DNA of 64,000 bases. Source: Amnibacterium flavum. GTDB lineage: Bacteria > Actinomycetota > Actinomycetes > Actinomycetales > Microbacteriaceae. The translations under genes and the position numbers were made by a program. Positions 1-64,000 of the stretch are shown one piece after another (positions within the stretch are counted from its first letter, which is position 1; every line of letters starts with the position of its first letter). A model generated the notes under the pieces. It ran no database searches. It was not told the origin of the DNA and saw nothing but the letters and a program-made list of their open reading frames with translations. The stretch is taken from assembly GCF_003097495.1 (NCBI RefSeq), contig NZ_QEOP01000001.1, positions 248,001 through 312,000 of the forward strand, in the 5' to 3' direction.

Positions 1-642
1 GATCTCGTGCAGCAGGTCCTCGTCGACTCGGACGTCGACCTGGAATCGCGACACCTCCATGGAGTTGACCGCGAAGTGCTTGAGGCAGGACATGACCCAC
101 GGGTTGACGCCCTCTGTCACGGCCGAGCCCATCGCCCCGAGCAGCACCGGCTCCTCACCGTAGGACTCCTGCGATCTGCCCCACCCGGGCGCGTAGGCGA
201 GGTTCACGCAGATCCCCGCGAACAGGTTCGCGCCCCGCGCTCGCGCCTCGGCGCCCATGGCGTCGCCGATCCGGCGCTCGAGCTCGGGATCGAAGGTCGC
301 CGCCCTGGCGAGGGCCGCGGGGAACGCCGTGGCCACACCCGTGACGACACCGCGGGGGCCGTCGGTGAAGCGGATGCCGGGGATGCCGAGCCGATCGAGC
401 TGGCCGCCCTGGTAGGTCGTCGCCCCGTATCCGATCGCGAAACCCCACAGGCCGCGCACGACGGGGAGATCCCCGTCGAGCAGCCACAGCAGCTCCTGCT
501 CGGTGAGGAGCGAGCGGAGGGATGCGGCCGCTTCCTCGACACCGCGCGCGCCCCGCCGGACCGAGTCGACCGCGTCGGCGAACGCGGTGCCGGGTGTCAG
601 GATCGGGTCGCCCGTCGTCGTCCCCCGAGGCGCCCTCTGCAT
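1..642 (-). CDS. Glycoside hydrolase family 3 protein, N-terminal fragment
   Basis: The first 214 residues of a GH3 beta-glycosidase are visible; the gene runs off the left edge. The GH3 barrel signatures are DGPRGV (about residues 94-99), GRSQESYGEEPVLLG and CLKHFAVNSME, which are substrate-binding stretches of GH3 beta-glucosidases. The catalytic aspartate lies beyond the edge, so activity cannot be judged. No signal peptide is seen, suggesting a cytoplasmic enzyme that cleaves imported oligosaccharides. The start is an ATG at 642; an ATG a few bases upstream is in another frame and hits a stop within 20 codons. It is divergent from the FAH/ADH pair. The exact sugar specificity cannot be read from this fragment. 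Confidence 0.85.
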   Translation of the reverse strand, partial: MQRAPRGTTTGDPILTPGTAFADAVDSVRRGARGVEEAAASLRSLLTEQELLWLLDGDLPVVRGLWGFAIGYGATTYQGGQLDRLGIPGIRFTDGPRGVVTGVATAFPAALARAATFDPELERRIGDAMGAEARARGANLFAGICVNLAYAPGWGRSQESYGEEPVLLGAMGSAVTEGVNPWVMSCLKHFAVNSMEVSRFQVDVRVDEDLLHEI

Positions 643-771
643 GCAGTCATGCCTACACCCTCGTTCCTCGTCATTCGCTCGGTGGCAGCGGTTTCTATGC
701 ATCTGCGGGCATGGAGTGGAAGAGTTGGGTCGTCGCCGAGCCAGGCGGCAGCAGCCCACCAGGAGAGATCA

Positions 772-1635
772 ATGCAGCTCATGCGCCTGGGAGCCGTCGG
801 CTCCGAGCGACCCGTCATCCGCCTCGACGACGAACGCTACGTGGATGTGTCCGACGTCGTCGACGACTTCGACGAGGCCTTCTTCGGAAGCGGGAGGATC
901 GCCGAGCTCCCCGCGATCGTCGATGCCCGCGTCGCGAGCGGTTCGATGGGCACCTTCGCGGGAGAGCGCATCGGCGCCCCGATCGCGCGTCCGCATCAGA
1001 TCCTCTGCATCGGCCTCAACTACAGCGACCACGCCGCCGAGACCGGTCAGGCGGTGCCGAGTGAGCCGATCCTGTTCACCAAGTCGCCGAACACCCTGGT
1101 CGGTCCGATGGACGATGTGCGGATCCCGCGCGGATCGACGAAGCCCGACTGGGAGGTGGAGCTCGGCATCGTCATCGGGCGCCGCACGAGCTATCTCGAC
1201 AGCGTCGACGAGGCGCGGGACGCGATCGCCGGCTACACGGTCGTCAACGACGTAAGCGAGCGGGCCTTCCAGATCGAGCGCGGGGGTCAGTGGTCGAAGG
1301 GCAAGTCGGCCGAGACCTTCAACCCGGCAGGCCCCTGTCTCGTCACCCCCGACGAGATCGACGACGTGCTCGCACTCGACATGTGGCTCGACGTGAACGG
1401 CACCCGGCGGCAGACCGGATCGACCTCGACCATGGTCTTCGACCCCTACTTCATCGTCCACTACCTGAGCCAGTTCCTGGTGCTCGAACCCGGCGACCTC
1501 ATCAACACGGGAACCCCTCCCGGCGTCGGCATGGGCTTCAAGCCGCCGATCTGGCTGCAGCCGGGCGATGTGATGGAGCTCGGCATCGAGGGTCTCGGTT
1601 CGCAGCGGCAGAACGTCGTCGCCCCTCGCGCGTGA
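772..1635 (+). CDS. Fumarylacetoacetate hydrolase family protein
   Basis: A 287-residue FAH-fold enzyme, the usual length for the single-domain bacterial family (2-keto-4-pentenoate hydratase/HpcE type). Hallmarks are ILCIGLNYSDHAAE, the metal-site acidic run in DWEVELGIVIG, GYTVVNDVSER, and the C-terminal INTGTPPGVGMGF. The start at 772 is chosen because AGGAGAG lies 5 bases upstream; the reading frame stays open further upstream but without a ribosome site. It overlaps the following dehydrogenase by 4 bases, so the two are one operon. In actinobacteria such pairs often act in deoxy-sugar-acid pathways (for example 2,4-diketo-3-deoxy-L-fuconate hydrolase); that role is inferred, not shown. 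Confidence 0.85.
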   Translation: MQLMRLGAVGSERPVIRLDDERYVDVSDVVDDFDEAFFGSGRIAELPAIVDARVASGSMGTFAGERIGAPIARPHQILCIGLNYSDHAAETGQAVPSEPILFTKSPNTLVGPMDDVRIPRGSTKPDWEVELGIVIGRRTSYLDSVDEARDAIAGYTVVNDVSERAFQIERGGQWSKGKSAETFNPAGPCLVTPDEIDDVLALDMWLDVNGTRRQTGSTSTMVFDPYFIVHYLSQFLVLEPGDLINTGTPPGVGMGFKPPIWLQPGDVMELGIEGLGSQRQNVVAPRA

Positions 1636-2645
1636 GGGCCTTCGCCCTGACGGGTCCTCGTCAGTTCGAGGTGCGGGACGAACCCGATCCGGTCGCGGGA
1701 CCCGGTCAGGTGGTCGTCCACATCGAACGGGTGGGTGTCTGCGGAACCGACGTCGAGTTCTTCACCGGGGAGATGTCGTATCTGCACACCGGCCGCGCCG
1801 CGTATCCGATGCGCCTCGGCCATGAGTGGTCGGGGACAGTGACCTCCGTCGGCGACGGTGTCGACCCGGCGTGGCTCGGCCGACGCACCACTGGAGACAC
1901 GATGCTCGGCTGCGGCCGGTGCGACCGGTGCCTCAGCGGCCGCCACCATGTCTGCGCCGAACTCGTCGAGGTGGGGATCAGCGGCGGGTTCGCGGGGGCT
2001 CTCGCCGAGCGGCTCGCCGTTCCGGCCTCCGCTCTCCATGCGCTGCCCGACGCGGTCGACGCCGTTTCGGGTGCCCTGGTGGAGCCCGGAGGCAACGCCC
2101 TGCGCGCGCTCGACGCCGCCTCACTCGCGGCCGGTGATCGACTGCTCGTCATGGGTCCGGGCACGATCGGGCTGCTGACGGCGCAGTTCGCGCATGCCGC
2201 CGGTATCGAGGTGCACGTGCTCGGCCTGCCGCTGCCCGCGCTCGAATTCGCGAAGGGCTTCGGCTTCGCGGGGGTGTGGACGGACGCCGATCTGCCGCTC
2301 CTGCCCTGGGACGCGGTAATCGACGCATCGAACGCCGCGGCGCTCCCATCGCGAGCGGTGGAGCTCGTCGAACCGGGCAGGCGTGTGGTGTTCATCGGTC
2401 TCGCGGGCGCGCCGAGTCTCGTGGACAGCAGATCGATCGCGCTGAAGGATGTCACCGCCGTCGGGATCCTCGGCGCCTCCGCCGGCCTCGACGGAACCAT
2501 CGACCGGTTCGCGAGCGGAGCGGTCGACCCCCGGACCCTGGTGGCCGCCACGGTGGGCCTGGAGCGGGCCGGCGACGTGCTCGGCGGCTGGCGGCCGACG
2601 GACGCGGGAGCGGGACCCAAGATCCACATCGATCCGCGGCTCTGA
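1632..2645 (+). CDS. Zinc-dependent alcohol/polyol dehydrogenase (MDR family)
   Basis: A 337-residue medium-chain dehydrogenase. It shows the catalytic zinc ligands in VCGTDVEFF and RLGHEWSGTV, a structural-zinc cysteine cluster (LGCGRCDRCLSGRHHVC), and the Rossmann motif MGPGTIGLL. It starts with GTG overlapping the TGA of the FAH gene (GTGA), the usual translational coupling. The family oxidises secondary alcohols or polyols with NAD(P). Together with the FAH-fold partner and the GH3 enzyme next door it suggests a sugar oxidation route, but the substrate is unknown. The last bases and stop context (TGACCGAGCCCCGATC) are repeated about 98 bp downstream. Confidence 0.85.
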   Translation: MRAFALTGPRQFEVRDEPDPVAGPGQVVVHIERVGVCGTDVEFFTGEMSYLHTGRAAYPMRLGHEWSGTVTSVGDGVDPAWLGRRTTGDTMLGCGRCDRCLSGRHHVCAELVEVGISGGFAGALAERLAVPASALHALPDAVDAVSGALVEPGGNALRALDAASLAAGDRLLVMGPGTIGLLTAQFAHAAGIEVHVLGLPLPALEFAKGFGFAGVWTDADLPLLPWDAVIDASNAAALPSRAVELVEPGRRVVFIGLAGAPSLVDSRSIALKDVTAVGILGASAGLDGTIDRFASGAVDPRTLVAATVGLERAGDVLGGWRPTDAGAGPKIHIDPRL

Positions 2646-2756
2646 CCGAGCCCCGATCACCGGCACGAGCCGACTTCACCGGCACCAGCGAACATCACCC
2701 GCACCAGCAGACATCGCCGGCACGTCCTACTACGACCGCTTGACCGAGCCCCGATC
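2643..2756. repeat. 3'-end duplication with degenerate 18-bp repeats
   Basis: The 16-mer TGACCGAGCCCCGATC that contains the dehydrogenase stop codon (2643-2658) occurs again at 2741-2756. Between the copies the sequence is built of degenerate units of about 18 bp with the core TCACCGGCACCAGC. No gene is seen here. Confidence 0.7.
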
Positions 2757-2811
2757 GCCCGGAACGGCGACTCGGCGGCGGGTGCGCCCGGCGGGCTGCC
2801 GGGTACCGGGC

Positions 2812-3252
2812 TCAGACCAGTGCCAGCTCCACCTGCGATGCGTCGAGGATCCGCTCGCCGCTGACGAATGCGACGCGCGCCGAGCGACCCGTCTCCGCAT
2901 CGACGAAATCGACGAGAGGCAGCTCGTCGACGGGACGGAAACGCATTCCCCATTCGCCGAGGGCGCCGAGCACGGCTGCGAGCCCGCGGCATGCCTCGGT
3001 GGGGATGTACTCGTCACGCGTGCGACCGCCTTCGGGCTTGTAGGCGCGCTTCTCGAGAAGTCCGCTCTCGACCAGGGACGCCAGCCGTGCGGCCAGGACG
3101 TCCCTCGGAGCTCCGAGCTCGCGCTGGAACTCGCTGAAGCGGGTTCGTCCGGCGAGCGATTCCCGGATCACGAGGAGGGTCCATCGATCGCCGAGCACGC
3201 TGAGGCTGCGTGCGATCGGGCAGCGGGTGTCGGGAGCAAGCGCGTTCATCAC
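2812..3252 (-). CDS. HxlR-family transcriptional regulator
   Basis: A 146-residue winged-helix regulator. The HxlR pattern CPIARSLSVLGDRWTLLVIRE is at the N terminus, followed by RTRFSEFQRELGAPRDVLAARLASLVESGLL (recognition helix and wing), and a C-terminal extension of about 50 residues with LGALGEWG. HxlR proteins are dimeric, often redox- or aldehyde-sensing, and usually control a divergent oxidoreductase; here the divergent SDR at 3378 is the obvious target. The start may be either of two adjacent ATG codons (3252 or 3249). The shared intergenic region has near-direct repeats CTAGGTTGAG and CTAGGTTTGC that could be half-sites. Confidence 0.85.
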   Translation of the reverse strand: MMNALAPDTRCPIARSLSVLGDRWTLLVIRESLAGRTRFSEFQRELGAPRDVLAARLASLVESGLLEKRAYKPEGGRTRDEYIPTEACRGLAAVLGALGEWGMRFRPVDELPLVDFVDAETGRSARVAFVSGERILDASQVELALV

Positions 3253-3377
3253 CCCATCCTAGGTTGAGTTTGCTAATCGAATCCAGCAGAGCTAGGTTTG
3301 CGATCCATACGCAGCAGATTCCGCTGCGGCCTGCCGCATGACGCGGCGGGCCGCGGCACGATCAGAAGGAGACCATC

Positions 3378-4085
3378 GTGGTCGCACTCGACGGAGCAGT
3401 AGTACTGGTGACAGGCGCGGGCGGCGGCCTGGGGGTGGAGTTCGTGCGCCAGGCGCTCGAACGAGGCGCACGCAAGGTCTACGCCACGGCGCGCATCCCG
3501 CGCGAGTGGGACGACTCGCGCGTTGTGCCCCTCGCCCTGGACGTGACCGACGAGGCGAGCGTCGCCGCCGCCGTCGCCGCCGCGGGTGACACCACGATCG
3601 TCGTCAACAACGCGGGAGTCGGCGGCGCGAACTCCCTCCTCGACAGCGATCTCGCCGAGGTGCGCCGCGTGTTCGAGACCAACCTCTTCGGAGCGCTCGC
3701 CGTTGCGAAGGAGTTCGCGCCCATCCTCGCCGCGAACGGAGGCGGCGCGCTGATCGACGTGCACTCGGTCCTCAGCTGGATCGGACTCGCGGGCGGCTAC
3801 AGCGCATCCAAGGCCGCATTCTGGTCGGTCACGAACTCCCTCCGTCTCGAGCTCGCCCCGGCGGGCACCCAGGTGACCGGGGTCCACGTCGGATACACCG
3901 ACACCCCCATGACCGCGGGTGTCACCGCCCCGAAGAACGACCCCGCCGACGTCGTCCGCGACACCTACGACGGGGTGGAGGCCGGCGCGACGGAGGTCCT
4001 CGCCGACCAGCTCAGCCGCGACGTTAAGACCGGCCTCGCCGGTCCGATCGAGCGGCTCTATCCCCAGCTCAGCCCTATCAGCTGA
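3378..4085 (+). CDS. SDR-family oxidoreductase
   Basis: A classical short-chain dehydrogenase of 235 residues. The N-terminal NAD(P) motif is TGAGGGLG (about residues 11-18), the NNAG motif is VVNNAGVGG, and the catalytic pair is in YSASKAAF. A GTG start follows the purine run AGAAGGAGA at a normal distance. It is transcribed divergently from the HxlR regulator, the common arrangement in which HxlR represses an inducible detoxifying oxidoreductase. The substrate is not known. Downstream, a 12-bp perfect inverted repeat (4177-4188 with 4221-4232) may end the transcript. Confidence 0.85.
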   Translation: MVALDGAVVLVTGAGGGLGVEFVRQALERGARKVYATARIPREWDDSRVVPLALDVTDEASVAAAVAAAGDTTIVVNNAGVGGANSLLDSDLAEVRRVFETNLFGALAVAKEFAPILAANGGGALIDVHSVLSWIGLAGGYSASKAAFWSVTNSLRLELAPAGTQVTGVHVGYTDTPMTAGVTAPKNDPADVVRDTYDGVEAGATEVLADQLSRDVKTGLAGPIERLYPQLSPIS

Positions 4086-4695
4086 GCCCACTCCGCTCAG
4101 TCCAGCCCGGCGAACGCCCCCGCCGAACCCCGTTCGCCGGGCACAGCCGGTCCACTTCCCGCGAGCCGGGAGATCGGAACCGCGGCACTTGCCCCTCGAC
4201 GCGCGGCGTCGCGGCGGGAGGTGCCGCGGTTCGGTCTGCGAACGACTCCCCGGCCCGCGCGTATACACCCCGGATCGCCGGATCCGGCGGCGCGACACGC
4301 CCGAGGTGCGTCGGAGAGGGGGTCCCTCGGCAAAGTTTTCAAAATGTACCCCGTTTTCGGGTCAGTGCCCCCCACTGCACCTCAACCCACCCCTAAGAGG
4401 TGGTGCAACTGAGCCCGCCCCGGCCATGTACCCCAGAGGGGTCACAACCCCGCCACGGCTGCCTATCGCCCTCTTGACCAGTACTTTTGCTCTCCCGGAC
4501 AGCAACCCCGCGGGCGGGATCTCCCCCCGATCGGGGGTCACTTCGCGGATGGAGACAGGTCTGTCCGCCGAACGTCGGACTGGCGGATCGCTGCCAGCCG
4601 CGCCGCGCCGCCGAAACGGGCGTATCGACGGCGGTCGCGTTTGACGCCCCCGTTCGGGCGTGGTGCCATTCACTCCTGACCACAACCCCTCGACG
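4086..4695. other. 610-bp leader with clustered palindromes, no gene
   Basis: No supportable gene is seen between the SDR and the glycosyltransferase. The stretch contains a 12-bp inverted repeat GAACCGCGGCAC (4177) / GTGCCGCGGTTC (4221), ACCCC-AGA-GGGGT near 4430, the perfect palindrome CCCCCGATCGGGGG (4524-4537) and GACAGGTCTGTC (4554-4565). A patch around 4330-4360 is AT-richer than its surroundings. The likely role is a regulated promoter and leader for the polysaccharide operon. The first inverted repeat may instead be the terminator of the SDR. Confidence 0.55.
4554..4565. promoter_or_regulatory. Palindrome GACAGGTCTGTC upstream of the GT2 operon
   Basis: A perfect 12-bp dyad about 130 bp before the first candidate start of the glycosyltransferase, just after the CCCCCGATCGGGGG palindrome. 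This is a typical size for a regulator binding site. The protein that would bind is unknown. Confidence 0.35.
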
Positions 4696-6222
4696 ATGCG
4701 GGACGAACACACACGAGCCGGGGGGCAATCGTTGTTCATCTTCATCCTTCAAGTCCGCCACATGCTGGGCGGGCACCCCGAGATCTACCTCTTCGCCATC
4801 TACTCGGCGCTGATCTGGGGCCTCTGGGCGCTCAAGCTCGTCCTGTCGATGCGCTACCGGCCCTTCACCGGGGAGTTCACGGGCACGACCAGCGTCGTCG
4901 TGCCGGTCGTCGACGAACCGCTGGATCTGTTCCGCGATGTGCTCCAGCGCATGGTCGACCAGAAGCCCGGCGAGATCATCGTCGTCATCAATGGCGCCCC
5001 CAATCCGGCACTCGTCGGGGTGTGCGAGGAGTTCGCACCGGCGGTCCGCTGGGTGCACACCCCGATTCCGGGCAAGCGCAACGCCGTGATGATCGGCACG
5101 CGGATGTCGACCGGTGACATCACGGTGCTCGTCGACTCCGACACGATCTGGACGCCCGGCACGCTGACCGAGCTGGTCAAGCCGTTCGCCGACGACTCGG
5201 TCGGCGGCGTGACGACACGTCAGCGCATCCTCGAGCCCGAGCGCAGCTGGATCACCCGCTGGGCCGACTGGCTGGAGAACTCCCGGGCGCTCTACTCGAT
5301 GCCCGCGCAGAGCGTGCTCGGCCAGATCGGCTGCCTGCCCGGCCGGACCATCGCGTTCCGCCGCAACATCCTGATGCGCGTCATGGACAAGTTCATGACG
5401 CAAAAGTTCCTCGGCGTCTTCCTCGAGGTCTCCGACGACCGGACCCTGACGAACCTCACGCTCAAAGAGGGCTACCGCACCGTGTACCAGTACACGAGCC
5501 TCGTCTACACGGATGCTCCCCTGCAGGTGAAGAAGCTCTACAAGCAGCAGCTCCGCTGGGCTCGCGGCAGCCAGTACAACACCCTGCGGATGCTGCCCTG
5601 GATGCTCGGTCACGCACCGGTGCTGGCCCTGTTCTTCGTGATGGACATCATCCTTCCGTTCCTGCTGCTCGGCGTGATCGGCGGCTGGGTCTGGCGGGCG
5701 ATCGTCGGAGGCGGATACAACTTCTACTCCGACATCCTCACCACCTACGGGGTGCAGAGCGGGCTGGCCCTGGTGGTCGCCCTGATGGTCGCCTCGTCGG
5801 TGCTCAGCATGGCGATCCGGCAGCTCCGGCACCTCGCGGAGAAGCCCACCGACTTCTTCCGCCTCCCTCTCTTCATCATCGTGTCGACCGCGTTCCTGAT
5901 GCCGATCCGGATCATCGGCTTCTTCCGGATGGCGCACGCCAGCGGGTGGGGAACCCGCGCCGGTGCGTACTCGGGCGGCGATGTGGACATGAGCGACTAC
6001 GAGGCAGGCGGCACGCCGGTCGCCGGCTCGGCGTCACCTGGCGCAGCCCTCGCCCTCGAACGCACCTCGGCCGAAGGGGAAGTCCTCACCCGCGCCCGCC
6101 GCCGCGTGGCCGCCCCGCAGAAGGTGCGGAAGGGCCGCCACTACAACCCACTCGCCGCTATCCCGTACCTGATCGGATTCACGATCATCGCGCTGGAAGG
6201 ACTCCTCATTGTCTCCGCGTAA
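4696..6222 (+). CDS. Hyaluronan-synthase-like membrane glycosyltransferase (GT2)
   Basis: A processive GT2 synthase of about 508 residues. An N-terminal membrane helix (PEIYLFAIYSALIWGLWALK) precedes the GT-A domain, which has VDSDT (DxD type), LPGRTIAFRR, the acceptor/base motif SDDRTLTN and the processive QQLRWARGSQYN (QxxRW). Several C-terminal helices follow (ALFFVMDIILPFLLLGVIGG and others), then a basic tail with a final helix. This layout matches hyaluronan and type-3-capsule synthases, which polymerise and export the chain from UDP-sugars. The start is uncertain: ATG 4696 has no clear ribosome site, while TTG 4732 follows GGGGGG. It overlaps the GH26 gene and is co-transcribed with UDP-glucose dehydrogenase, which could supply UDP-glucuronate. 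Confidence 0.85.
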   Translation: MRDEHTRAGGQSLFIFILQVRHMLGGHPEIYLFAIYSALIWGLWALKLVLSMRYRPFTGEFTGTTSVVVPVVDEPLDLFRDVLQRMVDQKPGEIIVVINGAPNPALVGVCEEFAPAVRWVHTPIPGKRNAVMIGTRMSTGDITVLVDSDTIWTPGTLTELVKPFADDSVGGVTTRQRILEPERSWITRWADWLENSRALYSMPAQSVLGQIGCLPGRTIAFRRNILMRVMDKFMTQKFLGVFLEVSDDRTLTNLTLKEGYRTVYQYTSLVYTDAPLQVKKLYKQQLRWARGSQYNTLRMLPWMLGHAPVLALFFVMDIILPFLLLGVIGGWVWRAIVGGGYNFYSDILTTYGVQSGLALVVALMVASSVLSMAIRQLRHLAEKPTDFFRLPLFIIVSTAFLMPIRIIGFFRMAHASGWGTRAGAYSGGDVDMSDYEAGGTPVAGSASPGAALALERTSAEGEVLTRARRRVAAPQKVRKGRHYNPLAAIPYLIGFTIIALEGLLIVSA

Positions 6223-7648
6223 GCCATCCCGCCACTGGTGGGCGCAGTCGAGCCGCAACGTCCGGATCGGCGCCATCGGCGGGTTCATCCTGCTGGCCGG
6301 ACTAACCACCGTCAGCTACGTCATCTGGACCTCGCCCGGCAATGCGGCCGCCACCGTCGAAGCGATCGCCGAGCAGGTCGACAACCTCGACCCGCGCATC
6401 TCGTCCCTGAAGGCCGAGAACGCGGCACTCCAGCAGAAGGTCGAGGGACTGCGGGCCGAAGTGGCCAAGCGCGACCTCGCGCTGCGGGCCAAGTACACCC
6501 CGCCCACCACTCCGACGCCGGACACCGGCGTCAAGGACGACAGCAGCCTGGGAACCGCGCCGAAGGCTCCGACGGCCAAGCCGCCGACCGCCGCGAAGCC
6601 CGCGGCACCGACCACCCCGGTCGCAGCGGCCCCCGCCCCGATCACGGCCCCGCCACTGTCGGAGCTGGTGACGGCGCAGCAGCGCTACATGGGGCTGTAC
6701 ACCGAGCAGGCGCCGTTCAACTGGGCGACCTACGACGACATCGCGAGCAAGCTCGAGGTCTCGCCGTCGGTGGTCGGCTACTTCGGCGGCTGGGACGAGC
6801 CGTTCCGCGCGAACGCGGTCACCCGGGCGTGGGAGAAGGGACGCCTCCCCCTCCTGACCTGGGAGTCGCGGCCGATCAACGCCCCGAACAGCGTCATCAA
6901 CGAGCCGGATTACACCCTCCCCCGCATCATCGGGGATCCCGCGAACGGTGTCCCTGGTGCGTTCGACGACTATCTGCGGCAGTACTCACGAGACATCGTC
7001 AGCACAGGACTCCCCATGGCGATCCGGCTCGATCACGAGATGAACGGAGTCTGGTACCCCTGGGCCGAGACCACCGGCAGCGGAGCTCCGATCAACGGCA
7101 ACAGTCCCGGCGACTACGTGAAGATGTGGCGGCACGTCCACGACATCTTCGAGCAGGAGGGCGCCGGCGAGTACGTCATCTGGATCTGGGCTCCGAACAT
7201 CGTCAACAACCTGCCGGCGACGCATCAGCCGGTCGAGTATCTGGCGTCGCTCTACCCGGGAGACGAGTACGTGGACTGGGTCGGACTGTCGGGCTATCTC
7301 CGCCCGGCGTACAAGCCCGACAACGACTTCACCTTCTCCTACAGCTTCGACCGGAGCCTCAACCAGCTGCGGACGATCGCTCCCGGCAAACCGATCCTGC
7401 TGGCGGAGGTCGGCGCGTCCGAGACGGGAGGCCACAAGGTCGGTTGGGTGAACTCGATGTTCGACGCCCTCGCCAAGCCCGAGAACTCCGACGTGATCGG
7501 AATGGTCTGGTTCAACCTCGCGGTCTCGACCTACACCGAGGGAGAACTGGGCACCAACGACTGGCGGATGGACTCCCGACCGGACACCCTCGCGGCGTTC
7601 AAGACCGGGTTCGCGAGGCCCGAGCTCGAGTTCGATATCAGCCCATGA
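6209..7648 (+). CDS. Membrane-anchored GH26 glycanase (mannanase-like)
   Basis: A 479-residue type II membrane protein. A basic N terminus leads to a membrane helix (about 19-40), then a probable coiled coil (48-95), a Pro/Thr/Ala linker (95-150) and a GH26 domain. The catalytic acid/base is E277 in RLDHEMNGVWYPW and the likely nucleophile E400 in ILLAEVGAS, both intact. It starts with TTG 14 bases before the synthase stop, so translation is coupled. GH26 enzymes hydrolyse beta-mannans, mixed beta-glucans or beta-1,3-xylans. Held outside the membrane beside a synthase, this one probably trims or releases the nascent polymer, as BcsZ does for cellulose; that parallel is inference. Confidence 0.85.
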   Translation: MSPRKPSRHWWAQSSRNVRIGAIGGFILLAGLTTVSYVIWTSPGNAAATVEAIAEQVDNLDPRISSLKAENAALQQKVEGLRAEVAKRDLALRAKYTPPTTPTPDTGVKDDSSLGTAPKAPTAKPPTAAKPAAPTTPVAAAPAPITAPPLSELVTAQQRYMGLYTEQAPFNWATYDDIASKLEVSPSVVGYFGGWDEPFRANAVTRAWEKGRLPLLTWESRPINAPNSVINEPDYTLPRIIGDPANGVPGAFDDYLRQYSRDIVSTGLPMAIRLDHEMNGVWYPWAETTGSGAPINGNSPGDYVKMWRHVHDIFEQEGAGEYVIWIWAPNIVNNLPATHQPVEYLASLYPGDEYVDWVGLSGYLRPAYKPDNDFTFSYSFDRSLNQLRTIAPGKPILLAEVGASETGGHKVGWVNSMFDALAKPENSDVIGMVWFNLAVSTYTEGELGTNDWRMDSRPDTLAAFKTGFARPELEFDISP

Positions 7649-7728
7649 CCCGCGACCTGTTCACCGACCTCAAGTACCGCACCGACCCCGCAAACCCGTG
7701 GCTGCACCCACATCCAGGAGGAGAACCG

Positions 7729-9219
7729 ATGGACGACACGACACGACGCGCTGACAGTCACCACCCCGACAGCGGCGTGGAGGCGATCAGCTCCGGCGAG
7801 AGCCGGATGAGCAGCACCCGCCCCCGCATCAACGTGGTGGGCACCGGATACCTCGGTGCGACCCATGCCGCGGCGATGGCCGAGATGGGTTTCGAGGTGA
7901 TCGGCGTCGACTCCGATCCGGCGAAGGTCGCCGCGCTGAGCCGCGGCGAGGTGCCCTTCTTCGAGCCCGGCCTGCCCGAGCTGCTGAGACGTCACGTCGA
8001 GAGCGGTCGGCTCCGGTTCACGACCGACCTGGCTGAGGCGACCGCGCTGTCGGATGTGCACTTCATCTGCGTCGGCACTCCCCAGCAGGTCGCGAGCTTC
8101 GCCGCCAACCTCTCCTATGTCGAGGAGGCGACGGCCGGGGTCGCCCGCAACCTCACCCACGACGGCATCATCGTCGGCAAGTCGACGGTGCCCGTCGGGA
8201 CGGGTGAGCGGCTCCGCTCGCTCATCGCCGGGCTGGTGCCCGACGGTGTCGACGCCGAGCTGGTGTGGAATCCCGAGTTCCTGCGGGAGGGGAAGGCGGT
8301 CGAGGACACGCTGCGGCCCGACCGGATCGTCGTCGGCGGCACGTCCGACCGGTCCGAGGCGGTCCTGCGGGCCGTGTACGCGGCGCCCCTGGCGACGGGC
8401 ACGCCGATGATCGTCTGCGATCTGCCGACCGCGGAGCTGGTGAAGGTGAGCGCGAACGCGTTCCTCGCGACGAAGATCTCGTTCATCAACGCCATCGCGG
8501 AGGTCTGCGAGGCGGCCGGCGCGAACGTCTCGGTCCTCGCCGATGCGCTCGGCCACGACGCACGGATCGGACGGCAGTTCCTGAACGCTGGGCTCGGCTT
8601 CGGCGGCGGCTGCCTGCCGAAAGACATCCGCGCCCTCATGTACCGGGCCAGTGAGCTCGGCGCCTTCTCGGCCTCGTCGCTGCTGCAGCAGGTGGACGAG
8701 ATCAACATGGGACAGCGGCAGCGCATCATCGACATGACACTCGACGCCTGCGGCGGTTCGGTGCTCAACCGACGAATCGGGGTGCTGGGTGCCGCGTTCA
8801 AGCCCGACACCGACGACGTCCGCGACTCCCCCGCGCTCAATGTCGCGGCAGCCCTCCACCTGAGGGGCGCGCAGGTGGTCGTCTACGATCCCGAGGCCTC
8901 CGAGACCGCCCGGCGGATGTACCCGACGCTGAGCTACGCGAGCGAGCTCGACGACGCGGTGGCCGGGAGCGACGCACTGCTCGTGCTGACCGAGTGGCCC
9001 GAGTTCGTCGATGCCGACCCCGCCCGTCTCGCGGCGATCGCGGGCGTCCCGTCGCTGATCGACGGACGCAACTGCCTCGACCCCGCGATCTGGGCCGAGG
9101 CCGGCTGGCAGGTGCGGTCGCTCGGCCGCCCGACCGTGCACTCCGCCGTCGCCTCCACCGCGGCACCGTTCACGCGTCCGGCGTGGGCGTCCGCGGGGCG
9201 GCTCGTCGCGGCGCATTGA
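7729..9219 (+). CDS. UDP-glucose 6-dehydrogenase family protein
   Basis: A 496-residue nucleotide-sugar dehydrogenase that oxidises UDP-glucose twice to UDP-glucuronate. It shows the N-terminal Rossmann motif VVGTGYLG, STVPVGTG, NPEFLREGKA, the catalytic cysteine C295 in FGGGCLPKD, and the C-terminal UDP-binding domain with GAAFKPDTDDVRDSP. The start at 7729 is picked for AGGAGGAG seven bases upstream; a weaker in-frame ATG at 7645 overlaps the GH26 stop and would add 28 residues without family similarity. About 27 residues of disordered N terminus remain before the Rossmann fold. It is the last gene of the synthase-GH26 operon and is followed by a strong hairpin. Confidence 0.9.
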   Translation: MDDTTRRADSHHPDSGVEAISSGESRMSSTRPRINVVGTGYLGATHAAAMAEMGFEVIGVDSDPAKVAALSRGEVPFFEPGLPELLRRHVESGRLRFTTDLAEATALSDVHFICVGTPQQVASFAANLSYVEEATAGVARNLTHDGIIVGKSTVPVGTGERLRSLIAGLVPDGVDAELVWNPEFLREGKAVEDTLRPDRIVVGGTSDRSEAVLRAVYAAPLATGTPMIVCDLPTAELVKVSANAFLATKISFINAIAEVCEAAGANVSVLADALGHDARIGRQFLNAGLGFGGGCLPKDIRALMYRASELGAFSASSLLQQVDEINMGQRQRIIDMTLDACGGSVLNRRIGVLGAAFKPDTDDVRDSPALNVAAALHLRGAQVVVYDPEASETARRMYPTLSYASELDDAVAGSDALLVLTEWPEFVDADPARLAAIAGVPSLIDGRNCLDPAIWAEAGWQVRSLGRPTVHSAVASTAAPFTRPAWASAGRLVAAH

Positions 9220-9313
9220 AGACCCCGGCCGTTCGGGGGGACGGCCGGACGACGCGGTACCCGTCGGGGGGCGGGGCCGCGCCTGGCGTGACTCGTTCGA
9301 GAGTCCGCCGAAT

Positions 9314-9359
9314 GAAGAAGCTCCGGAGGCGTTCCAGGGATCGCTTCCGGAGCTTCTTC
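9314..9359. terminator. Hairpin terminator after the polysaccharide operon
   Basis: An 18-bp stem (GAAGAAGCTCCGGAGGCG with CGCTTCCGGAGCTTCTTC, one G-T mismatch) and a 10-nt loop. There is no strong T tract on either strand. Confidence 0.75.
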
Positions 9360-9434
9360 GGCAGAGGAGAACCGGGGTCAGGGATCGAGCCGGCGCACAG
9401 TGCCGGTCAGGCCGAGGACTTCCCGGTCAAGCTC

Positions 9435-9490
9435 TGCGGTCCTGCGGTCTTGCGGTCCTGCGGTCTTGCGGTCTTGCGGTCTTGCGGTCC
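9435..9490. repeat. Seven tandem 8-bp units TGCGGTCY
   Basis: Seven contiguous units of TGCGGTCC or TGCGGTCT lie in the 313-bp gap between the dehydrogenase and the convergent ADH gene. No gene is seen in the gap. Copy number is likely to vary between strains (VNTR-like). Confidence 0.85.
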
Positions 9491-9530
9491 TGCGAGAGCA
9501 GGCTCGTCCATGCGAGAGCAGGGTCGTCCT
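9491..9530. repeat. Two tandem 20-bp units next to the ADH stop codon
   Basis: Two copies of TGCGAGAGCAGGSTCGTCCW abut each other and end two bases before the stop codon of the ADH gene on the minus strand. Confidence 0.8.
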
Positions 9531-9532
9531 GA

Positions 9533-10630
9533 TCAGGACAGGCCCGACGTGATCACCACTCGGGTCACATCCGGGTCCTTGAGGGCGTCGTAGCCCTCGT
9601 TGACGCCGTCGAGCGCGATCTCACGAGACATGAGGTCGTCGAGGTTGAAGCGACCCTGCAGGTAGAGGTCTGCGTAGAGCGGGATGTCGTGCTTCGGGGT
9701 CGTCGAGCCCATGTAAACGCCCTGGATGCGCTTCTGCGTGCCGATCAGTCCGATGGTCAGGAGGGGCAGCGTGGCCGACGGGTCGATGATGCCGATCAGG
9801 TAGAGACCGCCGCCGGGGCGGATCATCTCGAGTCCCGACGCGGTGACCGCGGGGATCCCGACGAAATCGAACGCAGCGTCCGCACCGCGACCGGTGATCG
9901 CGAGCACCTCGGCGACGGCGTCGACCTTCGTCGAGTTGATCGTGTGAGTCGCCCCGAAGCGCTTCGCCTTCTCGAGCTTGTCGTCGGCGACGTCGACCGC
10001 GATGATCTTCGTCGCGCCGGCGATGACGGCCCCGTTGATCGCGTTGAGGCCCACTCCGCCCGCACCGATGATGACGACGGAGTCGCCCGCCTGCGTGTTC
10101 GAGGTGTTGATGACGGATCCGGCGCCGGTCACGACGCCGCAGCCGAGGAGGGCGGCCTGCGGGAACGGGATCGCGTCGCTCACCTTGACGAGCTGGTTCT
10201 CGTGGATGAGCGCCTGCTGCGCGAATCCGCCGAGACCGAAGACCTGCTCGATCTTCTCGCCGTCGCCGGCGGTGACACGGGGTGCGTCGTCCGCGTGGCG
10301 GAGGGTCTCCTCGGGGTGCTCGCACTGGAAGGTGCGGCCGGTGAGGCAGGCTTCGCATTTGCCGCAGGACTGGACGAGGCATCCGACGACGTGGTCGCCC
10401 ACGGCGAATTCCGTGACCCCCGGGCCGATGGCGGTGACGACCCCGGCGACCTCGTGGCCGAGCAGCATGGGCAGCGGGGCGCCCATCTCATTCCGGGAGA
10501 AGGTGAGGTCGGTGTGGCACAGGCCCGACGCCTTGACGTCGAGCAGAACCTCTCGGCCGATCGGGTCGGCGAGGGCGACGTCCTCCGTGACGAAGCCTGC
10601 GCCGATCTCGCGCACGAGTGTGGCTTTCAT
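9533..10630 (-). CDS. Zinc-dependent alcohol dehydrogenase, class III-like
   Basis: A 365-residue MDR alcohol dehydrogenase. The catalytic zinc ligands lie in ASGLCHTDL and LLGHEVAGVV, the structural-zinc cysteines in SCGKCEACLTGRTFQC, and the NAD motif is IGAGGVGLN. The sequence resembles NAD- or mycothiol-dependent aldehyde/alcohol dehydrogenases of actinobacteria (AdhC/Rxyl type); the cofactor thiol cannot be assigned. The start at 10630 has AGGAAC seven bases upstream; an in-frame ATG five codons earlier is less well placed. It follows the TetR regulator on the same strand with a 24-base gap, so the regulator probably controls its own operon including this enzyme. Confidence 0.88.
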   Translation of the reverse strand: MKATLVREIGAGFVTEDVALADPIGREVLLDVKASGLCHTDLTFSRNEMGAPLPMLLGHEVAGVVTAIGPGVTEFAVGDHVVGCLVQSCGKCEACLTGRTFQCEHPEETLRHADDAPRVTAGDGEKIEQVFGLGGFAQQALIHENQLVKVSDAIPFPQAALLGCGVVTGAGSVINTSNTQAGDSVVIIGAGGVGLNAINGAVIAGATKIIAVDVADDKLEKAKRFGATHTINSTKVDAVAEVLAITGRGADAAFDFVGIPAVTASGLEMIRPGGGLYLIGIIDPSATLPLLTIGLIGTQKRIQGVYMGSTTPKHDIPLYADLYLQGRFNLDDLMSREIALDGVNEGYDALKDPDVTRVVITSGLS

Positions 10631-10654
10631 GGGTGTTCCTTTCATCGGGTCCGG

Positions 10655-11260
10655 TCAGCGCACTCCGCTGAACCAGGGCGGCAGGAGCCGCGTCAGGTGA
10701 TCCACCATCTGGGCTTCGGTGAGATCGAGTTCTTCGGTGATCCAGGCGTCGAGCAGGCCGTACGCGGCGCCGGCGATGTAGCGCGCGGTGGCGACCGTGT
10801 CGAGACCGTCGGGCTTGCGGTCGTGGACGGCGAGGGTCTCCTCGATCACCGCCGCCATGGCACGGACGCCCGCCAGGTAGTGCTCCCGCGACACGGGGAG
10901 CGAGGAGACGCTCCGGTAGAGCGCCCGGTTGTCGGCGAAGTGTGCGACCAGTCGCTCCTGAGACAGTCGGAGCGCATCGACGCGCTCGTCGACATCGAAG
11001 CGATAGAGGTCGCCGATCGCGAGGAACGCGTCGCGGCGCAGGCTGCTGGCGAGCTCGTCGAGGCTCGCGTAGTGGGAGTAGAAGCTGGCGCGGCTCAGCC
11101 CCGCGGCGCGGACGATCGCGCTGACGGACAGCTCATCGCCGCTGTCGGACAGTTCGCGGACCGCGGCGAGGATCGCCGCCCTGGTCCGCGCGACCCGGGG
11201 GTCCTCGGATCGCTGGAGGGTGTGCCGGACGGCGGCGTTGCTTCCCAGAGGCGAGATCAC
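10655..11260 (-). CDS. TetR-family transcriptional regulator
   Basis: A 201-residue TetR repressor with the DNA-binding helix-turn-helix in ELSVSAIVRAAGLSRASFYSHYASLDEL (about residues 44-71) and an all-helical ligand domain. It lies upstream of, and on the same strand as, the zinc ADH, and likely represses both genes until an alcohol, aldehyde or related ligand is present. An imperfect 18-bp dyad in front of it (11280-11297) is a plausible operator. The ligand is not predictable from sequence. Confidence 0.88.
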   Translation of the reverse strand: MISPLGSNAAVRHTLQRSEDPRVARTRAAILAAVRELSDSGDELSVSAIVRAAGLSRASFYSHYASLDELASSLRRDAFLAIGDLYRFDVDERVDALRLSQERLVAHFADNRALYRSVSSLPVSREHYLAGVRAMAAVIEETLAVHDRKPDGLDTVATARYIAGAAYGLLDAWITEELDLTEAQMVDHLTRLLPPWFSGVR

Positions 11261-11279
11261 GCCCTGAGGCTACGCCTCT

Positions 11280-11297
11280 TCTGGACAGGTGTACAGA
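11280..11297. promoter_or_regulatory. Candidate TetR operator
   Basis: The imperfect dyad TCTGGACAGGTGTACAGA (14 of 18 positions symmetric) sits 20 bp upstream of the TetR gene, the size and place of a typical autoregulatory site. Confidence 0.5.
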
Positions 11298-11406
11298 AAC
11301 TGCGCCGCCCTATCGGCGGGATGCAACCAGCGATGACGCCCCGCCCGAACTTCCCCGCCATCCGAGCATGTTCAACCCTCGAACGGGGATCCCGCCGACA
11401 CCGCGG

Positions 11407-12135
11407 TCATACGACGCCGCTGGTGCCGAGCAGGGTGCCGATGAGGAACGTCGCGGCGAGCGCGATGGCTCCTCCGATCACGACGCGGAGGGTGGGGCGC
11501 AGCGCGGGGCTGCCGCCGATGCGCGCGCTGAGAGCTCCGGTCGCCGCGAGGGCGAGCAGAACGGCGGCGAAGGTGACGGGCACCCGCACCTCGGGTGGGG
11601 GAAGGAGGATGGCGAGCATCGGCAGTACGGCGCCGATGAAGAAGGCGAGGGCGGATGCGCCGGCCGCCTGCCAGGGACTCACGACATCGGCCTCGTTGAT
11701 GCCGAGCTCGGCTTCCAGATGCGCACTGAGGGCGTCGTGAGCGGTCAGCTCCGTCGCCACCTGTTTCGCGGTCTCGGGCGTGAGTCCCTTCGCCTCGTAC
11801 AGACCCGCCAGCTCCTGCAGCTCCTGGTCGGGGAGCTCCGCCAGCTCCTGCCTCTCCTTCGCGATGAGGGCGCGCTGACTGTCGCGCTGACTGCTGACGG
11901 AGACGTACTCGCCGAGCGCCATCGAGATCGCTCCCCCGACGAGACCCGCCGTGCCGGCAGTCAGGATCGGCGCGATCTCCGAGGTCGCGCCGGCCACCCC
12001 GACCACGATCGCAGCCACCGAGACGATGCCGTCGTTGGCGCCGAGCACCCCCGCGCGAAGCCAGTTGAGCCTGCCCGCGATGCCGTCGCCGTGGGGCTCG
12101 TGAGCGTGGGAGTGCGGTGCTGCGGCGGCGGACAT
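11407..12135 (-). CDS. VIT1/CCC1-family transporter
   Basis: A 242-residue membrane protein of the VIT1/CCC1 (Fe/Mn exporter) family. A His-rich N terminus (HSHAHEPHGDG) is followed by RLNWLRAGVLGANDGIVS, the family signature, and AGLVGGAISMALGEYVSVSSQRD. A cytosolic acidic helical segment carries several Glu residues (ELAELPDQELQELAGLYEAK) and three more helices close the protein. Members move Fe(II) or Mn(II) out of the cytosol. The ATG at 12135 is chosen because the family motif begins about 20 residues later. It lies about 89 bp downstream of the ChrB-like gene on the same strand, so co-transcription is possible. Confidence 0.88.
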   Translation of the reverse strand: MSAAAAPHSHAHEPHGDGIAGRLNWLRAGVLGANDGIVSVAAIVVGVAGATSEIAPILTAGTAGLVGGAISMALGEYVSVSSQRDSQRALIAKERQELAELPDQELQELAGLYEAKGLTPETAKQVATELTAHDALSAHLEAELGINEADVVSPWQAAGASALAFFIGAVLPMLAILLPPPEVRVPVTFAAVLLALAATGALSARIGGSPALRPTLRVVIGGAIALAATFLIGTLLGTSGVV

Positions 12136-12186
12136 GCGCACAGCAAAGCACTCGACGCGGGCGACCGCCAGCAAGGGCACCCTGGC

Positions 12187-12226
12187 GTGCACACCGGGGG
12201 TCCGTGCACACCGGGGGGGGGGGGTC
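12187..12226. repeat. Duplicated 16-mer with a run of 12 G
   Basis: CGTGCACACCGGGG occurs twice 17 bp apart; the second copy extends into 12 consecutive G (12213-12224) that directly abut the stop codon of the ChrB-like gene. Such tracts are prone to slippage, but this one lies outside the coding region. Confidence 0.75.
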
Positions 12227-12812
12227 AGCGACCGATCGCGTCCTCGTCGTCGACGACGATCTGAGGCCCCGTCCCGAGTTCGGCTGCACGGTAGACGAGA
12301 TCCGCGTACCCCTCGAGCACGCTCTGGCAGATCACGAGCTGCTGCGCGGCGATCGCCTGCTCGTCCAGGGCGACGACGGAGCGCGCCTCGAGCTCGGCGA
12401 ACCAGCGCTGCAGCCGCTCGAGGGACTGCTCCTCCTCCTCGAGCTCGGCGAAGGTGAGCTTGTCCGTCTCGATCTCCTTGCGGATCTCGACCTCGAACTT
12501 GCCGCACTCCGCGATGAGCTCCGTCCACTCGTCGCGGCGGGCTCCGATGAATGCCTCGCGCAGAAGATCGGTGTCGCTTCCGGATCCCCGGGTGACGACG
12601 AACACCCCGAGGGTGCCGCCACCGCGCTCAGCGAGGACACGGGCGCCGTCGATCCCCTGCTCCATCACCGGGAGTTTCGGCGCGGCCCACATGCCCGAAC
12701 TGATGGGGACCGCCCCGGTCTTGCGCAGCGCCCGCCAGACGGCGACACGATGACGACTGGGCTCTTTGGGCACGCGGGCGTTCACCAGCAGCCAGTCGAA
12801 CTCCTCGTCCAT
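12225..12812 (-). CDS. ChrB-like N-terminal domain protein
   Basis: A 195-residue soluble protein matching the ChrB N-terminal domain: FDWLLVNARVPKEPSRHRVAVWRALRKTGAVPISSGMWAAP at the start, then GGGTLGVFVVTRG, and a long charged helix with ELEEEEQSLERLQRWF. In proteobacteria ChrB regulates chromate export by ChrA; no ChrA is seen here, so the role may be a stand-alone sensor or stress protein. It lies just upstream of the VIT1-like transporter on the same strand, which hints at metal or oxyanion stress, although this is only context. Confidence 0.75.
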   Translation of the reverse strand: MDEEFDWLLVNARVPKEPSRHRVAVWRALRKTGAVPISSGMWAAPKLPVMEQGIDGARVLAERGGGTLGVFVVTRGSGSDTDLLREAFIGARRDEWTELIAECGKFEVEIRKEIETDKLTFAELEEEEQSLERLQRWFAELEARSVVALDEQAIAAQQLVICQSVLEGYADLVYRAAELGTGPQIVVDDEDAIGR

Positions 12813-12885
12813 CGGGGCACTCTAACTCGTTGATACTGAAAACTGTGTGAAACCTGACAGTTGACTATATGGGAGGAGGCTGCAT

Positions 12886-12899
12886 GTAACCTCGGTTAC
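12886..12899. promoter_or_regulatory. Palindrome GTAAC-N4-GTTAC, copy 1
   Basis: GTAACCTCGGTTAC, a perfect 5-bp dyad with a 4-bp spacer, 78 bp before the DUF6458 gene. A plausible -35 (TTGACT, 12861) lies upstream and the site would overlap the -10 at 12884. The same dyad occurs at 15265 and 44358. Confidence 0.6.
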
Positions 12900-12976
12900 C
12901 GTTCACAGAGATGCGGACGCCGCCTTGCGCGGGACCAGCCATTCCGCCATTCGGCGGTATCAGCAAAGGAGCAATC

Positions 12977-13228
12977 ATGAGCCTCGGAGCGGGAATCTTC
13001 CTCTTCGCCGTCGGCGCCATCCTGGCCTTCGCCGTCAACGTGTCCGTCGACTGGGTGAACCTCCAGGTCATCGGCTACATCCTGATGGCGGCCGGCCTTG
13101 TCGGCATCATCCTCGGCATCGTCCTGATCACGCGCAAGCGCACCGCCACCTCCACCACGGCGACCGGCGTCGACCCCGTTTCGGGCGAGAGCGTCCGTCG
13201 GTCGGTCCGCACCGAGGACCAGATCTGA
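12977..13228 (+). CDS. DUF6458-family small membrane protein
   Basis: An 83-residue protein with two membrane helices (LGAGIFLFAVGAILAFAVNV and LQVIGYILMAAGLVGIILGIVLI) and a polar cytosolic tail containing GVDPVSGESVRR, matching the DUF6458 family common in Microbacteriaceae. Function is unknown. The start has AAAGGA eight bases upstream. It ends four bases before the Ser/Thr kinase, so the two are likely co-transcribed from the promoter carrying the GTAAC-N4-GTTAC site. A second tiny membrane protein at 15324, after the kinase-lipoprotein pair, has the same palindrome upstream. Confidence 0.85.
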   Translation: MSLGAGIFLFAVGAILAFAVNVSVDWVNLQVIGYILMAAGLVGIILGIVLITRKRTATSTTATGVDPVSGESVRRSVRTEDQI

Positions 13229-13232
13229 TCGG

Positions 13233-14654
13233 ATGATCGACCGCCTGGCGACGGGAGACATCCTCGGCTCCGTCCTGGACGACCGCTACACCGTCCACGA
13301 GCTGATCGGCCGGGGCGGGATGGCCTCGGTGTACCGAGCCTGGGATGCGGAGCTCCACCGCTCCGTCGCGATCAAGGTGCTGCGCGGCGAGGCCGATTCC
13401 GGCCCCGACGCGCGGCGCCGTGTGCGCGAGGCTCGGGCCGCCGCCGCCATCAACCATCCGGCTCTGGTGACCCTGTACGACGCGGTCATCCGGGACGATC
13501 GCTCCTACCTCGTGATGGAGCTGATCGACGGGGCGACTCTGCGTGCGCAGATCGCATCGGGCCGACTGGACTCCCGGGACGTCGCTGCGATCGCGCACGA
13601 CCTCGCCGACGGTCTTCACGCGGTGCACGCGGGTGGCGTCATCCACCGTGACATCAAACCCGCGAACATCCTGCTCGCGCGAACGACCCTTCCGGAGCGG
13701 CCCTTCCGGGCCAAGCTGTCCGACTTCGGAATCGCGCACGTCGTCGACGCCACCCGGGTCACCTCACCCGGACTGTTCCTCGGCACCGCGAGCTACGTCA
13801 GCCCTGAGCAGGCGCGCGGCGAGGAGGCCGCGGCGCCCGCCGACATCTACGCACTGGGACTGACCCTCCTCGAAGCCCTCACCGGCACACCCGCATTCGT
13901 CGGCTCTCCGTTGGAGGTCATGACCGCGAGGCTGGTGCGCGACCCCTCTGTTCCCGCCTGGCTCGGGTCCGAGTGGTCCGCGTTGCTGACGCGGATGACG
14001 GATCGCGACCCGAGCGCACGGCCGACGGCGATCGAGGTCGCTGCCGCGGCCCGTGCGATCCCCGCCGCCGACCGCCATCCCGGCGACCTCTCGGTCAGCA
14101 CAGGCGCACTCGAGATGGGCACCCAGGAGATGAGCACCCAGGAGATGAGCACCCGGGAGATGAGCACCGTGGCGCTGAGCGCCGACGAACTCAGCACCGC
14201 AGCGACCTCCCCGACCATTTCGACCGAGAACCGCGCGACAAGAAACTCAGCAACAGCGAACTCGGCAACAGCGAACTCAGCAACAGAGACCGCAGCGACC
14301 GAGCCGTTCGATGACGGCCATCCGACGCTCCTTCTTCCTACGACCCCGACGCCCCCTGGGGCCGACGACCGATCGACCGACCTCGACGACCTCGCGATGG
14401 CCACCGCCGATCGACAGGCGGAGACCGCGGGCGGGCCGACGGAGACCGAGCGGTCGCCGCGAACACGCCGCCGCCTCACCTGGACCCTCGCCGTCACCCT
14501 CGTCGCACTCACGCTGATCGCGGTGAGTCTCCTCACCCTGCCCCGACCCGCCGCCGGGGAGAGCACGGAACTCCAGCCGAGCCCCTCCCTCCCCAGTCTC
14601 GCGCCACCGCTCGACGACGACCTCCGCGATCTCCTCGAGCAGGTGTCGCCGTGA
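13233..14654 (+). CDS. Ser/Thr protein kinase with repeat linker and one membrane helix
   Basis: A 473-residue PknB-type kinase. The glycine loop is IGRGGMASVY (25-34), the ATP lysine K48 (VAIKVL), the catalytic loop HRDIKPANIL (138-147) and DFG at 164-166; all key residues are present. The kinase domain ends near 275. A Ser/Thr-rich linker contains two tandem repeat blocks: EM(S/G)T(Q/R) units around 293-311 and NSATA units around 332-351. A membrane helix (about 412-432) leaves a short extracellular Pro/Ser tail without PASTA domains. It overlaps the lipoprotein gene (GTGA), suggesting a paired envelope signal device. Confidence 0.9.
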   Translation: MIDRLATGDILGSVLDDRYTVHELIGRGGMASVYRAWDAELHRSVAIKVLRGEADSGPDARRRVREARAAAAINHPALVTLYDAVIRDDRSYLVMELIDGATLRAQIASGRLDSRDVAAIAHDLADGLHAVHAGGVIHRDIKPANILLARTTLPERPFRAKLSDFGIAHVVDATRVTSPGLFLGTASYVSPEQARGEEAAAPADIYALGLTLLEALTGTPAFVGSPLEVMTARLVRDPSVPAWLGSEWSALLTRMTDRDPSARPTAIEVAAAARAIPAADRHPGDLSVSTGALEMGTQEMSTQEMSTREMSTVALSADELSTAATSPTISTENRATRNSATANSATANSATETAATEPFDDGHPTLLLPTTPTPPGADDRSTDLDDLAMATADRQAETAGGPTETERSPRTRRRLTWTLAVTLVALTLIAVSLLTLPRPAAGESTELQPSPSLPSLAPPLDDDLRDLLEQVSP

Positions 14655-15214
14655 CCCGGCGCGCAGCGGCCATCCGGGCCTCCGTCGCACTGCTCGTCGC
14701 ACTCCCCCTCGCGGGATGCGCGAGCACCCCTTCGACCGATATCCACACCGCGCTCTCGAAATCGCTCACCTCGGCGGTCTACGAGCTCGCCGACCAGGCG
14801 TCGACCGGCGCCTACGCCGACGCACTAGGACGGCTCGATGAACTCGAGGCGCAGGTGGCGGACGCCGCGGCGGACGATGAGATCTCCGCCGCCCGGCTCG
14901 TGACGCTGCAGGCGGCGATCGACCGTGTCCGCCAGGATCTCTCGACACTGTCGGCGTCGTCATCGGACACCGACACGACCGACACGACAGCCGACTCCGA
15001 ACCGACTCAATCCACCGCCCCCGTCGACTCGACCGACACCGCACCGGAGCAGCCGGCGCCCGAGACCTCGAACGCCCCGGCTGCGCCGAGCGACGAGTCT
15101 CCGGCGACAGGGCCCGCGACGCCGGGCGGCGGCAAGGGGAACGAGAAGGGTGGAGGCAAGAAGGACGAGCAGGGACAAGAGGGCAAGGGCAAGGCGGGCG
15201 GTCCCGGCAAATGA
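14651..15214 (+). CDS. Predicted lipoprotein with Gly/Lys-rich tail
   Basis: A 187-residue exported lipoprotein. The signal peptide ends in the lipobox LAGC (Cys about 24). The mature N-terminal half is helical (ALSKSLTSAVYELADQAS to AIDRVRQDLSTL). The C-terminal half is low-complexity: a Thr/Asp/Ser/Pro-rich stretch, then a Gly/Lys-rich end (KGGGKKDEQGQEGKGK) that would bind anionic cell-wall polymers. It starts at a GTG overlapping the kinase stop and probably works with that kinase, for instance as an envelope ligand or sensor; this is context only. No family was recognised. Confidence 0.8.
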   Translation: MTRRAAAIRASVALLVALPLAGCASTPSTDIHTALSKSLTSAVYELADQASTGAYADALGRLDELEAQVADAAADDEISAARLVTLQAAIDRVRQDLSTLSASSSDTDTTDTTADSEPTQSTAPVDSTDTAPEQPAPETSNAPAAPSDESPATGPATPGGGKGNEKGGGKKDEQGQEGKGKAGGPGK

Positions 15215-15264
15215 TCGGTGGTCGCGTCCTCTAGACGCTCACCCAATACTCAGGATCGTCGGTT

Positions 15265-15278
15265 GTAACATGGGTTAC
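15265..15278. promoter_or_regulatory. Palindrome GTAAC-N4-GTTAC, copy 2
   Basis: GTAACATGGGTTAC lies 46 bp before the small membrane gene at 15324. It is followed by a short inverted repeat (ATCGCCA / TGGCGAT). Confidence 0.6.
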
Positions 15279-15323
15279 ATCGCCAGGCACTGGGGTTGGC
15301 GATGAATGAACAAAGGAACCGCT

Positions 15324-15485
15324 GTGAACGTTCTCGTCGTCATCATCGCCATCATCGCGATCGTGCTGCTCCTCACGGGCGGCTTCGTGCAGTCCCTCAA
15401 CTTCCTTCTGTGGGTCGGCGGCATCCTCCTTGTCGTCGCCCTCATCGTGTTCCTGCTGCGATTCATCACCGGTCGCCGCGTCTGA
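15324..15485 (+). CDS. 53-residue hydrophobic membrane protein
   Basis: A short gene with a GTG start and AAAGGA seven bases upstream. The protein is almost wholly hydrophobic: two helices (VLVVIIAIIAIVLLLTGGF and LLWVGGILLVVALIVFLL) joined by VQSLN, ending in a basic RFITGRRV. It resembles the small membrane proteins of unknown function often found in Microbacteriaceae. A perfect terminator follows 27 bases later, and the GTAAC-N4-GTTAC palindrome lies just upstream, so it is a complete single-gene unit. Confidence 0.8.
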   Translation: MNVLVVIIAIIAIVLLLTGGFVQSLNFLLWVGGILLVVALIVFLLRFITGRRV

Positions 15486-15512
15486 CCCCCACCTCACTCC
15501 ACCCCGCATAGG

Positions 15513-15557
15513 ACGCGGGTGATGCCGAATACCCCCTCGGCATCACCCGCGTTTTTT
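15513..15557 (+). terminator. Rho-independent terminator
   Basis: A perfect 16-bp stem ACGCGGGTGATGCCGA / TCGGCATCACCCGCGT, an 8-nt loop, and TTTTTT directly after. It ends the small membrane protein unit. Confidence 0.95.
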
Positions 15558-15570
15558 CTTACCCGCCAGC

Positions 15571-15705
15571 CGCGTGACGATCAGCGTGGGCCATGCACGG
15601 AAGTGCGGCTGCCGTCATGCAGCTGAGCACTTCGCGTCGCAGAGAGTGCGACTGCCGTCATGGTGTTGGCCATTCCACGACGATCACCGCGCGACGATCA
15701 GCGCG
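15571..15705. repeat. Paired direct repeats at the 3' end of the dehydrogenase
   Basis: CGCGTGACGATCAGCGTG (15571) is repeated as CGCGCGACGATCAGCGCG (15688), the latter containing the stop codon of the minus-strand dehydrogenase. Between them AGTGCGRCTGCCGTCATG occurs at 15602 and 15645. Confidence 0.75.
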
Positions 15706-16741
15706 CGAGCTCCGCGACGATGGCCGCTGACACCTGGTCCGTGGTCGCGGTGCCTCCGAGGTCCGCGGTGCGGACCCCCGCCTTCGTGACGGCGCGGAAC
15801 GCGGTGGTGAGGTCGTCGGCCGCCGCGGTGTGACCGAGGTGGTCGAGCATGAGGGCGCCGGTCCAGATGGCGCCGATCGGGTTGGCGACGCCGCGTCCCG
15901 CGATGTCGGGCGCCGACCCGTGGACCGGCTCGAACAGCGACGGGAACTGCCGCTCCGGGTTGAGGTTGGCGCTGGGTGCGACGCCGATCGAGCCCGCGAT
16001 CGCGCCGGCGAGGTCGGAGAGGATGTCGCCGAACAGATTCGACGCGACGATGACGTCGAACCGCCCGGGATCGAGCACCAGACGTGCGGCGAGCGCATCG
16101 ATGAGGATGCTCTCGAGCGCCACGCCGGGCGCTGCCGCCGCAGCTTCCGCCACGACCTCGTCCCAGAACGGCATGGTGTGGATGATCCCGTTCGATTTGG
16201 TGGCCGAGGTGAGCCTGCCGCCACGCGACTCGGCCAGCCCGACCGCGTACCGGGCGACCCGTTCGATGCCGTGACGGGTGAACACGTTGACCTGGATCGC
16301 CTCCTCCTCGGGGCGCCCGCGGTACGAACGGCCGCCGATCTCGGAGTACTCGCCCTCGTTGTTCTCGCGCACGAGGACGACGTCGATGTCGTCACCGCCG
16401 GCGACCGGGCTCGGCACCCCGTCGAGCGCACGGATGGGCCTCAGGTTGATGTACTGGCGGAACTCACGACGGATCGGGATGAGCAGGCCCCAGAGCGTCT
16501 CGGTGTCGGGGATCTCGGGGAGACCGACGGCGCCGAGGAAGATCGCCTCATGGCGGGCGAGGGTCTCGATGCCATCGACCGGCATCATCCGTCCGGTCTT
16601 CAGGTAGAGGTCGGAGCCCCAGTCGTAGTCCACCCAATCGACCCTGCTGCCGTGGCGCGCGAGCGCGGCGTCGACGCACGCGATGGCGGCCGGGACGACC
16701 TCCTTGCCGATTCCGTCGCCTGCGAGGACTGCGATGCTCAT
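15698..16741 (-). CDS. Tartrate/D-malate dehydrogenase-type isopropylmalate dehydrogenase family protein
   Basis: A 347-residue beta-decarboxylating dehydrogenase. Key features are IAVLAGDGIGKEVVPA at the N terminus, the substrate arginines in LRPIRA, VRENNEGEYSEIGG (the form seen in tartrate dehydrogenase/DmlA rather than LeuB), SNGI, the Lys/Asp metal site around SNLFGDILSDLAG and FEPVHGSAPDIAG. The family oxidises and decarboxylates 2-hydroxyacids (tartrate, D-malate, or a sugar-derived analogue) with NAD and Mn. It is divergent from the GntR regulator across a perfect operator, so it belongs to the same regulon. It is not expected to be LeuB because it sits outside any leucine operon. Confidence 0.85.
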   Translation of the reverse strand: MSIAVLAGDGIGKEVVPAAIACVDAALARHGSRVDWVDYDWGSDLYLKTGRMMPVDGIETLARHEAIFLGAVGLPEIPDTETLWGLLIPIRREFRQYINLRPIRALDGVPSPVAGGDDIDVVLVRENNEGEYSEIGGRSYRGRPEEEAIQVNVFTRHGIERVARYAVGLAESRGGRLTSATKSNGIIHTMPFWDEVVAEAAAAAPGVALESILIDALAARLVLDPGRFDVIVASNLFGDILSDLAGAIAGSIGVAPSANLNPERQFPSLFEPVHGSAPDIAGRGVANPIGAIWTGALMLDHLGHTAAADDLTTAFRAVTKAGVRTADLGGTATTDQVSAAIVAELAR

Positions 16742-16763
16742 CCGGTGTCTCCTCCGCGAGATG

Positions 16764-16778
16764 TTTACAAGTTGTAAA
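16764..16778. promoter_or_regulatory. GntR operator TTTACAA-G-TTGTAAA, copy 1
   Basis: A perfect 7-bp dyad between the divergent tartrate-type dehydrogenase and the GntR gene, followed by GGTACACTGATAACC. The core TTACAAGTTGTAA recurs at 23882 and half of it at 32164. Confidence 0.75.
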
Positions 16779-16818
16779 GGTACACTGATAACCTGACATA
16801 GGTGGCGGAAGGAGGCTC

Positions 16819-17625
16819 ATGGATCAGGCAAGCCCGCAGGCCGTACTGCTGGAGAAGCTCGCGGCGAATCCGCTGTCCCGGACGGGTGGCATCGCTCTGT
16901 ACTGGCAGTGCAGCGAACTGCTCAAGCGACTGATCGAGGAGAGCCACTACCCGGCCGCCGTGCCCCTGCCCGCCGAGAACGAGCTGGCGAAGGCCCTCGG
17001 GGTGAGCCGGCCGACGTTGCGCCAAGCGATGGCGCGACTGGCCTCCGACGGCATCATCCACTCCCAGCGCGGAGTCGGGGCTTTCGCACTGCGCAGCGGC
17101 CTCGTCCGTCCCGTCGGCCTCAGCAGCCTCTACCGCGACCTCGCCGACGCCGGCCAGGTACCGACGACCAAGGTGCTCGTGCTCGAGCAGGTCAATGCCG
17201 AGCCCACCGTCGCCGCCGAGCTGCACATCCCTGTCGGCACCCCCCTGCTGCACATCGAGCGGGTCCGCTTCGCCGACGGCACTCCCGTCGTCGTCACCCG
17301 ATCCCTGCTCGCCCTGCCCGACGGCGTCACGCTCACCCGGGAGCAGCTCGAATCCGACGGGCTCTATAACCTCCTCCGCCGCGTCGCCTCGATCGAGCTC
17401 GTCGGCGGTTCGCAGACGGTCAGCGCGCGACACGCGACCGCTGCTGAGGCCGAACTGCTAGATCTGCCGTCCGACTCCGCGGTCATGGTCGCCCATCGCG
17501 TGACGTTCGACAGCCGCGGCAACGGCATCGAATACGTGCACATCATCTACCCCGGCGGCACCGAGCTGAGTTCCGACCTCCGCGGCACGTCCACTCACGC
17601 GGCGGAAGTGGAAGCGCGCCGATGA
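16819..17625 (+). CDS. GntR-family (HutC/UTRA) transcriptional regulator
   Basis: A 268-residue regulator. The N-terminal winged helix includes LPAENELAKALGVSRPTLRQAMARLASDGIIHSQRGVGAF (about 54-94). The C-terminal UTRA ligand domain has the pattern VGTPLLHIERVRFADGTPVVVTRSLLALPDG and ends in the conserved Tyr/Ile strand EYVHIIYPGGTE. UTRA regulators bind sugar phosphates or related acids. Its start has AAGGAGG, although only three bases before the ATG. It overlaps the PfkB kinase gene (ATGA). The matching operators in this window make it the best candidate for the regulator of the whole catabolic island. Confidence 0.9.
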   Translation: MDQASPQAVLLEKLAANPLSRTGGIALYWQCSELLKRLIEESHYPAAVPLPAENELAKALGVSRPTLRQAMARLASDGIIHSQRGVGAFALRSGLVRPVGLSSLYRDLADAGQVPTTKVLVLEQVNAEPTVAAELHIPVGTPLLHIERVRFADGTPVVVTRSLLALPDGVTLTREQLESDGLYNLLRRVASIELVGGSQTVSARHATAAEAELLDLPSDSAVMVAHRVTFDSRGNGIEYVHIIYPGGTELSSDLRGTSTHAAEVEARR

Positions 17626-18533
17626 CCGCCGTCCTGTGCCTCGGCAGTCTGCTGCTCGACACGATCGCCGTCGTCGACCGCCTGCCGGGGGACGACGAAC
17701 GGGTCGAGGCCGAGCACGTCGTGCTCGCGGGCGGCGGCAACGCATCCACCTCGGCCGTCACCATCGCCCGGCTCGGCGTCGATGTCGACTTCGCCGGCGT
17801 GATCGGCGACGACGACATGGGCCGGCTCGCACTCTCGGGCCTCGCCGCCGAGGGGGTCGGGGTCTCCGGCGTCGAGATCCGCGACGACATCGAGACGAGT
17901 CACTCGGTCGTCATCGTCAACACGGGCAGAGCGGCCCGCACGATCATCACCCGTCCGACCACCATCCCGACCGCTGTGCCGACCGGGTACGAGTGGATGC
18001 ACGTCGACAAGGTCGGTTATCAGGCGCTGCGGGCCGCGGGGGGCAGCGAATCGCGCGTCTCGATCGATGACGGCAACCCGGTCGCCGACCTGGATCTGAA
18101 CCTGATCGATCTGTATGTGCCCACCACCCAGGTCCTGCTCGATCGGTATGGCGTCGGCGATCCGATCGAGGCGGCGAGGCGTGCTCTGGCGGACGGCGCG
18201 CGGACCGTCGTCGCGACGGACGGGAGTCGCGGATCGTTCGCGGTCACCCTGGACACCATCGCCTATGCGCCGGCCCTCCCCATCGTCCCGCTGAGCAGTC
18301 TGGGGGCGGGAGACGTCTTCCACGGAGCCCTCCTCGCCGCGGTCGTGCTCGGCAAGGAACTGCCCGACGCGATCCGTTTCGCCAACGTCACCGCCGCGCT
18401 CTCGTGCCGCGCCATCGACGGCCGCTCGGGCATCCCCGACCGGCAGGAGGTCGAGGACGTCCTCGGCGAACTCCCCACGACCACCGGCCAAACGCCGGCG
18501 CTGATCCGAGAACTGCTCGGCCGAACCGCCTAG
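17622..18533 (+). CDS. PfkB-family carbohydrate kinase
   Basis: A 303-residue ribokinase-type sugar kinase. The N-terminal signature is CLGSLLLDTIAVVDRLP with the glycine pair GGGNASTSAVTIARLG, and the C-terminal catalytic signature is SLGAGDVFHGALL with the base Asp in GAGD. These enzymes phosphorylate a free sugar, ketose or sugar acid with ATP. Translationally coupled to the GntR gene and followed 21 bases later by the aldehyde dehydrogenase. A second PfkB kinase of a different subfamily is encoded at 21998 in the facing operon, so the two probably act on different intermediates. Confidence 0.88.
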   Translation: MTAVLCLGSLLLDTIAVVDRLPGDDERVEAEHVVLAGGGNASTSAVTIARLGVDVDFAGVIGDDDMGRLALSGLAAEGVGVSGVEIRDDIETSHSVVIVNTGRAARTIITRPTTIPTAVPTGYEWMHVDKVGYQALRAAGGSESRVSIDDGNPVADLDLNLIDLYVPTTQVLLDRYGVGDPIEAARRALADGARTVVATDGSRGSFAVTLDTIAYAPALPIVPLSSLGAGDVFHGALLAAVVLGKELPDAIRFANVTAALSCRAIDGRSGIPDRQEVEDVLGELPTTTGQTPALIRELLGRTA

Positions 18534-18554
18534 CACCCCACCCACAGGAGAACC

Positions 18555-19931
18555 ATGGCCATCGCAACCGTCAATCCGACCACCGGCCTCGTCGAGCAGG
18601 AATTCGACCCCATCGACGAGACGGAGATCGAGCGACGCATCGCCGCTGCCGCCGACGGGTTCGTGAGCCTCTCGAAGACCAGCTTCGAGGAGCGCGCGGG
18701 CTGGATGCGCGCCGCTGCCGATCTGCTCGAGGCCGATGTCGACGAGCTGGCGCGCCTCATCACCGTCGAGATGGGACGGCCCATCGGGCAGTCCCGGGCC
18801 GAGGTGCTGAAGAGCGCCAAGGGCATGCGCTTCTACGCCGACCACGCCGAGGAATTCCTCGCGCCAGAGTGGCTGCCCGACCCCTCCGCCGTGAACGCAT
18901 CGGCGGCGGGAACGCGGTACGAGCCCATCGGTGTGGTGCTCGCCGTCATGCCATGGAACTACCCGCTCTGGCAGGCGCTGCGCTTCGCGGCCCCGGCGCT
19001 GATGGCCGGCAACGCCGGGCTCCTCAAGCACGCGTCGAACGTGCCCCAGGCGGCGCTGTACCTCGACACCCTGTTCGAGCGCGGCGGCTTCCCTGCCGGA
19101 TCCTTCGCCTCCCTGCTCATTCCCGCTTCGGGTGTCGAGCGGGTGCTCCGCGACAAGCGGATCGCAGCGGCGACCCTCACCGGATCGGAGCCCGCCGGCC
19201 GCTCGCTCGCCGCGATCGCCGGTTCCGAGGTGAAGCACGTCGTGCTGGAGCTCGGCGGTTCCGACCCGTTCATCGTGATGCCGACCGCTGATGTCCCCGC
19301 CGCGGTCTCCGTCGCGGTCAAGGCCCGTGTCCAGAACAGCGGCCAGTCCTGCATCGCCGCCAAGCGCTTCATCGTCCACTCCGACGTCTACGACGAGTTC
19401 CTCGGCCTCTTCGCCGCCCGTATGGGAGAGCTGTCGGTGGGCGACCCTCTCGACGAGAGCACCGACGTCGGCCCGATCGCGACCGAATCGGGTCGTGACG
19501 AGCTCGCCGGCCTGGTCGACGACGCCCGCGCGAAGGGTGCCGACATCGTCGTGGGCGGCGCGACGCCCGACCGTGCGGGCTGGTTCTACCCGCCGACCGT
19601 GATCGCCGATGTGACGCCCGAGATGCGCCTGTTCGCGGAGGAGGCCTTCGGCCCCGTCGCGACGGTGTCCCGTGTCGCGGACGCGGCGGAGGCGGTGAAG
19701 CTCGCCAACTCGACGACCTTCGGTCTGAGCTCGGCGGTGTGGACCAACGACCCGGCGGAGGAGGACCTCTTCGTCCGCTCGCTCGCGGCCGGCGGCGTGT
19801 TCGTCAACGGGATGACCGCATCGTTCCCCGAGCTGCCGTTCGGCGGGGTGAAGGACTCGGGCGTCGGCCGCGAGCTCTCCGCGGCGGGCATCCGCGAGTT
19901 CTGCAACCTCAAGACGGTCTGGAAGGGCTGA
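18555..19931 (+). CDS. Aldehyde dehydrogenase (succinate-semialdehyde-dehydrogenase type)
   Basis: A 458-residue ALDH of the GabD/SSADH short form. PWNYPLWQALRFAAPALMAGN is the NAD-binding loop, LELGGSDPF holds the general base Glu, NSGQSCIAAKRF the catalytic Cys, and EEAFGPVATV is also present. AGGAGAACC precedes the ATG. It could oxidise a C3-C4 aldehyde produced by the aldolase encoded nearby, such as glycolaldehyde, lactaldehyde, tartronate semialdehyde or succinate semialdehyde. It is the third gene of the GntR operon and converges with the epimerase gene; the gap holds tandem repeats and a GC hairpin. Confidence 0.88.
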   Translation: MAIATVNPTTGLVEQEFDPIDETEIERRIAAAADGFVSLSKTSFEERAGWMRAAADLLEADVDELARLITVEMGRPIGQSRAEVLKSAKGMRFYADHAEEFLAPEWLPDPSAVNASAAGTRYEPIGVVLAVMPWNYPLWQALRFAAPALMAGNAGLLKHASNVPQAALYLDTLFERGGFPAGSFASLLIPASGVERVLRDKRIAAATLTGSEPAGRSLAAIAGSEVKHVVLELGGSDPFIVMPTADVPAAVSVAVKARVQNSGQSCIAAKRFIVHSDVYDEFLGLFAARMGELSVGDPLDESTDVGPIATESGRDELAGLVDDARAKGADIVVGGATPDRAGWFYPPTVIADVTPEMRLFAEEAFGPVATVSRVADAAEAVKLANSTTFGLSSAVWTNDPAEEDLFVRSLAAGGVFVNGMTASFPELPFGGVKDSGVGRELSAAGIREFCNLKTVWKG

Positions 19932-19962
19932 GCCAGCCGCGGGGCCGGCACTGGTGGTCGGC

Positions 19963-20011
19963 CCCGTCAGCCGGGTCGCCCGTCAGCCGGGTCGCCCGTC
20001 AGCCTGGATCG
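19963..20011. repeat. Three tandem 16-bp units over the epimerase stop codon
   Basis: CCCGTCAGCCGGGTCG occurs twice in tandem, followed by CCCGTCAGCCTGGATCG. The third unit contains the stop codon (minus strand) of the ketose epimerase-like gene, so the two others are copies of the gene end. Confidence 0.85.
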
Positions 20012-20904
20012 ACTGACGCGTACGCCGCTGCGAGGAGGGCGTGCGCGTCTTCTGCGACGCGGGTGTCCCGGTCGAGTACATCGCGCCAGACCGCCAGCCC
20101 CGCCGCATGGTCGGGTGCGAGTGCGGACACGGTGAAGGCCTCGAGCCCGAAACGGCCGCGGTAGCCCGTCTCGATCGCTCCGGTGACGAACTCGGCGAGG
20201 GGGATGTGCCCTCGGCTCAGCTCGCCGCGGTGGTTCTGCTCGAGTTCGAGGTAGCCCAGACGCGGCAGGGCTTCTGCGACGGCCGCGACCATGTCGTCTT
20301 CCTCGATGTTCATGTGGAAGACGTCGAGGTGGACGCCGAGCCGATCCGAGCCGGAGGCGGCGACGAAGTCCATGGCCTGGCCGGCCGTATTCAGCAGGGA
20401 TGTCTCGTAGCGGTTGACAACCTCCACCAGCAGACCGACACCCGATTCGGCGGCCTCTTCGGCGAGGTCGCCGAGGATCTTGGCGGTCCGGTCGAAGACG
20501 GCTCGAGAGGCGGGACCCGCCGCCTTGCCGAGCACCCCGTAGAGGATGCCGGTGAGCCGGTCCGACTCCAGCTCGGCGGAGAGCTGCACGCCGCGGCGCA
20601 GGCGTGCGAGTCCGCGATCGCGCACCTCGGCGTCATCGCTCGAGATGTCCTCCGCCGCGTTCTGGTTGGTGTTGGTCATCAGACGGAGACCGTGGGACCC
20701 GACGAGGGAGCGGATACCGGAGGTGTCGTAGGTCCAGGGGTCGCGCAGGACGGCGACGATCCGGCGGTACCCGATGCGGGCGATTCGCTCGACGAGCGAC
20801 TCCGCGAGGGCGGGCTGCCAGCCGGTCATCCACACCCCCGGGTTCACCGCGAGGTCCGGGCCACCGTGATCCGAGGCGACGGGACGGGGCACCGACGGGC
20901 TCAC
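19999..20904 (-). CDS. Ketose 3-epimerase-like sugar isomerase/epimerase
   Basis: A 301-residue TIM-barrel protein of the xylose-isomerase-like family. Motifs resemble D-tagatose/D-psicose 3-epimerases: metal ligand Glu in VEVVNRYETSLLNT, Asp/His in GVHLDVFHMNIEE, ELEQNHRGELSRGHI, and the last Glu in FGLEAFTV. Such enzymes invert C3 of free ketoses with Mn or Co. It starts with a GTG overlapping the previous stop. The first 15 residues are Pro/Ser-rich and could be dispensable. It is the last gene of the aldolase-kinase-SDR-epimerase operon, where a rare ketose would be converted to the isomer the kinase accepts. Confidence 0.75.
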   Translation of the reverse strand: MSPSVPRPVASDHGGPDLAVNPGVWMTGWQPALAESLVERIARIGYRRIVAVLRDPWTYDTSGIRSLVGSHGLRLMTNTNQNAAEDISSDDAEVRDRGLARLRRGVQLSAELESDRLTGILYGVLGKAAGPASRAVFDRTAKILGDLAEEAAESGVGLLVEVVNRYETSLLNTAGQAMDFVAASGSDRLGVHLDVFHMNIEEDDMVAAVAEALPRLGYLELEQNHRGELSRGHIPLAEFVTGAIETGYRGRFGLEAFTVSALAPDHAAGLAVWRDVLDRDTRVAEDAHALLAAAYASVDPG

Positions 20905-22001
20905 GGCAGGATCTTCCTCGCCCGAAGAGACCCGAACAGGTCCGCGAACATCTCCTCCGTATCGATCACCTCGGTGAAGCCCGCCTGTCGCAGCTTGATG
21001 GTGCTGAGGAAGAGGGGAACCGACCGGGCTTCGTGGATCGAACCGTCGGGGGTCCAGGCGAGCATGTCGTCGGCGAACTCGTGCGAGTAGCCGAGCAGTT
21101 GCGCGAGCGTGTTCGGCCGAAGACCGTGCCGTTCCACGACCCTGTCCCAGACGTCGGCGTGCTGCGGCAGCCACTCGGCGAGACTCATCCGTTCGTCGGG
21201 CCCGGTCTCGACGTCGAGCATGCCGGCGAACGCCGGCCAGATGTCGGCCCAGGCGATCACGTCGCCGTTGGTGATGTTGAAGGTCTGGTCGCGCGCTGCC
21301 GGGGCCTCTGCAGCCCAGTGCATCGCCGAGCCGATCAGTCGCGCGTCAACCGCTTCGACGGGATACCGGTGACCGCCGGTGAAGGAGAACGGCTCGCCGA
21401 GTTCCGCCCGGATCGCGGCGTAGGCGCCGATCACCGGCACCATGTTCATGGCGACGCCGATCCGGTCGCCGAAGATCGCCTGCGGCCGCCAGATCGTGTA
21501 ACCGAAGCCGCGTTCGGTCGCCGCCGCAGTGAGCGCGTCCTCCTGCAGCCAGTAGAAGTTCGGATGCTCGACGCGCGGCTGGGACTCCTTGGCCGGGACG
21601 GGCATACGGCCCACGTGGTAGCCGTAGGCCTTCGTCCCCTGCAGCAGAGACACGTGTTCGACCGGGGAACCGGCGATTCCCGCCAAGACGTTCTCGAACA
21701 TCAGCCCGTTGGTGATGCGCTGCTCCGGGTCCGTCCAGCCGCTGATGAGCGACGGCTTCTCGAACAGGGCCGCATAGGCGACGTGCGTGATCGGGCCGAC
21801 GGATCCGAGAGCCTCGACGACGGCGTCGGCGTCGGTCAGGTCGACCGCGACATGGCGGAGACGGTCGTGCGGCGCGTAGTCGGGCAGCCGCCGGGACACG
21901 GCGACGACCTCGTACCCGTCGTCGTCGAGGAATCGGCGGGCCGCGGCGCTGCCGACGGTACCGCTCGCCCCGAGGACCAGGATCCTCTTCTGCCCGCTCA
22001 T
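20901..22001 (-). CDS. NAD-dependent epimerase/reductase of the SDR superfamily (PRISE-like)
   Basis: A 366-residue extended SDR with the nucleotide motif VLGASGTVGSAAARRF. Later landmarks are VSLLQGTKAYGYHVG, FYWLQEDALTAAA and YTIWRPQAIFGD, as in the progesterone 5-beta-reductase/iridoid-synthase-like (PRISE) group. In that group the Tyr is not in a normal YxxxK context, and no YxxxK is visible here. Bacterial members often sit in sugar or inositol operons with no proven role. It overlaps both neighbours by 4 bases (kinase upstream, epimerase downstream), so it must act on the same pathway. Confidence 0.75.
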   Translation of the reverse strand: MSGQKRILVLGASGTVGSAAARRFLDDDGYEVVAVSRRLPDYAPHDRLRHVAVDLTDADAVVEALGSVGPITHVAYAALFEKPSLISGWTDPEQRITNGLMFENVLAGIAGSPVEHVSLLQGTKAYGYHVGRMPVPAKESQPRVEHPNFYWLQEDALTAAATERGFGYTIWRPQAIFGDRIGVAMNMVPVIGAYAAIRAELGEPFSFTGGHRYPVEAVDARLIGSAMHWAAEAPAARDQTFNITNGDVIAWADIWPAFAGMLDVETGPDERMSLAEWLPQHADVWDRVVERHGLRPNTLAQLLGYSHEFADDMLAWTPDGSIHEARSVPLFLSTIKLRQAGFTEVIDTEEMFADLFGSLRARKILP

Positions 22002-22975
22002 CGCTGCCTCCCGGACCCGGTCGTCGCCGAGCGGGCCGCGAGGAACTCGTCGACCTCGGCACCGGTCGGCATGGCGGTCGAGCACTCGTAGCGGGTGGCG
22101 ACGATCGCGCCGGCGGCGTTGGCGAACTGCAGCGTCCGCTCGAGCGGCCAGCCTTCGATGAGGCCGCGGCACAGCGCCCCGCCGAACGCGTCGCCCGCAC
22201 CGAGCCCGTTCACGACGTCGACGGGGATCGGCGGGACCTCGATGCGCTGGTCCCGCGTCTTCGCGAGCACGCCCCTCGGCCCGCGCTTGACGATCGCCAG
22301 CTCGACCCCGTGGGAGAGGAGGGCATCGGCGGCACGGTCGGGATCGCGCTCGTCGACCGCCATCTCGCACTCGTCGGCATTGCCGATGGCGACCGTCACA
22401 TGCTCGAGTGCGGGCCGCACGGCGGCGGAGGCCTGTTCGAGGCCGTCCCAGAACATCGGACGGTAGTCGAGGTCGAGCACCGTGTGCGGGACACGACCTC
22501 TCGCCTGCCAGGCCGCGAAGTGCGCTGCCCGCGAGGGCTCTCGGGAGAGCCCGGTGGCCGTCGCCCAGAACACCTTCGCCGCGGCGACCTCATCGAGGGG
22601 GATGTCATCGCCGTCGAGGTACATGTCGGGCGCGGTGGGGTTGCGCCAGATGTAGAGCGGGAAGTCGTCGGGTGGGAACATCTCGCAGAAGGTCAGCACC
22701 GAGGGGATGCCGGCGACGGGGTGCACGTGACGCGTGTCGACGCCGAACCGGGCCAGCTCCTCGACCGCGTAACGGCCGAACGGGTCGTCACCGGTGCGGG
22801 TGAGTATCGTCACGGCCAGGCCGTGCCTGGCCGCGGCCACCGCGACGTTGGTCGCGCTGCCGCCGATCGACTTGCTGAAGGTCGGCACATCCTCGAGCCG
22901 GACCCCGGACACCGTCGGGTAGAGGTCGATGCAGATCCGACCCGCGACGACGACGTCGGGGCGCGCGCCGGTCAC
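21998..22975 (-). CDS. PfkB-family kinase, IolC-like
   Basis: A 325-residue sugar kinase resembling 5-dehydro-2-deoxygluconokinase (IolC). It shows VVVAGRICIDLYPTVSG at the N terminus, GGSATNVAVAAARHGL, the IolC-like TFCEMFPPDDFPLYIWR segment, and NGLGAGDAFGGALCRGL with the catalytic Asp. A GTG start overlaps the aldolase stop. In inositol breakdown IolC makes the substrate of the IolJ aldolase; here the aldolase is LacD-like and no iolB, iolD, iolG or iolE is in the window, so a different keto-sugar is likely. The order aldolase-kinase supports a phosphorylate-then-cleave pathway. Confidence 0.85.
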   Translation of the reverse strand: MTGARPDVVVAGRICIDLYPTVSGVRLEDVPTFSKSIGGSATNVAVAAARHGLAVTILTRTGDDPFGRYAVEELARFGVDTRHVHPVAGIPSVLTFCEMFPPDDFPLYIWRNPTAPDMYLDGDDIPLDEVAAAKVFWATATGLSREPSRAAHFAAWQARGRVPHTVLDLDYRPMFWDGLEQASAAVRPALEHVTVAIGNADECEMAVDERDPDRAADALLSHGVELAIVKRGPRGVLAKTRDQRIEVPPIPVDVVNGLGAGDAFGGALCRGLIEGWPLERTLQFANAAGAIVATRYECSTAMPTGAEVDEFLAARSATTGSGRQR

Positions 22976-23823
22976 GCGACCTCCGCGGCCGACAGCTGCT
23001 GAAGGCGACGGACGGACTCGCCGGCGAGGAACGCGGCCGGGTCGTCGGACGTGGTCGCATCCGCCCAGATGGCGCGACCGGCGAGGAAGCCCTGGGCACC
23101 GCCGGCGACGCACGCGCGGACAGCGTCGGGGAAACGGGCAGCGGTCACGCCCGACGAGAGGACGACCCACGGGCAGTCCACCACTTCGGTGATCGCGCGG
23201 GCGGTCTCCGTGATGACCTCGGGGTCGCCGGCGCCGTAGGAGGGGACCTCCGCCTTGTAGAGGTCGGGGTTCGTCGTCGCGAGATCACGGGTCGCCTCGA
23301 CGAGAGCGGCGTTGCGGTCGGCGTCCGTCCACGAGGCGATGTCGTCGGGTCGCACGACGCCCTCGACCACGCCGGGGAGGCCCGCACGACGGCAGAGGTC
23401 CATGAAACGGGCCGACAGGTCGATCGCCTCATCGCGGCGGTCGGGGGCCCACGGAACGAGCACCTTGAGCGCGGCGGCGCCGAATCCGATGGCGAAGTCG
23501 GGCGTGACCTCCTCGTCGAGCGAGGCGACGTTGACCTGGCCGCCCGGGATCGACGCCGACAGGATATCGGCTGCGAGGATGACCGGCCGGGTCGAGACGG
23601 CGGCCGCTGGTCCGCCGTACTGACGGTCGATCAGCACCGCGCTGGCATGAGGCACCAGGGTCTCGACGACGAGCAGCTTGAATGCGGCGAGCTCATCATC
23701 GCTCACGGGCGACGGCGCACCGACGGACAGCATGTTCCGCAGCGACTCGCGTTGATCGATGGCGAGCATCGAGAAGCGCCCATGACGATCACGCAGTCGA
23801 TCAAGGGGAAGGGAGGAGGTCAT
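22972..23823 (-). CDS. Class I aldolase of the LacD (tagatose-1,6-bisphosphate aldolase) type
   Basis: A 283-residue DeoC/LacD-fold aldolase. Diagnostic parts are SMLAIDQRESLRNML, AVLIDRQYGGPAA, GFGAAALKVLVPWAPD and LYKAEVPSYGAGD; K190 in the last motif is at the expected Schiff-base position. WVVLSSGVTAARFPDAV and GGAQGFLAGRAIW form the phosphate-binding end of the barrel. The family cleaves tagatose-1,6-bisphosphate (LacD) or sulfofructose-1-phosphate (YihT) to dihydroxyacetone phosphate and an aldehyde. It is the first gene of the operon running to 19999 and faces the dehydrogenase operon across an operator at 23882. Confidence 0.85.
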   Translation of the reverse strand: MTSSLPLDRLRDRHGRFSMLAIDQRESLRNMLSVGAPSPVSDDELAAFKLLVVETLVPHASAVLIDRQYGGPAAAVSTRPVILAADILSASIPGGQVNVASLDEEVTPDFAIGFGAAALKVLVPWAPDRRDEAIDLSARFMDLCRRAGLPGVVEGVVRPDDIASWTDADRNAALVEATRDLATTNPDLYKAEVPSYGAGDPEVITETARAITEVVDCPWVVLSSGVTAARFPDAVRACVAGGAQGFLAGRAIWADATTSDDPAAFLAGESVRRLQQLSAAEVA

Positions 23824-23881
23824 GAGGCCGTCCGATTCGTCTGAGTGCCCCGATTGTCCGTGAGCGCCGTTGGTCTAGTAG

Positions 23882-23908
23882 TTACAAGTTGTAAACGTAT
23901 CCTATCAA
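23882..23908. promoter_or_regulatory. GntR operator, copy 2
   Basis: TTACAAGTTGTAA is a perfect dyad, continuing as ACGTATCCTATCAA. Positions 23888-23908 are identical over 21 bp to 32164-32184. It lies between the divergent aldolase and zinc dehydrogenase operons and could control both. Confidence 0.75.
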
Positions 23909-23934
23909 CTGGGCATCTGATAACCTCCTTGCCC

Positions 23935-24954
23935 ATGCGAGCAGCGCGTTATCAGGGGGATCATCTCGTCACCGTCGACGACATCCCCGTCCCCGAGGTC
24001 GGTCCGACGGACGTCCTCATCGTCCCCGAATACGTCGGACTGTGCGGCACCGACGCCCACATCGTCGACGGCGACTACCGGAGCATGCCGCCCATCACGC
24101 TCGGCCACGAGATCGGCGGCCGGATCGCCGCGGTCGGCTCGAGCGTCCGCAACCTGAAGGTCGGCGACCTCGTCAGCGTCGAACCGCACTACTACTGCGG
24201 CGTCTGCCTGTACTGCCAGACGGGACGGCTCAACATGTGCCCCGACCGGCGCGCCCCCGGAGTGCACCTCGACGGCGGGATGGCGGAGTTCCTCGTCGTC
24301 GACGAGACCATCGCCTACACGGTCCCCGGGACCGAGGACGCCCGTCGGGCCGCGCTCACCGAGCCGTTGGCCTGCGCCGTGCACGGGATGGACCGCCTCG
24401 CCCCCGAGTCGGGCCTCCCCATCGTCGTCTTCGGGGTCGGCCCGGTCGGGGCGCTGCTGATCATGCTCGCCCATCGCGCCGGACTGGGTCCGATCGTCGC
24501 CGTCGAGGGTCGGCCCGCCCGTCGTGACCTCGCTCAGCGTGTCGGCGCGGATGTGGTGCTCGACCCCTCGAGCGACGGCCTCCACGATCTCCTCATCGAG
24601 GCGAGCGGTGGCACCGGATTCCCGTACGCCATCGATGCGGTCGGCTCCGTCGCCGTAATGGAGACGGCGCTGCCCGCCCTCTCACGGGGCGGCCGCTACC
24701 TGATCTTCGGCGTCGCGCATCCCGACGCTCGTGCCAGCATCTCGCCGAACGACATCTACGCTCGCGAGCTCACCATCCTCGGCACCGCACTGAATCCGTA
24801 CACCCACCGGCGGGCCGCCAATCTGGCCCACCAACTCCCCCTCGATGAACTGCGCTTCGGCGACTTCCCGCTCGAACGGTTCGACGAGGCACTGGCGGCT
24901 CAGCGGGACGGCACGTACGACAAGGTCTTCATCACCCCTCAGACGAAGGATTGA
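23935..24954 (+). CDS. Zinc-dependent polyol dehydrogenase (sorbitol/threonine dehydrogenase type)
   Basis: A 339-residue MDR enzyme. Zinc ligands are in YVGLCGTDAHI and TLGHEIGGRI with Glu in the next strand; the cysteine cluster CGVCLYCQTGRLNMC carries structural zinc. VFGVGPVGALLIML is the NAD motif. It resembles polyol dehydrogenases more than short alcohol enzymes. The start at ATG 23935 lacks a Shine-Dalgarno and lies 26 bases after the operator, so the mRNA may be leaderless or very short-leadered. An SDR dehydrogenase follows in the same operon. It probably oxidises the imported polyol or a pathway intermediate to a ketose. Confidence 0.85.
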   Translation: MRAARYQGDHLVTVDDIPVPEVGPTDVLIVPEYVGLCGTDAHIVDGDYRSMPPITLGHEIGGRIAAVGSSVRNLKVGDLVSVEPHYYCGVCLYCQTGRLNMCPDRRAPGVHLDGGMAEFLVVDETIAYTVPGTEDARRAALTEPLACAVHGMDRLAPESGLPIVVFGVGPVGALLIMLAHRAGLGPIVAVEGRPARRDLAQRVGADVVLDPSSDGLHDLLIEASGGTGFPYAIDAVGSVAVMETALPALSRGGRYLIFGVAHPDARASISPNDIYARELTILGTALNPYTHRRAANLAHQLPLDELRFGDFPLERFDEALAAQRDGTYDKVFITPQTKD

Positions 24955-24959
24955 CCGAC

Positions 24960-25712
24960 ATGGACCTCTTCCGACTCGACGGACGCGTCGCCCTCATCAC
25001 CGGCGGCGCCTCGGGAATCGGTCTCGCGACCGCACGACTGCTCTCGGAGGCGGGAGCGAAGGTGTGGATCGGCGACCTCGACCCTGCGACGGGCGAGCCG
25101 GCCGCGGACTCCGTCGACGGGCGGTTCGTCCGGATGGACGTCTCCTCGACCGAATCGGTCGACGCGGCGGTCGACGCCGTTCTGGCCACGGAGGGGCGTC
25201 TCGACATCGGCGTGAACTGCGCGGGGATCCGGCACCTGGGCGCGAACGCGGAGTCGCTCACCGACGACGAGTGGGCGACGGTCATGGACATCAACTCCAC
25301 GGGCGTCTTCCGGTCCTGCCGGGCGGAGGCGCGTCCCATGCTCGCCGCGGGTTCCGGCGCGATCGTGAACATCGCCTCGATGTCGGGGCACATCGTGAAC
25401 CGGCCGCAATCGCAGGCGACGTACAACGCGTCGAAGGCGGCTGTCATCATGCTGACCAAGTCGGTCGCGGTCGAGTGGGCGGCCCGGGGAGTCCGTGTCA
25501 ACAGCGTCTCCCCCGGCTACGTCGAGACGGCTCTCACCGCGCGCAGCAGGGCGATGCCCGAGCGCCTCGACGCCTGGCTGCAGGCGACACCCATGGGCCG
25601 TCTCGGGCAGCCCGAGGAGATCGCCGCCGCGGTGCTGTTCCTCGTGTCCGACGCCGCGTCGTTCGTCACCGGCTCTGACCTGTCGATCGATGGCGGCTAC
25701 ACGTCGGTTTGA
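24960..25712 (+). CDS. SDR-family sugar/polyol dehydrogenase
   Basis: A 250-residue classical SDR. TGGASGIG is the NAD motif, NCAGIRH the NAG-type motif, SMSGHIVNR leads to the catalytic Tyr/Lys in YNASKAAV, and the C terminus GSDLSIDGGYTSV is the usual tetramer-interface ending. ATG 24960 is preferred over a TTG nine bases upstream because AAGGA is correctly spaced only for the ATG. It is cotranscribed with the zinc dehydrogenase and converges on the mannitol dehydrogenase gene. It is likely a second polyol or sugar oxidation step. Confidence 0.88.
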   Translation: MDLFRLDGRVALITGGASGIGLATARLLSEAGAKVWIGDLDPATGEPAADSVDGRFVRMDVSSTESVDAAVDAVLATEGRLDIGVNCAGIRHLGANAESLTDDEWATVMDINSTGVFRSCRAEARPMLAAGSGAIVNIASMSGHIVNRPQSQATYNASKAAVIMLTKSVAVEWAARGVRVNSVSPGYVETALTARSRAMPERLDAWLQATPMGRLGQPEEIAAAVLFLVSDAASFVTGSDLSIDGGYTSV

Positions 25713-25816
25713 GCGAGGGATAGTCCCTGTTCGGCGCCGCAGGATCGCGAGGGTCAACCCGACCTCGCTCTCCCTCTCCGTCTCCGTCTCCGTTCCCGTG
25801 TAAGGGCATGGAGAAT

Positions 25817-25856
25817 GACTCGGCTCCGCACAGCAGCTGTCGCGCGGAGCCGAGTC
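25817..25856. terminator. Hairpin between convergent operons
   Basis: A perfect 13-bp stem GACTCGGCTCCGC / GCGGAGCCGAGTC with a 14-nt loop and GTTT after it on the plus strand. It can stop transcription from the SDR side. Confidence 0.75.
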
Positions 25857-25866
25857 GTTTCCGTCA

Positions 25867-25938
25867 GTGCAGTCAGCCCTCGGCGTGCAGTCAGTCCTCG
25901 AAGTGCAGTCAGTCCTCGAAGTGCAGTCAGTCCTCGGC
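25867..25938. repeat. Four tandem 18-bp units copying the end of the mannitol dehydrogenase gene
   Basis: Four contiguous units GTGCAGTCAGTCCTCGRM. Unit 4 (25921-25938) contains the last codons and stop of the minus-strand gene; units 1-3 are copies lying beyond the stop. There are no unique spacers, so this is not CRISPR. Confidence 0.9.
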
Positions 25939-27405
25939 GAGAAGTCTGTCGAGGGCGGCGCCCGCTCCCCCGTCGTGCAGCACGGCGAGGGTGGCAAGAT
26001 ACGGCTCTCGGAACGCCGGGTCGTCGACGAGGTCGCCGAAGAGCAGACGGTTCTCGATGAACGCCGTCGGGTTCTCGCGCTGCGAGAGGGCGATGGCCTG
26101 CAGGCTGTCCGCCAGCCGGTCGACGATCACGATGGGCTGGCCCTCCTCATCGACCCCCTCGGCGTAGCGAGCCCAGCTGGCGACGACGCCGGCGGAGAGC
26201 GGCACGGGAACGCCTGCCGCGAGGTCGTGTCGCACGACGGGGAGCAGCCATTTCGGGATCCGGTCGCTGGACTCCGCGCAGAGCCGAGCAAGGGTGTCGC
26301 GGATCTCGGGGTTCGAGAAGCGCTCGATCAGTTCCGCCTTGTACGCGTCGAGGTCGATGCCGGGAACGGGGTCCAGCGAGGGGGTGGCCTCGCGGTCCAT
26401 GTAGCGGCGGAGGAGCTCAGCGATGCGCTCGTCGGCGAGCGCCTCGTGCGCGTAGCGGTACCCCGCGAGGTAGCCGAAGTAGGTGAGGCCCTGGTGGCTG
26501 GCGTTGAGCAGGCGCAGCTTCATGAGCTCGTACGGCAGCACATCGTCGACCAGTTGCGCTCCGACGAGCTCCCACTCGGGCCTCCCGGCCGGGAAGTGGT
26601 CCTCGACGACCCATTGCGTGAACGGTTCGCACACGACGGGCCAGCGGTCGACGATGCCGAACCGCTCTTCGATCTCGGCCCGATCGGCGTCGGTGGTCAC
26701 CGGGGTGATGCGGTCGACCATGGCGTTCGGAAACGCGACCTCCGACTCGATCCAGTCGGCCAGCTCGGGGTCGACGAGGCGGGCGAAGCCGCCGATGGCC
26801 TGCTTCGCCACATCACCGTTCGATTGGATGTTGTCGCAGGACTGCACGGTGAACGGCGGGGTTCCCGCATCGCGCCGTCGTCGGAGCGCGGCCACGATCA
26901 GACCGAACGCACTGTGCGGGAGTCCCGACCCCGCGAGATCGGCCGCGATGTCGGGGCTGCTCGGGTCGAACTCGCCCGTGGCCGGGTCGATGCTGTACCC
27001 GCCCTCGGTGATGGTGAGCGAGACGATGCGCACCGCCGGATCCGCCATCCGCGCGATGACCGCCTCGGGGTCGTCGGGGGCGAACAGGTAGTCGATCATC
27101 GAGCCGATCACGCGGGCTTCGCGGCTGCCGTCCGCGTGCTTGAGCATCACGGTGTACAGGTGGTCCTGTGCGGCGAGCGCCTCGGCCATGCGCCGGTCCT
27201 GCGGGAGCACGCCGACACCGCAGAGCGCGAAGTCGAGGGCAAGACCCCGCGACATCAGTTCGTCGAGGTAGACCGCCTGGTGGGCGCGGTGGAAGCCGCC
27301 CACTCCGAAGTGCACGATTCCCACGCTGAGACTCGACCGGTCGTAAGCGGGTACCGCGACCTCCGGATCCAGCTGGTCGAGGGTCTGGTCGGAGAGCTCT
27401 GTCAT
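25927..27405 (-). CDS. Mannitol dehydrogenase family protein (fructuronate reductase/mannitol dehydrogenase type)
   Basis: A 492-residue long-chain polyol dehydrogenase, full family length. GIVHFGVGGFHRAHQAVYLDE is the N-terminal NAD signature, TITEGGY follows, and the catalytic Lys is in ELMKLRLLNASHQGLTYFGYLAG. The family oxidises mannitol, arabinitol or similar polyols, or reduces fructuronate and tagaturonate. It is the last gene of the ABC transporter transcript, 14 bases after the cyclase. Its 3' end is multiplied into a four-unit tandem repeat. With the zinc ADH and SDR it makes three dehydrogenase types for one regulon. Confidence 0.9.
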   Translation of the reverse strand: MTELSDQTLDQLDPEVAVPAYDRSSLSVGIVHFGVGGFHRAHQAVYLDELMSRGLALDFALCGVGVLPQDRRMAEALAAQDHLYTVMLKHADGSREARVIGSMIDYLFAPDDPEAVIARMADPAVRIVSLTITEGGYSIDPATGEFDPSSPDIAADLAGSGLPHSAFGLIVAALRRRRDAGTPPFTVQSCDNIQSNGDVAKQAIGGFARLVDPELADWIESEVAFPNAMVDRITPVTTDADRAEIEERFGIVDRWPVVCEPFTQWVVEDHFPAGRPEWELVGAQLVDDVLPYELMKLRLLNASHQGLTYFGYLAGYRYAHEALADERIAELLRRYMDREATPSLDPVPGIDLDAYKAELIERFSNPEIRDTLARLCAESSDRIPKWLLPVVRHDLAAGVPVPLSAGVVASWARYAEGVDEEGQPIVIVDRLADSLQAIALSQRENPTAFIENRLLFGDLVDDPAFREPYLATLAVLHDGGAGAALDRLLAED

Positions 27406-27419
27406 GTCGGTGAGTCCCG

Positions 27420-28382
27420 TCAGCGGATCGCGATGGGGTTGACCGGTGCGCCGCTCGCCCCGTGCACCTTGAGAGGAGCCGCCGTGTAGAGGAAGTCCCA
27501 GCGGTTGTCCGCGGCGCAGGCCGCGGCCAGGTCGTCGAGCCAGACGATCTCGGTGAAAGCGATGCCGAGGTTGCGCATGAGCGCGTTGTGCAGTGGCAGC
27601 TCGACGCCGGACTCGTGCCAGGTGGTCTCGTTGGCGACGAGGTCGGTGACCAGGTTGGGGATCTCCATGCGCTGGAACCATTCGACGAGGTCCCGCGACC
27701 AGGTGAGTCCCGGCTCGTTCCAGTCGGCGTAGAACTCCTCCGGGGTCGTCTCGTAATAGTGCCCCAGCCAACCGGTACGGATGACGATGATGTCGCGCGG
27801 CTGGATCTCGATGCCCTGCGCGCGGGCCGCGTCCTGCAGGTCGAGGTGCGTGAAGCTCTCACCCTTGCCCAGCGACTCCTTGCCGTAGTAGCGAGCCATG
27901 TCGATGAGCACGCCGTGGCCGACCACCCCGCGTTCGGCGATCGGGAGGATGGAGGCCTTCCGCAGCTCGCCGTCGGTGGTCATCGCGTCGTAGCCGTTCC
28001 AGATCTGCCCGCCGTACCAGAGGTGCCCGAGAGCGTCGTACTGGGTCGAGCCCTGGAGGAACATTTCGATCTTGTCGTCGGCCCAGTGGTGACCGCTCGC
28101 CGGCTCCTCAGCGCCGCGCTGGAAGAAGCCCTCGTCGGACACCGACGTGCGGACGGCCCCGGTGCGGGTGGGGTGCACGGGGTCTTCGAAGCCGGGCTTG
28201 CCGATCGGCACCTGCAGGGTGAACGACTGGCCGGAACGGATCGCGGCCGCCCCTCGCAGGGCCTCTTCCGGGGTCAGGTAGTTGAGGCTGCCGACCTCGT
28301 CATCGGGACCCCATTTGCCCCAGTTCTTGGGCGCATCGTCGCCGAGCAGTTCCGCGATCGTGCGCGGTGAATCACTGGACAT
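27420..28382 (-). CDS. Cyclase-family (kynurenine-formamidase-like) metal hydrolase
   Basis: A 320-residue protein of the putative cyclase family (PF04199). GPDDEVGSLNYLTPEE near the N terminus and STQYDALGHLWYGGQIWNG match the metal-binding region, with Asp/His in the place of the HxGTHxD motif; RDIIVIRTGWLGH and LPLHNALMRNLGIAFTEIVWLDDL are conserved late strands. Family members hydrolyse formamides, amides or lactones using Zn or Mn. It lies between the permease and mannitol dehydrogenase genes. A lactonase or ester-opening role in the sugar pathway is possible, but unproven. Confidence 0.8.
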   Translation of the reverse strand: MSSDSPRTIAELLGDDAPKNWGKWGPDDEVGSLNYLTPEEALRGAAAIRSGQSFTLQVPIGKPGFEDPVHPTRTGAVRTSVSDEGFFQRGAEEPASGHHWADDKIEMFLQGSTQYDALGHLWYGGQIWNGYDAMTTDGELRKASILPIAERGVVGHGVLIDMARYYGKESLGKGESFTHLDLQDAARAQGIEIQPRDIIVIRTGWLGHYYETTPEEFYADWNEPGLTWSRDLVEWFQRMEIPNLVTDLVANETTWHESGVELPLHNALMRNLGIAFTEIVWLDDLAAACAADNRWDFLYTAAPLKVHGASGAPVNPIAIR

Positions 28383-28453
28383 CAGGTACCTCTTCTACTT
28401 CTCGTCTGTCGCTTCTTCGGGACGGTAACGCCGGGGTCGCTGCCGGGTCGGCG

Positions 28454-29464
28454 TCAGCCCGCTCGGGTGAGCTTGCGGGCGACGGTGCTGAAGGAGACCG
28501 CCGCGATGAGCACGAGACCCTGGAACAGGAACTGCGCGAACGCCGGGACGCCGATGATCGCGAGCCCGTTGAAGCCGGTGGCGACGGTGACGACACCGAC
28601 GACGGTGCCGAGGATGTGGAACTGCCCCTCCCGCATCACGGCTGTTCCGAGGAACGCGGCCGCGAAGGCTTGCAGGGTGTACCCGTCACCTCCCGTCGCC
28701 TGCCCGCTGCCGACGACGGAGGCGAGGAGGATGCCGGTGATCGCCGCGCAGATCGAGCAGATCACAAACGCCGCGGTCGTGACGCTGCGGACGGGGACGC
28801 CGACGAGACGGGATGCCTCCGCGTTGCCGCCGACGGCCTGGATGTTGCGGCCGAGGACGGTGCGGTTGAGCACCACCCAGAGGATCGCGACGATGACGAC
28901 CATGTAGTAGACGTTCTTCGGGATGCCGAACCAGGTGCCGACGGAGATCTCGGTGAACTCGGGCACGTAGGCGCCGAACGGCTGGGCGGCTCCGCCCGAG
29001 ATCAGGTAGTTCGCACCGATCGCCACGCTGCCGACACCGAGGGTGGCCACGAGCGCGTTGACCCCGAGTCGCGTGACGAGGAACGAGTTGAGCAGACCGA
29101 CAGCCAGGCCGATCAGGATGGCGACGATGATCGCGACCGGGATCGGGACGCCGCCGATCAGCATGGCGGCGACGGCGATGCCCGAGAGGCTCGCGGTGTT
29201 GCCGATGCTGAGGTCGAACTGGTTGGCGGCGAGGACCAGGGTCAGACCGCACGCGACGATCGCCGCGAGAGCGGACTGGTTGAAGATCTGGACGATGTTG
29301 CCCCAGGACAGGAAGTACTTGGGCTCCATGATCGAGAACACGATCACGAGGAGTGCGAGCACGATGAGAGCGCCGTACTTGCCCATGAACAGGGTGACGG
29401 ACTGCCCCGCCGACCGCTTCGGAGTTGTGTCGACGGCGGGCGCCGGCGCGATGTCGGTGGTCAT
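28454..29464 (-). CDS. Sugar ABC transporter permease (RbsC type)
   Basis: A 336-residue inner-membrane permease of the ribose/xylose/inositol class, with 8-10 hydrophobic helices from KYGALIVLALLVIVFSIM to FLFQGLVLIAAVSFS. The class motif is LVLAANQFDLSIGNTASLSGI near the third helix, and the coupling loop is AVGGNAEASRLVGVPV, followed by AAAFLGTAVMREGQ. Its ATG overlaps the ATPase stop. It works with the ATPase and binding protein as a complete importer with one permease gene, the usual arrangement for a homodimeric channel. Confidence 0.92.
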   Translation of the reverse strand: MTTDIAPAPAVDTTPKRSAGQSVTLFMGKYGALIVLALLVIVFSIMEPKYFLSWGNIVQIFNQSALAAIVACGLTLVLAANQFDLSIGNTASLSGIAVAAMLIGGVPIPVAIIVAILIGLAVGLLNSFLVTRLGVNALVATLGVGSVAIGANYLISGGAAQPFGAYVPEFTEISVGTWFGIPKNVYYMVVIVAILWVVLNRTVLGRNIQAVGGNAEASRLVGVPVRSVTTAAFVICSICAAITGILLASVVGSGQATGGDGYTLQAFAAAFLGTAVMREGQFHILGTVVGVVTVATGFNGLAIIGVPAFAQFLFQGLVLIAAVSFSTVARKLTRAG

Positions 29465-31029
29465 ACGATTTCTTCCTTCACGTGGTCGTTGTAGATCTCG
29501 GAGAGCATCTGTTCCTCGGTGACGCCCGGCCCCTGCAGTTCGCCGATGGTCCGCCCCTCCACCATCACCACGACGCGGTGGCAGATGGAGAGCTCCTCGA
29601 GCTCGGAGCTGACGACGACGACCGCATTGCCGGCCGCCGCGAAATCCTCCATGGTCTGCCAGATCTGCTGGCGCGCACCGATGTCGACGCCACGGGTCGG
29701 CTCGTCGAGGAGCATGACCCGGGCGCCGCGCGAGAGCCACCGGCCGAAGACGACCTTCTGCTGGTTGCCGCCCGACAGGGTTCCGACGGCCACCTGGGGG
29801 TCGCGAGCCTTGATGCTGAGCGCCTTCACCATGCGGTCGGTGACGCCGTTCGCCTTGCGGTCGCTGACGAACGGGGAGAAGCGGTTCGCGACGGTCGAAC
29901 CCCAGGCACCCATCGTCATGTTCGAGCGGACCGAATCGGTCATGATGAGCGCCTGCGAGCGGCGCTCCTCGGGGACGAGTGCGACACCCTGGCGGACCGC
30001 ATCGCGCACATTGGCCGCGCGGTACGGCTTGCCGTCGAGGGTCATCTCGCCGCTCGTGAGCTTGCGCTCGCCGAAGATGGCGCCGAAGGTCTCGGTCCGG
30101 CCGGCGCCGACCACGCCGGCGATGCCGACGATCTCGCCCGCGCGGACATCGAAGCTGACGTCGCGCACGCGGTCCCCGTCGGAGAGGTGCGATGCCGAGA
30201 AGACGATAGGCGCGTCGCGATCGACCCGCGAGATCTCGGCGCGGGGGCCGAGACCCACGGTCGAACCGGTGATGCCGCGGACGAGGTCGTCGCGGGTGTA
30301 CCCACCGCGTTCGAAGCGACCCGTGACCCTGCCGTCCTTGAAGACGGTGATGCGGTCGCTGAGGTCCTCGATCTCTCCCAGCCGGTGACTCACGTAGGCC
30401 ACGGTCACACCGGTGGCGGCGAGGTCGCGGACGATGCGGAAGAGGCGCTGGCATTCGACGTCGGAGAGCACTGCCGTCGGCTCGTCCATCGCGATGAAGC
30501 GGACATCGCGGACGAGCGCACGACCGATCGCGACGAGGCCGCGCTCCGCGGGACTGAGCTGGCGGACCGGCTTGCGGAGCGAGAAGCCCATGCCGAGCAG
30601 GTCGGCGACGTCCTTCGCGCGACGCGACGCCTCGCGTCGGTCGACGAAGCCGAGACGTCCGACCTCCTTCACACCCAGCGTCATGTTGTCGATCGCCGAG
30701 AAGTCGGGGATCAGCGCAAGCTCCTGATGGATGAAGGAGAAGCCGAGCGCATCGGCGTCGGCCGGACGCTCGATCGAACGCTCCTCGCCATCGACGAGGA
30801 TGCTCCCCGAGCTCGGGGTGATCACCCCGCCGATGATGTTCAGGAGGGTGGACTTGCCGGCGCCGTTGGCGCCGACAAGTCCGTGGATCTCACCTCGACG
30901 GAAATCGAGACTGACCCCCGAGAGCGCCCTGACAGCTCCGAACGACCGGCTGACGTCGCGTGCTTCGACGAGGGGCACGCTCGGGTCGACCTGAGTCACG
31001 GTGTCGGGAGCTGGTTCGCGGTTAGCCAT
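29461..31029 (-). CDS. Sugar ABC transporter ATP-binding protein (RbsA type)
   Basis: A 522-residue protein with two fused nucleotide-binding domains. Domain 1 has GLVGANGAGKSTLLN (Walker A), an LSPAERG-type signature and FIAMDEPTAVL (Walker B). Domain 2 has GIAGVVGAGRTETFGA, where Arg replaces the Walker Lys as is normal for this class, then LSGGNQQKVVFGRWL and VMLLDEPTRGVD. It energises import of a pentose, hexose or polyol. It lies 54 bases after the binding-protein gene and overlaps the permease. Its Asn/Arg-rich start MANREPAPDTVTQVD precedes the first domain. Confidence 0.93.
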   Translation of the reverse strand: MANREPAPDTVTQVDPSVPLVEARDVSRSFGAVRALSGVSLDFRRGEIHGLVGANGAGKSTLLNIIGGVITPSSGSILVDGEERSIERPADADALGFSFIHQELALIPDFSAIDNMTLGVKEVGRLGFVDRREASRRAKDVADLLGMGFSLRKPVRQLSPAERGLVAIGRALVRDVRFIAMDEPTAVLSDVECQRLFRIVRDLAATGVTVAYVSHRLGEIEDLSDRITVFKDGRVTGRFERGGYTRDDLVRGITGSTVGLGPRAEISRVDRDAPIVFSASHLSDGDRVRDVSFDVRAGEIVGIAGVVGAGRTETFGAIFGERKLTSGEMTLDGKPYRAANVRDAVRQGVALVPEERRSQALIMTDSVRSNMTMGAWGSTVANRFSPFVSDRKANGVTDRMVKALSIKARDPQVAVGTLSGGNQQKVVFGRWLSRGARVMLLDEPTRGVDIGARQQIWQTMEDFAAAGNAVVVVSSELEELSICHRVVVMVEGRTIGELQGPGVTEEQMLSEIYNDHVKEEIV

Positions 31030-31083
31030 TGGTCCATGGTCTTTCTCGGGGGTCGATCTCGGTTCTGGCGATGCGAGCGGGAA

Positions 31084-32094
31084 TTAGTTCCGCTCGACCT
31101 CCGGGTGATCTTCGAGGAACTGGTCGATGTTCTCGGAGGTGAGGACGATGTTCGACGCCGTCAGTCCCTTCGGCTCGCCATCCTTCAGGTATCCGTTGAC
31201 CAGCTCGAGCGCCTGGGCACCCATGCCGTCGAAGTCGATCCAGAGGTCGGCGGCCACGGCACCGCTCTTGATGCCGTCGAGGATGGACACGCTGTAGTCC
31301 CAGGTGAAGATGGGCAGCGCATCGGTGCGGCCGGCCTGCTGGATGCCCGCGAGGGCTCCCGCGGTCGAGTCGGAGAAGCAGGACCAGATGGCGAAGTTGC
31401 CGGAGCCCTCCGGGTTCGCCGCGAGCCATGCAGCTGTCGCGTTCTGCGCGTCGACGACCTGGCCCGGGATCGGGAACTCGTGCTTGTCGACCTTGATATC
31501 GAGCCCGGCCTTCTCGATCTGCTCATCGCGGTACTCGGCGCGCAGACGGCACGGGGTGCCGGGCGTGTAGTCGAGCGTCAGGATGTTGGTGACCTTGTTG
31601 TCCTCGAGGTACTTCACGAAGACGTCGTTGATGGGCTCGGGGGCGACGAGGTCCACCGCGCCGGCCATGCCGTCGAGCAGGGGGCTGGCGAGGAAGAACA
31701 CAGGGATCTCCGCGGCCTTCGCCTGGGAGAGGCACTGGGCCATCTGGTCCTGGGCGAACGTGGTGATGATGAGCGCCGTGACCTGACGCGTCACGTACTG
31801 GCTGCAGATCGTGTTGGCCTGGCCTGCGTCGCCCTTCGGGTCCTGGGTCAGGACCTCCCAGCCGGCATCCTTGAACGCCTTGTTGGTGCTGTTGTCGAAC
31901 GCGGCGTCGGAGGCCGACGTCATGTCGAACGCGACGAGCCCGAGGGTCTGATCGCCCCCGCCGCCGCCTTCACCGCCGCCACCACCGCTGTCGCCGGCGC
32001 ATCCGGCCAGGGTGATCGCGAGGCCGGCGACGATCGCCATTCCCGCGGCGACACGGCTGCGCCGCGCCACCTTGTTGAAAACAGTGCTGTGCAT
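31084..32094 (-). CDS. Sugar ABC transporter substrate-binding lipoprotein (RbsB type)
   Basis: A 336-residue lipoprotein. The basic N terminus and hydrophobic core end in the lipobox LAGC (Cys 32). A Gly/Asp/Glu-rich linker follows, then the periplasmic-binding-protein fold of the ribose class (LGLVAFDMTSASDAAF, DKHEFPIPGQVVDAQNATAAWLAANP). It binds the imported substrate outside the cell. Extra cysteines (CSQYVTRQ, CLSQAK, CRLRAEY, CFSDS) may form disulfides, unusual for RbsB. It is the first gene of the transporter transcript, with an operator 70 bp upstream that matches the one at 23888. Confidence 0.9.
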   Translation of the reverse strand: MHSTVFNKVARRSRVAAGMAIVAGLAITLAGCAGDSGGGGGEGGGGGDQTLGLVAFDMTSASDAAFDNSTNKAFKDAGWEVLTQDPKGDAGQANTICSQYVTRQVTALIITTFAQDQMAQCLSQAKAAEIPVFFLASPLLDGMAGAVDLVAPEPINDVFVKYLEDNKVTNILTLDYTPGTPCRLRAEYRDEQIEKAGLDIKVDKHEFPIPGQVVDAQNATAAWLAANPEGSGNFAIWSCFSDSTAGALAGIQQAGRTDALPIFTWDYSVSILDGIKSGAVAADLWIDFDGMGAQALELVNGYLKDGEPKGLTASNIVLTSENIDQFLEDHPEVERN

Positions 32095-32163
32095 GACTAC
32101 TCCACTTCTTTGTCAAGAGTCCGCGGTGCGACACAGGTGTGGCACCACCGTTGGTGCTGACAG

Positions 32164-32184
32164 GTTGTAAACGTATCCTATCAA
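32164..32184. promoter_or_regulatory. GntR operator, copy 3
   Basis: GTTGTAAACGTATCCTATCA(A) is identical over 21 bp to 23888-23908 and partly continues in the flank (GTGGTCATCT against CTGGGCATCT). The left half (TTACAA) is degenerate (TGACAG). It lies upstream of the binding-protein gene. Confidence 0.75.
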
Positions 32185-32289
32185 GTGGTCATCTAGTAAT
32201 ATCTCGTTCCGACCGAACGAAGGTTGGTGTTCCGGCCGCGCGAGCGGACTCGCGACGGCGCCGGCCGAGTGCCGACGCGGATAGGCCGG

Positions 32290-33006
32290 TCATGTGAGCT
32301 CCAGCAGGCGGGCGAGGTTTCCGCCGCAGACGAGTTGGTGCGCTTCGTCCGAGTCGACAGTCCGGCGCATCTTCTCGAATTCCCAGCTGTAGTCGCTGAA
32401 CGGGGAGTCGCTGCCCCAGATGGTTTTCTCGGGGCCGAGCTCGCGGATCTGGTGGGCGATCTCGAAGGCGGGGACGCGTGCCGCCTCGAGGTAGAGGTTC
32501 GGGAGTTCGCGCGCGGCCTCGATCGCCTGCTCATGCGTGCGGAAGACGCCACTGTGCGCCATCAGCACCGGCACCTCGGGATAGGCGCGAGCGACCTTCG
32601 CGAACGCCGGCGGGGCATTGAGCACGTCATCGGCGCCGTGGGAGAGCAGCACAAGTCGACGCTCGCGGACCGCATCGAGCACCGGAGCGAGCAGATCGAG
32701 GTCGGCGAGGTTGTAGCCGTGGATTGTCGGATGCAGTTTCACACCCCGGTAACCGCGGTCGGCGCGCTCGTGGATCTCGACGACGGCTCGATCACCGAAC
32801 CACGGGTCGACCGCGAGGAACGGGATGAAACGCCCGGGGACGGCGGCGACCGCCTCGTCGACGTCGTCGTTCGTGAACCCGCCTTCGACATGCGGGAATA
32901 TGCATGCGAGATCGACCCCGGCCTCATCCATTCGCGCACGCAGCTCGGGACCCGTCTGGGTCGACCCGATCCGGGTGCCGACATGGCTGTGAGAGTCGAT
33001 GATCAC
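32290..33006 (-). CDS. Amidohydrolase family 2 protein
   Basis: A 238-residue TIM-barrel amidohydrolase. The metal motif is IIDSHSHVG at the very N terminus, later GVKLHPTIHGYNL, LLSHGADDVL, LMAHSGVF and WGSDSPFSDY with the last metal/base Asp. The GTG start at 33006 has AAGGAG in front; longer frames add residues without homology. These enzymes hydrolyse or decarboxylate small carboxylates and lactones. It lies upstream of the transporter genes on the same strand but the operator in between suggests a separate promoter. It is divergent from the AraC regulator. A lactonase-type role in the sugar pathway is a guess. Confidence 0.82.
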   Translation of the reverse strand: MIIDSHSHVGTRIGSTQTGPELRARMDEAGVDLACIFPHVEGGFTNDDVDEAVAAVPGRFIPFLAVDPWFGDRAVVEIHERADRGYRGVKLHPTIHGYNLADLDLLAPVLDAVRERRLVLLSHGADDVLNAPPAFAKVARAYPEVPVLMAHSGVFRTHEQAIEAARELPNLYLEAARVPAFEIAHQIRELGPEKTIWGSDSPFSDYSWEFEKMRRTVDSDEAHQLVCGGNLARLLELT

Positions 33007-33101
33007 TGGGTCGCTCCTTCGCGTTCCGCCCGCAGTCACGCTACCCAAACGGCCCCACCGCACCTAGCCCGCGGACGTCCTGTTCTGATACAAATTTTCA
33101 C

Positions 33102-34019
33102 GTGGAGACAGTGAAGTCAGCCGGACGTGCGGAGCAACTGCTCAATCGTGCCGCCGAACTCGAGGTGATCGTGCGCCATCCGGAGCGCTCGGTGGTGTGG
33201 CTCGAGCACGATTTCCCAGCGCCGATCGCCCGATGGAACTATCACCCCGAGTACGAGATCCACCTCATCCGGCACGGCGCCGGCCGCTTCATCGTCGGCG
33301 ACCACATCGGCGCATTCGGCCCGGGGCATGTGACGCTCGTCGGAGCGGGCCTGCCGCACCACTGGCTCAGCGATCTGGCACCGGGCGAGGTCCTCCGCAA
33401 GCGCGATGCCGTGATCCAATTCGATCGCGCATGGCTCGAGCGCGCGTCGGTCGAGATGCCCGAACTCCGGGAGCTCCGTCCGCTCCTTGATCAGTCCTCA
33501 CGAGGAATCGAGTTCCACGGGCGCACCGCCGTCGAGGCGGCGGAGGCCATCGAGGCCATGGGGGCGACGGACCATCTGCTGCGGCTCATCCACTTCTTCC
33601 GGGTCCTCGGGATACTCAGCCGGTCGCCGAAGGAGGACCGGGTCGTGCTGGCGCGCGACTGGTTCACCCCGCCCGGAGCCGCATCGCCTGCCGCCGGCGC
33701 GGTCGAACGCAGCCTCGGCTACATCTTCGACAACCTCGCCGGCACCGTGCGGATGGCCGAGGCCGCCCGCTTGGCGGGGATGTCGCAGCCGACGTTCTCG
33801 CGGTTCTTCCAGCGGGCGAGCGGGCGGACGTTCAGCGAGATGGTCCGCATGCTGCGGATCGCACGCGCACGCGTCCTGCTCGAGGAGTCCGATGCCCCGA
33901 TCGCGGGTATCTGCTACGACGTGGGCTACAGCAACCTGTCCAACTTCAACCGGCAGTTCCTCCGCGAAGTCGGCATGACGCCCCGGGCGTATCGACGATC
34001 GGTGGGCTCGAGACAGTAG
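33102..34019 (+). CDS. AraC-family transcriptional regulator
   Basis: A 305-residue AraC regulator. An N-terminal cupin domain (ARWNYHPEYEIHLIRHGAGRFIVGDHIG, GPGHVTLVGAGLPHHW) probably senses a sugar. The C-terminal double helix-turn-helix covers VRMAEAARLAGMSQPTFSRFFQRASGRTFSEMVRMLRIARARVLL and ends in the signature YDVGYSNLSNFNRQFLREVGMTPRAYR. The GTG start at 33102 has no ribosome site and follows an AT-rich TGATACAAATTTTCA, so the transcript may be leaderless; a GTG three codons later is an alternative. It is divergent from the amidohydrolase and is probably a second regulator of the island. Confidence 0.9.
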   Translation: METVKSAGRAEQLLNRAAELEVIVRHPERSVVWLEHDFPAPIARWNYHPEYEIHLIRHGAGRFIVGDHIGAFGPGHVTLVGAGLPHHWLSDLAPGEVLRKRDAVIQFDRAWLERASVEMPELRELRPLLDQSSRGIEFHGRTAVEAAEAIEAMGATDHLLRLIHFFRVLGILSRSPKEDRVVLARDWFTPPGAASPAAGAVERSLGYIFDNLAGTVRMAEAARLAGMSQPTFSRFFQRASGRTFSEMVRMLRIARARVLLEESDAPIAGICYDVGYSNLSNFNRQFLREVGMTPRAYRRSVGSRQ

Positions 34020-34091
34020 GACGCCTCGACCGGCGACCTCGGCGGTCCGGGCATTTCCGGCCATGACACGCGGCAGCTCCGGCGCTCGATC

Positions 34092-34128
34092 GGCGGTCCC
34101 GAGGGGCGGTCCCGAGGGGCGGTCCCGC
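34092..34128. repeat. Nearly three tandem 13-bp units GGCGGTCCCGAGG
   Basis: Two perfect units and a third truncated one lie in the 143-bp gap between the AraC and RecQ genes. No gene is seen in the gap. Confidence 0.8.
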
Positions 34129-34162
34129 GCAGGTGTCGGGCCCACCTGACAGGGTGGACGAC

Positions 34163-36271
34163 ATGGATACCCGCCTCGCCGCAGAAACCGCTCTCCGCGA
34201 GCTGGTCGGTCGTCCCGACGCGGTGTTCCACGACGGCCAGTTCGAGGCCATCTCGGCCCTGGTCGACGACGCCCGGCGGGCCCTCGTCGTGCAGCGGACG
34301 GGTTGGGGCAAGTCGGCCGTCTACTTCGTCGCGACCCGGCTGCTCCGGCAGCGGGGCGCCGGACCGACTCTGCTCGTCTCTCCCCTGCTCGCGCTGATGC
34401 GGGATCAGGTCGCCGCGGCGGCCCGCGCGGGCGTGCGTGCCGTGTCCATCAATTCCGCCAATGCCCACGAGTGGGGTGAAGTGCGCGAGCAGCTCCAGCG
34501 CGATGAGGTCGATGTGCTGCTGCTCTCCCCCGAGAGACTGAACAACCCGACCTTCCGCGACGAGCAGCTTCCGGACCTGGTGGCCAGGACCGGTCTGGTC
34601 GTCGTGGACGAGGCGCACTGCATCTCCGACTGGGGGCACGACTTCCGCCCCGACTACCGCCGGCTCCGCGAATTGATCCAGGAGATCCCCTCCGGCGTTC
34701 CCGTTCTCGCAACGACGGCGACGGCGAACAGCCGGGTCGTCGCCGACGTGGTCGAGCAGCTCGGCGCCGCAGGTGAGGCCGCAGGCGAGGTCCTGACCAT
34801 CCGCGGCCCGCTCGCTCGACGGTCCCTGCGTCTCGGGGTGCTGCGACTCCCCGACGCGGCCGCGCGCCTGGGCTGGCTGACCGCTCATCTGGCCGACCTG
34901 CCGGGCAGCGGGATCGTGTACGCACTGACGGTGTCGGCCGCCGAAGACACGGCCCGGCTGCTGCGTGAGGCGGGCCATGAGGTGCTCGCCTACACCGGTC
35001 AGACCGATCCCGAGCAGCGCGAGCAGGCCGAGCAGCTGTTGAAGCAGAACCGGGTCAAGGCCCTGATCGCGACGAGTGCTCTGGGGATGGGCTTCGACAA
35101 GCCCGACCTCGGCTTCGTGCTGCACCTCGGGGCGCCGAGCTCTCCAGTGGCCTACTACCAGCAGGTCGGCCGCGCCGGACGCGCCACCGAGAACGCCGAC
35201 GTGCTCCTGCTGCCCGGCCCCGAGGATCCCGCCATCTGGCAGTACTTCGCCACCGCCGCGATGCCGACCGAGGAGCGCGCCGCGGCAGTGCTCCGGGAAC
35301 TCGGTGACCAGCCGATCTCGACTCCGGCTCTCGAGGCGCTGGTCGACATCCGGCGGTCTCGACTCGAGCTGCTGCTCAAGGTGCTCGATGTCGACGGGGC
35401 AGTGCGCCGCGTGCGGGGCGGTTGGGTCTCCACGGGCCGGCCGTGGACCTACGACCGGGTGCGGTACGAGCGGATCGCCCAGGCGCGAACCGCCGAGCAG
35501 CAGCACATGCTCGACTACGAGACCAGCGACCGCTGCCGTATGGCGTTCCTGCAGGAGTCGCTCGACGATCCCTCCGCCGAGCCGTGCGGGCGCTGCGATC
35601 GCTGCGCGGGTGTCTGGTACCCCACGGACGTCCCCGAAGCCTCGACCCGAGCGGCGACCGCGTCGCTCGACCGCGTCGGCGTGGCCGTGGAACCCCGGGC
35701 GCAGTGGCCGACGGGTGCCGCCTCCCGCGGCGTGCCGATGCGCGGCAACCTTCCGCAGGGCGACCGCGCGAGCGAGGGGCGTGCGCTCGCGCGTCTGACC
35801 GATCTCGGTTGGGGCGGCCCGCTTCGCGAGCTCTTCGCGACCGGCGCGACGGATGTTCCCATTCCCGACGCGATGCTCGGCGCCTGCGTGCGGGTGCTCG
35901 CCGAATGGGATTGGGCTGAGCGCCCGGTGGGCATCGTCACCGTGCCGAGTCGCAGTCGACCGGTCCTCGTCGAATCGATCGCCGCGGGTGTCGCCCGGAT
36001 CGGCAGGCTTCCGCTTCTGGGCTCGCTCGATCGCACCGGCGAGGGCGGAGCATCCGGAGAGACCGGCAACAGCGCGTACCGGCTGGGCGCGGTGTGGCCG
36101 GCGTTCCGCGTCGGCAACGAGCTGGCTTCGGCGTTGACCTCGGCGTCGGGGCCGGTCCTCCTGGTCGACGATCTGGCCGACAGTCGCTGGACTCTGACCG
36201 TCGCGGCGCGTCTGCTCCGGAACGCCGGCGCACCCGGCGTGCTCCCGTTCGTGCTCGCGCTGCGCAGCTGA
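34163..36271 (+). CDS. RecQ-family DNA helicase with C-terminal phosphoribosyltransferase-like domain
   Basis: A 702-residue protein. The helicase core has QRTGWGKSAVYF (Walker A, 46-51), LVSPLLALMRDQV, VVDEAHCISDWGHDFRPDY (DEAH) and, in domain 2, YTGQTDPEQRE, ATSALGMGFDKPDLGFVLHLG and QQVGRAGR with the arginine finger. A zinc-binding region (CRMAFLQES, CGRCDRC) follows near residues 455-485. The last 200 residues are not RecQ-C or HRDC: they contain SRPVLVESIAAGVARIG and VLLVDDLADSRWTLTVAARLL, the PRPP-loop motif of type I phosphoribosyltransferases. The enzyme unwinds branched DNA in repair. The ATG at 34163 is chosen with AGGGTGG upstream. Confidence 0.9.
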   Translation: MDTRLAAETALRELVGRPDAVFHDGQFEAISALVDDARRALVVQRTGWGKSAVYFVATRLLRQRGAGPTLLVSPLLALMRDQVAAAARAGVRAVSINSANAHEWGEVREQLQRDEVDVLLLSPERLNNPTFRDEQLPDLVARTGLVVVDEAHCISDWGHDFRPDYRRLRELIQEIPSGVPVLATTATANSRVVADVVEQLGAAGEAAGEVLTIRGPLARRSLRLGVLRLPDAAARLGWLTAHLADLPGSGIVYALTVSAAEDTARLLREAGHEVLAYTGQTDPEQREQAEQLLKQNRVKALIATSALGMGFDKPDLGFVLHLGAPSSPVAYYQQVGRAGRATENADVLLLPGPEDPAIWQYFATAAMPTEERAAAVLRELGDQPISTPALEALVDIRRSRLELLLKVLDVDGAVRRVRGGWVSTGRPWTYDRVRYERIAQARTAEQQHMLDYETSDRCRMAFLQESLDDPSAEPCGRCDRCAGVWYPTDVPEASTRAATASLDRVGVAVEPRAQWPTGAASRGVPMRGNLPQGDRASEGRALARLTDLGWGGPLRELFATGATDVPIPDAMLGACVRVLAEWDWAERPVGIVTVPSRSRPVLVESIAAGVARIGRLPLLGSLDRTGEGGASGETGNSAYRLGAVWPAFRVGNELASALTSASGPVLLVDDLADSRWTLTVAARLLRNAGAPGVLPFVLALRS

Positions 36272-36330
36272 CGACGGGTCATCACGGGCGGGAGAGCATC
36301 GCAACGCAAGGTCTCGCCGCGACGCACTGA

Positions 36331-36367
36331 GGGCCCGTCGTCGGCGATTCATGCCGATGACGGGCCC
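36331..36367. terminator. Hairpin between recQ and tRNA-Ser
   Basis: A 15-bp stem GGGCCCGTCGTCGGC / GCCGATGACGGGCCC (one mismatch) with a 7-nt loop. It lies 60 bp after the helicase stop and 7 bp beyond the 3' end of the tRNA, so it can serve both strands. Confidence 0.8.
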
Positions 36368-36373
36368 TCAGAG

Positions 36374-36463
36374 TGGCGGTAGCGGTGGGATTTGAACCCA
36401 CGGTGGAGTTGCCCCCACACATGTTTTCGAGACATGCTCCTTAGGCCGCTCGGACACGCTACC
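36374..36463 (-). tRNA. tRNA-Ser(CGA)
   Basis: The minus strand gives a 90-nt tRNA with acceptor stem GGTAGCG / CGCTACC, anticodon stem CATGT / ACATG around the loop CTCGAAA (anticodon CGA, reading UCG), a long variable arm (GTGGGGGCAACTCCAC) as expected for class II tRNA-Ser, the TPsiC arm GTGGGTTCAAATCCCAC, discriminator G and an encoded CCA. It lies 77 bp downstream of the HNH gene on the same strand. Confidence 0.95.
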
Positions 36464-36540
36464 GGGGTCGAGTGTACGCGAGGGCGACGCGCCTTCGCCA
36501 ATCCGAGGTCGAGCCCCCTCCCCGCGATGACGCGCGGTCG

Positions 36541-38028
36541 TCACCCCGCGAGATCGTCGGCGTCGCGACCGCTCGGGCCACCAGAACCCTCGTCGGCGTC
36601 GACGAACCAGTCCGCCAGGGTGGGGCCATCCGGTTTCGGTGCAGCCTTCGGCTTCTCGCCGACCTTGAACTTCCTGGCGAGGGCATCGCCGATCGCGGAC
36701 GGTCGGGGCTCTGCGCCGTCGACCAGATCGTCGGATGCATCACTCTCGTCGACGACAGGTCGGAAGCGAACATCCCCCGGCGGTCTGATCACAGCAGCGG
36801 GATAGGTCTCGTAGGTCCTCCCGGTGGGCGAGGTCCAGTGGACCACGCCATTCGGATCCATCTCGACTTGCCATCGGCCTCTGGTCTTGACGGGGTGGTG
36901 ACTCTTGCAAAGCGCCTCGAGGTTGGCGGCGGTCGTCTCACCGTCGTCGATCCAGGCCACCGTGTGGTCGATGTCGCAGTGCTCCGCCGACCTGGTGCAG
37001 CCGACGAAGCGGCAGACCTGGTCGCGGACCTGAACGTAGCGACGGAGTTCCACGGGCGGACGGTAGGTGCTGCGCCCGAAGTCGAGGATGGTGCCGTCGG
37101 CCGGGTCGGTCAGCAGCCGGATCCAGCTGCTGGCCGTGCCGGCGAGCTTGCGGGCGGTTTCGTGGTCGATGGGTCCGTAACCGCGCAGATGGCCGGGCTC
37201 CTCGCTGATGCCCAGCGCGGTGCCGGCCGACACGTGGATGAAGACCTCGGCTTTGACGCCTCGCTGTGCCGCAGGGCTCGGAACCGGCTCTCCGCCCGAG
37301 ATGGTCGAGGTCAGCCCGAAGGAATCGCCGAGCAGGTCACCGGCGACGTCTGCCTCGATCTGGGACAGCGTGCGGGTCTCGCCAGGAACGCCATGGAGAG
37401 TGAGGGCGAGTCCGGTGATCGCCGCCTTGGCGCCGACGATGAGAGGCGCGTCCTGCAGGATGTGCAGCCAGGCCATGCCGTGCGGCGCGGGCTCGACAGC
37501 GATGCGCCGCTCGGTCATCGCCTCTGCGTGCTGCGCGACCATCGTGGACGGCGAGATCGCCGCCGCGACGAACGCCGCCTGCTTCTCGAATCGTGGTGCG
37601 GGCATGCGCTCGGCGAGCTCGAGGACCTGCGCCTCGTAGTCGGCGAGCAGCTCGGGCGGGACCCCGACAGAGCAGTCGACGACGACGCGCGCGTGCCGAT
37701 CGGAGAACCGCGCCTCACGCAGGCGCCCGAGCGTCGTCGGGAAGTCGTGGACCAGCCGTCTCGCGTAGTGCAGCTGAGCTTCGGCGGTCCGCTCGTGGAT
37801 GACGAGCGCGGCCGCGATCTCGGCGCGCAGGTCGCGCCACTCGAGGGCGTCGGGTCGGCTCCAGAGCGCCCCGTGCTCCGCTTCGTACCAGCCGCGCACG
37901 GCGTCGATCTGCTCGTAGCGTCGTGCCGCGAACTCGCGTTCGACGACGACCCCGTCTGCCAGCGCATCGACGAGCGCGAGTCCGGGACTCGCCTGCGTCG
38001 CCTCGCCGTATGCCTGACTCATCGCCAT
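36541..38028 (-). CDS. DUF222/HNH endonuclease (13E12-repeat type)
   Basis: A 495-residue protein with an N-terminal DUF222 helical domain (RYEQIDAVRGWYEAEHGALW to ARRLVHDFPTTLGRLREARFSDRHARVV) and a C-terminal HNH nuclease: RFVGCTRSAEHCDIDHTVAW, then NLEALCKSHHPVKTRGRW, with the histidine and zinc-binding positions intact. These proteins form a large actinobacterial family of mobile-looking nucleases. The start may be ATG 38028 or 38022; neither has a strong ribosome site. Its promoter region contains a perfect LexA box (38125), so it is likely induced by DNA damage, as several mycobacterial 13E12 genes are. Confidence 0.88.
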   Translation of the reverse strand: MAMSQAYGEATQASPGLALVDALADGVVVEREFAARRYEQIDAVRGWYEAEHGALWSRPDALEWRDLRAEIAAALVIHERTAEAQLHYARRLVHDFPTTLGRLREARFSDRHARVVVDCSVGVPPELLADYEAQVLELAERMPAPRFEKQAAFVAAAISPSTMVAQHAEAMTERRIAVEPAPHGMAWLHILQDAPLIVGAKAAITGLALTLHGVPGETRTLSQIEADVAGDLLGDSFGLTSTISGGEPVPSPAAQRGVKAEVFIHVSAGTALGISEEPGHLRGYGPIDHETARKLAGTASSWIRLLTDPADGTILDFGRSTYRPPVELRRYVQVRDQVCRFVGCTRSAEHCDIDHTVAWIDDGETTAANLEALCKSHHPVKTRGRWQVEMDPNGVVHWTSPTGRTYETYPAAVIRPPGDVRFRPVVDESDASDDLVDGAEPRPSAIGDALARKFKVGEKPKAAPKPDGPTLADWFVDADEGSGGPSGRDADDLAG

Positions 38029-38124
38029 CCGTCTGCTCGGAACACAGGCGGGAACGGCCGCCGGCATCCACTGAAAAGGGTCACTTCGCCGGCACGCGAT
38101 GTGCCTCCACTGTAGCACAAAATA

Positions 38125-38140
38125 TCGAACGCGTGTTCGA
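38125..38140. promoter_or_regulatory. LexA (SOS) box TCGAAC-N4-GTTCGA
   Basis: A perfect match to the actinobacterial SOS box, 97 bp upstream of the HNH gene and 60 bp upstream of radA. For the minus direction a TACAGT -10 lies at 38111-38116, putting the box near the -35 region. Confidence 0.85.
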
Positions 38141-38199
38141 ATGTCGGACATCCGGCGCGCTCCTCGGCTGATGTCGGCGGGCGAACGTAGCCTTGCCGC

Positions 38200-39528
38200 A
38201 TGGCTCGTGTCACCGCTTCGGCTTCGCCCTTCCGCTGCACCGAATGCGGGTGGACGACCTCGAAATGGGTCGGCCGCTGCGCGGAGTGCCAGCAGTGGGG
38301 CACCGTGATCGAATCGGCCGAGAAGACGGGCATCACCCGCAGCATCCGGCCCACCGCCGTCGTCGGCGATCGGGTCGCCCGGCCCATCGGCGAGATCGAG
38401 GTGGAGTCCGCCACCCACCGACCCAGCGGCATCGCCGAGTTCGATCGCGTGCTCGGCGGCGGCATCGTCCCCGGCGCCGCCGTTCTGCTCTCGGGTGAGC
38501 CGGGGGTGGGCAAGTCGACCCTGCTGCTCGAGGTCGCCGCCCGGGCCGCAGCAACGGGTTCCCGGGTCCTCTACGTCAGCGCCGAGGAGTCAGCCGGACA
38601 GGTGCGCATGCGCGCCGAGCGCACCGGGGCTCTGCACCCGCAGCTGTACCTGGCTGCCGAGACCGACCTCGCTACCGTGCTCGGCCAGGTCGACGCCGTC
38701 TCCCCCGATCTCCTCATCGTCGACTCCGTACAGACCGTGTCGTCGGGCGAGATCGACGGCTTCGCGGGCGGACCCTCCCAGGTGCGCGAGGTGGCGTCGG
38801 CTCTCATCCGGCTCGCCAAGCAGCGCGGCCTGCCCGTGCTCCTCGTCGGGCACGTCACGAAGGACGGCAGCATCGCCGGTCCACGCCTCCTCGAACACCT
38901 CGTCGATGTCGTCTGCACATTCGACGGCGACCGTCAGACCTCGCTCCGATTCATCCGCGCCCTCAAGAACCGGTTCGGCCCCGTCGACGAGGTCGGGTGC
39001 TTCGAGATGTCAGGCGACGGCATCGTCGAGGTCTCCGACCCCAGCGGCCTCTTCATGAGCCGTAACAGCAAGGCCGTCAGCGGCACCTGCGTGACCATCG
39101 CGATGGAGGGGCGGCGCGCACTCCCCGTCGAAGTTCAGGCTCTCGTCGTCAAGACCTCGGCGCCCAACCCGCGGCGCGTCGTCAGCGGCGTCGATTCAGC
39201 GCGGGTCGCCATGGTGCTCGCCGTCCTCGAACGGCGTGCGGGTATCGGCTTGAGCGGACTCGACGTCTACGTCTCGACGGTCGGCGGCATCCGCCTGACC
39301 GAGCCCGGAGCCGACCTCGCGATCGCCCTCGCCGTCGCCTCGGCCGCCCGGGACGTACCCGTCGGCCACGATGTCATCGCGGTCGGCGAGATCAGTCTCG
39401 CGGGTGAGATCCGTCCGGTGTCGATGGCCTCGCAGCGCAGCGGTGAAGCCCGGCGCCTCGGCTTCAGGAAGGTCCTCGACCACTCCACCGGCTCCGCCGA
39501 ATCAGCCCTCCGCCTCGCCCTGGGCTGA
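38200..39528 (+). CDS. radA: DNA repair protein RadA
   Basis: A 442-residue RadA/Sms. The N-terminal C4 zinc finger uses C13, C16, C27 and C30 (CTEC...CAEC). The RecA-like core has GEPGVGKST (Walker A, about 97-105), LLIVDSVQTV (Walker B) and the RadA-specific KNRFGPVDEVGCFEM. The C-terminal Lon-protease-like domain follows (GLDVYVSTVGGIRLTEPGADLAIALAVASA). It promotes branch migration in recombinational repair. Transcribed divergently from the SOS-controlled HNH gene; the shared LexA box could also influence it. No clear ribosome site is visible before ATG 38200. Confidence 0.97.
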   Translation: MARVTASASPFRCTECGWTTSKWVGRCAECQQWGTVIESAEKTGITRSIRPTAVVGDRVARPIGEIEVESATHRPSGIAEFDRVLGGGIVPGAAVLLSGEPGVGKSTLLLEVAARAAATGSRVLYVSAEESAGQVRMRAERTGALHPQLYLAAETDLATVLGQVDAVSPDLLIVDSVQTVSSGEIDGFAGGPSQVREVASALIRLAKQRGLPVLLVGHVTKDGSIAGPRLLEHLVDVVCTFDGDRQTSLRFIRALKNRFGPVDEVGCFEMSGDGIVEVSDPSGLFMSRNSKAVSGTCVTIAMEGRRALPVEVQALVVKTSAPNPRRVVSGVDSARVAMVLAVLERRAGIGLSGLDVYVSTVGGIRLTEPGADLAIALAVASAARDVPVGHDVIAVGEISLAGEIRPVSMASQRSGEARRLGFRKVLDHSTGSAESALRLALG

Positions 39529-39691
39529 CCGTTCGACTCAGCTCGCCCCCGCTCGAGCGCCGCGAATCGAGTACGCCCGAACTCGCGTCGGAAGGTTCGA
39601 TGGGGGCCGGTTCCCCTCCGCCTCGACCCGCCTCTGGCGTGTCGGCTGCCGGTCGCAATACGCTCCCGCCAACCGACGAACCGAGGGCAGC

Positions 39692-40183
39692 ATGAGACGC
39701 ACGATACGGGCCGCAGCGACCATCATCCTCACGGCGGGACTCGTGCTCGCCGGCGCCACGGCCGCCTTCGCCGACCATGATGCCGGGATCGAGGGAACCG
39801 ACCACTGCGAATACGGAGGCACCCTTGTCGGAGGGCCGTCGACCACCCTCTACACCGACCTCTGGACGACCAAACGGGTGAAGGGCACCCTGACGGTCGT
39901 CTGCACATTCACGGGCATCCCGTCCCTCGTGCCCGCAGATCAGATGGGCGGCTGGAAGCCCGACTGGTACGCCCCGACGAAGCCGCGCCTCTACACCGAG
40001 ACGGTTCCGTGCTTCCCGCCCGGAGGCGAGCTCGCGGGCGGCACCGGTCCCGGCGGCAACGGAGTGCCGACGGCAGACCGCACCGGTGTCGTCTTCTACA
40101 GGTCCACCGCGCTGCTCACCTGCTTCTGGGCGGACGACCCTACCGACGACCCCGGCTATTGGGACGCATCTGCCACACCGTAG
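39692..40183 (+). CDS. Predicted secreted protein, unknown family
   Basis: A 163-residue exported protein. The Sec signal peptide (RRTIRAAATIILTAGLVLAGATAAFA) ends at an ADH-type cleavage site near residue 28. The mature part has four cysteines (HCEYGG, VVCTFTG, VPCFPPG, LTCFWAD), which could form two disulfides, and is rich in Gly, Thr and Trp. GAGGGCAG precedes the ATG. No homologous family was recognised. It stands alone, between radA (same strand) and a convergent membrane protein gene. Confidence 0.75.
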   Translation: MRRTIRAAATIILTAGLVLAGATAAFADHDAGIEGTDHCEYGGTLVGGPSTTLYTDLWTTKRVKGTLTVVCTFTGIPSLVPADQMGGWKPDWYAPTKPRLYTETVPCFPPGGELAGGTGPGGNGVPTADRTGVVFYRSTALLTCFWADDPTDDPGYWDASATP

Positions 40184-40213
40184 GACTCCCCGATCGGGGC
40201 ACCGCAGGGCGGC

Positions 40214-40855
40214 TCAGTAGAGCAGGAACTGCTTGGTGTCCGACGAGGTGAAGCCGCCCACCGAGACCTGCAGGTGATAGGAGGCGCCTCCGGCGGCGAC
40301 CTGTTCGCGAACGGCGTCCGCGGCGCAGGTGTCGGTCGAGGAGCGTTCACGCGGCCAGGTGAAACTCGCCGAGGAGGTCGGCGCCGCGCCGGATGAGGCC
40401 GGCTCCAGCGTCAGGTCGAAGTCCTTCGGATCGGTCTGGCAGTCAGTCGACGTCCAGATCTTCTCGTCGCCGCTCGTCACCGTGAAGACCTGCTGCGAGG
40501 TTCCCACGTTGATGATGCAGGCCACCGAGCCCGTGTTCGCGAGCGTCCAGGAGAGCTGCGGCTCGACACCGGCGTCATACGAGTCCGCGTCGGTCACCGG
40601 GGAGACGGAAACCTGGTCGGGAGTGCACGCGACAGGCCCGGTCGCCGCCCCCGGGTCCACGGGCGCCGACGCGTCGACAGGAGCCTGCGCCGCGTCCGTC
40701 GCGGCCGGTGCAGGAGCGGCGGCATCCGCCGGGGGACGGACGAAGATCAAGACGACGACCGCGATGATCGCCACCACGACGAGCAGGACGACGAGCCGGC
40801 GCCGCCGATAGACGCGACTCGGAAGGGGTCCGGAGGGGTCACTGATGCCCGACAT
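40214..40855 (-). CDS. Membrane-anchored protein with extracellular beta domain, unknown
   Basis: A 213-residue single-pass protein. A short basic cytosolic part (YRRRR) is followed by a membrane helix (LVVLLVVVAIIAVVVLIFV), a Pro/Ala linker and an extracellular domain of about 130 residues with CTPDQVSVSPVTDADSY, EPQLSWTLANTGSVACIINVGTSQQVFTV and a Cys-containing end. The pattern SWTLANTGSVAC resembles domains of the DUF4232/immunoglobulin-like kind in actinobacterial cell-surface proteins, but the match is loose. ATG 40855 is preferred over a GTG two codons earlier. It lies between the secreted protein and the N-acetyltransferase. Confidence 0.7.
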   Translation of the reverse strand: MSGISDPSGPLPSRVYRRRRLVVLLVVVAIIAVVVLIFVRPPADAAAPAPAATDAAQAPVDASAPVDPGAATGPVACTPDQVSVSPVTDADSYDAGVEPQLSWTLANTGSVACIINVGTSQQVFTVTSGDEKIWTSTDCQTDPKDFDLTLEPASSGAAPTSSASFTWPRERSSTDTCAADAVREQVAAGGASYHLQVSVGGFTSSDTKQFLLY

Positions 40856-40968
40856 GTGCACAGGCTAGGCCCGTGTCCCCCGTCAGCCCCGCATTGGCGG
40901 CCCGATCCTGCGGATTCCTCAGCCTCGTGCGTCGGAGTTCCCGACGCTTCGCGCCGGGTTGGCTTCGA

Positions 40969-41481
40969 TCAGGACAGCAGTTTGAGCATCCGGGTGTTGC
41001 CGAGAGTGTTCGGCTTCACGCGGGCCAGGTCGAGAAACTCCGCCACACCCTCGTCGGACGAGCGCACCAGCTCGGCGTAGACCTCCGGCGGAACGACCTG
41101 CTCGCCGATGGGCAGGAATCCGTTGCGCCCGAAGAACTCGGTCTCGAACGTGAGGCAGAACAGGCGGGTGAGGCCGAGTTCCGCGGCCTCCTCCTCGAGG
41201 CGGGTCAGCAGAGCCCGACCGACGCCTCGGCGAAGGCTGCTCTCCCGCACTGCCAGAGTGCGGACCTCGCCGATGTCCTCCCAGATCACGTGCAGCGCAC
41301 CGCATCCGATCAGTTCGCCGTCGGCGTCCTCCGCGATCACGAACTCCTGGATGGACTCGTAGAAGACGACGAGGTCCTTGCCGAGCAGGATGCGCTTCTG
41401 CACGAGCGGCTCCACCAGGGCGGCGATGCCGGGGACGTCTGCGGTCCGCGCGCGGCGCACGACGAACGAGGAGGAACTCAC
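40969..41481 (-). CDS. argA: Amino-acid N-acetyltransferase (short ArgA type)
   Basis: A 170-residue GNAT enzyme similar to the stand-alone N-acetylglutamate synthase of actinobacteria (Mycobacterium Rv2747 type). FVVRRARTADVPGIAALVEPLVQKRILLGKD is the N terminus; LAVRESSLRRGVGRALLTRLEEEA contains the acetyl-CoA loop (Q/RxxGxG/A), and LTFETEFFGRNGFLPIG is the C-terminal strand. It makes N-acetylglutamate for arginine synthesis. The GTG start at 41481 directly abuts AGGAGG with no spacer, so the true start may differ by a few codons. It lies alone, downstream of clpC. Confidence 0.82.
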   Translation of the reverse strand: MSSSSFVVRRARTADVPGIAALVEPLVQKRILLGKDLVVFYESIQEFVIAEDADGELIGCGALHVIWEDIGEVRTLAVRESSLRRGVGRALLTRLEEEAAELGLTRLFCLTFETEFFGRNGFLPIGEQVVPPEVYAELVRSSDEGVAEFLDLARVKPNTLGNTRMLKLLS

Positions 41482-41647
41482 CCTCCTATCTTGGCCCACC
41501 CCGGTCCTGGTGCTCGACGGAGTACCGCGTGCGCGCACGTTCCGGGCATCGGGGCCGGCCGGATCCCCCGCGCAAGCGTGCCCGGTGGGCCCAGTGCGCG
41601 CTCGCCCGGAACGCCCAGGTGTGGTGGACCGAAGGACCTTAACGGGA

Positions 41648-41677
41648 GAAGGCCGGACCCGCGAGGGTCCGGCCTTC
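41648..41677. terminator. Hairpin after clpC
   Basis: A perfect 13-bp stem GAAGGCCGGACCC / GGGTCCGGCCTTC with loop GCGA, 14 bp beyond the clpC stop codon; the T tract is weak. Confidence 0.85.
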
Positions 41678-41690
41678 TTCGCCTACTGGG

Positions 41691-44201
41691 TCAGCCTGCG
41701 GCTGCGATGTCGGGCGAGGCGCTGATGGCGCCCTGGGTGGTACCCGCTCCGACCATGTCGCCGCGCTTGCCCGTCGTGAAGACGAACTCGCCATCGAGGA
41801 AATCGACGTGGACGTGGTCGCCCGCGACCAGCTCGCCGTGCAGGATCTTCTCCGACAGACGGTCCTCGACCTCGTGCTGAACCGCGCGACGCAACGGACG
41901 TGCACCGAGTGCCGGGTCGAACCCGACCTCGATCAGACGGTCCTTCGCCGAATCGGTCAGCTCCACGGTCAGGTCGCGGTCCATCATGCGGAACGCGAGA
42001 CGCTTCACGAACAGATCGACGATCTGACGCAGCTCGGGCTTCGTGAGCTGCGGGAAGACGATCGTCTCGTCGACGCGGTTCAGGAACTCGGGCTTGAAGT
42101 GCTTCTTCAGCTCCTCGACCACCTTGGCGCGCATCCGGTCGTAACCGGTCGCCGTGTCGCCCTCCATGACGAAGCCGACCGGACCACCCGAGATGTCGCG
42201 GGTGCCGAGGTTCGTCGTCATGATGATGACGGTGTTCTTGAAGTCGACGACGCGGCCCTGACCATCGGTCAACCGGCCCTCCTCCAGAATCTGGAGCAGG
42301 GAGTTGAAGATGTCGGGGTGCGCCTTCTCGATCTCGTCGAAGAGCACGACACTGAACGGCTTGCGGCGGACCTTCTCGGTCAGCTGGCCGCCCTCTTCGA
42401 ATCCGACGAATCCGGGAGGAGCACCGAACAGGCGGGAAACGGTGTGCTTCTCGCCGTACTCCGACATGTCGAGCGAGATCAGCGCGTTCTCGTCGTCGAA
42501 CAGGAACTCGGCGAGCGCCTTGGCCAGCTCGGTCTTACCGACACCCGTGGGACCGGCGAAGATGAACGAACCGGAGGGACGCTTCGGGTCCTTCAGGCCG
42601 GCGCGGGTGCGGCGGATGGTCTTGGCGAGGACCGAGATGGCCTCCTCCTGACCGATGACGCGCTCGTGCAGGGCCTTCTCCATGAAGATGAGCCGGCTCG
42701 ACTCCTCCTCGGTGAGCTTGAACACCGGGATGCCCGTCGCCTGGGCGAGGACCTCGGCGATCAGACCCTCGTCGACCTCAGCGGTCGTCGCGACGTCGCC
42801 CGACTTCCACTTCTTCTCGAGGCGCAGGCGCTCGGCGAGGAGCTGCTTCTCCTCGTCGCGCAGGCCGGCGGCCTTCTCGAAGTCCTGGTCCTCGATGGCG
42901 GTCTCCTTGGCGGCACGCACCACGGCGATCTTCTCGTCGAACTCGCGCAGCTCGGGCGGGGCGGACAGGATCGACAGACGCAGGCGGGCGCCGGCCTCGT
43001 CGATCAGGTCGATGGCCTTGTCGGGCAGGAAGCGATCGGCGATGTAGCGGTCGGCCAGGTTGGCCGCTGCCACGATGGCACCGTCGGTGATGGACACCTT
43101 GTGGTGCGCCTCGTACCGGTCACGCAGCCCCTTGAGGATGTTGATCGTGTGGGGCAGCGACGGCTCGGCCACCTGGATCGGCTGGAAGCGACGCTCGAGA
43201 GCGGCATCCTTCTCGAAGTGCTTGCGGTACTCGTCGAGAGTGGTCGCACCGATGGTCTGCAGCTCACCGCGGGCGAGCAGCGGCTTGAGGATGCTGGCCG
43301 CGTCGATCGCACCCTCGGCGGCACCCGCACCGACCAGGGTGTGGATCTCGTCGATGAAGGTGATGATGTCGCCGCGGGTGCGGATCTCCTTCGTCACCTT
43401 CTTGAGACGCTCCTCGAAGTCACCGCGGTAGCGGCTTCCGGCGATGAGCGAGCCCAGGTCGAGCGTGTAGAGCTGCTTGTCCTTGAGCGTCTCGGGAACG
43501 TCTCCGCGCACGATCGCCTGGGCGAGGCCCTCGACGACGGCGGTCTTGCCGACGCCCGGCTCGCCGATGAGGACGGGGTTGTTCTTCGAGCGGCGCGACA
43601 GGATCTGCATGACGCGCTCGATCTCCTTCTCGCGCCCGATGACCGGGTCGAGCTTGCCGTCGCGCGCTGCCTGGGTGAGGTTGCGACCGAACTGGTCGAG
43701 CACCTGCGAACCCTGGGCCTGTCCCTGCTGGGTCTCACCGCCGACGGCGATGGACTCCTTGCCCTGGTAGCCCGACAGGAGCTGGATGACCTGCTGGCGC
43801 ACGCGGTTCAGGTCGGCGCCCAGCTTCACGAGGACCTGGGCTGCAACGCCTTCGCCCTCGCGGATGAGGCCGAGCAGGATGTGCTCGGTTCCGATGTAGT
43901 TGTGGCCGAGCTGCAGAGCCTCGCGGAGCGAGAGCTCGAGCACCTTCTTGGCACGCGGCGTGAACGGGATGTGACCCGTGGGCTGCTGCTGGCCCTGGCC
44001 GATGATGTCCTGGACCTGCTCACGCACGGCGTCGAGCGAGATGCCCAACGACTCGAGCGCCTTGGCGGCGACGCCCTCGCCCTCGTGGATGAGACCGAGC
44101 AGGATGTGCTCGGTGCCGATGTAGTTGTGATTGAGCATCTTGGCCTCTTCTTGGGCCAAGACGACGACACGACGGGCTCGATCGGTGAATCTCTCGAACA
44201 T
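41691..44201 (-). CDS. clpC: ATP-dependent Clp protease ATP-binding subunit ClpC
   Basis: An 836-residue Clp/Hsp100 unfoldase. Two N-domain repeats ([24 protein letters not shown] and [24 protein letters not shown]) are followed by AAA+ domain 1 (GEPGVGKT, 213-220), a UVR-type linker ([15 protein letters not shown]) and AAA+ domain 2 (GPTGVGKT). It feeds proteins to ClpP. The start is the ATG of [11 protein letters not shown] with GGAGGTGACCACC upstream; a GTG inside that ribosome site is not the start. A match to the ClgR consensus lies about 85 bp upstream, in line with ClgR control of Clp genes in relatives. Confidence 0.97.
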
Positions 44202-44284
44202 GGTGGTCACCTCCCCCGACGCCGTTCAGGGAAGGCGGCGCCGATAGAGAAAGGGTAACCAGGCCTCGGGCCGAATCTGCTCCT

Positions 44285-44300
44285 GTTCGCTCACGGCAAG
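44285..44300 (-). promoter_or_regulatory. Candidate ClgR site upstream of clpC
   Basis: TTCGCTCACGGCAAG fits the corynebacterial ClgR pattern CGCYNANRGCG with one mismatch (last G to A). It lies 85-100 bp upstream of the clpC start, between the divergent clpC and kinase-GAF genes. Confidence 0.35.
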
Positions 44301-44357
44301 ACACTGGGACTCCGGTGGGAGAGTCGCGGCGTCGCGCGCCCCCATCCGGGGCAGAAA

Positions 44358-44371
44358 GTAACCCCGGTTAC
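44358..44371. promoter_or_regulatory. Palindrome GTAAC-N4-GTTAC, copy 3
   Basis: GTAACCCCGGTTAC lies 43 bp before the kinase-GAF gene; a possible -10 TAGATT follows at 44374. It matches the sites at 12886 and 15265. Confidence 0.6.
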
Positions 44372-44413
44372 CGGTAGATTCACTGGTGTGACCGATGGAG
44401 TGAGGAGCTCGGG

Positions 44414-45775
44414 ATGATCCAGCGCGCTCCCGGGGCCGCGATCGGGCGTTACACGATCACCGGCGAGATCGGACAGGGCGGCATGTCGACGGTGTACGCC
44501 TGCTACGACCGGCTTCTCGATCGCGATGTGGCCATCAAGGTGTTCGCGGCGCAGGCGGTCAACCCCGAGCTGGTCCGGGTTCAGGAGGCCGAGGCTCGAC
44601 TGGCCGCGAAGCTGAACCATCACGCCCTGACCACCCTGTTCGACGCGGGCGTCGATTCGAGCGAGCCCGAACGCCCGCAGATCTACCTGGTCATGGAGCA
44701 CGTCCACGGCGACGATCTGATGCGCCGGCTCGAGCACGGCCCTCTCACCACCCTCCAGGTCTCCTATCTCGGTACCGACCTCTCCAACGCTCTGCAGTAC
44801 GTGCATGAGAACGGGTTTCTGCACTGCGACATCAAACCGGCGAACATCCTCATCGCCGATCGCAACTTCGACTCCCGCATCCGAGGGAAGCTGACCGACT
44901 TCGGCATCGCCGGCATCGTCGGTGCGGCTTCCGGCAAGGGCACGACGACGGGGACCGCCGCCTATCTCAGCCCCGAGCAGATCGAGGGCGCCGACCCCAG
45001 CACCGCGACCGACGTGTACGCGCTCGGGCTCGTCCTCGTCGAGGCACTGACCGCTCGGCTCGAATACCCGGGCACCATGGAGCAGACCGCCCTCGAGCGG
45101 CTGCGGCGGGACCCTGTCATCCCGAGCACGGTGCCCGCCGATCTGGCCGACATCCTGCGTGGCATGACCCACCGCAACCCCCTCATGCGGATACCTGCTC
45201 ACGAGGCAGCCGACCGGTTCGAACGCGTCGCGGCACGCCTCATCGCCGAACGACGCGGCGACGCCCCGCCTCCCGAACCGAAATCAGAGGAAGCGCGTCT
45301 GGATGCGGTGCACCGCTACGGTGTGCTCGACACCCCGCCCGACGCCGCGTTCGACCGCATCTCCCGGCTGGCGGGGCGAATGCTCGACAGTCCGATCTCC
45401 TTCGTCTCGATCGTCGACGGAGAGCGCGTCTTCCACAAGGCGCGGCTCGGGGTCGACGTCGCCGAGGTACCCCGTGAGGTCTCGCTCTGCCCGATCACCG
45501 TCGATATCGGCCGGTCGTGGACCGTCGCCGATATCAGCGTGGATGACAGGACCCGCGACAATCCGGTGCTCAAGCAGTACGGGGTCCGCGCCTATGCCGC
45601 GGCGCCGCTCGTGACGGAAGACGGGCACAACATCGGCTCGCTGTGCGTGTACGACGTGAGGCCGCGCGCGTTCACCCAGCAGAACCTCGACGACCTGACC
45701 GAGCTCGCCGCCGTTGCGATGCACGAACTGGAGCTGCGGCGCGCAGCCCGGCGGTTGGCGTTCGACCGCGACTGA
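44414..45775 (+). CDS. Ser/Thr protein kinase fused to a GAF sensor domain
   Basis: A 453-residue soluble protein. The kinase domain (about 10-275) has the glycine loop IGQGGMSTVY, ATP lysine K42, catalytic loop HCDIKPANIL (137-146) and DFG (162-164). The catalytic Asp and Asn are present but the residue before the Asp is Cys, not Arg, so it is a non-RD kinase probably not regulated by activation-loop phosphorylation. The C-terminal GAF domain (about 295-445; AAAPLVTEDGHNIGSLCVYD) is typical of redox or small-ligand sensors. There is no membrane helix. It is divergent from clpC and has the GTAAC-N4-GTTAC palindrome upstream. Confidence 0.9.
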   Translation: MIQRAPGAAIGRYTITGEIGQGGMSTVYACYDRLLDRDVAIKVFAAQAVNPELVRVQEAEARLAAKLNHHALTTLFDAGVDSSEPERPQIYLVMEHVHGDDLMRRLEHGPLTTLQVSYLGTDLSNALQYVHENGFLHCDIKPANILIADRNFDSRIRGKLTDFGIAGIVGAASGKGTTTGTAAYLSPEQIEGADPSTATDVYALGLVLVEALTARLEYPGTMEQTALERLRRDPVIPSTVPADLADILRGMTHRNPLMRIPAHEAADRFERVAARLIAERRGDAPPPEPKSEEARLDAVHRYGVLDTPPDAAFDRISRLAGRMLDSPISFVSIVDGERVFHKARLGVDVAEVPREVSLCPITVDIGRSWTVADISVDDRTRDNPVLKQYGVRAYAAAPLVTEDGHNIGSLCVYDVRPRAFTQQNLDDLTELAAVAMHELELRRAARRLAFDRD

Positions 45776-45785
45776 CGACCCTCGC

Positions 45786-45840
45786 CCTTATCGAATATCG
45801 ATGTATTATCGTGGAACGATAACAACGATGATCGATAAGG
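45786..45840. promoter_or_regulatory. Palindromic TTATCG/CGATAA operator of the DUF2975-like/XRE pair
   Basis: TTATCG-TGGAA-CGATAA (45806-45822) is a perfect dyad, nested in an outer pair CCTTATCG (45786) and CGATAAGG (45833). A TATTAT -10 lies inside, and the ribosome site AAGGAG overlaps the outer right half. Confidence 0.7.
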
Positions 45841-45847
45841 AGCCGTC

Positions 45848-46459
45848 ATGTCCGAATCACGGATCGACCGCGCGCCCCGCTTCGCCTCGCGAGCGGACCT
45901 ACTCACGGCCACCACCGTCGGCGGCATCGCCGCCGTCTGGACCATCGTCCAACTCGTCCTCCGCCTCGTCGAGGTCATCCCCAACCGGAACGTCCCCGTC
46001 CCGGTGTGGATCGATGACGCGAGCGCCACACTCCCCCTGCCGGACGGAACGGCCGACATCGCGCTCACGAGCGGCACGGCCATCGTCAGCGGCATGCCGG
46101 CCATCACCCTGGTGAGCGTCGCCGGGGCCGCGATCATCACCGCGGCCGCTTCCCTCGCGGTGATCGGACTCGTCCTCGCGCTCTGCCTGAACCTCGCGCG
46201 CGGTCGCTACTTCAGCACCCGCAACACCCTCACCGTCACCGCCATCTCGGCGACCATCGCGGTCGGCTGGTTCGTCAGCCACCTCTTCACCCAGATGGCG
46301 AGCAACGGAGCCATCGCTGCGCTGACGGACAGGGCCTACGAGGCGAGCACGATTCCGTTCGACTGGACGCCGATCCTCGCCGCGATCGCGGTCGGCGCCG
46401 TCGCGGCCGCCTTCCGGGCGGGCGAGCGGCTCCAGCGCGACACGGAAGGGCTCGTCTGA
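45848..46459 (+). CDS. DUF2975-like membrane protein
   Basis: A 203-residue protein with four helices (ATTVGGIAAVWTIVQLVLRLV, ITLVSVAGAAIITAAASLAVIGLVLALCL, TVTAISATIAVGWFVSHLF, DWTPILAAIAVGAVAAAF). The segment GRYFSTRNTLTVTAISATIAVGW and the ending RAGERLQRDTEGLV match the DUF2975 family, whose members pair with a small XRE regulator exactly as here. AAGGAG is six bases before the ATG. It overlaps the XRE gene by one base. Function is unknown; the pair is likely autoregulated through the palindromic operator. Confidence 0.82.
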   Translation: MSESRIDRAPRFASRADLLTATTVGGIAAVWTIVQLVLRLVEVIPNRNVPVPVWIDDASATLPLPDGTADIALTSGTAIVSGMPAITLVSVAGAAIITAAASLAVIGLVLALCLNLARGRYFSTRNTLTVTAISATIAVGWFVSHLFTQMASNGAIAALTDRAYEASTIPFDWTPILAAIAVGAVAAAFRAGERLQRDTEGLV

Positions 46460-46704
46460 TGCCTCCCGCCGAGGGGATCGAGCTGTCACGGGTGCACTGC
46501 CGGCTCGATGAACTCCTCGCTGCGAGGAGCATGACGCTGACCAGGCTCAGCGAGCTGGTGGGCGTCAGCCTGGTGAATCTGTCGGTGCTGAAGAACGACC
46601 GGGCGAAGGCGATCCGCTTCTCGACACTGACCGCGATCTGCGAAGCACTCGAGTGCGAGATCGGCGATCTGCTCGTGCTCGGCAGCGTCACTCGCGGCAA
46701 CTAG
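46459..46704 (+). CDS. XRE-family helix-turn-helix regulator (YozG type)
   Basis: An 81-residue Cro/C1-type regulator consisting of the DNA-binding domain alone: RLDELLAARSMTLTRLSELVGVSLVNLSVLKNDRAKAIRFSTLTAICEALECEIGDLLVLG. It is the standard partner of DUF2975 membrane proteins and probably represses the pair at the TTATCG/CGATAA site. Its ATG shares a base with the upstream stop codon. The 157 bp after it hold no supportable gene. Confidence 0.88.
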   Translation: MPPAEGIELSRVHCRLDELLAARSMTLTRLSELVGVSLVNLSVLKNDRAKAIRFSTLTAICEALECEIGDLLVLGSVTRGN

Positions 46705-46861
46705 GCGGCCGACGAGCCGGTACGACCCCGTCGCTCGGACACCGGGTCCATCGCTGCACCCGGTTCTGCACGTTCCGGCGAGACACGCCTGCCGGAAGGT
46801 GCGTCCGGAGCCGGAACATCCACCTCTGCGGGTGGTCGGGCCCGGGTGGGCGAGGGCCGGG

Positions 46862-47035
46862 TCAGGCGCGGGCGGGCGGGAGGCCCGCCTTCGCGCGCTC
46901 TTCGGCCTCGACCTTGGCGCGAGCCTGACGCTCGTGCCGGTCGGACCGGATGATCGCGGCCATCACGAACCAGAACAGGCCACCCACGAGGACGGTCGGC
47001 GCAATCGACCACAGAGCGTTCAGCCAGAAATCCAT
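46862..47035 (-). CDS. Small single-pass membrane protein, 57 residues
   Basis: The frame encodes MDFWLNALWSIAPTVLVGG, one membrane helix (SIAPTVLVGGLFWFVMAAII) and a charged cytosolic helix RSDRHERQARAKVEAEERAKAG. It matches the conserved tiny membrane protein type found throughout Microbacteriaceae; function is unknown. It is too short for most gene finders, but the codon third-position GC is high and the amino-acid pattern is clearly protein-like. Confidence 0.7.
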   Translation of the reverse strand: MDFWLNALWSIAPTVLVGGLFWFVMAAIIRSDRHERQARAKVEAEERAKAGLPPARA

Positions 47036-47081
47036 AACGGCACCAGGATACGCGCCCGCGAACAGCCGGCGGCCGTGCGGA

Positions 47082-47819
47082 TCAGTCGAGGTCCGCGCTC
47101 TTCTTCCGGTTGTGCAGCGTGACCGCGACGGCCACGATGCCGAACAGAGCGAGAAGCGTGAGGACGAGGATGGGGATCAGCGGATTGGTCGGAGCCGTCG
47201 CCGCAGCAGGCGTCGCTGCCGAGTCGATGCCGTCGACCTCGACCGCGAGAGTGTCGAGGGCGCCGAGGCTCGAGGTGCCGGCGGCGGCGGTGGGGCTCGG
47301 AGTGGGCGTCGGAACCGCGATGGCGGGCGTCGTCGGGGCCGGCGTCGGCACGACGGCGGGGACCGAGCTGGTCGAGCGGCGCGGAGTCGTGGTCGTCGAA
47401 CGGACGATCGGGGCCGGGACGACGGGGTTGCTCACGGGAGGCGCGGGATTCTCGGCGGCGGGGGTGCTCGGCTGAGGCTCGGGCTCGGTCACCGGGGGCT
47501 CGCTGGGCACAGGCGAGGTGCTCGGATCAATCGGGCCAGTGGGGCCAGTGGGATCAGTCGGGTCCGAGGGATCGGTCGGACCAGTCGGGTCCGAGGGATC
47601 GGTCGGATCAGCTGGATCCGTGGGACCAGTCGGATCGCTTGGATTGGTCGGGTCCGTCGGATCGACGACCGCCGAGACGACCCCGCCGACGATGTCATCG
47701 ACCGGGAGCAGGTCGTCGAGACCGAGTGCCGACGCCGAAGCGGCGGGGGCGAAGACGGTGGCGGAGATGACGAATCCCACTGCCAGGGCGACGGCGCGAC
47801 GGCGAGTGCTGATCCGCAT
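47082..47819 (-). CDS. Exported cell-surface protein with DPTDPT repeat stalk
   Basis: A 245-residue protein with a Sec signal peptide (RRRAVALAVGFVISATVFAPAASA), then a stretch of about 60 residues made of Asp-Pro-(Thr/Ser) units (DPTDPTNPSDPTGPTDPADP and similar), a Pro/Thr/Ser-rich region, and a C-terminal membrane helix (NPLIPILVLTLLALFGIVAVAVTL) followed by HNRKKSADLD. This is a wall-spanning stalk anchored by its C terminus; no LPXTG motif is seen. The start follows AAGGAAG. The DNA repeats are 6-18 bp units. No enzymatic domain is present. Confidence 0.8.
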   Translation of the reverse strand: MRISTRRRAVALAVGFVISATVFAPAASASALGLDDLLPVDDIVGGVVSAVVDPTDPTNPSDPTGPTDPADPTDPSDPTGPTDPSDPTDPTGPTGPIDPSTSPVPSEPPVTEPEPQPSTPAAENPAPPVSNPVVPAPIVRSTTTTPRRSTSSVPAVVPTPAPTTPAIAVPTPTPSPTAAAGTSSLGALDTLAVEVDGIDSAATPAAATAPTNPLIPILVLTLLALFGIVAVAVTLHNRKKSADLD

Positions 47820-47971
47820 GGAGCTTCCTTCTGAAAAGAGACCTGTTTTCGCCGGCGGGGGCACGGCTTGGAGCAGCAGGTCGGTCTTCGACGATAGACC
47901 ACGACTGACCCCCGAACAAGGGGTCGACCGGTGCACAAGACGACACACCGGAAAGATCGGATCTGGGGGGG

Positions 47972-48121
47972 TCAGTTGCCGCCCGAGATCATCATGAATA
48001 TTCCGTTGAGCAGGAAGTACAGACCGATGCCGCTGACGATCACCCAGATCGCGATCCGGTTCATCGACGGCGGCCTCGGCTTGTTCTTGTCGCGGAGCTC
48101 GTCGTCGGGCAGATAGCTCAT
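47972..48121 (-). CDS. Small membrane protein, 49 residues
   Basis: The frame encodes MSYLPDDELRDKNKPRPPSM followed by a helix (RIAIWVIVSGIGLYFLLNGIFMMI) and ends SGGN. It starts 7 bases downstream of the lysS stop on the same strand and is likely co-transcribed with it. No family function is known. The helix and charged cytosolic N terminus support a real protein. Confidence 0.7.
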   Translation of the reverse strand: MSYLPDDELRDKNKPRPPSMNRIAIWVIVSGIGLYFLLNGIFMMISGGN

Positions 48122-48128
48122 CGGTCGC

Positions 48129-49643
48129 TCATTTCACCAGGGGGAAGAGGATGGTCTCGCGGATGCCGAGGCCCGTCAGCGCCATGAGAAGGCGATCGAT
48201 GCCCATCCCCATGCCGCCGGTCGGGGGCATGCCGTGCTCGAGGGCACGGAGGAACTCCTCGTCGACGCGCATGGCCTCGGGGTCGCCCTTCGACGCGAGC
48301 AGGGCCTGCTCGACGAAGCGCTCGCGCTGGATCACCGGGTCGACGAGCTCGGAGTAGCCGGTGGCGAGTTCGAAGCCGCGGACGTAGAGGTCCCACTTCT
48401 CGACGACGCCGGGGATGCTGCGGTGATCGCGCACGAGCGGCGAGGTGTCGACGGGGAAGTCCATCACGAAGGTGGGGGCCACGAGGCCGGGCTTGACGAA
48501 GTGCTCCCACAGCTCCTCGACGTACTTGCCGCGCAGCGGGTGCTCGATCTCGACCCCGACACGGTCGGCGAGGGCTGCGAGCTCGGCCTGCGGCGTCTCG
48601 GGGGTGATCAGGACGCCTGCCGCCTCACTGAGCGACTCGTACATGCTGATCCGGGTCCACTCGCCGCCGAGGTCGTACTCCGTGCCGTCGGCCCAGGTGA
48701 CGACGTGCGCCCCGAAGGCGTCGAACGCCGCACCCTGGATGAGCTCCTGGGTGAGATCGGCGATGCCGTTGTAGTCGCTGTACGCCTGGTAGGCCTCGAG
48801 CATCGCGAACTCGGGCGAGTGCGTCGAGTCGGCCCCTTCGTTGCGGAAGTTGCGGTTGATCTCGAAGATGCGCTCGAGCCCGCCGACCGCCGCCCGCTTG
48901 AGGAACAGCTCGGGGGCGATGCGCAGGAACAGCTCGGTGTCGAAGGCGTTGCTGTGCGTGACGAAGGGTCGAGCGGCGGCACCGCCGTGCTGCACCTGCA
49001 GCATGGGGGTCTCGAGCTCGAGGAAGTCGTGCCGGTCGAACGTGCGCCGCAGCGACGCGACGGCCTTCGCCCTGGCGCGGACCGTCGACCGGGCCTGTTC
49101 GCGAACGATGAGATCGAGGTAACGGCTGCGGACCCGGGTCTCCTCACTGAGCTCGGCGTGCAGATTGGGGAGGGGCAGGATCGCCTTCGCGGCGATCTTC
49201 CACTCGGAGACCAGAACCGACAGCTCACCGCGGCGCGAGGTGATGACCTCGCCGACGACGAACAGGTGATCGCCGAGATCGACGAGCTCCTTCCACCGCT
49301 CGAGGGACTCCTCCCCCACCTCCGCGAGGCTCAGCATCGCCTGGATGCGGTCGCCGTCGCCGGCCTGGATGGAAGCGAAGCAGAGCTTGCCCGTGTTCCG
49401 CAGGTGGACGACACGTCCCGCCAGGGCGACCGTGTGGCCGGTCTTGACGTCGCTCTCGAGGTTCTGGAACCGCTCGCGCACGGCGGCGATGGTGTCCGTG
49501 ATCGCGACACCTACCGGGTACGCCTCGGCTCCCGACTCGATCAGTCGCGCGCGCTTGGCGAGGCGGACGGCCTTCTGCTCGCTGACCTCCTCGTCGGGGT
49601 CGAACTCGTCGGGCTGCACGGGAGCAGAGGGCTGCTCGGTCAC
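48129..49643 (-). CDS. lysS: Lysyl-tRNA synthetase, class II
   Basis: A 504-residue LysRS. The N-terminal OB-fold anticodon domain (HTVALAGRVVHLRNTGKLCFASIQAGD) is followed by the class II core: motif 1 near FLELETPMLQ, motif 2 FEINRNFRNEGADSTHSPEFAMLEAY and motif 3 GGMGMGIDRLLM. It charges tRNA-Lys in the cytosol. An acidic N-terminal extension (PDEFDPDEEVSEQKAVRLAKR) is common in actinobacteria. It lies downstream of panC on the same strand, with a 111-bp gap that may hold its own promoter. Confidence 0.97.
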   Translation of the reverse strand: MTEQPSAPVQPDEFDPDEEVSEQKAVRLAKRARLIESGAEAYPVGVAITDTIAAVRERFQNLESDVKTGHTVALAGRVVHLRNTGKLCFASIQAGDGDRIQAMLSLAEVGEESLERWKELVDLGDHLFVVGEVITSRRGELSVLVSEWKIAAKAILPLPNLHAELSEETRVRSRYLDLIVREQARSTVRARAKAVASLRRTFDRHDFLELETPMLQVQHGGAAARPFVTHSNAFDTELFLRIAPELFLKRAAVGGLERIFEINRNFRNEGADSTHSPEFAMLEAYQAYSDYNGIADLTQELIQGAAFDAFGAHVVTWADGTEYDLGGEWTRISMYESLSEAAGVLITPETPQAELAALADRVGVEIEHPLRGKYVEELWEHFVKPGLVAPTFVMDFPVDTSPLVRDHRSIPGVVEKWDLYVRGFELATGYSELVDPVIQRERFVEQALLASKGDPEAMRVDEEFLRALEHGMPPTGGMGMGIDRLLMALTGLGIRETILFPLVK

Positions 49644-49754
49644 GGATGACTCCTCGGAAGATCAGGGGGCGCACTCGAGATCGGAGCGGCCACGCCAGAC
49701 AACGGTACCGTCACGAGCCGGGCGCGGCGGCGGGCGGGGCTTCGGCGCGGGTCG

Positions 49755-50630
49755 TCAGCCGAAGTACGCGGTGTCGTTGTCGATGAGTCTGACCCCGCCC
49801 ACCTCGGCGGCGATGACGATCAGCGCCGCTCCCTTGAACGAGTCGTCGGCGGGCTGGAACGTGGCCGGGTCGATGATCGAGAGATGGTCGAGACGGACCA
49901 GGTCCTCCCCCATCAGGGCGGACTGCGCCGCGGCGATCGAGGCGTCGATCCCACCATCGGCGGCCGATACCGCCGCGTCGAGGGCCTGGTGCAGCACGCG
50001 GGCCGCACGGCGTTCGCGGGCATCGAGTCGCCTGTTGCGGCTGGAGAGCGCGAGCCCGTCGTCCTCGCGGACCGTCTCGACGATCTCGATCGTCGTCGGG
50101 AAGTCGAGCTCGCGGACCATCCGGGTGACGAGGAACGCCTGCTGGGCGTCTTTCTGACCGAACACGGCGATGTCGGGTCCGACGATGTGCAGCAGCTTGG
50201 TGACGACGGTCAGCACACCGTCGAAATGCCCACGTCGGCTGCGGCCCTCGAGTCGCTGGGCGACGTCGCCGCCGGTCACCCGGGTGGCGCTGCTGCCCTG
50301 CGGGTACATCTCGTCGGCCGATGGCGCGAACACCACCGCGACCCCCTTGCCGGTCAGCATCTCGACATCGCTGTCCAGAGTCCGCGGGTAGGCCTCGAGG
50401 TCGGCCTGCTCGCCGAACTGCAGAGGGTTCACGAAGATCGACACCACGACGATGTCGGCGACTTCGCTCGCGCGCTCGACGAGCGCCAGGTGGCCGGCGT
50501 GCAGCGCTCCCATGGTGGGGACGAGCGCGACTCGGGGATGCGGTATCCCGGCTGCGACGGCATCGGCGCGCAGCGCGCGAACCCGCTCGCGCACACCCGC
50601 GATGGTGTGCTCGACGATCGGCTGGCTCAC
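49755..50630 (-). CDS. panC: Pantoate-beta-alanine ligase
   Basis: A 291-residue pantothenate synthetase that joins pantoate and beta-alanine with ATP. PTMGALHAGHLALV holds the HIGH-type nucleotide motif, NPLQFGEQADLEAYPR, FGQKDAQQAFLVTRMV and SSRNRRL (KMSKS-type loop) complete the family. It starts with a GTG overlapping the DUF2520 gene stop, the usual actinobacterial order. It ends the run of genes from folE. Confidence 0.96.
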   Translation of the reverse strand: MSQPIVEHTIAGVRERVRALRADAVAAGIPHPRVALVPTMGALHAGHLALVERASEVADIVVVSIFVNPLQFGEQADLEAYPRTLDSDVEMLTGKGVAVVFAPSADEMYPQGSSATRVTGGDVAQRLEGRSRRGHFDGVLTVVTKLLHIVGPDIAVFGQKDAQQAFLVTRMVRELDFPTTIEIVETVREDDGLALSSRNRRLDARERRAARVLHQALDAAVSAADGGIDASIAAAQSALMGEDLVRLDHLSIIDPATFQPADDSFKGAALIVIAAEVGGVRLIDNDTAYFG

Positions 50631-51373
50631 CGGTCCTCCTGCTCTTCCAGGCCGACATCACGCAGAGCAGCCAGGTCGATGCTATCCGGCTGAGCTCGAG
50701 CCAACGTGTTCTCGAGGCTCGAGCGGGCGAGGGCACCCAGTACCCGGCCGGGGTTCTCGACCCCGATGCCGTCGAGCAGCCCGACGGCCTGTTCGATGAT
50801 GGCGCTGGAGAATGTCGAGACGGTTGCGATCGCCTCGGCGTACGCGGCGCGATCCGCCTCCTCGATGAGGACGGGCTCGCCGCCCATCTCGACCACGAGC
50901 GCCTGACCGATCGGCTGGACCGGAGCGGGCGCCGTGACGGCGAACCAGGCGTCGGGCAGCCGGCCCAGGTCGATGCTCGTTCCGGTGAAGACCATCGCCG
51001 GATGGATCGCGATCGGGATCACTCCCTGAGCGGTCGCGGCCCGGAGCACCCCGGTGCCGAACTTCGCCGACGTGTGGACGACGAGCTGACCGGGCTGCCA
51101 GGCCCCGATCGCCGCCAGGCCGTCGATGAGGCCGGGGAGCTCGTCGTCGGGTACGGCGAGGAGGACGAGTTCGCTGCGCTCGACGATCTCGGGAACAGTC
51201 AAGACGGGGACATCCGACAGCATCGCCGCCGCACGTTCGCGGCTCGACTCGGAGACGGCGGAGATGCCGACGAGCGCGTGCCCCGCGCCGGCGAGTGCGG
51301 CGCCGAGGACGGGACCGACACGGCCCGCCCCGATGATCCCGACACCGAGACGACCCGACCTGTTGGCGCTCAT
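50627..51373 (-). CDS. Rossmann-like/DUF2520 protein
   Basis: A 248-residue protein with an N-terminal Rossmann domain (VGIIGAGRVGPVLGAALAGAG; LLAVPDDELPGLIDGLA) and a C-terminal helical DUF2520 domain (HPAMVFTGT, EEADRAAYAEAIATVSTF). The fold is that of 6-phosphogluconate-type dehydrogenases and the gene is conserved next to panC in actinobacteria; a ketopantoate reductase-like role has been proposed for such proteins but is unproven. Its ATG overlaps the PH-domain gene stop. Confidence 0.88.
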   Translation of the reverse strand: MSANRSGRLGVGIIGAGRVGPVLGAALAGAGHALVGISAVSESSRERAAAMLSDVPVLTVPEIVERSELVLLAVPDDELPGLIDGLAAIGAWQPGQLVVHTSAKFGTGVLRAATAQGVIPIAIHPAMVFTGTSIDLGRLPDAWFAVTAPAPVQPIGQALVVEMGGEPVLIEEADRAAYAEAIATVSTFSSAIIEQAVGLLDGIGVENPGRVLGALARSSLENTLARAQPDSIDLAALRDVGLEEQEDR

Positions 51374-52989
51374 CGCTCCACCTCTCCCACCGAGGGCGGT
51401 CCCTCGACCTCGACGACCCGTGCGGTCGCCGTTCCACCGTCGGACTGGTCGACGCGCCGGTTCCACCGATGCGTCCGGTCGTCACGTCCTTCGCGCTCGG
51501 CCCCCGCGACGACATCGAGGAACAGCCGGCGAGCCACCTCGGCGTCGATGGCCCCGAGTCGGGCGTAGATGGGCCCGCTGACGATGTGGGTGTAGATCTC
51601 GGCGAGCCGCAGCGCCCGGTAGATCGGGCCCTGCGCGAGAGCCACGCTCTGCATGCGGGCCAGCGGAACGACGGTGACGGATCTCCAGATCCGCCCCTTC
51701 CGCATGAGGAACAGATCGCTCCAGAGAGCGAAACCGGTGCGGCGCCAGGACAGCGGCCGCAGCCAGCGCGCACGACGCGGGGCCGAGGTGAAGGCCTCGT
51801 CGTCGGCGCCGGTGCCGAGCAGGCCGTCGTCGACGATGAGCGCGATCTGCTCGTCGGCGTGCCCGGGCAGCAGGAGGCCGAGGACGCGGGCCACGTCCTG
51901 CCGATCACCGACGGGCAGCACCGTCGGATTGCTCGTCGACCCGCCCGACTGCCCGGCGTTCGACCCTGCGCGGGTGATCTGGATCTGCCACCAGCCCGGG
52001 AGGCGCCACAGGATCGGCTGCGAAACGTGGATGGCGTGGATCCGCCCCGGCGGGAGGGTCTCGTTGCTCGTGCTGAGCAGACCGTACCCGATCCGCACGC
52101 CGTTCGGCGTCGCCGCGATGCTGTAGCGCAGCGACCTCGAGAAGCGGTTGACGATGAATCCGGCGAGACCGATGAGGCTGGGGATGACGCCGAGCAGCAG
52201 GTACCAGGTGTCGGTGGCGAACATTACCGGGATTCCCACGACGAGCAGCAGGATGAGGATGATCGTCGAGTCGCGGAGCAGCATCGAGCCGATCAGCCGG
52301 GGAAGCGGCAACCGGACAACGGACTCCGCCGCGGCTTCGCGCGGATCCAGCTCGGGGGCCAGCAGTTCGTCGATGCGCTGGCCGATGACTCCCGTGGTTC
52401 GCGCGCGGGCGTCGGCCACCCGCTCCTCGCGCTGCACGCCCGAGGCGAGGGACAGGACGTCGCGGCGCAGCTGGTCGGCCGCAGAGGAACTCAGATAGTC
52501 GAGCTTCACCTCGGCGTCGTTGCCGGCGACGGAGATCTGCAGCCGGGCCGCACCGAAGATCCGGGCGATGAACGGCCTCACGATGTTGATGCCCTGGATG
52601 CGGTCGAGGCGAGCCTTGCGGAACGTGCGGAACACGATGCCCGAGCGGACCTCGACCACCTCGTCGGTCACGCGGAACTCGTGGAACCGCCAGGAGAGGT
52701 AGAAGCCGAGCACGGCGAGCAGGATCACACCGAGCACGATGAGCAGCCCGGGGATCAGCCAGCCGCGTTCGATGAGCAGGTCGATCGGGTCGGCCTCGTC
52801 CTGCTGGATGACGAACTCGATGACACGATCCCGCAGGTTGGCGACTAGGAGGCCGGCGATGGCGATGAGTGCGATACCGCCGCGCAGCAGCGGCGTCGCC
52901 GGGTGCAGGCGGTGCCACTCCCCATCGGCGAGCGCACTCGGCGCGGCGGCAGTCGCGGGCGGTGCCGGAGGGCCGACCTCGTCGGTCAC
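51370..52989 (-). CDS. PH-domain membrane protein (YdbT type)
   Basis: A 539-residue membrane protein with bacterial pleckstrin-homology (DUF304) repeats. Helical pairs (GIALIAIAGLLVANL; LLIVLGVILLAVLGFYLSW) precede PH units such as YLSWRFHEFRVTDEVVEVRSGIVFRTFRKARLDRIQGINIVRPFIARIFG; later units are YSIAATPNGVRIGYGLLSTSNETLPPGRIHAIHVSQPILWRLPGWW and the last near RSVTVVPLARMQSVAL. It pairs with the YdbS-type protein just upstream. A GTG start overlaps that gene. The family is linked to envelope or stress functions; the exact role is unknown. Confidence 0.88.
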   Translation of the reverse strand: MTDEVGPPAPPATAAAPSALADGEWHRLHPATPLLRGGIALIAIAGLLVANLRDRVIEFVIQQDEADPIDLLIERGWLIPGLLIVLGVILLAVLGFYLSWRFHEFRVTDEVVEVRSGIVFRTFRKARLDRIQGINIVRPFIARIFGAARLQISVAGNDAEVKLDYLSSSAADQLRRDVLSLASGVQREERVADARARTTGVIGQRIDELLAPELDPREAAAESVVRLPLPRLIGSMLLRDSTIILILLLVVGIPVMFATDTWYLLLGVIPSLIGLAGFIVNRFSRSLRYSIAATPNGVRIGYGLLSTSNETLPPGRIHAIHVSQPILWRLPGWWQIQITRAGSNAGQSGGSTSNPTVLPVGDRQDVARVLGLLLPGHADEQIALIVDDGLLGTGADDEAFTSAPRRARWLRPLSWRRTGFALWSDLFLMRKGRIWRSVTVVPLARMQSVALAQGPIYRALRLAEIYTHIVSGPIYARLGAIDAEVARRLFLDVVAGAEREGRDDRTHRWNRRVDQSDGGTATARVVEVEGPPSVGEVER

Positions 52990-53468
52990 AGACCCACCCG
53001 GCGCGACTCCGCGAGCTCGACGAGGTGATCGCGCAGCTCGGTCGCCGCGTCCTCGGTCAGGCCGGGGATCGACACCCCTGTTGTCGCGGCAGCGGTCACG
53101 AGCTTGAGGTCGGAGAGACCCATCAGTCGGGCGAGCGGCCCGCGGTTGACGTCGACGAGCTGCATCCGCCCGTAGGGCACTGCCACGAAGCGCTGGAAGA
53201 GCAGACCGCGTCGGAAGAGCAGATCGTCCTCGCGCAGCTGGTAGCCGTAGGCGCGGACCCGGCGGGGCACGAAAGCCGCCATCACCAGCGACGAGGCGGC
53301 GATCGCCGCTGCCACGAGCGCGACCCAGCCGGCGCCGAGGTTGAATGCGACGATCGCGACGGCGAGGGTGACCACGATCGAGATGACGGACCCGAGCAGC
53401 TCGACGCCGATCTGCTTGGGCGAAACCCTGCGCCACTCTGCGTCGGAGGGTTCGAGACGAGGAGGCAT
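52986..53468 (-). CDS. PH-domain membrane protein (YdbS type)
   Basis: A 160-residue protein with two N-terminal helices (GSVISIVVTLAVAIVAFNLG, WVALVAAAIAASSLVMAAF) and one PH domain (YGYQLREDDLLFRRGLLFQRFVAVPYGRMQLVDVNRGPLARLMGLSDLKLVTAA). It forms a pair with the YdbT-type protein that it overlaps by 4 bases. Four bases separate it from DUF3180. Function unknown. Confidence 0.88.
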   Translation of the reverse strand: MPPRLEPSDAEWRRVSPKQIGVELLGSVISIVVTLAVAIVAFNLGAGWVALVAAAIAASSLVMAAFVPRRVRAYGYQLREDDLLFRRGLLFQRFVAVPYGRMQLVDVNRGPLARLMGLSDLKLVTAAATTGVSIPGLTEDAATELRDHLVELAESRRVGL

Positions 53469-53472
53469 CCTC

Positions 53473-53946
53473 CTATTGTCCCTGCTGCTCGAAGGCTGTC
53501 TCGTCGGGGTCGGACGGGGGGATCTTGCACCACTGCTCGACGATGATGCCCGCGATGATCGCGAAGGCGGCCGCGGCGACGGAGAGCACGGCCTGGACGA
53601 TGTCGTTGCCGGAGGCGATGACCGGCCTGCCGACGAGATGGATCAGTGCTCCGAGCGCCGCCCCGCCGAGGAGCGCGCCGACGAGGATCGACGCCTTCGC
53701 GAGCAGGACGACGCGCATCGCGCGGAACGGGTCGAGCCGCTGCAGGCGGGTGCCCCGGAGGGTCTGGCGGATCGGCCAGCCGAGCGCCAGTTCGATCGCC
53801 CCGATGGCCGCCAGCGACAGCGCCAGGCTGTAGGGCGGGATGAAACTGGCCTGCCCGGCCGCGACGAGGCCGACCTCGAGCAGGTAGGCGAGCACGGCGC
53901 CGGCACCGGCGAGAACGAGCGGGAAGCCGGGAGTGGTCGTCTTCAT
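53473..53946 (-). CDS. DUF3180 membrane protein
   Basis: A 157-residue protein with four helices (PLVLAGAGAVLAYLLEVGLVA; YSLALSLAAIGAIELALGW; VLLAKASILVGALLGGAALGALIHLV; VLSVAAAAFAIIAGIIVEQWC) and the ending CKIPPSDPDET typical of DUF3180. The gene regularly lies downstream of folK in actinobacteria. Function unknown. Its ATG overlaps the folB/folK stop. Confidence 0.9.
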   Translation of the reverse strand: MKTTTPGFPLVLAGAGAVLAYLLEVGLVAAGQASFIPPYSLALSLAAIGAIELALGWPIRQTLRGTRLQRLDPFRAMRVVLLAKASILVGALLGGAALGALIHLVGRPVIASGNDIVQAVLSVAAAAFAIIAGIIVEQWCKIPPSDPDETAFEQQGQ

Positions 53947-54794
53947 TCGGTCACCACCGTCACCTGATCGGAGAGGCGGGAGGCGATCCCATCGACTCGT
54001 CCGAGGCCCGGGAGCTCGGCGTCCGGGTCGACCGCGAGCCACGGAACGAGTACGAATGCGCGTTCGGCCGCCCCGGGATGCGGCAGCGTGAGCCGGGCGT
54101 CGTCGGAGCGTTCGGCGTCGTAGCTGACGATGTCGAGGTCGATGGTCCTGTCCCCCCAGCGTTCGGTGCGCTGCCGCCCCAGCCGCTCTTCGACGGTCTG
54201 CAGCCGTTCGAGGAGCGCGAGGGGCGCGAGCGAGGTGCGGGCCAGGGCGACCTGATTGAGGTAGGCGGGTCGCCCGTCGTCGAGTCCGTGGGGTGTGAGG
54301 GCCACGCTCTCGACGATCGGGGAGCGGCGCACGACGACGATTCCCGGGATCGAGGCGACGGCGTCGAGCGCCTGACCGAGGTACGCGACCCGGTCGCCGA
54401 GATTGCTGCCGAGCGCGAGGACGACACGGTGCTCGGCTGTGCGGTCGAGCGTCACGCTCACGTCGGCGAAGGGGACGGTGATCGGCGCGGACGGCTTGTG
54501 CACCGTCACGTGCACCCGGTCGACGAGCTCGTAGCCGAGCGCGACCGATGCGATGCGCTCGGCGAGGGTCTCGATGAGGGCCACCGGCTCCCCCGCGATC
54601 ACCGCGCTCACCTTCTCGGCCAGCTCGCCGTAGTGCACCGTGTCCACGACATCGTCGGTGAGGGCAGCCCGCTCGAGCGACAGCTCGAGCGTGAGGTCGG
54701 CGATGAACTCCTGGCCCTGCTCCCGTTCGTGCGCGTAGACCCCGTGCCGACCGAACGCTCTGAGGCCGGTGAGGGTGATGCGGTCGGCGCTCAT
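53943..54794 (-). CDS. folBK: Bifunctional dihydroneopterin aldolase / HPPK (FolB-FolK fusion)
   Basis: A 283-residue fusion of two consecutive folate steps. The first 120 residues are FolB: ITLTGLRAFGRHGVYAHEREQGQEF, TVHYGELAEKV, LIETLAERIA, VHKPSAPI. The rest is FolK: VVLALGSNLGDRVAYLGQAL, GRPAYLNQVALART, RWGDRTIDLDIVSYD and LPHPGAAERAFVLVPW. The product enzyme makes 6-hydroxymethyl-dihydropterin diphosphate for FolP. The fusion is common in Microbacteriaceae. It overlaps folP and DUF3180. Confidence 0.95.
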   Translation of the reverse strand: MSADRITLTGLRAFGRHGVYAHEREQGQEFIADLTLELSLERAALTDDVVDTVHYGELAEKVSAVIAGEPVALIETLAERIASVALGYELVDRVHVTVHKPSAPITVPFADVSVTLDRTAEHRVVLALGSNLGDRVAYLGQALDAVASIPGIVVVRRSPIVESVALTPHGLDDGRPAYLNQVALARTSLAPLALLERLQTVEERLGRQRTERWGDRTIDLDIVSYDAERSDDARLTLPHPGAAERAFVLVPWLAVDPDAELPGLGRVDGIASRLSDQVTVVTE

Positions 54795-55615
54795 GAGGCG
54801 GCCCCCGCATTCCAGGCATCGGTGACGTCGAGGGCGACCGCCGTCGAGGCGACGTCGTGGACGCGCACACCCCAGGCGCCGGCACGAGCGGCGAGGGCGC
54901 TCACGACCGCGGACGGGAGGTCGCGCGGATCGGAGCCTTCGCGAGCGGCCGCCTCGACTCGGGGCAGCTCCCGGAGGAATCGTTTGCGCGAGGCCCCGAC
55001 CAGGACGGGGTAGCCGAGCGCAATGACCTCGTCGAGTCGAGCGAGGACCTGCCAGTTGTGCCCGGCATCCTTGGCGAAGCCCAGCCCGGGGTCGAGGATC
55101 AGCTGCTCCTCGCGGACACCCTGTGCGGTCAAGGCGGCGACTCTCTGCACCAGTTCGTCTCCGACCTCTCGAGCCACATCGCCATACTGGGCCAGCGCGG
55201 CCATCCCGTCGCTGTGGCCACGCCAGTGCATGGCGACGTAGCGGGTGCCGGTCTCGGCGATCACCGCGGCCATCCCCGGATCGGCGAGGCCGCCCGAGAC
55301 GTCGTTCACCACGAGAGCACCCGCCCGGACCGCCGCACGGGCGGTGTCGGCGTTCATGGTGTCCACGCTCACCGCGATGCCGTCACGTGCCAGGGCCGTG
55401 ACGATCGGGATGACGCGCTCGCGCTCGACCTCGGGAGCCACGCGCGCGGCGCCGGGTCTCGTCGACTCGCCGCCGACGTCGATGACGTCGGCGCCCTCGC
55501 TCACCATCACACGTGCATGCTGCAGGGCGGCCTCGGGGTCGGTGAAACGTCCGCCGTCGCTGAAGGAATCGGGGGTGACGTTGAGGATCCCGAAGATCTG
55601 GGCCCGCGGGGTCAT
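54791..55615 (-). CDS. folP: Dihydropteroate synthase
   Basis: A 274-residue DHPS, sulfonamide target. It has FGILNVTPDSFSDGGRF, DVIDVGGESTRPGAA, VVNDVSGGLAD, LILDPGLGFAKD, LVGASRKRFL and the C-terminal GVRVHDV. It joins the pterin diphosphate to p-aminobenzoate. ATG 55615 overlaps the folE stop; longer upstream frames are not conserved. Neither sulfonamide-loop region (SFSDGGRF or ASRKRFL) looks altered. Confidence 0.95.
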   Translation of the reverse strand: MTPRAQIFGILNVTPDSFSDGGRFTDPEAALQHARVMVSEGADVIDVGGESTRPGAARVAPEVERERVIPIVTALARDGIAVSVDTMNADTARAAVRAGALVVNDVSGGLADPGMAAVIAETGTRYVAMHWRGHSDGMAALAQYGDVAREVGDELVQRVAALTAQGVREEQLILDPGLGFAKDAGHNWQVLARLDEVIALGYPVLVGASRKRFLRELPRVEAAAREGSDPRDLPSAVVSALAARAGAWGVRVHDVASTAVALDVTDAWNAGAAS

Positions 55616-56166
55616 CCGGCGGCCTCGCTCGACCCGGTGAGGAGGGGCAGCACGTCTCGACGTCCTTCGCCCGACGAGTACTCCCCCCGACCCGCGATCG
55701 TCACCACGCTCGCACCCCGGGTGCGGGAACCGCGAGCCCAGAGGCACGCGTGCGACGCCGTCACGATCACCAGCGCCCCGTCGGCGTCGAGACCGCGGTG
55801 GATCGCGTCCGCGATCTCCTCGGTCAGCCGCTCCTGGATCTGGGGTCGCGACGCGACCGCATCGACGACCCGCGCCAGACGGCCGAGTCCGGTCACACGA
55901 GCGCGAGGAAGGTAGGCCAGCGAGACGGTGCCCTCGAAGGGGAGCAGATGGTGCTCGCAGGTCGAGCGGAAGGGGATGTCGCGCAGGATGACGGGTTCGG
56001 CGCCGACCGTGAGATCGAGCACATCCGACGCCTCATCGAGGTATGCCGCGGCGTCGACGCCCACGCCCGAGAAGAGCTCGGCGTAGGCGGCGGCGACGTG
56101 GTCCGGGGTCTCCCTCAGCCCGTCGCGGGTCGAGTCCTCGCCGATGGCGGCGAGGAGTTCACCCAC
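55612..56166 (-). CDS. folE: GTP cyclohydrolase I
   Basis: A GCH1 of 184 residues from GTG 56166. Zinc ligands are in STCEHHLLPFEG (Cys, His) and ASHACLW (His, Cys); RVTGLGRLARVVDA, RPQIQERLTEEIA and IAGRGEYSSGEGR are family strands. It converts GTP to dihydroneopterin triphosphate. The upstream frame continues without a stop as IDADRIRRA, which resembles the conserved N-terminal helix, but it has no ATG, GTG or TTG; an ATC at 56193 has a good ribosome site (AGGTGG). The true start is therefore uncertain. Confidence 0.93.
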   Translation of the reverse strand: MGELLAAIGEDSTRDGLRETPDHVAAAYAELFSGVGVDAAAYLDEASDVLDLTVGAEPVILRDIPFRSTCEHHLLPFEGTVSLAYLPRARVTGLGRLARVVDAVASRPQIQERLTEEIADAIHRGLDADGALVIVTASHACLWARGSRTRGASVVTIAGRGEYSSGEGRRDVLPLLTGSSEAAG

Positions 56167-56204
56167 GGCGCGACGTATGCGGTCCGCGTCGATCGCGCAC
56201 CCAC

Positions 56205-58214
56205 CTAGGCCGTGGCGGGACGAGGCTTCACGCGAGGAGCGCGAGCGCGTCCGCGCTCACCGGGAGTCGAGTCCACACCGCCGTCGACGGCGCCCGCATC
56301 GATCGGCGCCTTCGTCTTCGGCATGGAGACGGCGGGCAGGTCGGGAAGCGGCCTCTTGTCGCTCGAGAGCCACAGCGGACGCTCGGGCAGGTGCTTGATG
56401 TCGCGGAAGATCTCGGCGAGCTGGCCCTGATCGAGGGTCTCCTGCTCGAGGAGGGCCGTCGCCAGGCGGTCGAGGATGTCGCGGTTGTCGTTCAGCACCT
56501 TGTACGCCTCGTCGTGCGCGTTCTCGATGAGACGGCGGACCTCCTCATCGACCTGCTGGGCGAGCTCCTCGGAGTAGTCGCGCTGGTGACCCATGTCGCG
56601 GCCGAGGAACATCTCACCCGATGAGGCGCCGAGCTTGACCGACCCGATGCGCGAGCTCATTCCGAACTCGGTGATCATCTTGCGCGCCGTGCCCGTCGCC
56701 TTCTCGATGTCGTTCGAGGCGCCGGAGGTGGGGTCGTGGAAGACGACCTCCTCGGCGACGCGGCCGCCCATCGCGTAGGCCAGCTGGTCGAGCAGTTCGT
56801 TGCGGGTCACCGAGTAGCGGTCCTCGAGGGGCAGCACCATCGTGTAGCCGAGTGCGCGCCCGCGGGGCAGGATCGTGATCTTGGTGACCGGGTCGGTGTG
56901 GTTCATGGCCGCGGCGACGAGGGCGTGGCCACCCTCGTGGTACGCCGTGATCAGCTTCTCCTGGTCGCGCATGACGCGGGTGCGACGCTGGGGACCTGCC
57001 ATCACGCGGTCGACCGCCTCGTCGAGGGCTCGGTTGTCGATCAGCTGCGCGTTGGAGCGCGCTGTCAGCAGCGCGGCCTCGTTCAGCACGTTGGCGAGAT
57101 CGGCACCCGTGAAGCCCGGGGTCTTGCGGGCGAGGACCTCGAGGTCGACGCCGGCGGCCATGGGCTTGCCCTTCGAGTGCACCTCGAGGATCTTCTGACG
57201 GCCCTTGAGGTCGGGGGCGTCGACGCCGATCTGACGGTCGAAGCGTCCCGGACGTAGCAGAGCAGGGTCGAGGATGTCGGGGCGGTTCGTCGCCGCGATG
57301 AGGATGACGTTGGTCTTGACGTCGAAGCCGTCCATCTCGACCAGCAGCTGGTTGAGGGTCTGCTCGCGCTCGTCGTGCCCGCCGCCCATGCCGGCACCGC
57401 GGTGGCGGCCGACGGCGTCGATCTCGTCGACGAAGATGATGGCCGGCGAGTTCTGCTTGGCCTGCTCGAAGAGGTCGCGGACTCGGCTTGCACCGACACC
57501 GACGAACATCTCGACGAAGTCCGATCCGGAGATCGAGTAGAAGGGGACTCCCGCTTCACCCGCGACGGCGCGTGCGAGCAGGGTCTTGCCGGTTCCTGGA
57601 GGGCCGTAGAGGAGGACGCCCTTGGGGATGCGCGCGCCGACGGCCTGGAACTTTGCGGGCTCCTTGAGGAACTCCTTGATCTCGTGCAGCTCCTCGATGG
57701 CCTCCTCGGCGCCGGCGACGTCGTCGAAGGTGACCTTGGGGGTCTCCTTCGACACGAGCTTGGCGCGCGACTTGCCGAACTGCATGACCTTGTTGCCGCC
57801 GCCCTGCATGCCCGAGAGCATCAGCCAGATGAACACACCGATCAGGATGATCGGGAGCAGCACGCTGATGGCGGAGAGGAACCAGCTGGGCTGGGGGACC
57901 TCGTCGTCGAAGCCGTCTGAGGGGTTGGAGGCGTCGACCGCGGCGACCACATCCGCACCGCGGGGGGTGACGTAGTAGAACTGCACCTGCTTGCCGAGCG
58001 TGTCGTCCTCTTTCGCGAGGACCACATCGACCCGGTTCTCGCCGTCGACGATCTTGACCGACTGCACGTTGTTGCCCTTGAGCAGGTCGAGGCCCTGCTC
58101 AGTGGTGACCTGCCGGAAGCCGGAGCCGGTCAGAAGACTCGACCCGACCCACACGACGATGACCGCGATCACGATGTAGAGGATCGGGCCGCGGAAGATG
58201 CGCTTGAGGTTCAT
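56205..58214 (-). CDS. ftsH: ATP-dependent zinc metalloprotease FtsH
   Basis: A 669-residue membrane AAA+ protease. Two N-terminal helices (about 11-28 and 111-132) flank an extracytoplasmic loop. The AAA core has GPPGTGKT (204-211), [15 protein letters not shown] and the second region of homology; the zinc site is HEGGH with a downstream Glu/Asp. A long basic Pro-rich C terminus follows ([14 protein letters not shown]). It degrades membrane and short-lived proteins. It starts the folate transcript and lies downstream of the GH65 gene on the same strand, separated by a terminator. Confidence 0.97.
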
Positions 58215-58267
58215 GGTGGACTAAGGGTACCGGCACGAAACAGTGCACCAGACAGCTGTTTGCCCAG

Positions 58268-58294
58268 GGCGAAACAAGAGAACCCAGGGGGTTC
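58268..58294 (-). terminator. Terminator of the GH65 gene
   Basis: On the minus strand GAACCC-CCT-GGGTTC is followed by TCTTGTTT. A 6-bp stem, 3-nt loop and T-rich tail lie 15-40 bp after the GH65 stop. Confidence 0.6.
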
Positions 58295-58308
58295 GCTGTA
58301 CGCGCCGG

Positions 58309-60813
58309 TCAGGGCGTCCCGTACCCCGGCAGCGTCGGCACCGACGAGGTGATCACGGTGCCGTCCTCGCGGCGGTTCTCGAGCCCGGAGTTGATCGACG
58401 GGGTGCCGTGCAGGATCGGCCCCTGGTCCTCGAGTCGCACGACGACCGGGGTCCCGACGGAGACGGTGTGCGGGGTGTCCCGGACTGTGAACTCGACCGG
58501 GTCGCCCGCGACGGCTTCGACCTCGAACTGCTCCGTGGTCACCGTGACCACGAGGTCCGTCCGATGCCATTTGATGCGGAAGCGGAGCTCGGGCCACGAG
58601 GCCGGAAGGCGGGGATCGAACGACAGCTGGCCGCTGAAGTCGCGCATGCCGCCGAACCCGTACGCGAGGGCGCTCCACACGCCGCCGACCGAGGCGACGT
58701 GCACCCCGTCGGAGGTGTTGGCGTGCAGGTCGGCGAGGTCGACGTACAGGGCGTGCTCGAAGTAGCGCAGCGCCAGGTCGCGGTAGCCGATCTCGGCGGC
58801 GATGATCGACTGGACGACCGCCGACAGGGTCGAGTCACCCGTCGTCAGCGGGTCGTAGTAGTCGAAGTCGGCGTTCTTCTCGGCCTGCGTGAACTCGTCG
58901 CCGTGCAGGAAGAGCGCGAGCACCACGTCGGCCTGCTTGAGCACCTGGAAGCGGTAGATCACGAGCGGGTGGTAGTGCAGGAGGAGGGGCTTCTTGTCCT
59001 CGGGCGTCGCCGCCAGGTCCCAGACCTCGCGTTCGAGGAAGTGCTGGTCCTGGGGGTGGATGCCCACTGTGTCGTCGTAGGGCACCGCCATCGCGTCGGC
59101 CTCCCGCTCCCAGTCGAGCAGCTCAGCCGGGTCGAGGGCGAGTCGGTCGACCATGCGGCGGTACGCCTCGGGGTACTCCTGCTCGATCGCCCGCACCGAC
59201 TCGACCGCGTAGCGCAGGTTGAACCGGGCCATCGTGTTGGTGAACAGGTTGTCGTTGACGACGGTCGTGTACTCGTCGGGGCCGGTCACGCCATGGATGT
59301 GGAATGTGTCGGCACCGTTGTGACGCCAGAATCCGAGAGTCGACCACATCCGTGCGGTCTCGACGGCGATGTCGACGGCTCCGCGCGCCAGGAAGTCGAC
59401 GTCGCCGGTGGCCCGCACGTACTTCGCGAGGGCATAGGTCACGTCGGCGTTGATGTGGTACTGCGCTGTGCCCGCCGCGTAGTAGGCCGAGGCCTCCTGG
59501 CCGTTGATGGTGCGCCACGGGAACAGCGCGCCGCCCTCGTTCAGCTGCTGGGCCCGGATCCTCGCGGCGGGGAGCATGCGCTCGCGCATCGAGATCGCGT
59601 TCCGCGCGAACTGCGGGTTCGTGTAGGTGAGGAACGGGATCACGTAGATCTCGGTGTCCCAGAAGTAGTGACCGCTGTATCCGCTGCCGGTGACCCCCTT
59701 GGCGGCCACGCCGAGCCCGTCCGCGCGGGCGGTCGCCTGCGCGAGCTGGAAGATGTTCCAGCGGATCGCCTGCTGGAGCTCGACGTCGTGAGGGACCTCG
59801 ACGTCGGAGCGGGTCCAGAAGCCGTCGAACCAGGTGCGCTGCTTGGAGTACTGGAGGTCGACGCCCTCGGCCGCGACGCGATCGAGGGTCCGCTCGCACC
59901 GATCGAGCAGCTCGTGCGCGGGGACTCCGCGCGAGCTGTGGTAGCTGACGATCTTGGTGAGCCGGATGGGCACACCGGCCCGCGCCTGCACGCGGAAGAC
60001 GTTCTTCGCGCGGTCGGGCGAGACGCTGTGCCTGCGGACGACCTCGTTGTCGGTCTCGATGGTGTGGTCGACCATGACGGCGACCGTCATGCCCGACTGG
60101 GTCACCCGGTAGCTGAGCGCGCTGCGGTCCTCGTTCTGCCAGTACAGCTCGGGGTGCAGCACGCGCTCGCCGATGGTCTCGGCCTTGCGCGGGTCGAAGC
60201 CCGCCTTGGTCTGACGGCGCGAGCCGTACTCGTCCTCGCCGTCCTGGCGATTGATGACCTGCGAGGAGAGCACGACGGGCGCATCCGCGTCCTCGACGGT
60301 GATCTCGAAGCGCATGACGGCGAGATGACGCTCGTCGAAGGACACCATGCGGTCCGATGTCACCCGGACGTGTTTGCCGCTGGGGGTCAGCCAGAGGAGG
60401 TTCCGGCGGAGCACGCCGTCCTGGAAGTCGAGCTCACGGCGGTACTCGAGCAGCTCGGCGACGTCGAGGGCGAGTGGCTCATCGTCGACGTAGAGCCGGA
60501 TGACCTTCGCATCCGGCACGTTGACGATCGTCTGCCCGGTCTCGGCGAAGCCGAAGGCCTGCTCGGCGTGACGGATCTGCCAGGTCTCGTGCAGTCCGTT
60601 GATGAAGGTGCCGTGCTGGTGGTTGACCCGGCCCTCCGGGTGGTTGCCGCGCATCCCGAGGTAGCCGTTGCCGACGGCGAAGAGGGTCTCGGACAGCCCG
60701 AGGTTGTCCTCGCGGTAGATGCGGTCGACGAGCTTCCACGGGTCGGCCGGGTAGCGGTCACGGTCGAGGGGCGTGAGCGGAACCTGATATTCGCGCGCTG
60801 TCACTTCGGTCAT
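58309..60813 (-). CDS. Glycoside hydrolase family 65 disaccharide phosphorylase
   Basis: An 834-residue GH65 enzyme. DNLGLSETLFAVGNGYLGMRGNHPEG is the N-terminal sandwich signature, HYFWDTEIYVIPFL the (alpha/alpha)6 barrel, and GVTGPDEYTTVVNDNLFTN holds the general acid Glu. KKPLLLHYHPLVIYRFQVLKQADVVLAL and the phosphate-binding GSS-type loop near the end follow. Such enzymes split maltose, trehalose, kojibiose or nigerose with phosphate to beta-glucose 1-phosphate. Its ATG overlaps the beta-phosphoglucomutase stop, and that partner converts the product to glucose 6-phosphate. Specificity is open; there is no signal peptide. Confidence 0.92.
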   Translation of the reverse strand: MTEVTAREYQVPLTPLDRDRYPADPWKLVDRIYREDNLGLSETLFAVGNGYLGMRGNHPEGRVNHQHGTFINGLHETWQIRHAEQAFGFAETGQTIVNVPDAKVIRLYVDDEPLALDVAELLEYRRELDFQDGVLRRNLLWLTPSGKHVRVTSDRMVSFDERHLAVMRFEITVEDADAPVVLSSQVINRQDGEDEYGSRRQTKAGFDPRKAETIGERVLHPELYWQNEDRSALSYRVTQSGMTVAVMVDHTIETDNEVVRRHSVSPDRAKNVFRVQARAGVPIRLTKIVSYHSSRGVPAHELLDRCERTLDRVAAEGVDLQYSKQRTWFDGFWTRSDVEVPHDVELQQAIRWNIFQLAQATARADGLGVAAKGVTGSGYSGHYFWDTEIYVIPFLTYTNPQFARNAISMRERMLPAARIRAQQLNEGGALFPWRTINGQEASAYYAAGTAQYHINADVTYALAKYVRATGDVDFLARGAVDIAVETARMWSTLGFWRHNGADTFHIHGVTGPDEYTTVVNDNLFTNTMARFNLRYAVESVRAIEQEYPEAYRRMVDRLALDPAELLDWEREADAMAVPYDDTVGIHPQDQHFLEREVWDLAATPEDKKPLLLHYHPLVIYRFQVLKQADVVLALFLHGDEFTQAEKNADFDYYDPLTTGDSTLSAVVQSIIAAEIGYRDLALRYFEHALYVDLADLHANTSDGVHVASVGGVWSALAYGFGGMRDFSGQLSFDPRLPASWPELRFRIKWHRTDLVVTVTTEQFEVEAVAGDPVEFTVRDTPHTVSVGTPVVVRLEDQGPILHGTPSINSGLENRREDGTVITSSVPTLPGYGTP

Positions 60814-61562
60814 GCCCCCGCTTCGGAGTGGTCGATCAGTTCTGCCAGGTCGAGCACGACGACGTCGGCTCCCGCCGAGATCAGTGCGGGCGCACCGACG
60901 CCGCGGTCCACCGCGACGACGAGCCCGAATCCCCCCGCGCTCGCCGCTTCGACACCGGAGATGGCATCTTCCACCACGACGGCGCGTTCCGGTGCGACGC
61001 CGAGCCGTGCGGCGGCGACCAGGAACATGTCGGGAGCCGGTTTGCCGGGGATGCCCTCCTCGACAGCGGTGACCCCGTCGACGACGGTGTCGAACCGGCC
61101 CGCGAGACCGGACGCCGCGAGGACGGGACGCGCGTTCTTGGAGCTGGACACGACGGCCGTCGGAACGCCGCGTGCCACGAGGTGCTCGACGAGCTTCAGC
61201 GAGCCCGGGTAGGGCGCGACGCCGTCGTGTTCGAGGATCGATGCGAAGACGGCGTTCTTGCGGTTGCCCACACCGCACACCGTGTCGGCCTCGGGTGCGT
61301 CGTCGGGCTCACCCCACGGCAGCTCGATGCCGCGCGAGCGGAGGAGGGCGTCGACGCCGTCGTACCGGGGCTTGCCGTCGACGTAGGCGAAGTAGTCATC
61401 ATCGGAGTACGGGCGGGGGTCGCCGTGGGCGGCGAGCTCTTTCGAGAAGACTGCGGCCCAGGCGACCATGTGCACCTCGGCCGTGGGCGTCAGCACCCCG
61501 TCGAGGTCGAACAGCACGGCGTCGGCCTGGGCGAAGGGGATCGCGGGGCTGTCTCTCGTCAC
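60810..61562 (-). CDS. HAD hydrolase, beta-phosphoglucomutase type
   Basis: A 250-residue HAD-family enzyme. Motif I is AVLFDLDGVLTPTAEVH with nucleophile and acid/base Asp, motif II TAVVSSSKNA, motif III Lys in GIPGKPAPDMFL, and motif IV VVVEDAISGVEAA. The cap and Lys/Arg pattern fit beta-phosphoglucomutases that act with GH65 phosphorylases. A GTG start at 61562. It is the first gene of the two-gene maltose/trehalose-type phosphorolysis unit that lies between hpt and ftsH, a place where relatives usually have no genes. Confidence 0.88.
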   Translation of the reverse strand: MTRDSPAIPFAQADAVLFDLDGVLTPTAEVHMVAWAAVFSKELAAHGDPRPYSDDDYFAYVDGKPRYDGVDALLRSRGIELPWGEPDDAPEADTVCGVGNRKNAVFASILEHDGVAPYPGSLKLVEHLVARGVPTAVVSSSKNARPVLAASGLAGRFDTVVDGVTAVEEGIPGKPAPDMFLVAAARLGVAPERAVVVEDAISGVEAASAGGFGLVVAVDRGVGAPALISAGADVVVLDLAELIDHSEAGA

Positions 61563-61653
61563 GTGGGCTCCGGGGTGGGTGGGGGCGTGGCGCGAGCGCG
61601 CCTCGCTGGGGCGTGGGCTGCCTCAGCTCTGAGACGTGTCGGCAACACTGTAC

Positions 61654-61667
61654 GACCCCGAGGGGTC
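61654..61667. terminator. Palindrome GACCCCGAGGGGTC between hpt and the mutase gene
   Basis: A perfect 14-bp dyad within CTGAG...CTCAG flanks, 90 bp downstream of the hpt stop (minus strand). It may be an hpt terminator or an operator of the GH65 unit. The rest of the 194-bp gap has no gene. Confidence 0.4.
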
Positions 61668-61756
61668 CTCAGTGATGCGCTGGACGACGACCGTCGCAGA
61701 AATCACGCGGTCGACGGTGTCCGGCGGCCGCGAGCGCGACCCCGGACCAGGTGCCG

Positions 61757-62320
61757 TCAGTCGTCTTCGTGCTCGTACACGGAGGGCGAGAGGATGCCGA
61801 GGCCGCGCAGGTTGCGGTAGCGCTCCGCGTAGTCGAGCCCGTATCCGACGACGAACGCGTTGGGGATCTCGAAGCCGACGTAGCGCACGTCGACGTCGAT
61901 CCTCGCGGCCTCGGGCTTGCGGAGAAGGGCGCAGACCTCGACCGACTCGGGACCTCGGGAGCGGAGGTTCTCGAGCAGCCACGAGAGCGTGAGACCCGAG
62001 TCGATGATGTCCTCGACGATCAGGACCTTGCGGCCGTGGAGAGCGGTGTCGAGGTCCTTCTGAATGCGGACCACCCCGGACGAGCGGGTGCTGGTGCCGT
62101 ACGAGCTGACCGCCATCCAGTCCATCTCGACGGGGAGGCTGAGCTCGCGAGCGAGGTCGGCCATCACCATGACGGCGCCCTTGAGCACACCGACGAGCAG
62201 GAGGTTCTCGCCCGCGTAGTCGCGCTCGATCTCACGGCACATCTCGGCGATGCGAGCCTGGATCTGCTCTTCCGTGAGCAGGACTTCGACGAGATCGTCG
62301 GCGACGTCGGCCGGGTACAT
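61757..62320 (-). CDS. hpt: Hypoxanthine phosphoribosyltransferase
   Basis: A 187-residue purine salvage enzyme. [56 protein letters not shown] and the PRPP motif [21 protein letters not shown] are all present. It makes IMP/GMP from hypoxanthine/guanine and PRPP. It follows tilS on the same strand after a 113-bp gap. In relatives ftsH normally follows directly; here the GH65 pair intervenes. Confidence 0.96.
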
Positions 62321-62433
62321 GGCGCTCCTAACAGGCTGGACGATGCGGGCCGTGCGGCATCCGCTGGACAGGGGCCCACCCGGGCGCGCCTCGTCTTCAC
62401 GATAGTCGCGGTCGGAGGGTCGCGACGCTCACG

Positions 62434-63459
62434 TCAGCTGCCCTGACCTGCCGCCGCGAAGCAGATCAGGCCGTCACGACGGAAGGCCGAGACCCCGGGG
62501 AGGTCGACCGCGCCCTGGCCGCGCCAGTCGGTCGCGAGGCGCGCTACCGCGAGGGTGTGGGCGCGGGTGAGCGAGACCCCGAACTCGTGCTCGACCGCCA
62601 TCCGGATGACGCGCTGCCGGACCGCCGCCGGCTGGGAGACCAGGGAGGCGACGGGAAGAGCGATACCTGCCTCGGCGTGCTCGGCGATCTCCTCGAGCCA
62701 TTCCTGGGCGAGGTGGTCGAGGGCTTCGGCGTCCTCGCGGAGCTGGTCGGCGGTGCGGGCGAGCGCGGCTGCGACGCCGGGACCGATCGAGTCCTCGAGT
62801 GCCGGGAGCGCGGTGCGGCGGACTCGGACGCGCGCGAACCGGTCGTCGCTGTTGTGCGGGTCGGTCCAGGCCTCGAGCTCGGAGTCGGCGCAGAAGGTGG
62901 TGGTGATGGCGCGGCCGACGGAGAGGAGGGGGCGCAGGTAGTTGCCGGTGTCGGCTTCCATGCCGCTCAGCGAGTCCGGGCCGGATCCGCGGGCGAGCCC
63001 GAGCAGCACGGTCTCGGCCTGGTCGTCGAGGGTGTGGCCGAGCAGGATCCGCACGGCGCCGGTCTCGACGACAGCGGCGGCGAAGGCGGCTCGACGAGCG
63101 GTGCGGGCGGCGGCTTCGAGCCCGCCCTCCGTCCCGACCTCGACGCGGGAGACGATCACCGGATCGAGACCCAGTTCGCGCGCCTGTGCCGCGGCGCGCT
63201 CCGCCACCTCGGCTGATTCGTCCTGCAGTGCGTGGTCGACGACGACGGCGCCCGCCCGGATGCCTGCCCGCGGGGCTTCGAAGGCTGTAGCGGCCGCGAG
63301 CGCGAGCGAGTCGGGACCACCGCTCAACCCGACCAGCACGAGCGGACGGGAGGCGTCCGTGCCCGCCTCCGCCTCCACCGGCGCGACCGTGCCGAGCGCC
63401 TCGCGGACCGCACGGCGGACATCGGCGATAGCGGGAGTCAGGCGGGGTCGGGAGGGCAT
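62434..63459 (-). CDS. tilS: tRNA(Ile)-lysidine synthetase
   Basis: A 341-residue enzyme with the PP-loop ATPase motif GLSGGPDSLALAAA (SGGxDS), followed by AVVVDHALQDES, LLGHTLDDQAETVLLGLARGSG and RPLLSVGR. It puts lysidine on C34 of tRNA-Ile(CAU). The C-terminal half is shorter than in E. coli, the usual actinobacterial form. It is divergent from ppa. The intergenic region contains a GGGCCCCGCGGGCCC-type hairpin. Confidence 0.95.
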   Translation of the reverse strand: MPSRPRLTPAIADVRRAVREALGTVAPVEAEAGTDASRPLVLVGLSGGPDSLALAAATAFEAPRAGIRAGAVVVDHALQDESAEVAERAAAQARELGLDPVIVSRVEVGTEGGLEAAARTARRAAFAAAVVETGAVRILLGHTLDDQAETVLLGLARGSGPDSLSGMEADTGNYLRPLLSVGRAITTTFCADSELEAWTDPHNSDDRFARVRVRRTALPALEDSIGPGVAAALARTADQLREDAEALDHLAQEWLEEIAEHAEAGIALPVASLVSQPAAVRQRVIRMAVEHEFGVSLTRAHTLAVARLATDWRGQGAVDLPGVSAFRRDGLICFAAAGQGS

Positions 63460-63562
63460 CCACTAACGTTATTGGGTCGGCGGCGAGCCGGCGGGCCGCA
63501 TCCGGCCACCCGTACCCTCGGGCCCCGCGGGCCCGCATTCCCACGCGAGGAGCTGTGCCGCA

Positions 63563-64000
63563 ATGGCCACCTACGATGTCGTCGTCGAAATCCCCAAGGG
63601 GAGCCGCAACAAGTACGAGGTCGACCACGAGACCGGTCGCGTCTACCTCGACCGTGTGCTCTTCACCAGCTTCGTGTACCCCGTCGATTACGGATACTTC
63701 GAGGGCACTCTCGGAGGCGACGGCGACCCGCTGGACGCCCTCGTATTGCTCGAATACCCGATCTTCCCGGGCGTCGGCGTCAAGGTGCGCCCCGTCGGCG
63801 TGCTCCGCATGAGCGACGAGGCGGGATCCGACGAGAAGATCCTCGTCGTCCCTCACAAGGACCCGCGCTGGTCGCACATCCAGGACCTGACCGATGTGCC
63901 CGAGCAGACCCGCAACGAGATCGAGCACTTCTTCCGCCGCTACAAGGACCTCGAACCCGGCAAGTTCGTCAACATCGACGGCTGGGGCGACGCCGCCGAG
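63563..64000 (+). CDS. ppa: Inorganic pyrophosphatase, N-terminal part
   Basis: A family I soluble PPase that hydrolyses pyrophosphate to phosphate. Visible are [46 protein letters not shown] with the metal aspartates DGDPLD, and [37 protein letters not shown]. The frame is open to the right edge (146 codons seen, about 15-20 missing). GAGGAG lies 10 bases before the ATG. It is divergent from tilS. Confidence 0.96.

Follow-up and report, generated by a model that had tools for sequence, protein, structure and literature searches.

A conserved GT2-GH26-UDP-glucose 6-dehydrogenase operon of Microbacteriaceae with features of a synthase-dependent system for an acidic exopolysaccharide

In streptococcal has operons, a UDP-glucose 6-dehydrogenase (UGD) partners the hyaluronan synthase (HAS). 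The Pga (PNAG) system joins a synthase to a hydrolase, as the annotation of pgaB indicates. GT2 synthases with a co-encoded endo-glycanase are found in the Bcs system, with BcsZ (GH8), and in the clostridial Ccs system, with CcsZ (GH5); both appear as precedents for a synthase plus a hydrolase in the accessible part of PMC7710045, and in E. coli the synthase gene bcsA and the endo-glycanase gene bcsZ are encoded alongside each other. An actinomycete polysaccharide cluster holding both GT2 (WpsA) and GH26 (WpsE) genes is wps-1 of Actinoplanes missouriensis, which is needed for normal sporangia; it has 11 genes and is predicted to be Wzx/Wzy-dependent, and the accessible part of its description makes no mention of a UGD (PMC13390465). 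Our literature searches found no description of a GT2-GH26-UGD operon.

We analysed such an operon in a 64,000-nt stretch of Amnibacterium flavum (Microbacteriaceae; assembly GCF_003097495.1, contig NZ_QEOP01000001.1, positions 248,001-312,000, forward strand), hereafter the window, with positions counted from its first letter. All three genes and the residues quoted in the original prediction are present (Table 1). In contrast to Bcs and Ccs, the GT2 has no Pfam match to a PilZ domain, no bcsB- or bcsC-like gene is among the three operon genes, GH26 takes the place of GH8 or GH5, and a UGD is added. The operon shares its UGD with has operons but adds the GH26; it differs from Pga in GT2 clade, hydrolase family and sugar, and from wps-1 in being a compact operon built around a processive synthase. 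It falls within the broad kind of synthase-dependent exopolysaccharide operons, with processivity of the GT2 predicted from its fold. We consider it probable that it directs synthesis of a beta-linked, glucuronate-containing exopolysaccharide and encodes its own endo-hydrolase.

Table 1. Features of the operon and its upstream flank, in window coordinates
Feature	Position	Strand	Remarks
SDR gene, upstream neighbour of operon	3378-4085		
Upstream region, SDR gene to GT2 start	4086..4731	+	presumed promoter location
GT2 membrane polysaccharide synthase	4732..6222	+	496 aa (probable), TTG start; PF13641 82.2 bits
GT2/GH26 gene overlap	6209..6222	+	14 nt; GH26 start at TTG 6209
GH26, membrane-anchored, predicted extracellular	6209..7648	+	479 aa; PF02156 49.1 bits
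GH26 N-terminal helix, residues 15-41	6251..6331	+	model; hydrophobic by reading; taken as membrane anchor
GH26 long helix, residues 60-95	6386..6493	+	model; probable coiled coil
Arg221 codon	6869..6871	+	after strand 213-219; not diagnostic alone
Glu277 codon, predicted acid/base	7037..7039	+	invariant in alignment A2 and further GH26 listings
Arg365 codon	7301..7303	+	straight after strand 357-364; Trp here in CtLic26A (GYNW)
Glu400 codon, predicted nucleophile	7406..7408	+	invariant in alignment A2 and another GH26 listing
UGD (UDP-glucose 6-dehydrogenase)	7729..9219	+	496 aa; best start, ATG behind AGGAGG

The start at 4086 given in the original prediction is merely the first base past the SDR gene. 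A GC3-based caller left the stretch from 4085 to the GT2 frame without a gene, neither a sigma-70-like promoter nor a terminator was matched in 4000-9600, and an Rfam search of the upstream region returned no match and no riboswitch. The GT2 frame is open over 4660-6222; homologous proteins start at the residue that TTG 4732 encodes, which makes this codon the probable start. The GH26 gene does begin inside the synthase gene, as had been proposed.

The original prediction had staked itself on conservation of the gene order in relatives, and the order held. Among 299 genomes of the same family, the synthase occurs in 50, GH26 adjoins it in all 50 and UGD in 49/50; the GH26 TTG start overlaps the GT2 in 48/50, by 8 nt (38 genomes), 14 nt (7) or 17 nt (3). 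The trio was also found in Cellulomonadaceae and in two genomes from other orders (G345, and G060, where a contig end cuts the UGD), and at sites that include glnE/glnA, clpB, others and the Curtobacterium plasmid pTCL. GT2 lies upstream of GH26 in 19 of 20 named loci, the other (L043) beginning at GH26; UGD is downstream in 16, three end at GH26 and L043 has no UGD in its locus. Because relatives share both the gene order and the overlap, the association of the three genes, judged by this comparison, exceeds chance by far. In two loci (L020, L021) the GT2-GH26 pair stands with no UGD linked to it, and in L166 and L180 GH26 is paired with other GT2s and no UGD is visible, so a GT2-GH26 pair alone does not imply uronate; L166 has a polysaccharide deacetylase after the pair.

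The UGD scores well above the cut-off of the nucleotide sugar dehydrogenase profile (NCBIfam TIGR03026, 423.6 bits; cut-off 189.8), and the expected catalytic Cys is Cys295 in GGGCLPKD (codon 8611-8613). The best solved match is the UDP-glucose dehydrogenase 4a7p (9.1e-105), and the protein scores 355 bits against solved UDP-glucose dehydrogenase versus 193 against GDP-mannose dehydrogenase; its score of 398.4 with the TuaD equivalog model is under the cut-off of 700. A UGD match was present in 16/16 genomes searched. Full-length operon UGDs there are 59-74% identical to that of the window and the best non-operon copies 52-58%, a range that includes seven congeners whose best GH26 match is no better than 7.3e-4. 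On these identities, the operon UGD is a dedicated extra copy beside another UGD in the genome.

The original prediction described the GT2 as hyaluronan-synthase-like with intact motifs. The motifs are in place (DSDT at 135, SDDRTLTN at 234, QQLRW at 272) and correspond to DxD, (G/S)DD (SDD 234-236) and QxxRW (272-276) of class I HAS, which are common to many GT2s. Hyaluronan synthases are the nearest solved relatives by profile and by fold, with WGTR shared at residue 406. K115 and R275 align with CvHAS Lys177 and Arg341, which sandwich the GlcA carboxylate according to the accessible part of PMC12987647, and are present in other GT2s too. As written, however, the description is not supported, since the relation is remote: the window GT2 scores 66 bits against XlHAS1, compared with 262 bits for the HAS-like protein L165. 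Arg348 (CvHAS numbering), which the same part of PMC12987647 describes as conserved in HAS of both bacteria and eukaryotes, is Tyr282, six residues past the Trp of QxxRW, within RW(A/S)RGSQY, which is kept in 16/16 rows of the window's GT2 clade. The SGP motif is absent, with CLPGR in place of CVSGP (L165), CCSGP (L048) or CCCGP (NodC). BcsA was 17% filled in the GT2 tree, and we relied on motif comparison in place of its position and of other long branches. The model of the GT2 (mean pLDDT 75.5) ends, after a disordered stretch, in a helix at 473-495 that is probably transmembrane.

Membership of GH26 is supported by a PF02156 score well above the cut-off of 20.2; a control search with this profile matched 2/14 control genomes. 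In the AlphaFold model (mean pLDDT 83.8), a short helix at residues 50-58 lies between the putative anchor and the long helix, a Pro/Ala/Thr linker follows (pLDDT <50 at 97-117 and 122-129), and a barrel-type domain starts at about residue 150. This architecture agrees with the proposed tether of helix, coiled coil and linker. E277 is three residues past strand 270-274 and E400 within strand 396-403, matching the catalytic Glu pair that a GH26 (beta/alpha)8 barrel carries on strands 4 and 7. The suggested link to mannan fared less well. The closest solved catalytic domain in sequence and fold is the beta-1,3-1,4-glucanase (lichenase) CtLic26A (PDB 2bv9, 2bvd, 2cip; phmmer 4.7e-23, Foldseek 1.2e-22), with which the window GH26 shares HExNG.WYPWA, whereas entries named mannanase reached at best 2.2e-7 and about 4e-12. 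We therefore rejected an assignment as mannanase. An NCBIfam 'major capsid protein' match to residues 46-194 (1.2e-4, 21.5 bits, below the cut-off of 75) was likewise discarded.

Unlike CtLic26A, the window GH26 is membrane-anchored and synthase-coupled, and the Trp of GYNW after strand 6 is Arg365. We compared this position in a GH26 tree of 75 rows, in which near-identical ones were retained (e.g. L046/L151, L027-L029), and in further genes. Sixteen family genomes carry GH26 without the GT2, and wide stretches were read from five (G019, G351, G429, G435, G496). Arginine is present in 62/62 UGD-linked rows, in 0/4 GT2-GH26 loci without visible UGD (L020, L021, L166, L180) and in 0/17 GH26 genes unlinked to GT2. 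Trp occupies the position in L166 and in the six unlinked tree rows, which fall together on one side of a branch; in the 11 further unlinked genes (L012-L015, L024-L026, the second GH26 of L157 and plasmid GH26s, L013 and L014 duplicating L025 and L026) it is W in 8, with one gene each for F, T and S. No GT2 is annotated beside the plasmid genes of L177, L179, L181 and L182, and a search of L178, which has no annotation, gave no GT2 match. The exception is L043, with Arg365 and no UGD in a locus bounded by a contig end on the upstream side only. L020 (neither UGD nor Arg) is sister to L056 (both) with SH-aLRT 100, and few independent events are behind the Arg/UGD contrast. Arg221 is R in 47/62 UGD-linked rows and W in the six unlinked tree rows, but R also occurs in two unlinked GH26s (L182, L026). 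Arg365 would fit an acidic polymer better than plant mannan.

GT2s of a sister group pair with right-handed beta-helix proteins, not GH26, in five loci. Three of these (L156, L161, L174) have operons of GT2, two beta-helix proteins and a full UGD, and their related GT2s read CLSGR where the window GT2 has CLPGR. These sister loci and the linkage of the Trp-to-Arg pattern to UGD are what is new here.

From gene order, linkage, catalytic residues, fold families and the Trp-to-Arg pattern we infer the product, its secretion route, the GH26 substrate and the arginine's role as follows. Together the three products would probably build an acidic polymer, export it and trim it outside the cell. UGD would make UDP-glucuronate. 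GH26, held at the outer face of the membrane by helix, coiled coil and linker, would act as an endo-acting retaining glycosidase that cuts the operon's own beta-linked acidic polymer at or near its exit, setting chain length or releasing the polymer, and Arg365, replacing the lichenase tryptophan, may contact uronate carboxylates. A uronate polymer is supported because the UGD is a dedicated extra copy, sister operons carry UGD and the GH26 arginine tracks UGD linkage. The original interpretation is supported in part: in its conserved trio and its proposed uronate polymer, though not in its HAS-like label or its mannan link.

The GT2 could instead make a neutral mixed-linkage beta-1,3-1,4-glucan that GH26 trims, with UGD diverting UDP-glucose or serving another polymer. 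Bacterial GT2 synthases of (1,3;1,4)-beta-glucan exist, as the accessible part of PMC10374906 relates, and the lichenase-like GH26, the RWARG that the GT2 shares with aligned E. coli BcsA and the loci without linked UGD (L020, L021) are in keeping with such a product. We nevertheless regard it as unlikely: UGD adjoins nearly every pair in the family sample, even though the searched genomes have UGD elsewhere too, it recurs with sister GT2s, and the lichenase Trp is replaced throughout the UGD-linked rows. Hyaluronan or a near relative, with the GT2 as a bacterial HAS and GH26 as hyaluronidase, would suit the top solved relative, WGTR and the UGD partnership of has operons, but the low score to XlHAS1, Tyr282 and CLPGR make this very improbable, and it would be unusual for a two-Glu retaining GH26 to hold GlcNAc at -1.

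Instead of trimming, GH26 might carry out transglycosylation, or bind the polymer outside the cell as a partner in export; its tether and the conservation of the overlap would suit a partner kept at a fixed ratio to the synthase. A retaining fold can transglycosylate, but no specific evidence points to transfer rather than hydrolysis, both catalytic glutamates (E277, E400) are invariant and an endo-hydrolase is the closest solved relative; we think this role improbable. GH26 genes without a GT2 neighbour do occur in the family, as they would if a secreted plant-glycan hydrolase merely lay beside an unrelated polymer operon. Such coincidence is close to refuted by adjacency and overlapping TTG starts kept at several genomic sites, and by the confinement of six unlinked GH26s to one side of a tree branch.

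With a uronate-polymer operon as the preferred reading, we propose more tentatively, as a possibility somewhat short of even, that Microbacteriaceae, Cellulomonadaceae and a few other actinobacteria harbour a class of synthase operon not described before, for a beta-linked exopolysaccharide with glucuronate. No earlier member of GH26 would have been adapted, as this one is by Trp-to-Arg beside the active site, to cutting a uronate polymer, and the operon would represent one branch of a GT2 clade that swaps its processing enzyme (GH26 or beta-helix protein) but tends to retain UGD. For Gram-positive actinobacteria, the operon would be a synthase-dependent polysaccharide system that is compact, easily recognised and made up of three testable enzymes. 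The activities named among solved GH26 members are on mannan, lichenan and beta-1,3-xylan; if this GH26 cuts a uronate polymer, the family's specificity is wider than these and the enzyme is a tool for acidic glycans. One synthase clade with two alternative processing partners also offers a natural experiment on the co-evolution of polymer chemistry and trimming enzyme.

Gene overlap is in itself ordinary; the conservation of this one with a TTG start is notable. An apparent single-frame GT2-GH26 fusion in L137 proved to be an assembly artefact, as the frame crosses a stretch of N. A search for an empty site in congeners, made with the flanking SDR and ADH genes, recovered an SDR relative at 76% in one congener (G001) and ADH relatives at only 37-39%.

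We found all three genes of the original prediction in the window as described: a GT2 synthase, a membrane-anchored GH26 and a UDP-glucose 6-dehydrogenase (UGD). Every predicted motif was also located (DSDT, SDDRTLTN and QQLRW; the putative GH26 acid/base and nucleophile, E277 and E400; and the UGD cysteine). The GT2 gene was taken to start at a TTG codon within its open frame because homologous proteins begin at the residue encoded there. The genome assembly (3.57 Mb, 13 contigs) contains one match to PF02156. Coordinates for the window and for loci from other genomes (L numbers) are collected in the table.

Features of the window and of related loci
Feature	Location	Coordinates	Strand	Remarks
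GT2	window	open frame 4660-6222; gene taken as 4732-6222	+	496 aa; TTG start
GH26	window	starts 6209	+	TTG start; 14-nt overlap with GT2 gene
UGD	window	best start 7729	+	ATG; preceded by AGGAGG; 80 nt past GH26 stop
Tandem repeat	window	9434-9494		8-bp CTGCGGTC, 7.6 copies; just 3' of operon
Protein kinase domain protein	window	13233-14654		PF00069
Tandem repeat in PF00069 protein gene	window	14112-14168		15-bp; EMSTQ/EMSTR-type repeat
Degenerate tandem repeat array	window	47522-47664		27/45-bp
GT2, two right-handed beta-helix proteins, UGD	L156	4359-10126
GT2, two right-handed beta-helix proteins, UGD	L174	4501-10407
GT2, two right-handed beta-helix proteins, UGD	L161	1518-7394
GT2-GH26, then polysaccharide deacetylase	L166	3-2943		deacetylase cut by contig end; 36% GC genome
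GH16, protein without Pfam match, GT2, lichenase-like GH26	L180	2708-6789		Deinococcus taeanensis plasmid p_TS293_4
Nucleotide sugar dehydrogenase, then HAS/NodC-like GT2	L048	1105-3522		Lactococcus plasmid pUCCL637C
Acyltransferase-3/SGNH protein directly upstream of GT2-GH26	L020	10114-12228		pair without UGD

The prediction that the three genes would be conserved together was borne out across genomes. A protein search of named genomes retrieved 20 loci; besides Microbacteriaceae and Cellulomonas with its relatives, several metagenome-assembled genomes were represented. Cultured environmental strains that carry the operon include Galbitalea soli NBRC 108727 and Leifsonia sp. Root227. GT2 lay directly upstream of GH26 in 19 of the 20, the twentieth (L043) beginning at GH26, and UGD lay directly downstream in 16. 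Three of the four loci lacking a downstream UGD (L032, L039 and L045) end at GH26; the remaining one, L043, has 8 kb of sequence beyond GH26 with no UGD there. In a family sample of 299 genomes, GT2 was found in 50 (E 1e-60 or better) and GH26 in 66 (E 1e-20 or better). We examined all 50 GT2 loci, the window among them, and GH26 adjoined GT2 in 50/50 and UGD in 49/50, the single locus without an adjoining UGD being L021. A class-wide even sample of 296 genomes held GT2 in only four, each with a GH26 neighbor; three of these (G000, G345 and G060) had a linked UGD, the G060 copy being truncated by its contig end, and G040 had no linked UGD. Eight congeners gave no GH26 match better than 7.3e-4, and the operon is therefore sporadic within its own genus. 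These gene-order comparisons show a conserved three-gene unit of predicted polysaccharide-synthase type. That the polymer would contain glucuronate and be cut by GH26 is well motivated, and we consider both fairly probable.

The trio is a unit that moves. When neighboring genes were clustered, only the GT2, GH26 and UGD families recurred at all the different sites compared. By Pfam assignment on representatives, 13 loci adjoin glutamine synthetase and GlnE genes and five Cellulomonas loci adjoin a ClpB gene; in the neighbor clustering, the Actinotalea and Pseudactinotalea loci share another site and the window lies at yet another. In Curtobacterium sp. TC1 the trio, annotated as GT2, glycosyl hydrolase and UDP-glucose/GDP-mannose dehydrogenase, is carried on plasmid pTCL.

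A UGD match was present in 16/16 genomes searched, and seven of these were congeners in which no GH26 match surpassed 7.3e-4. Full-length operon copies shared 59-74% identity with the window UGD and the best copies elsewhere 52-58%, except for a 77-residue piece in G060 (59%). Because the operon copies are nearer and genomes hold UGD elsewhere, the operon carries its own extra UGD. Both G011 and G040 have UGD elsewhere in the genome and a GT2-GH26 pair without a linked UGD.

GH26 had been associated with mannan, and this did not hold for its nearest solved relative, which by both sequence and fold is the lichenase CtLic26A. CtLic26A was the nearest solved protein by sequence (4.7e-23), followed by Muricauda GH26A (2.6e-8) and mannanase-named entries (2.2e-7 or weaker). 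By fold it again ranked first (1.2e-22), with AlXyn26A next (3.0e-12) and mannanases at about 4e-12. In the AlphaFold model, a membrane helix and then a long helix lead through a flexible linker to a barrel predicted with good confidence; the soluble domain takes in residues from about 145 to 479. Arg365 comes directly after strand 357-364 and would therefore lie at the barrel's catalytic end.

The GH26 tree set had 75 rows, with six duplicates of named loci taken out. Position 365 was Arg in all 62 UGD-linked rows and Trp in all six rows not linked to GT2. None of 11 further unlinked GH26 genes had Arg365 (W in eight; F, T or S in the rest). Arg365 was missing from L020 and L021, which have GT2-GH26 without UGD, and the residue was Trp in L166 and in the GT2-linked L180 GH26, which lacks UGD. 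Arg365 thus occurred in 0/17 genes unlinked to GT2 and 0/4 GT2-linked genes without a visible UGD. It was present in L032, L039 and L045, whose contigs end at GH26, and, as an exception, in L043 despite the absence of UGD from that locus. The tree joins L020 with L056, a locus carrying both UGD and Arg365, as sisters (SH-aLRT 100). Position 221 was Arg in 47 of the 62 UGD-linked rows, the remainder having Q, L, T, K, A or V, and the six unlinked tree rows all had Trp there; because the unlinked L182 and L026 also carry Arg there, it is not diagnostic. Because independent events are few, we regard the association of Arg365 with UGD as a lead with a clear test rather than proof. An Acyltransferase-3/SGNH protein gene adjoins the L020 pair, and polymer acylation is a possible role for its product.

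The synthase had been described as hyaluronan synthase (HAS)-like, which stood for its fold and failed for its identity. Foldseek ranked HAS first (1.4e-18 to 1.2e-15), then PcManGT (1.2e-12), BcsA (1.7e-11) and chitin synthases (1.8e-10). A profile search likewise placed hyaluronan synthases first (5.5e-20) and the mannosyltransferase PcManGT next (1.4e-6), with no BcsA within 0.1. However, the window GT2 scored 66 bits against the solved XlHAS1, compared with 262 bits for L165, a HAS-like protein that the phylum search turned up. Arg348 (CvHAS numbering), stated to be conserved in HAS (PMC12987647), corresponds to Tyr282. CLPGR occurred in 15/15 filled rows of the window's GT2 clade; at that site five beta-helix-type GT2s had CLSGR (4) or CISGR (1), L165 CVSGP, L048 CCSGP and NodC CCCGP. 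The window GT2 is thus HAS-like in fold, and the bit scores, Tyr282 and CLPGR argue against its being a HAS.

A phylum sample gave GT2 matches at 1e-25 or better in 13/396 genomes, and we examined their loci plus two paralogs (L156 and L174). A related GT2 accompanied right-handed beta-helix proteins in five loci (L156, L161, L162, L163 and L174, the last assigned from its near-identity to L156). A full UGD was present in L156, L161 and L174; the sole match in L163 was weak (3e-20) and lay 4 kb away, and L162 had none. By predicted gene content, L156, L174 and L161 are a parallel operon in which beta-helix proteins, of lyase- or epimerase-like fold, replace GH26. A nucleotide sugar dehydrogenase adjoins GT2 in L170 and L172, and none was seen at L165, L167, L168, L169, L171 or L173. 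On the Lactococcus plasmid, a 32% GT2 is paired with such a dehydrogenase, possibly as a two-gene acidic polysaccharide unit.

In L166 and L180, lichenase-like GH26 directly follows a GT2 of another clade; the two genes overlap by 4 nt in both loci, and UGD was not seen in either. The L166 pairing looks independent because its GT2 belongs to another clade. In L180, which lies outside the window's phylum, the last three genes all have 4-nt overlaps. Together, these pairs suggest that coupling of lichenase-like GH26 to GT2 probably arose more than once; on the sequences compared, the form with Arg365 and UGD is that of the window's clade.

Operons of synthase and hydrolase are well known (PMC7710045, PMC7112194). 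Our search of open-licence literature turned up no account of a GT2-GH26-UGD operon, which is weak evidence of absence. The closest cluster in that search, Actinoplanes wps-1, has GT2 and GH26 in a Wzx/Wzy-type pathway; its authors report knowing of no characterized Wzx/Wzy cluster with a GH26 enzyme (PMC13390465).

As predicted, the GH26 gene begins inside the synthase gene. A TTG start overlapping GT2 occurred in 48/50 family loci, spanning 8 nt in 38, 14 nt in seven and 17 nt in three, and a Shine-Dalgarno-like sequence precedes the overlapping TTG in 45 of the 48. The L021 GH26 has an ATG start and no overlap, and the L137 junction is interrupted by N. This conserved, putatively weak start within the synthase gene may hold GH26 at a low, constant level relative to the synthase.
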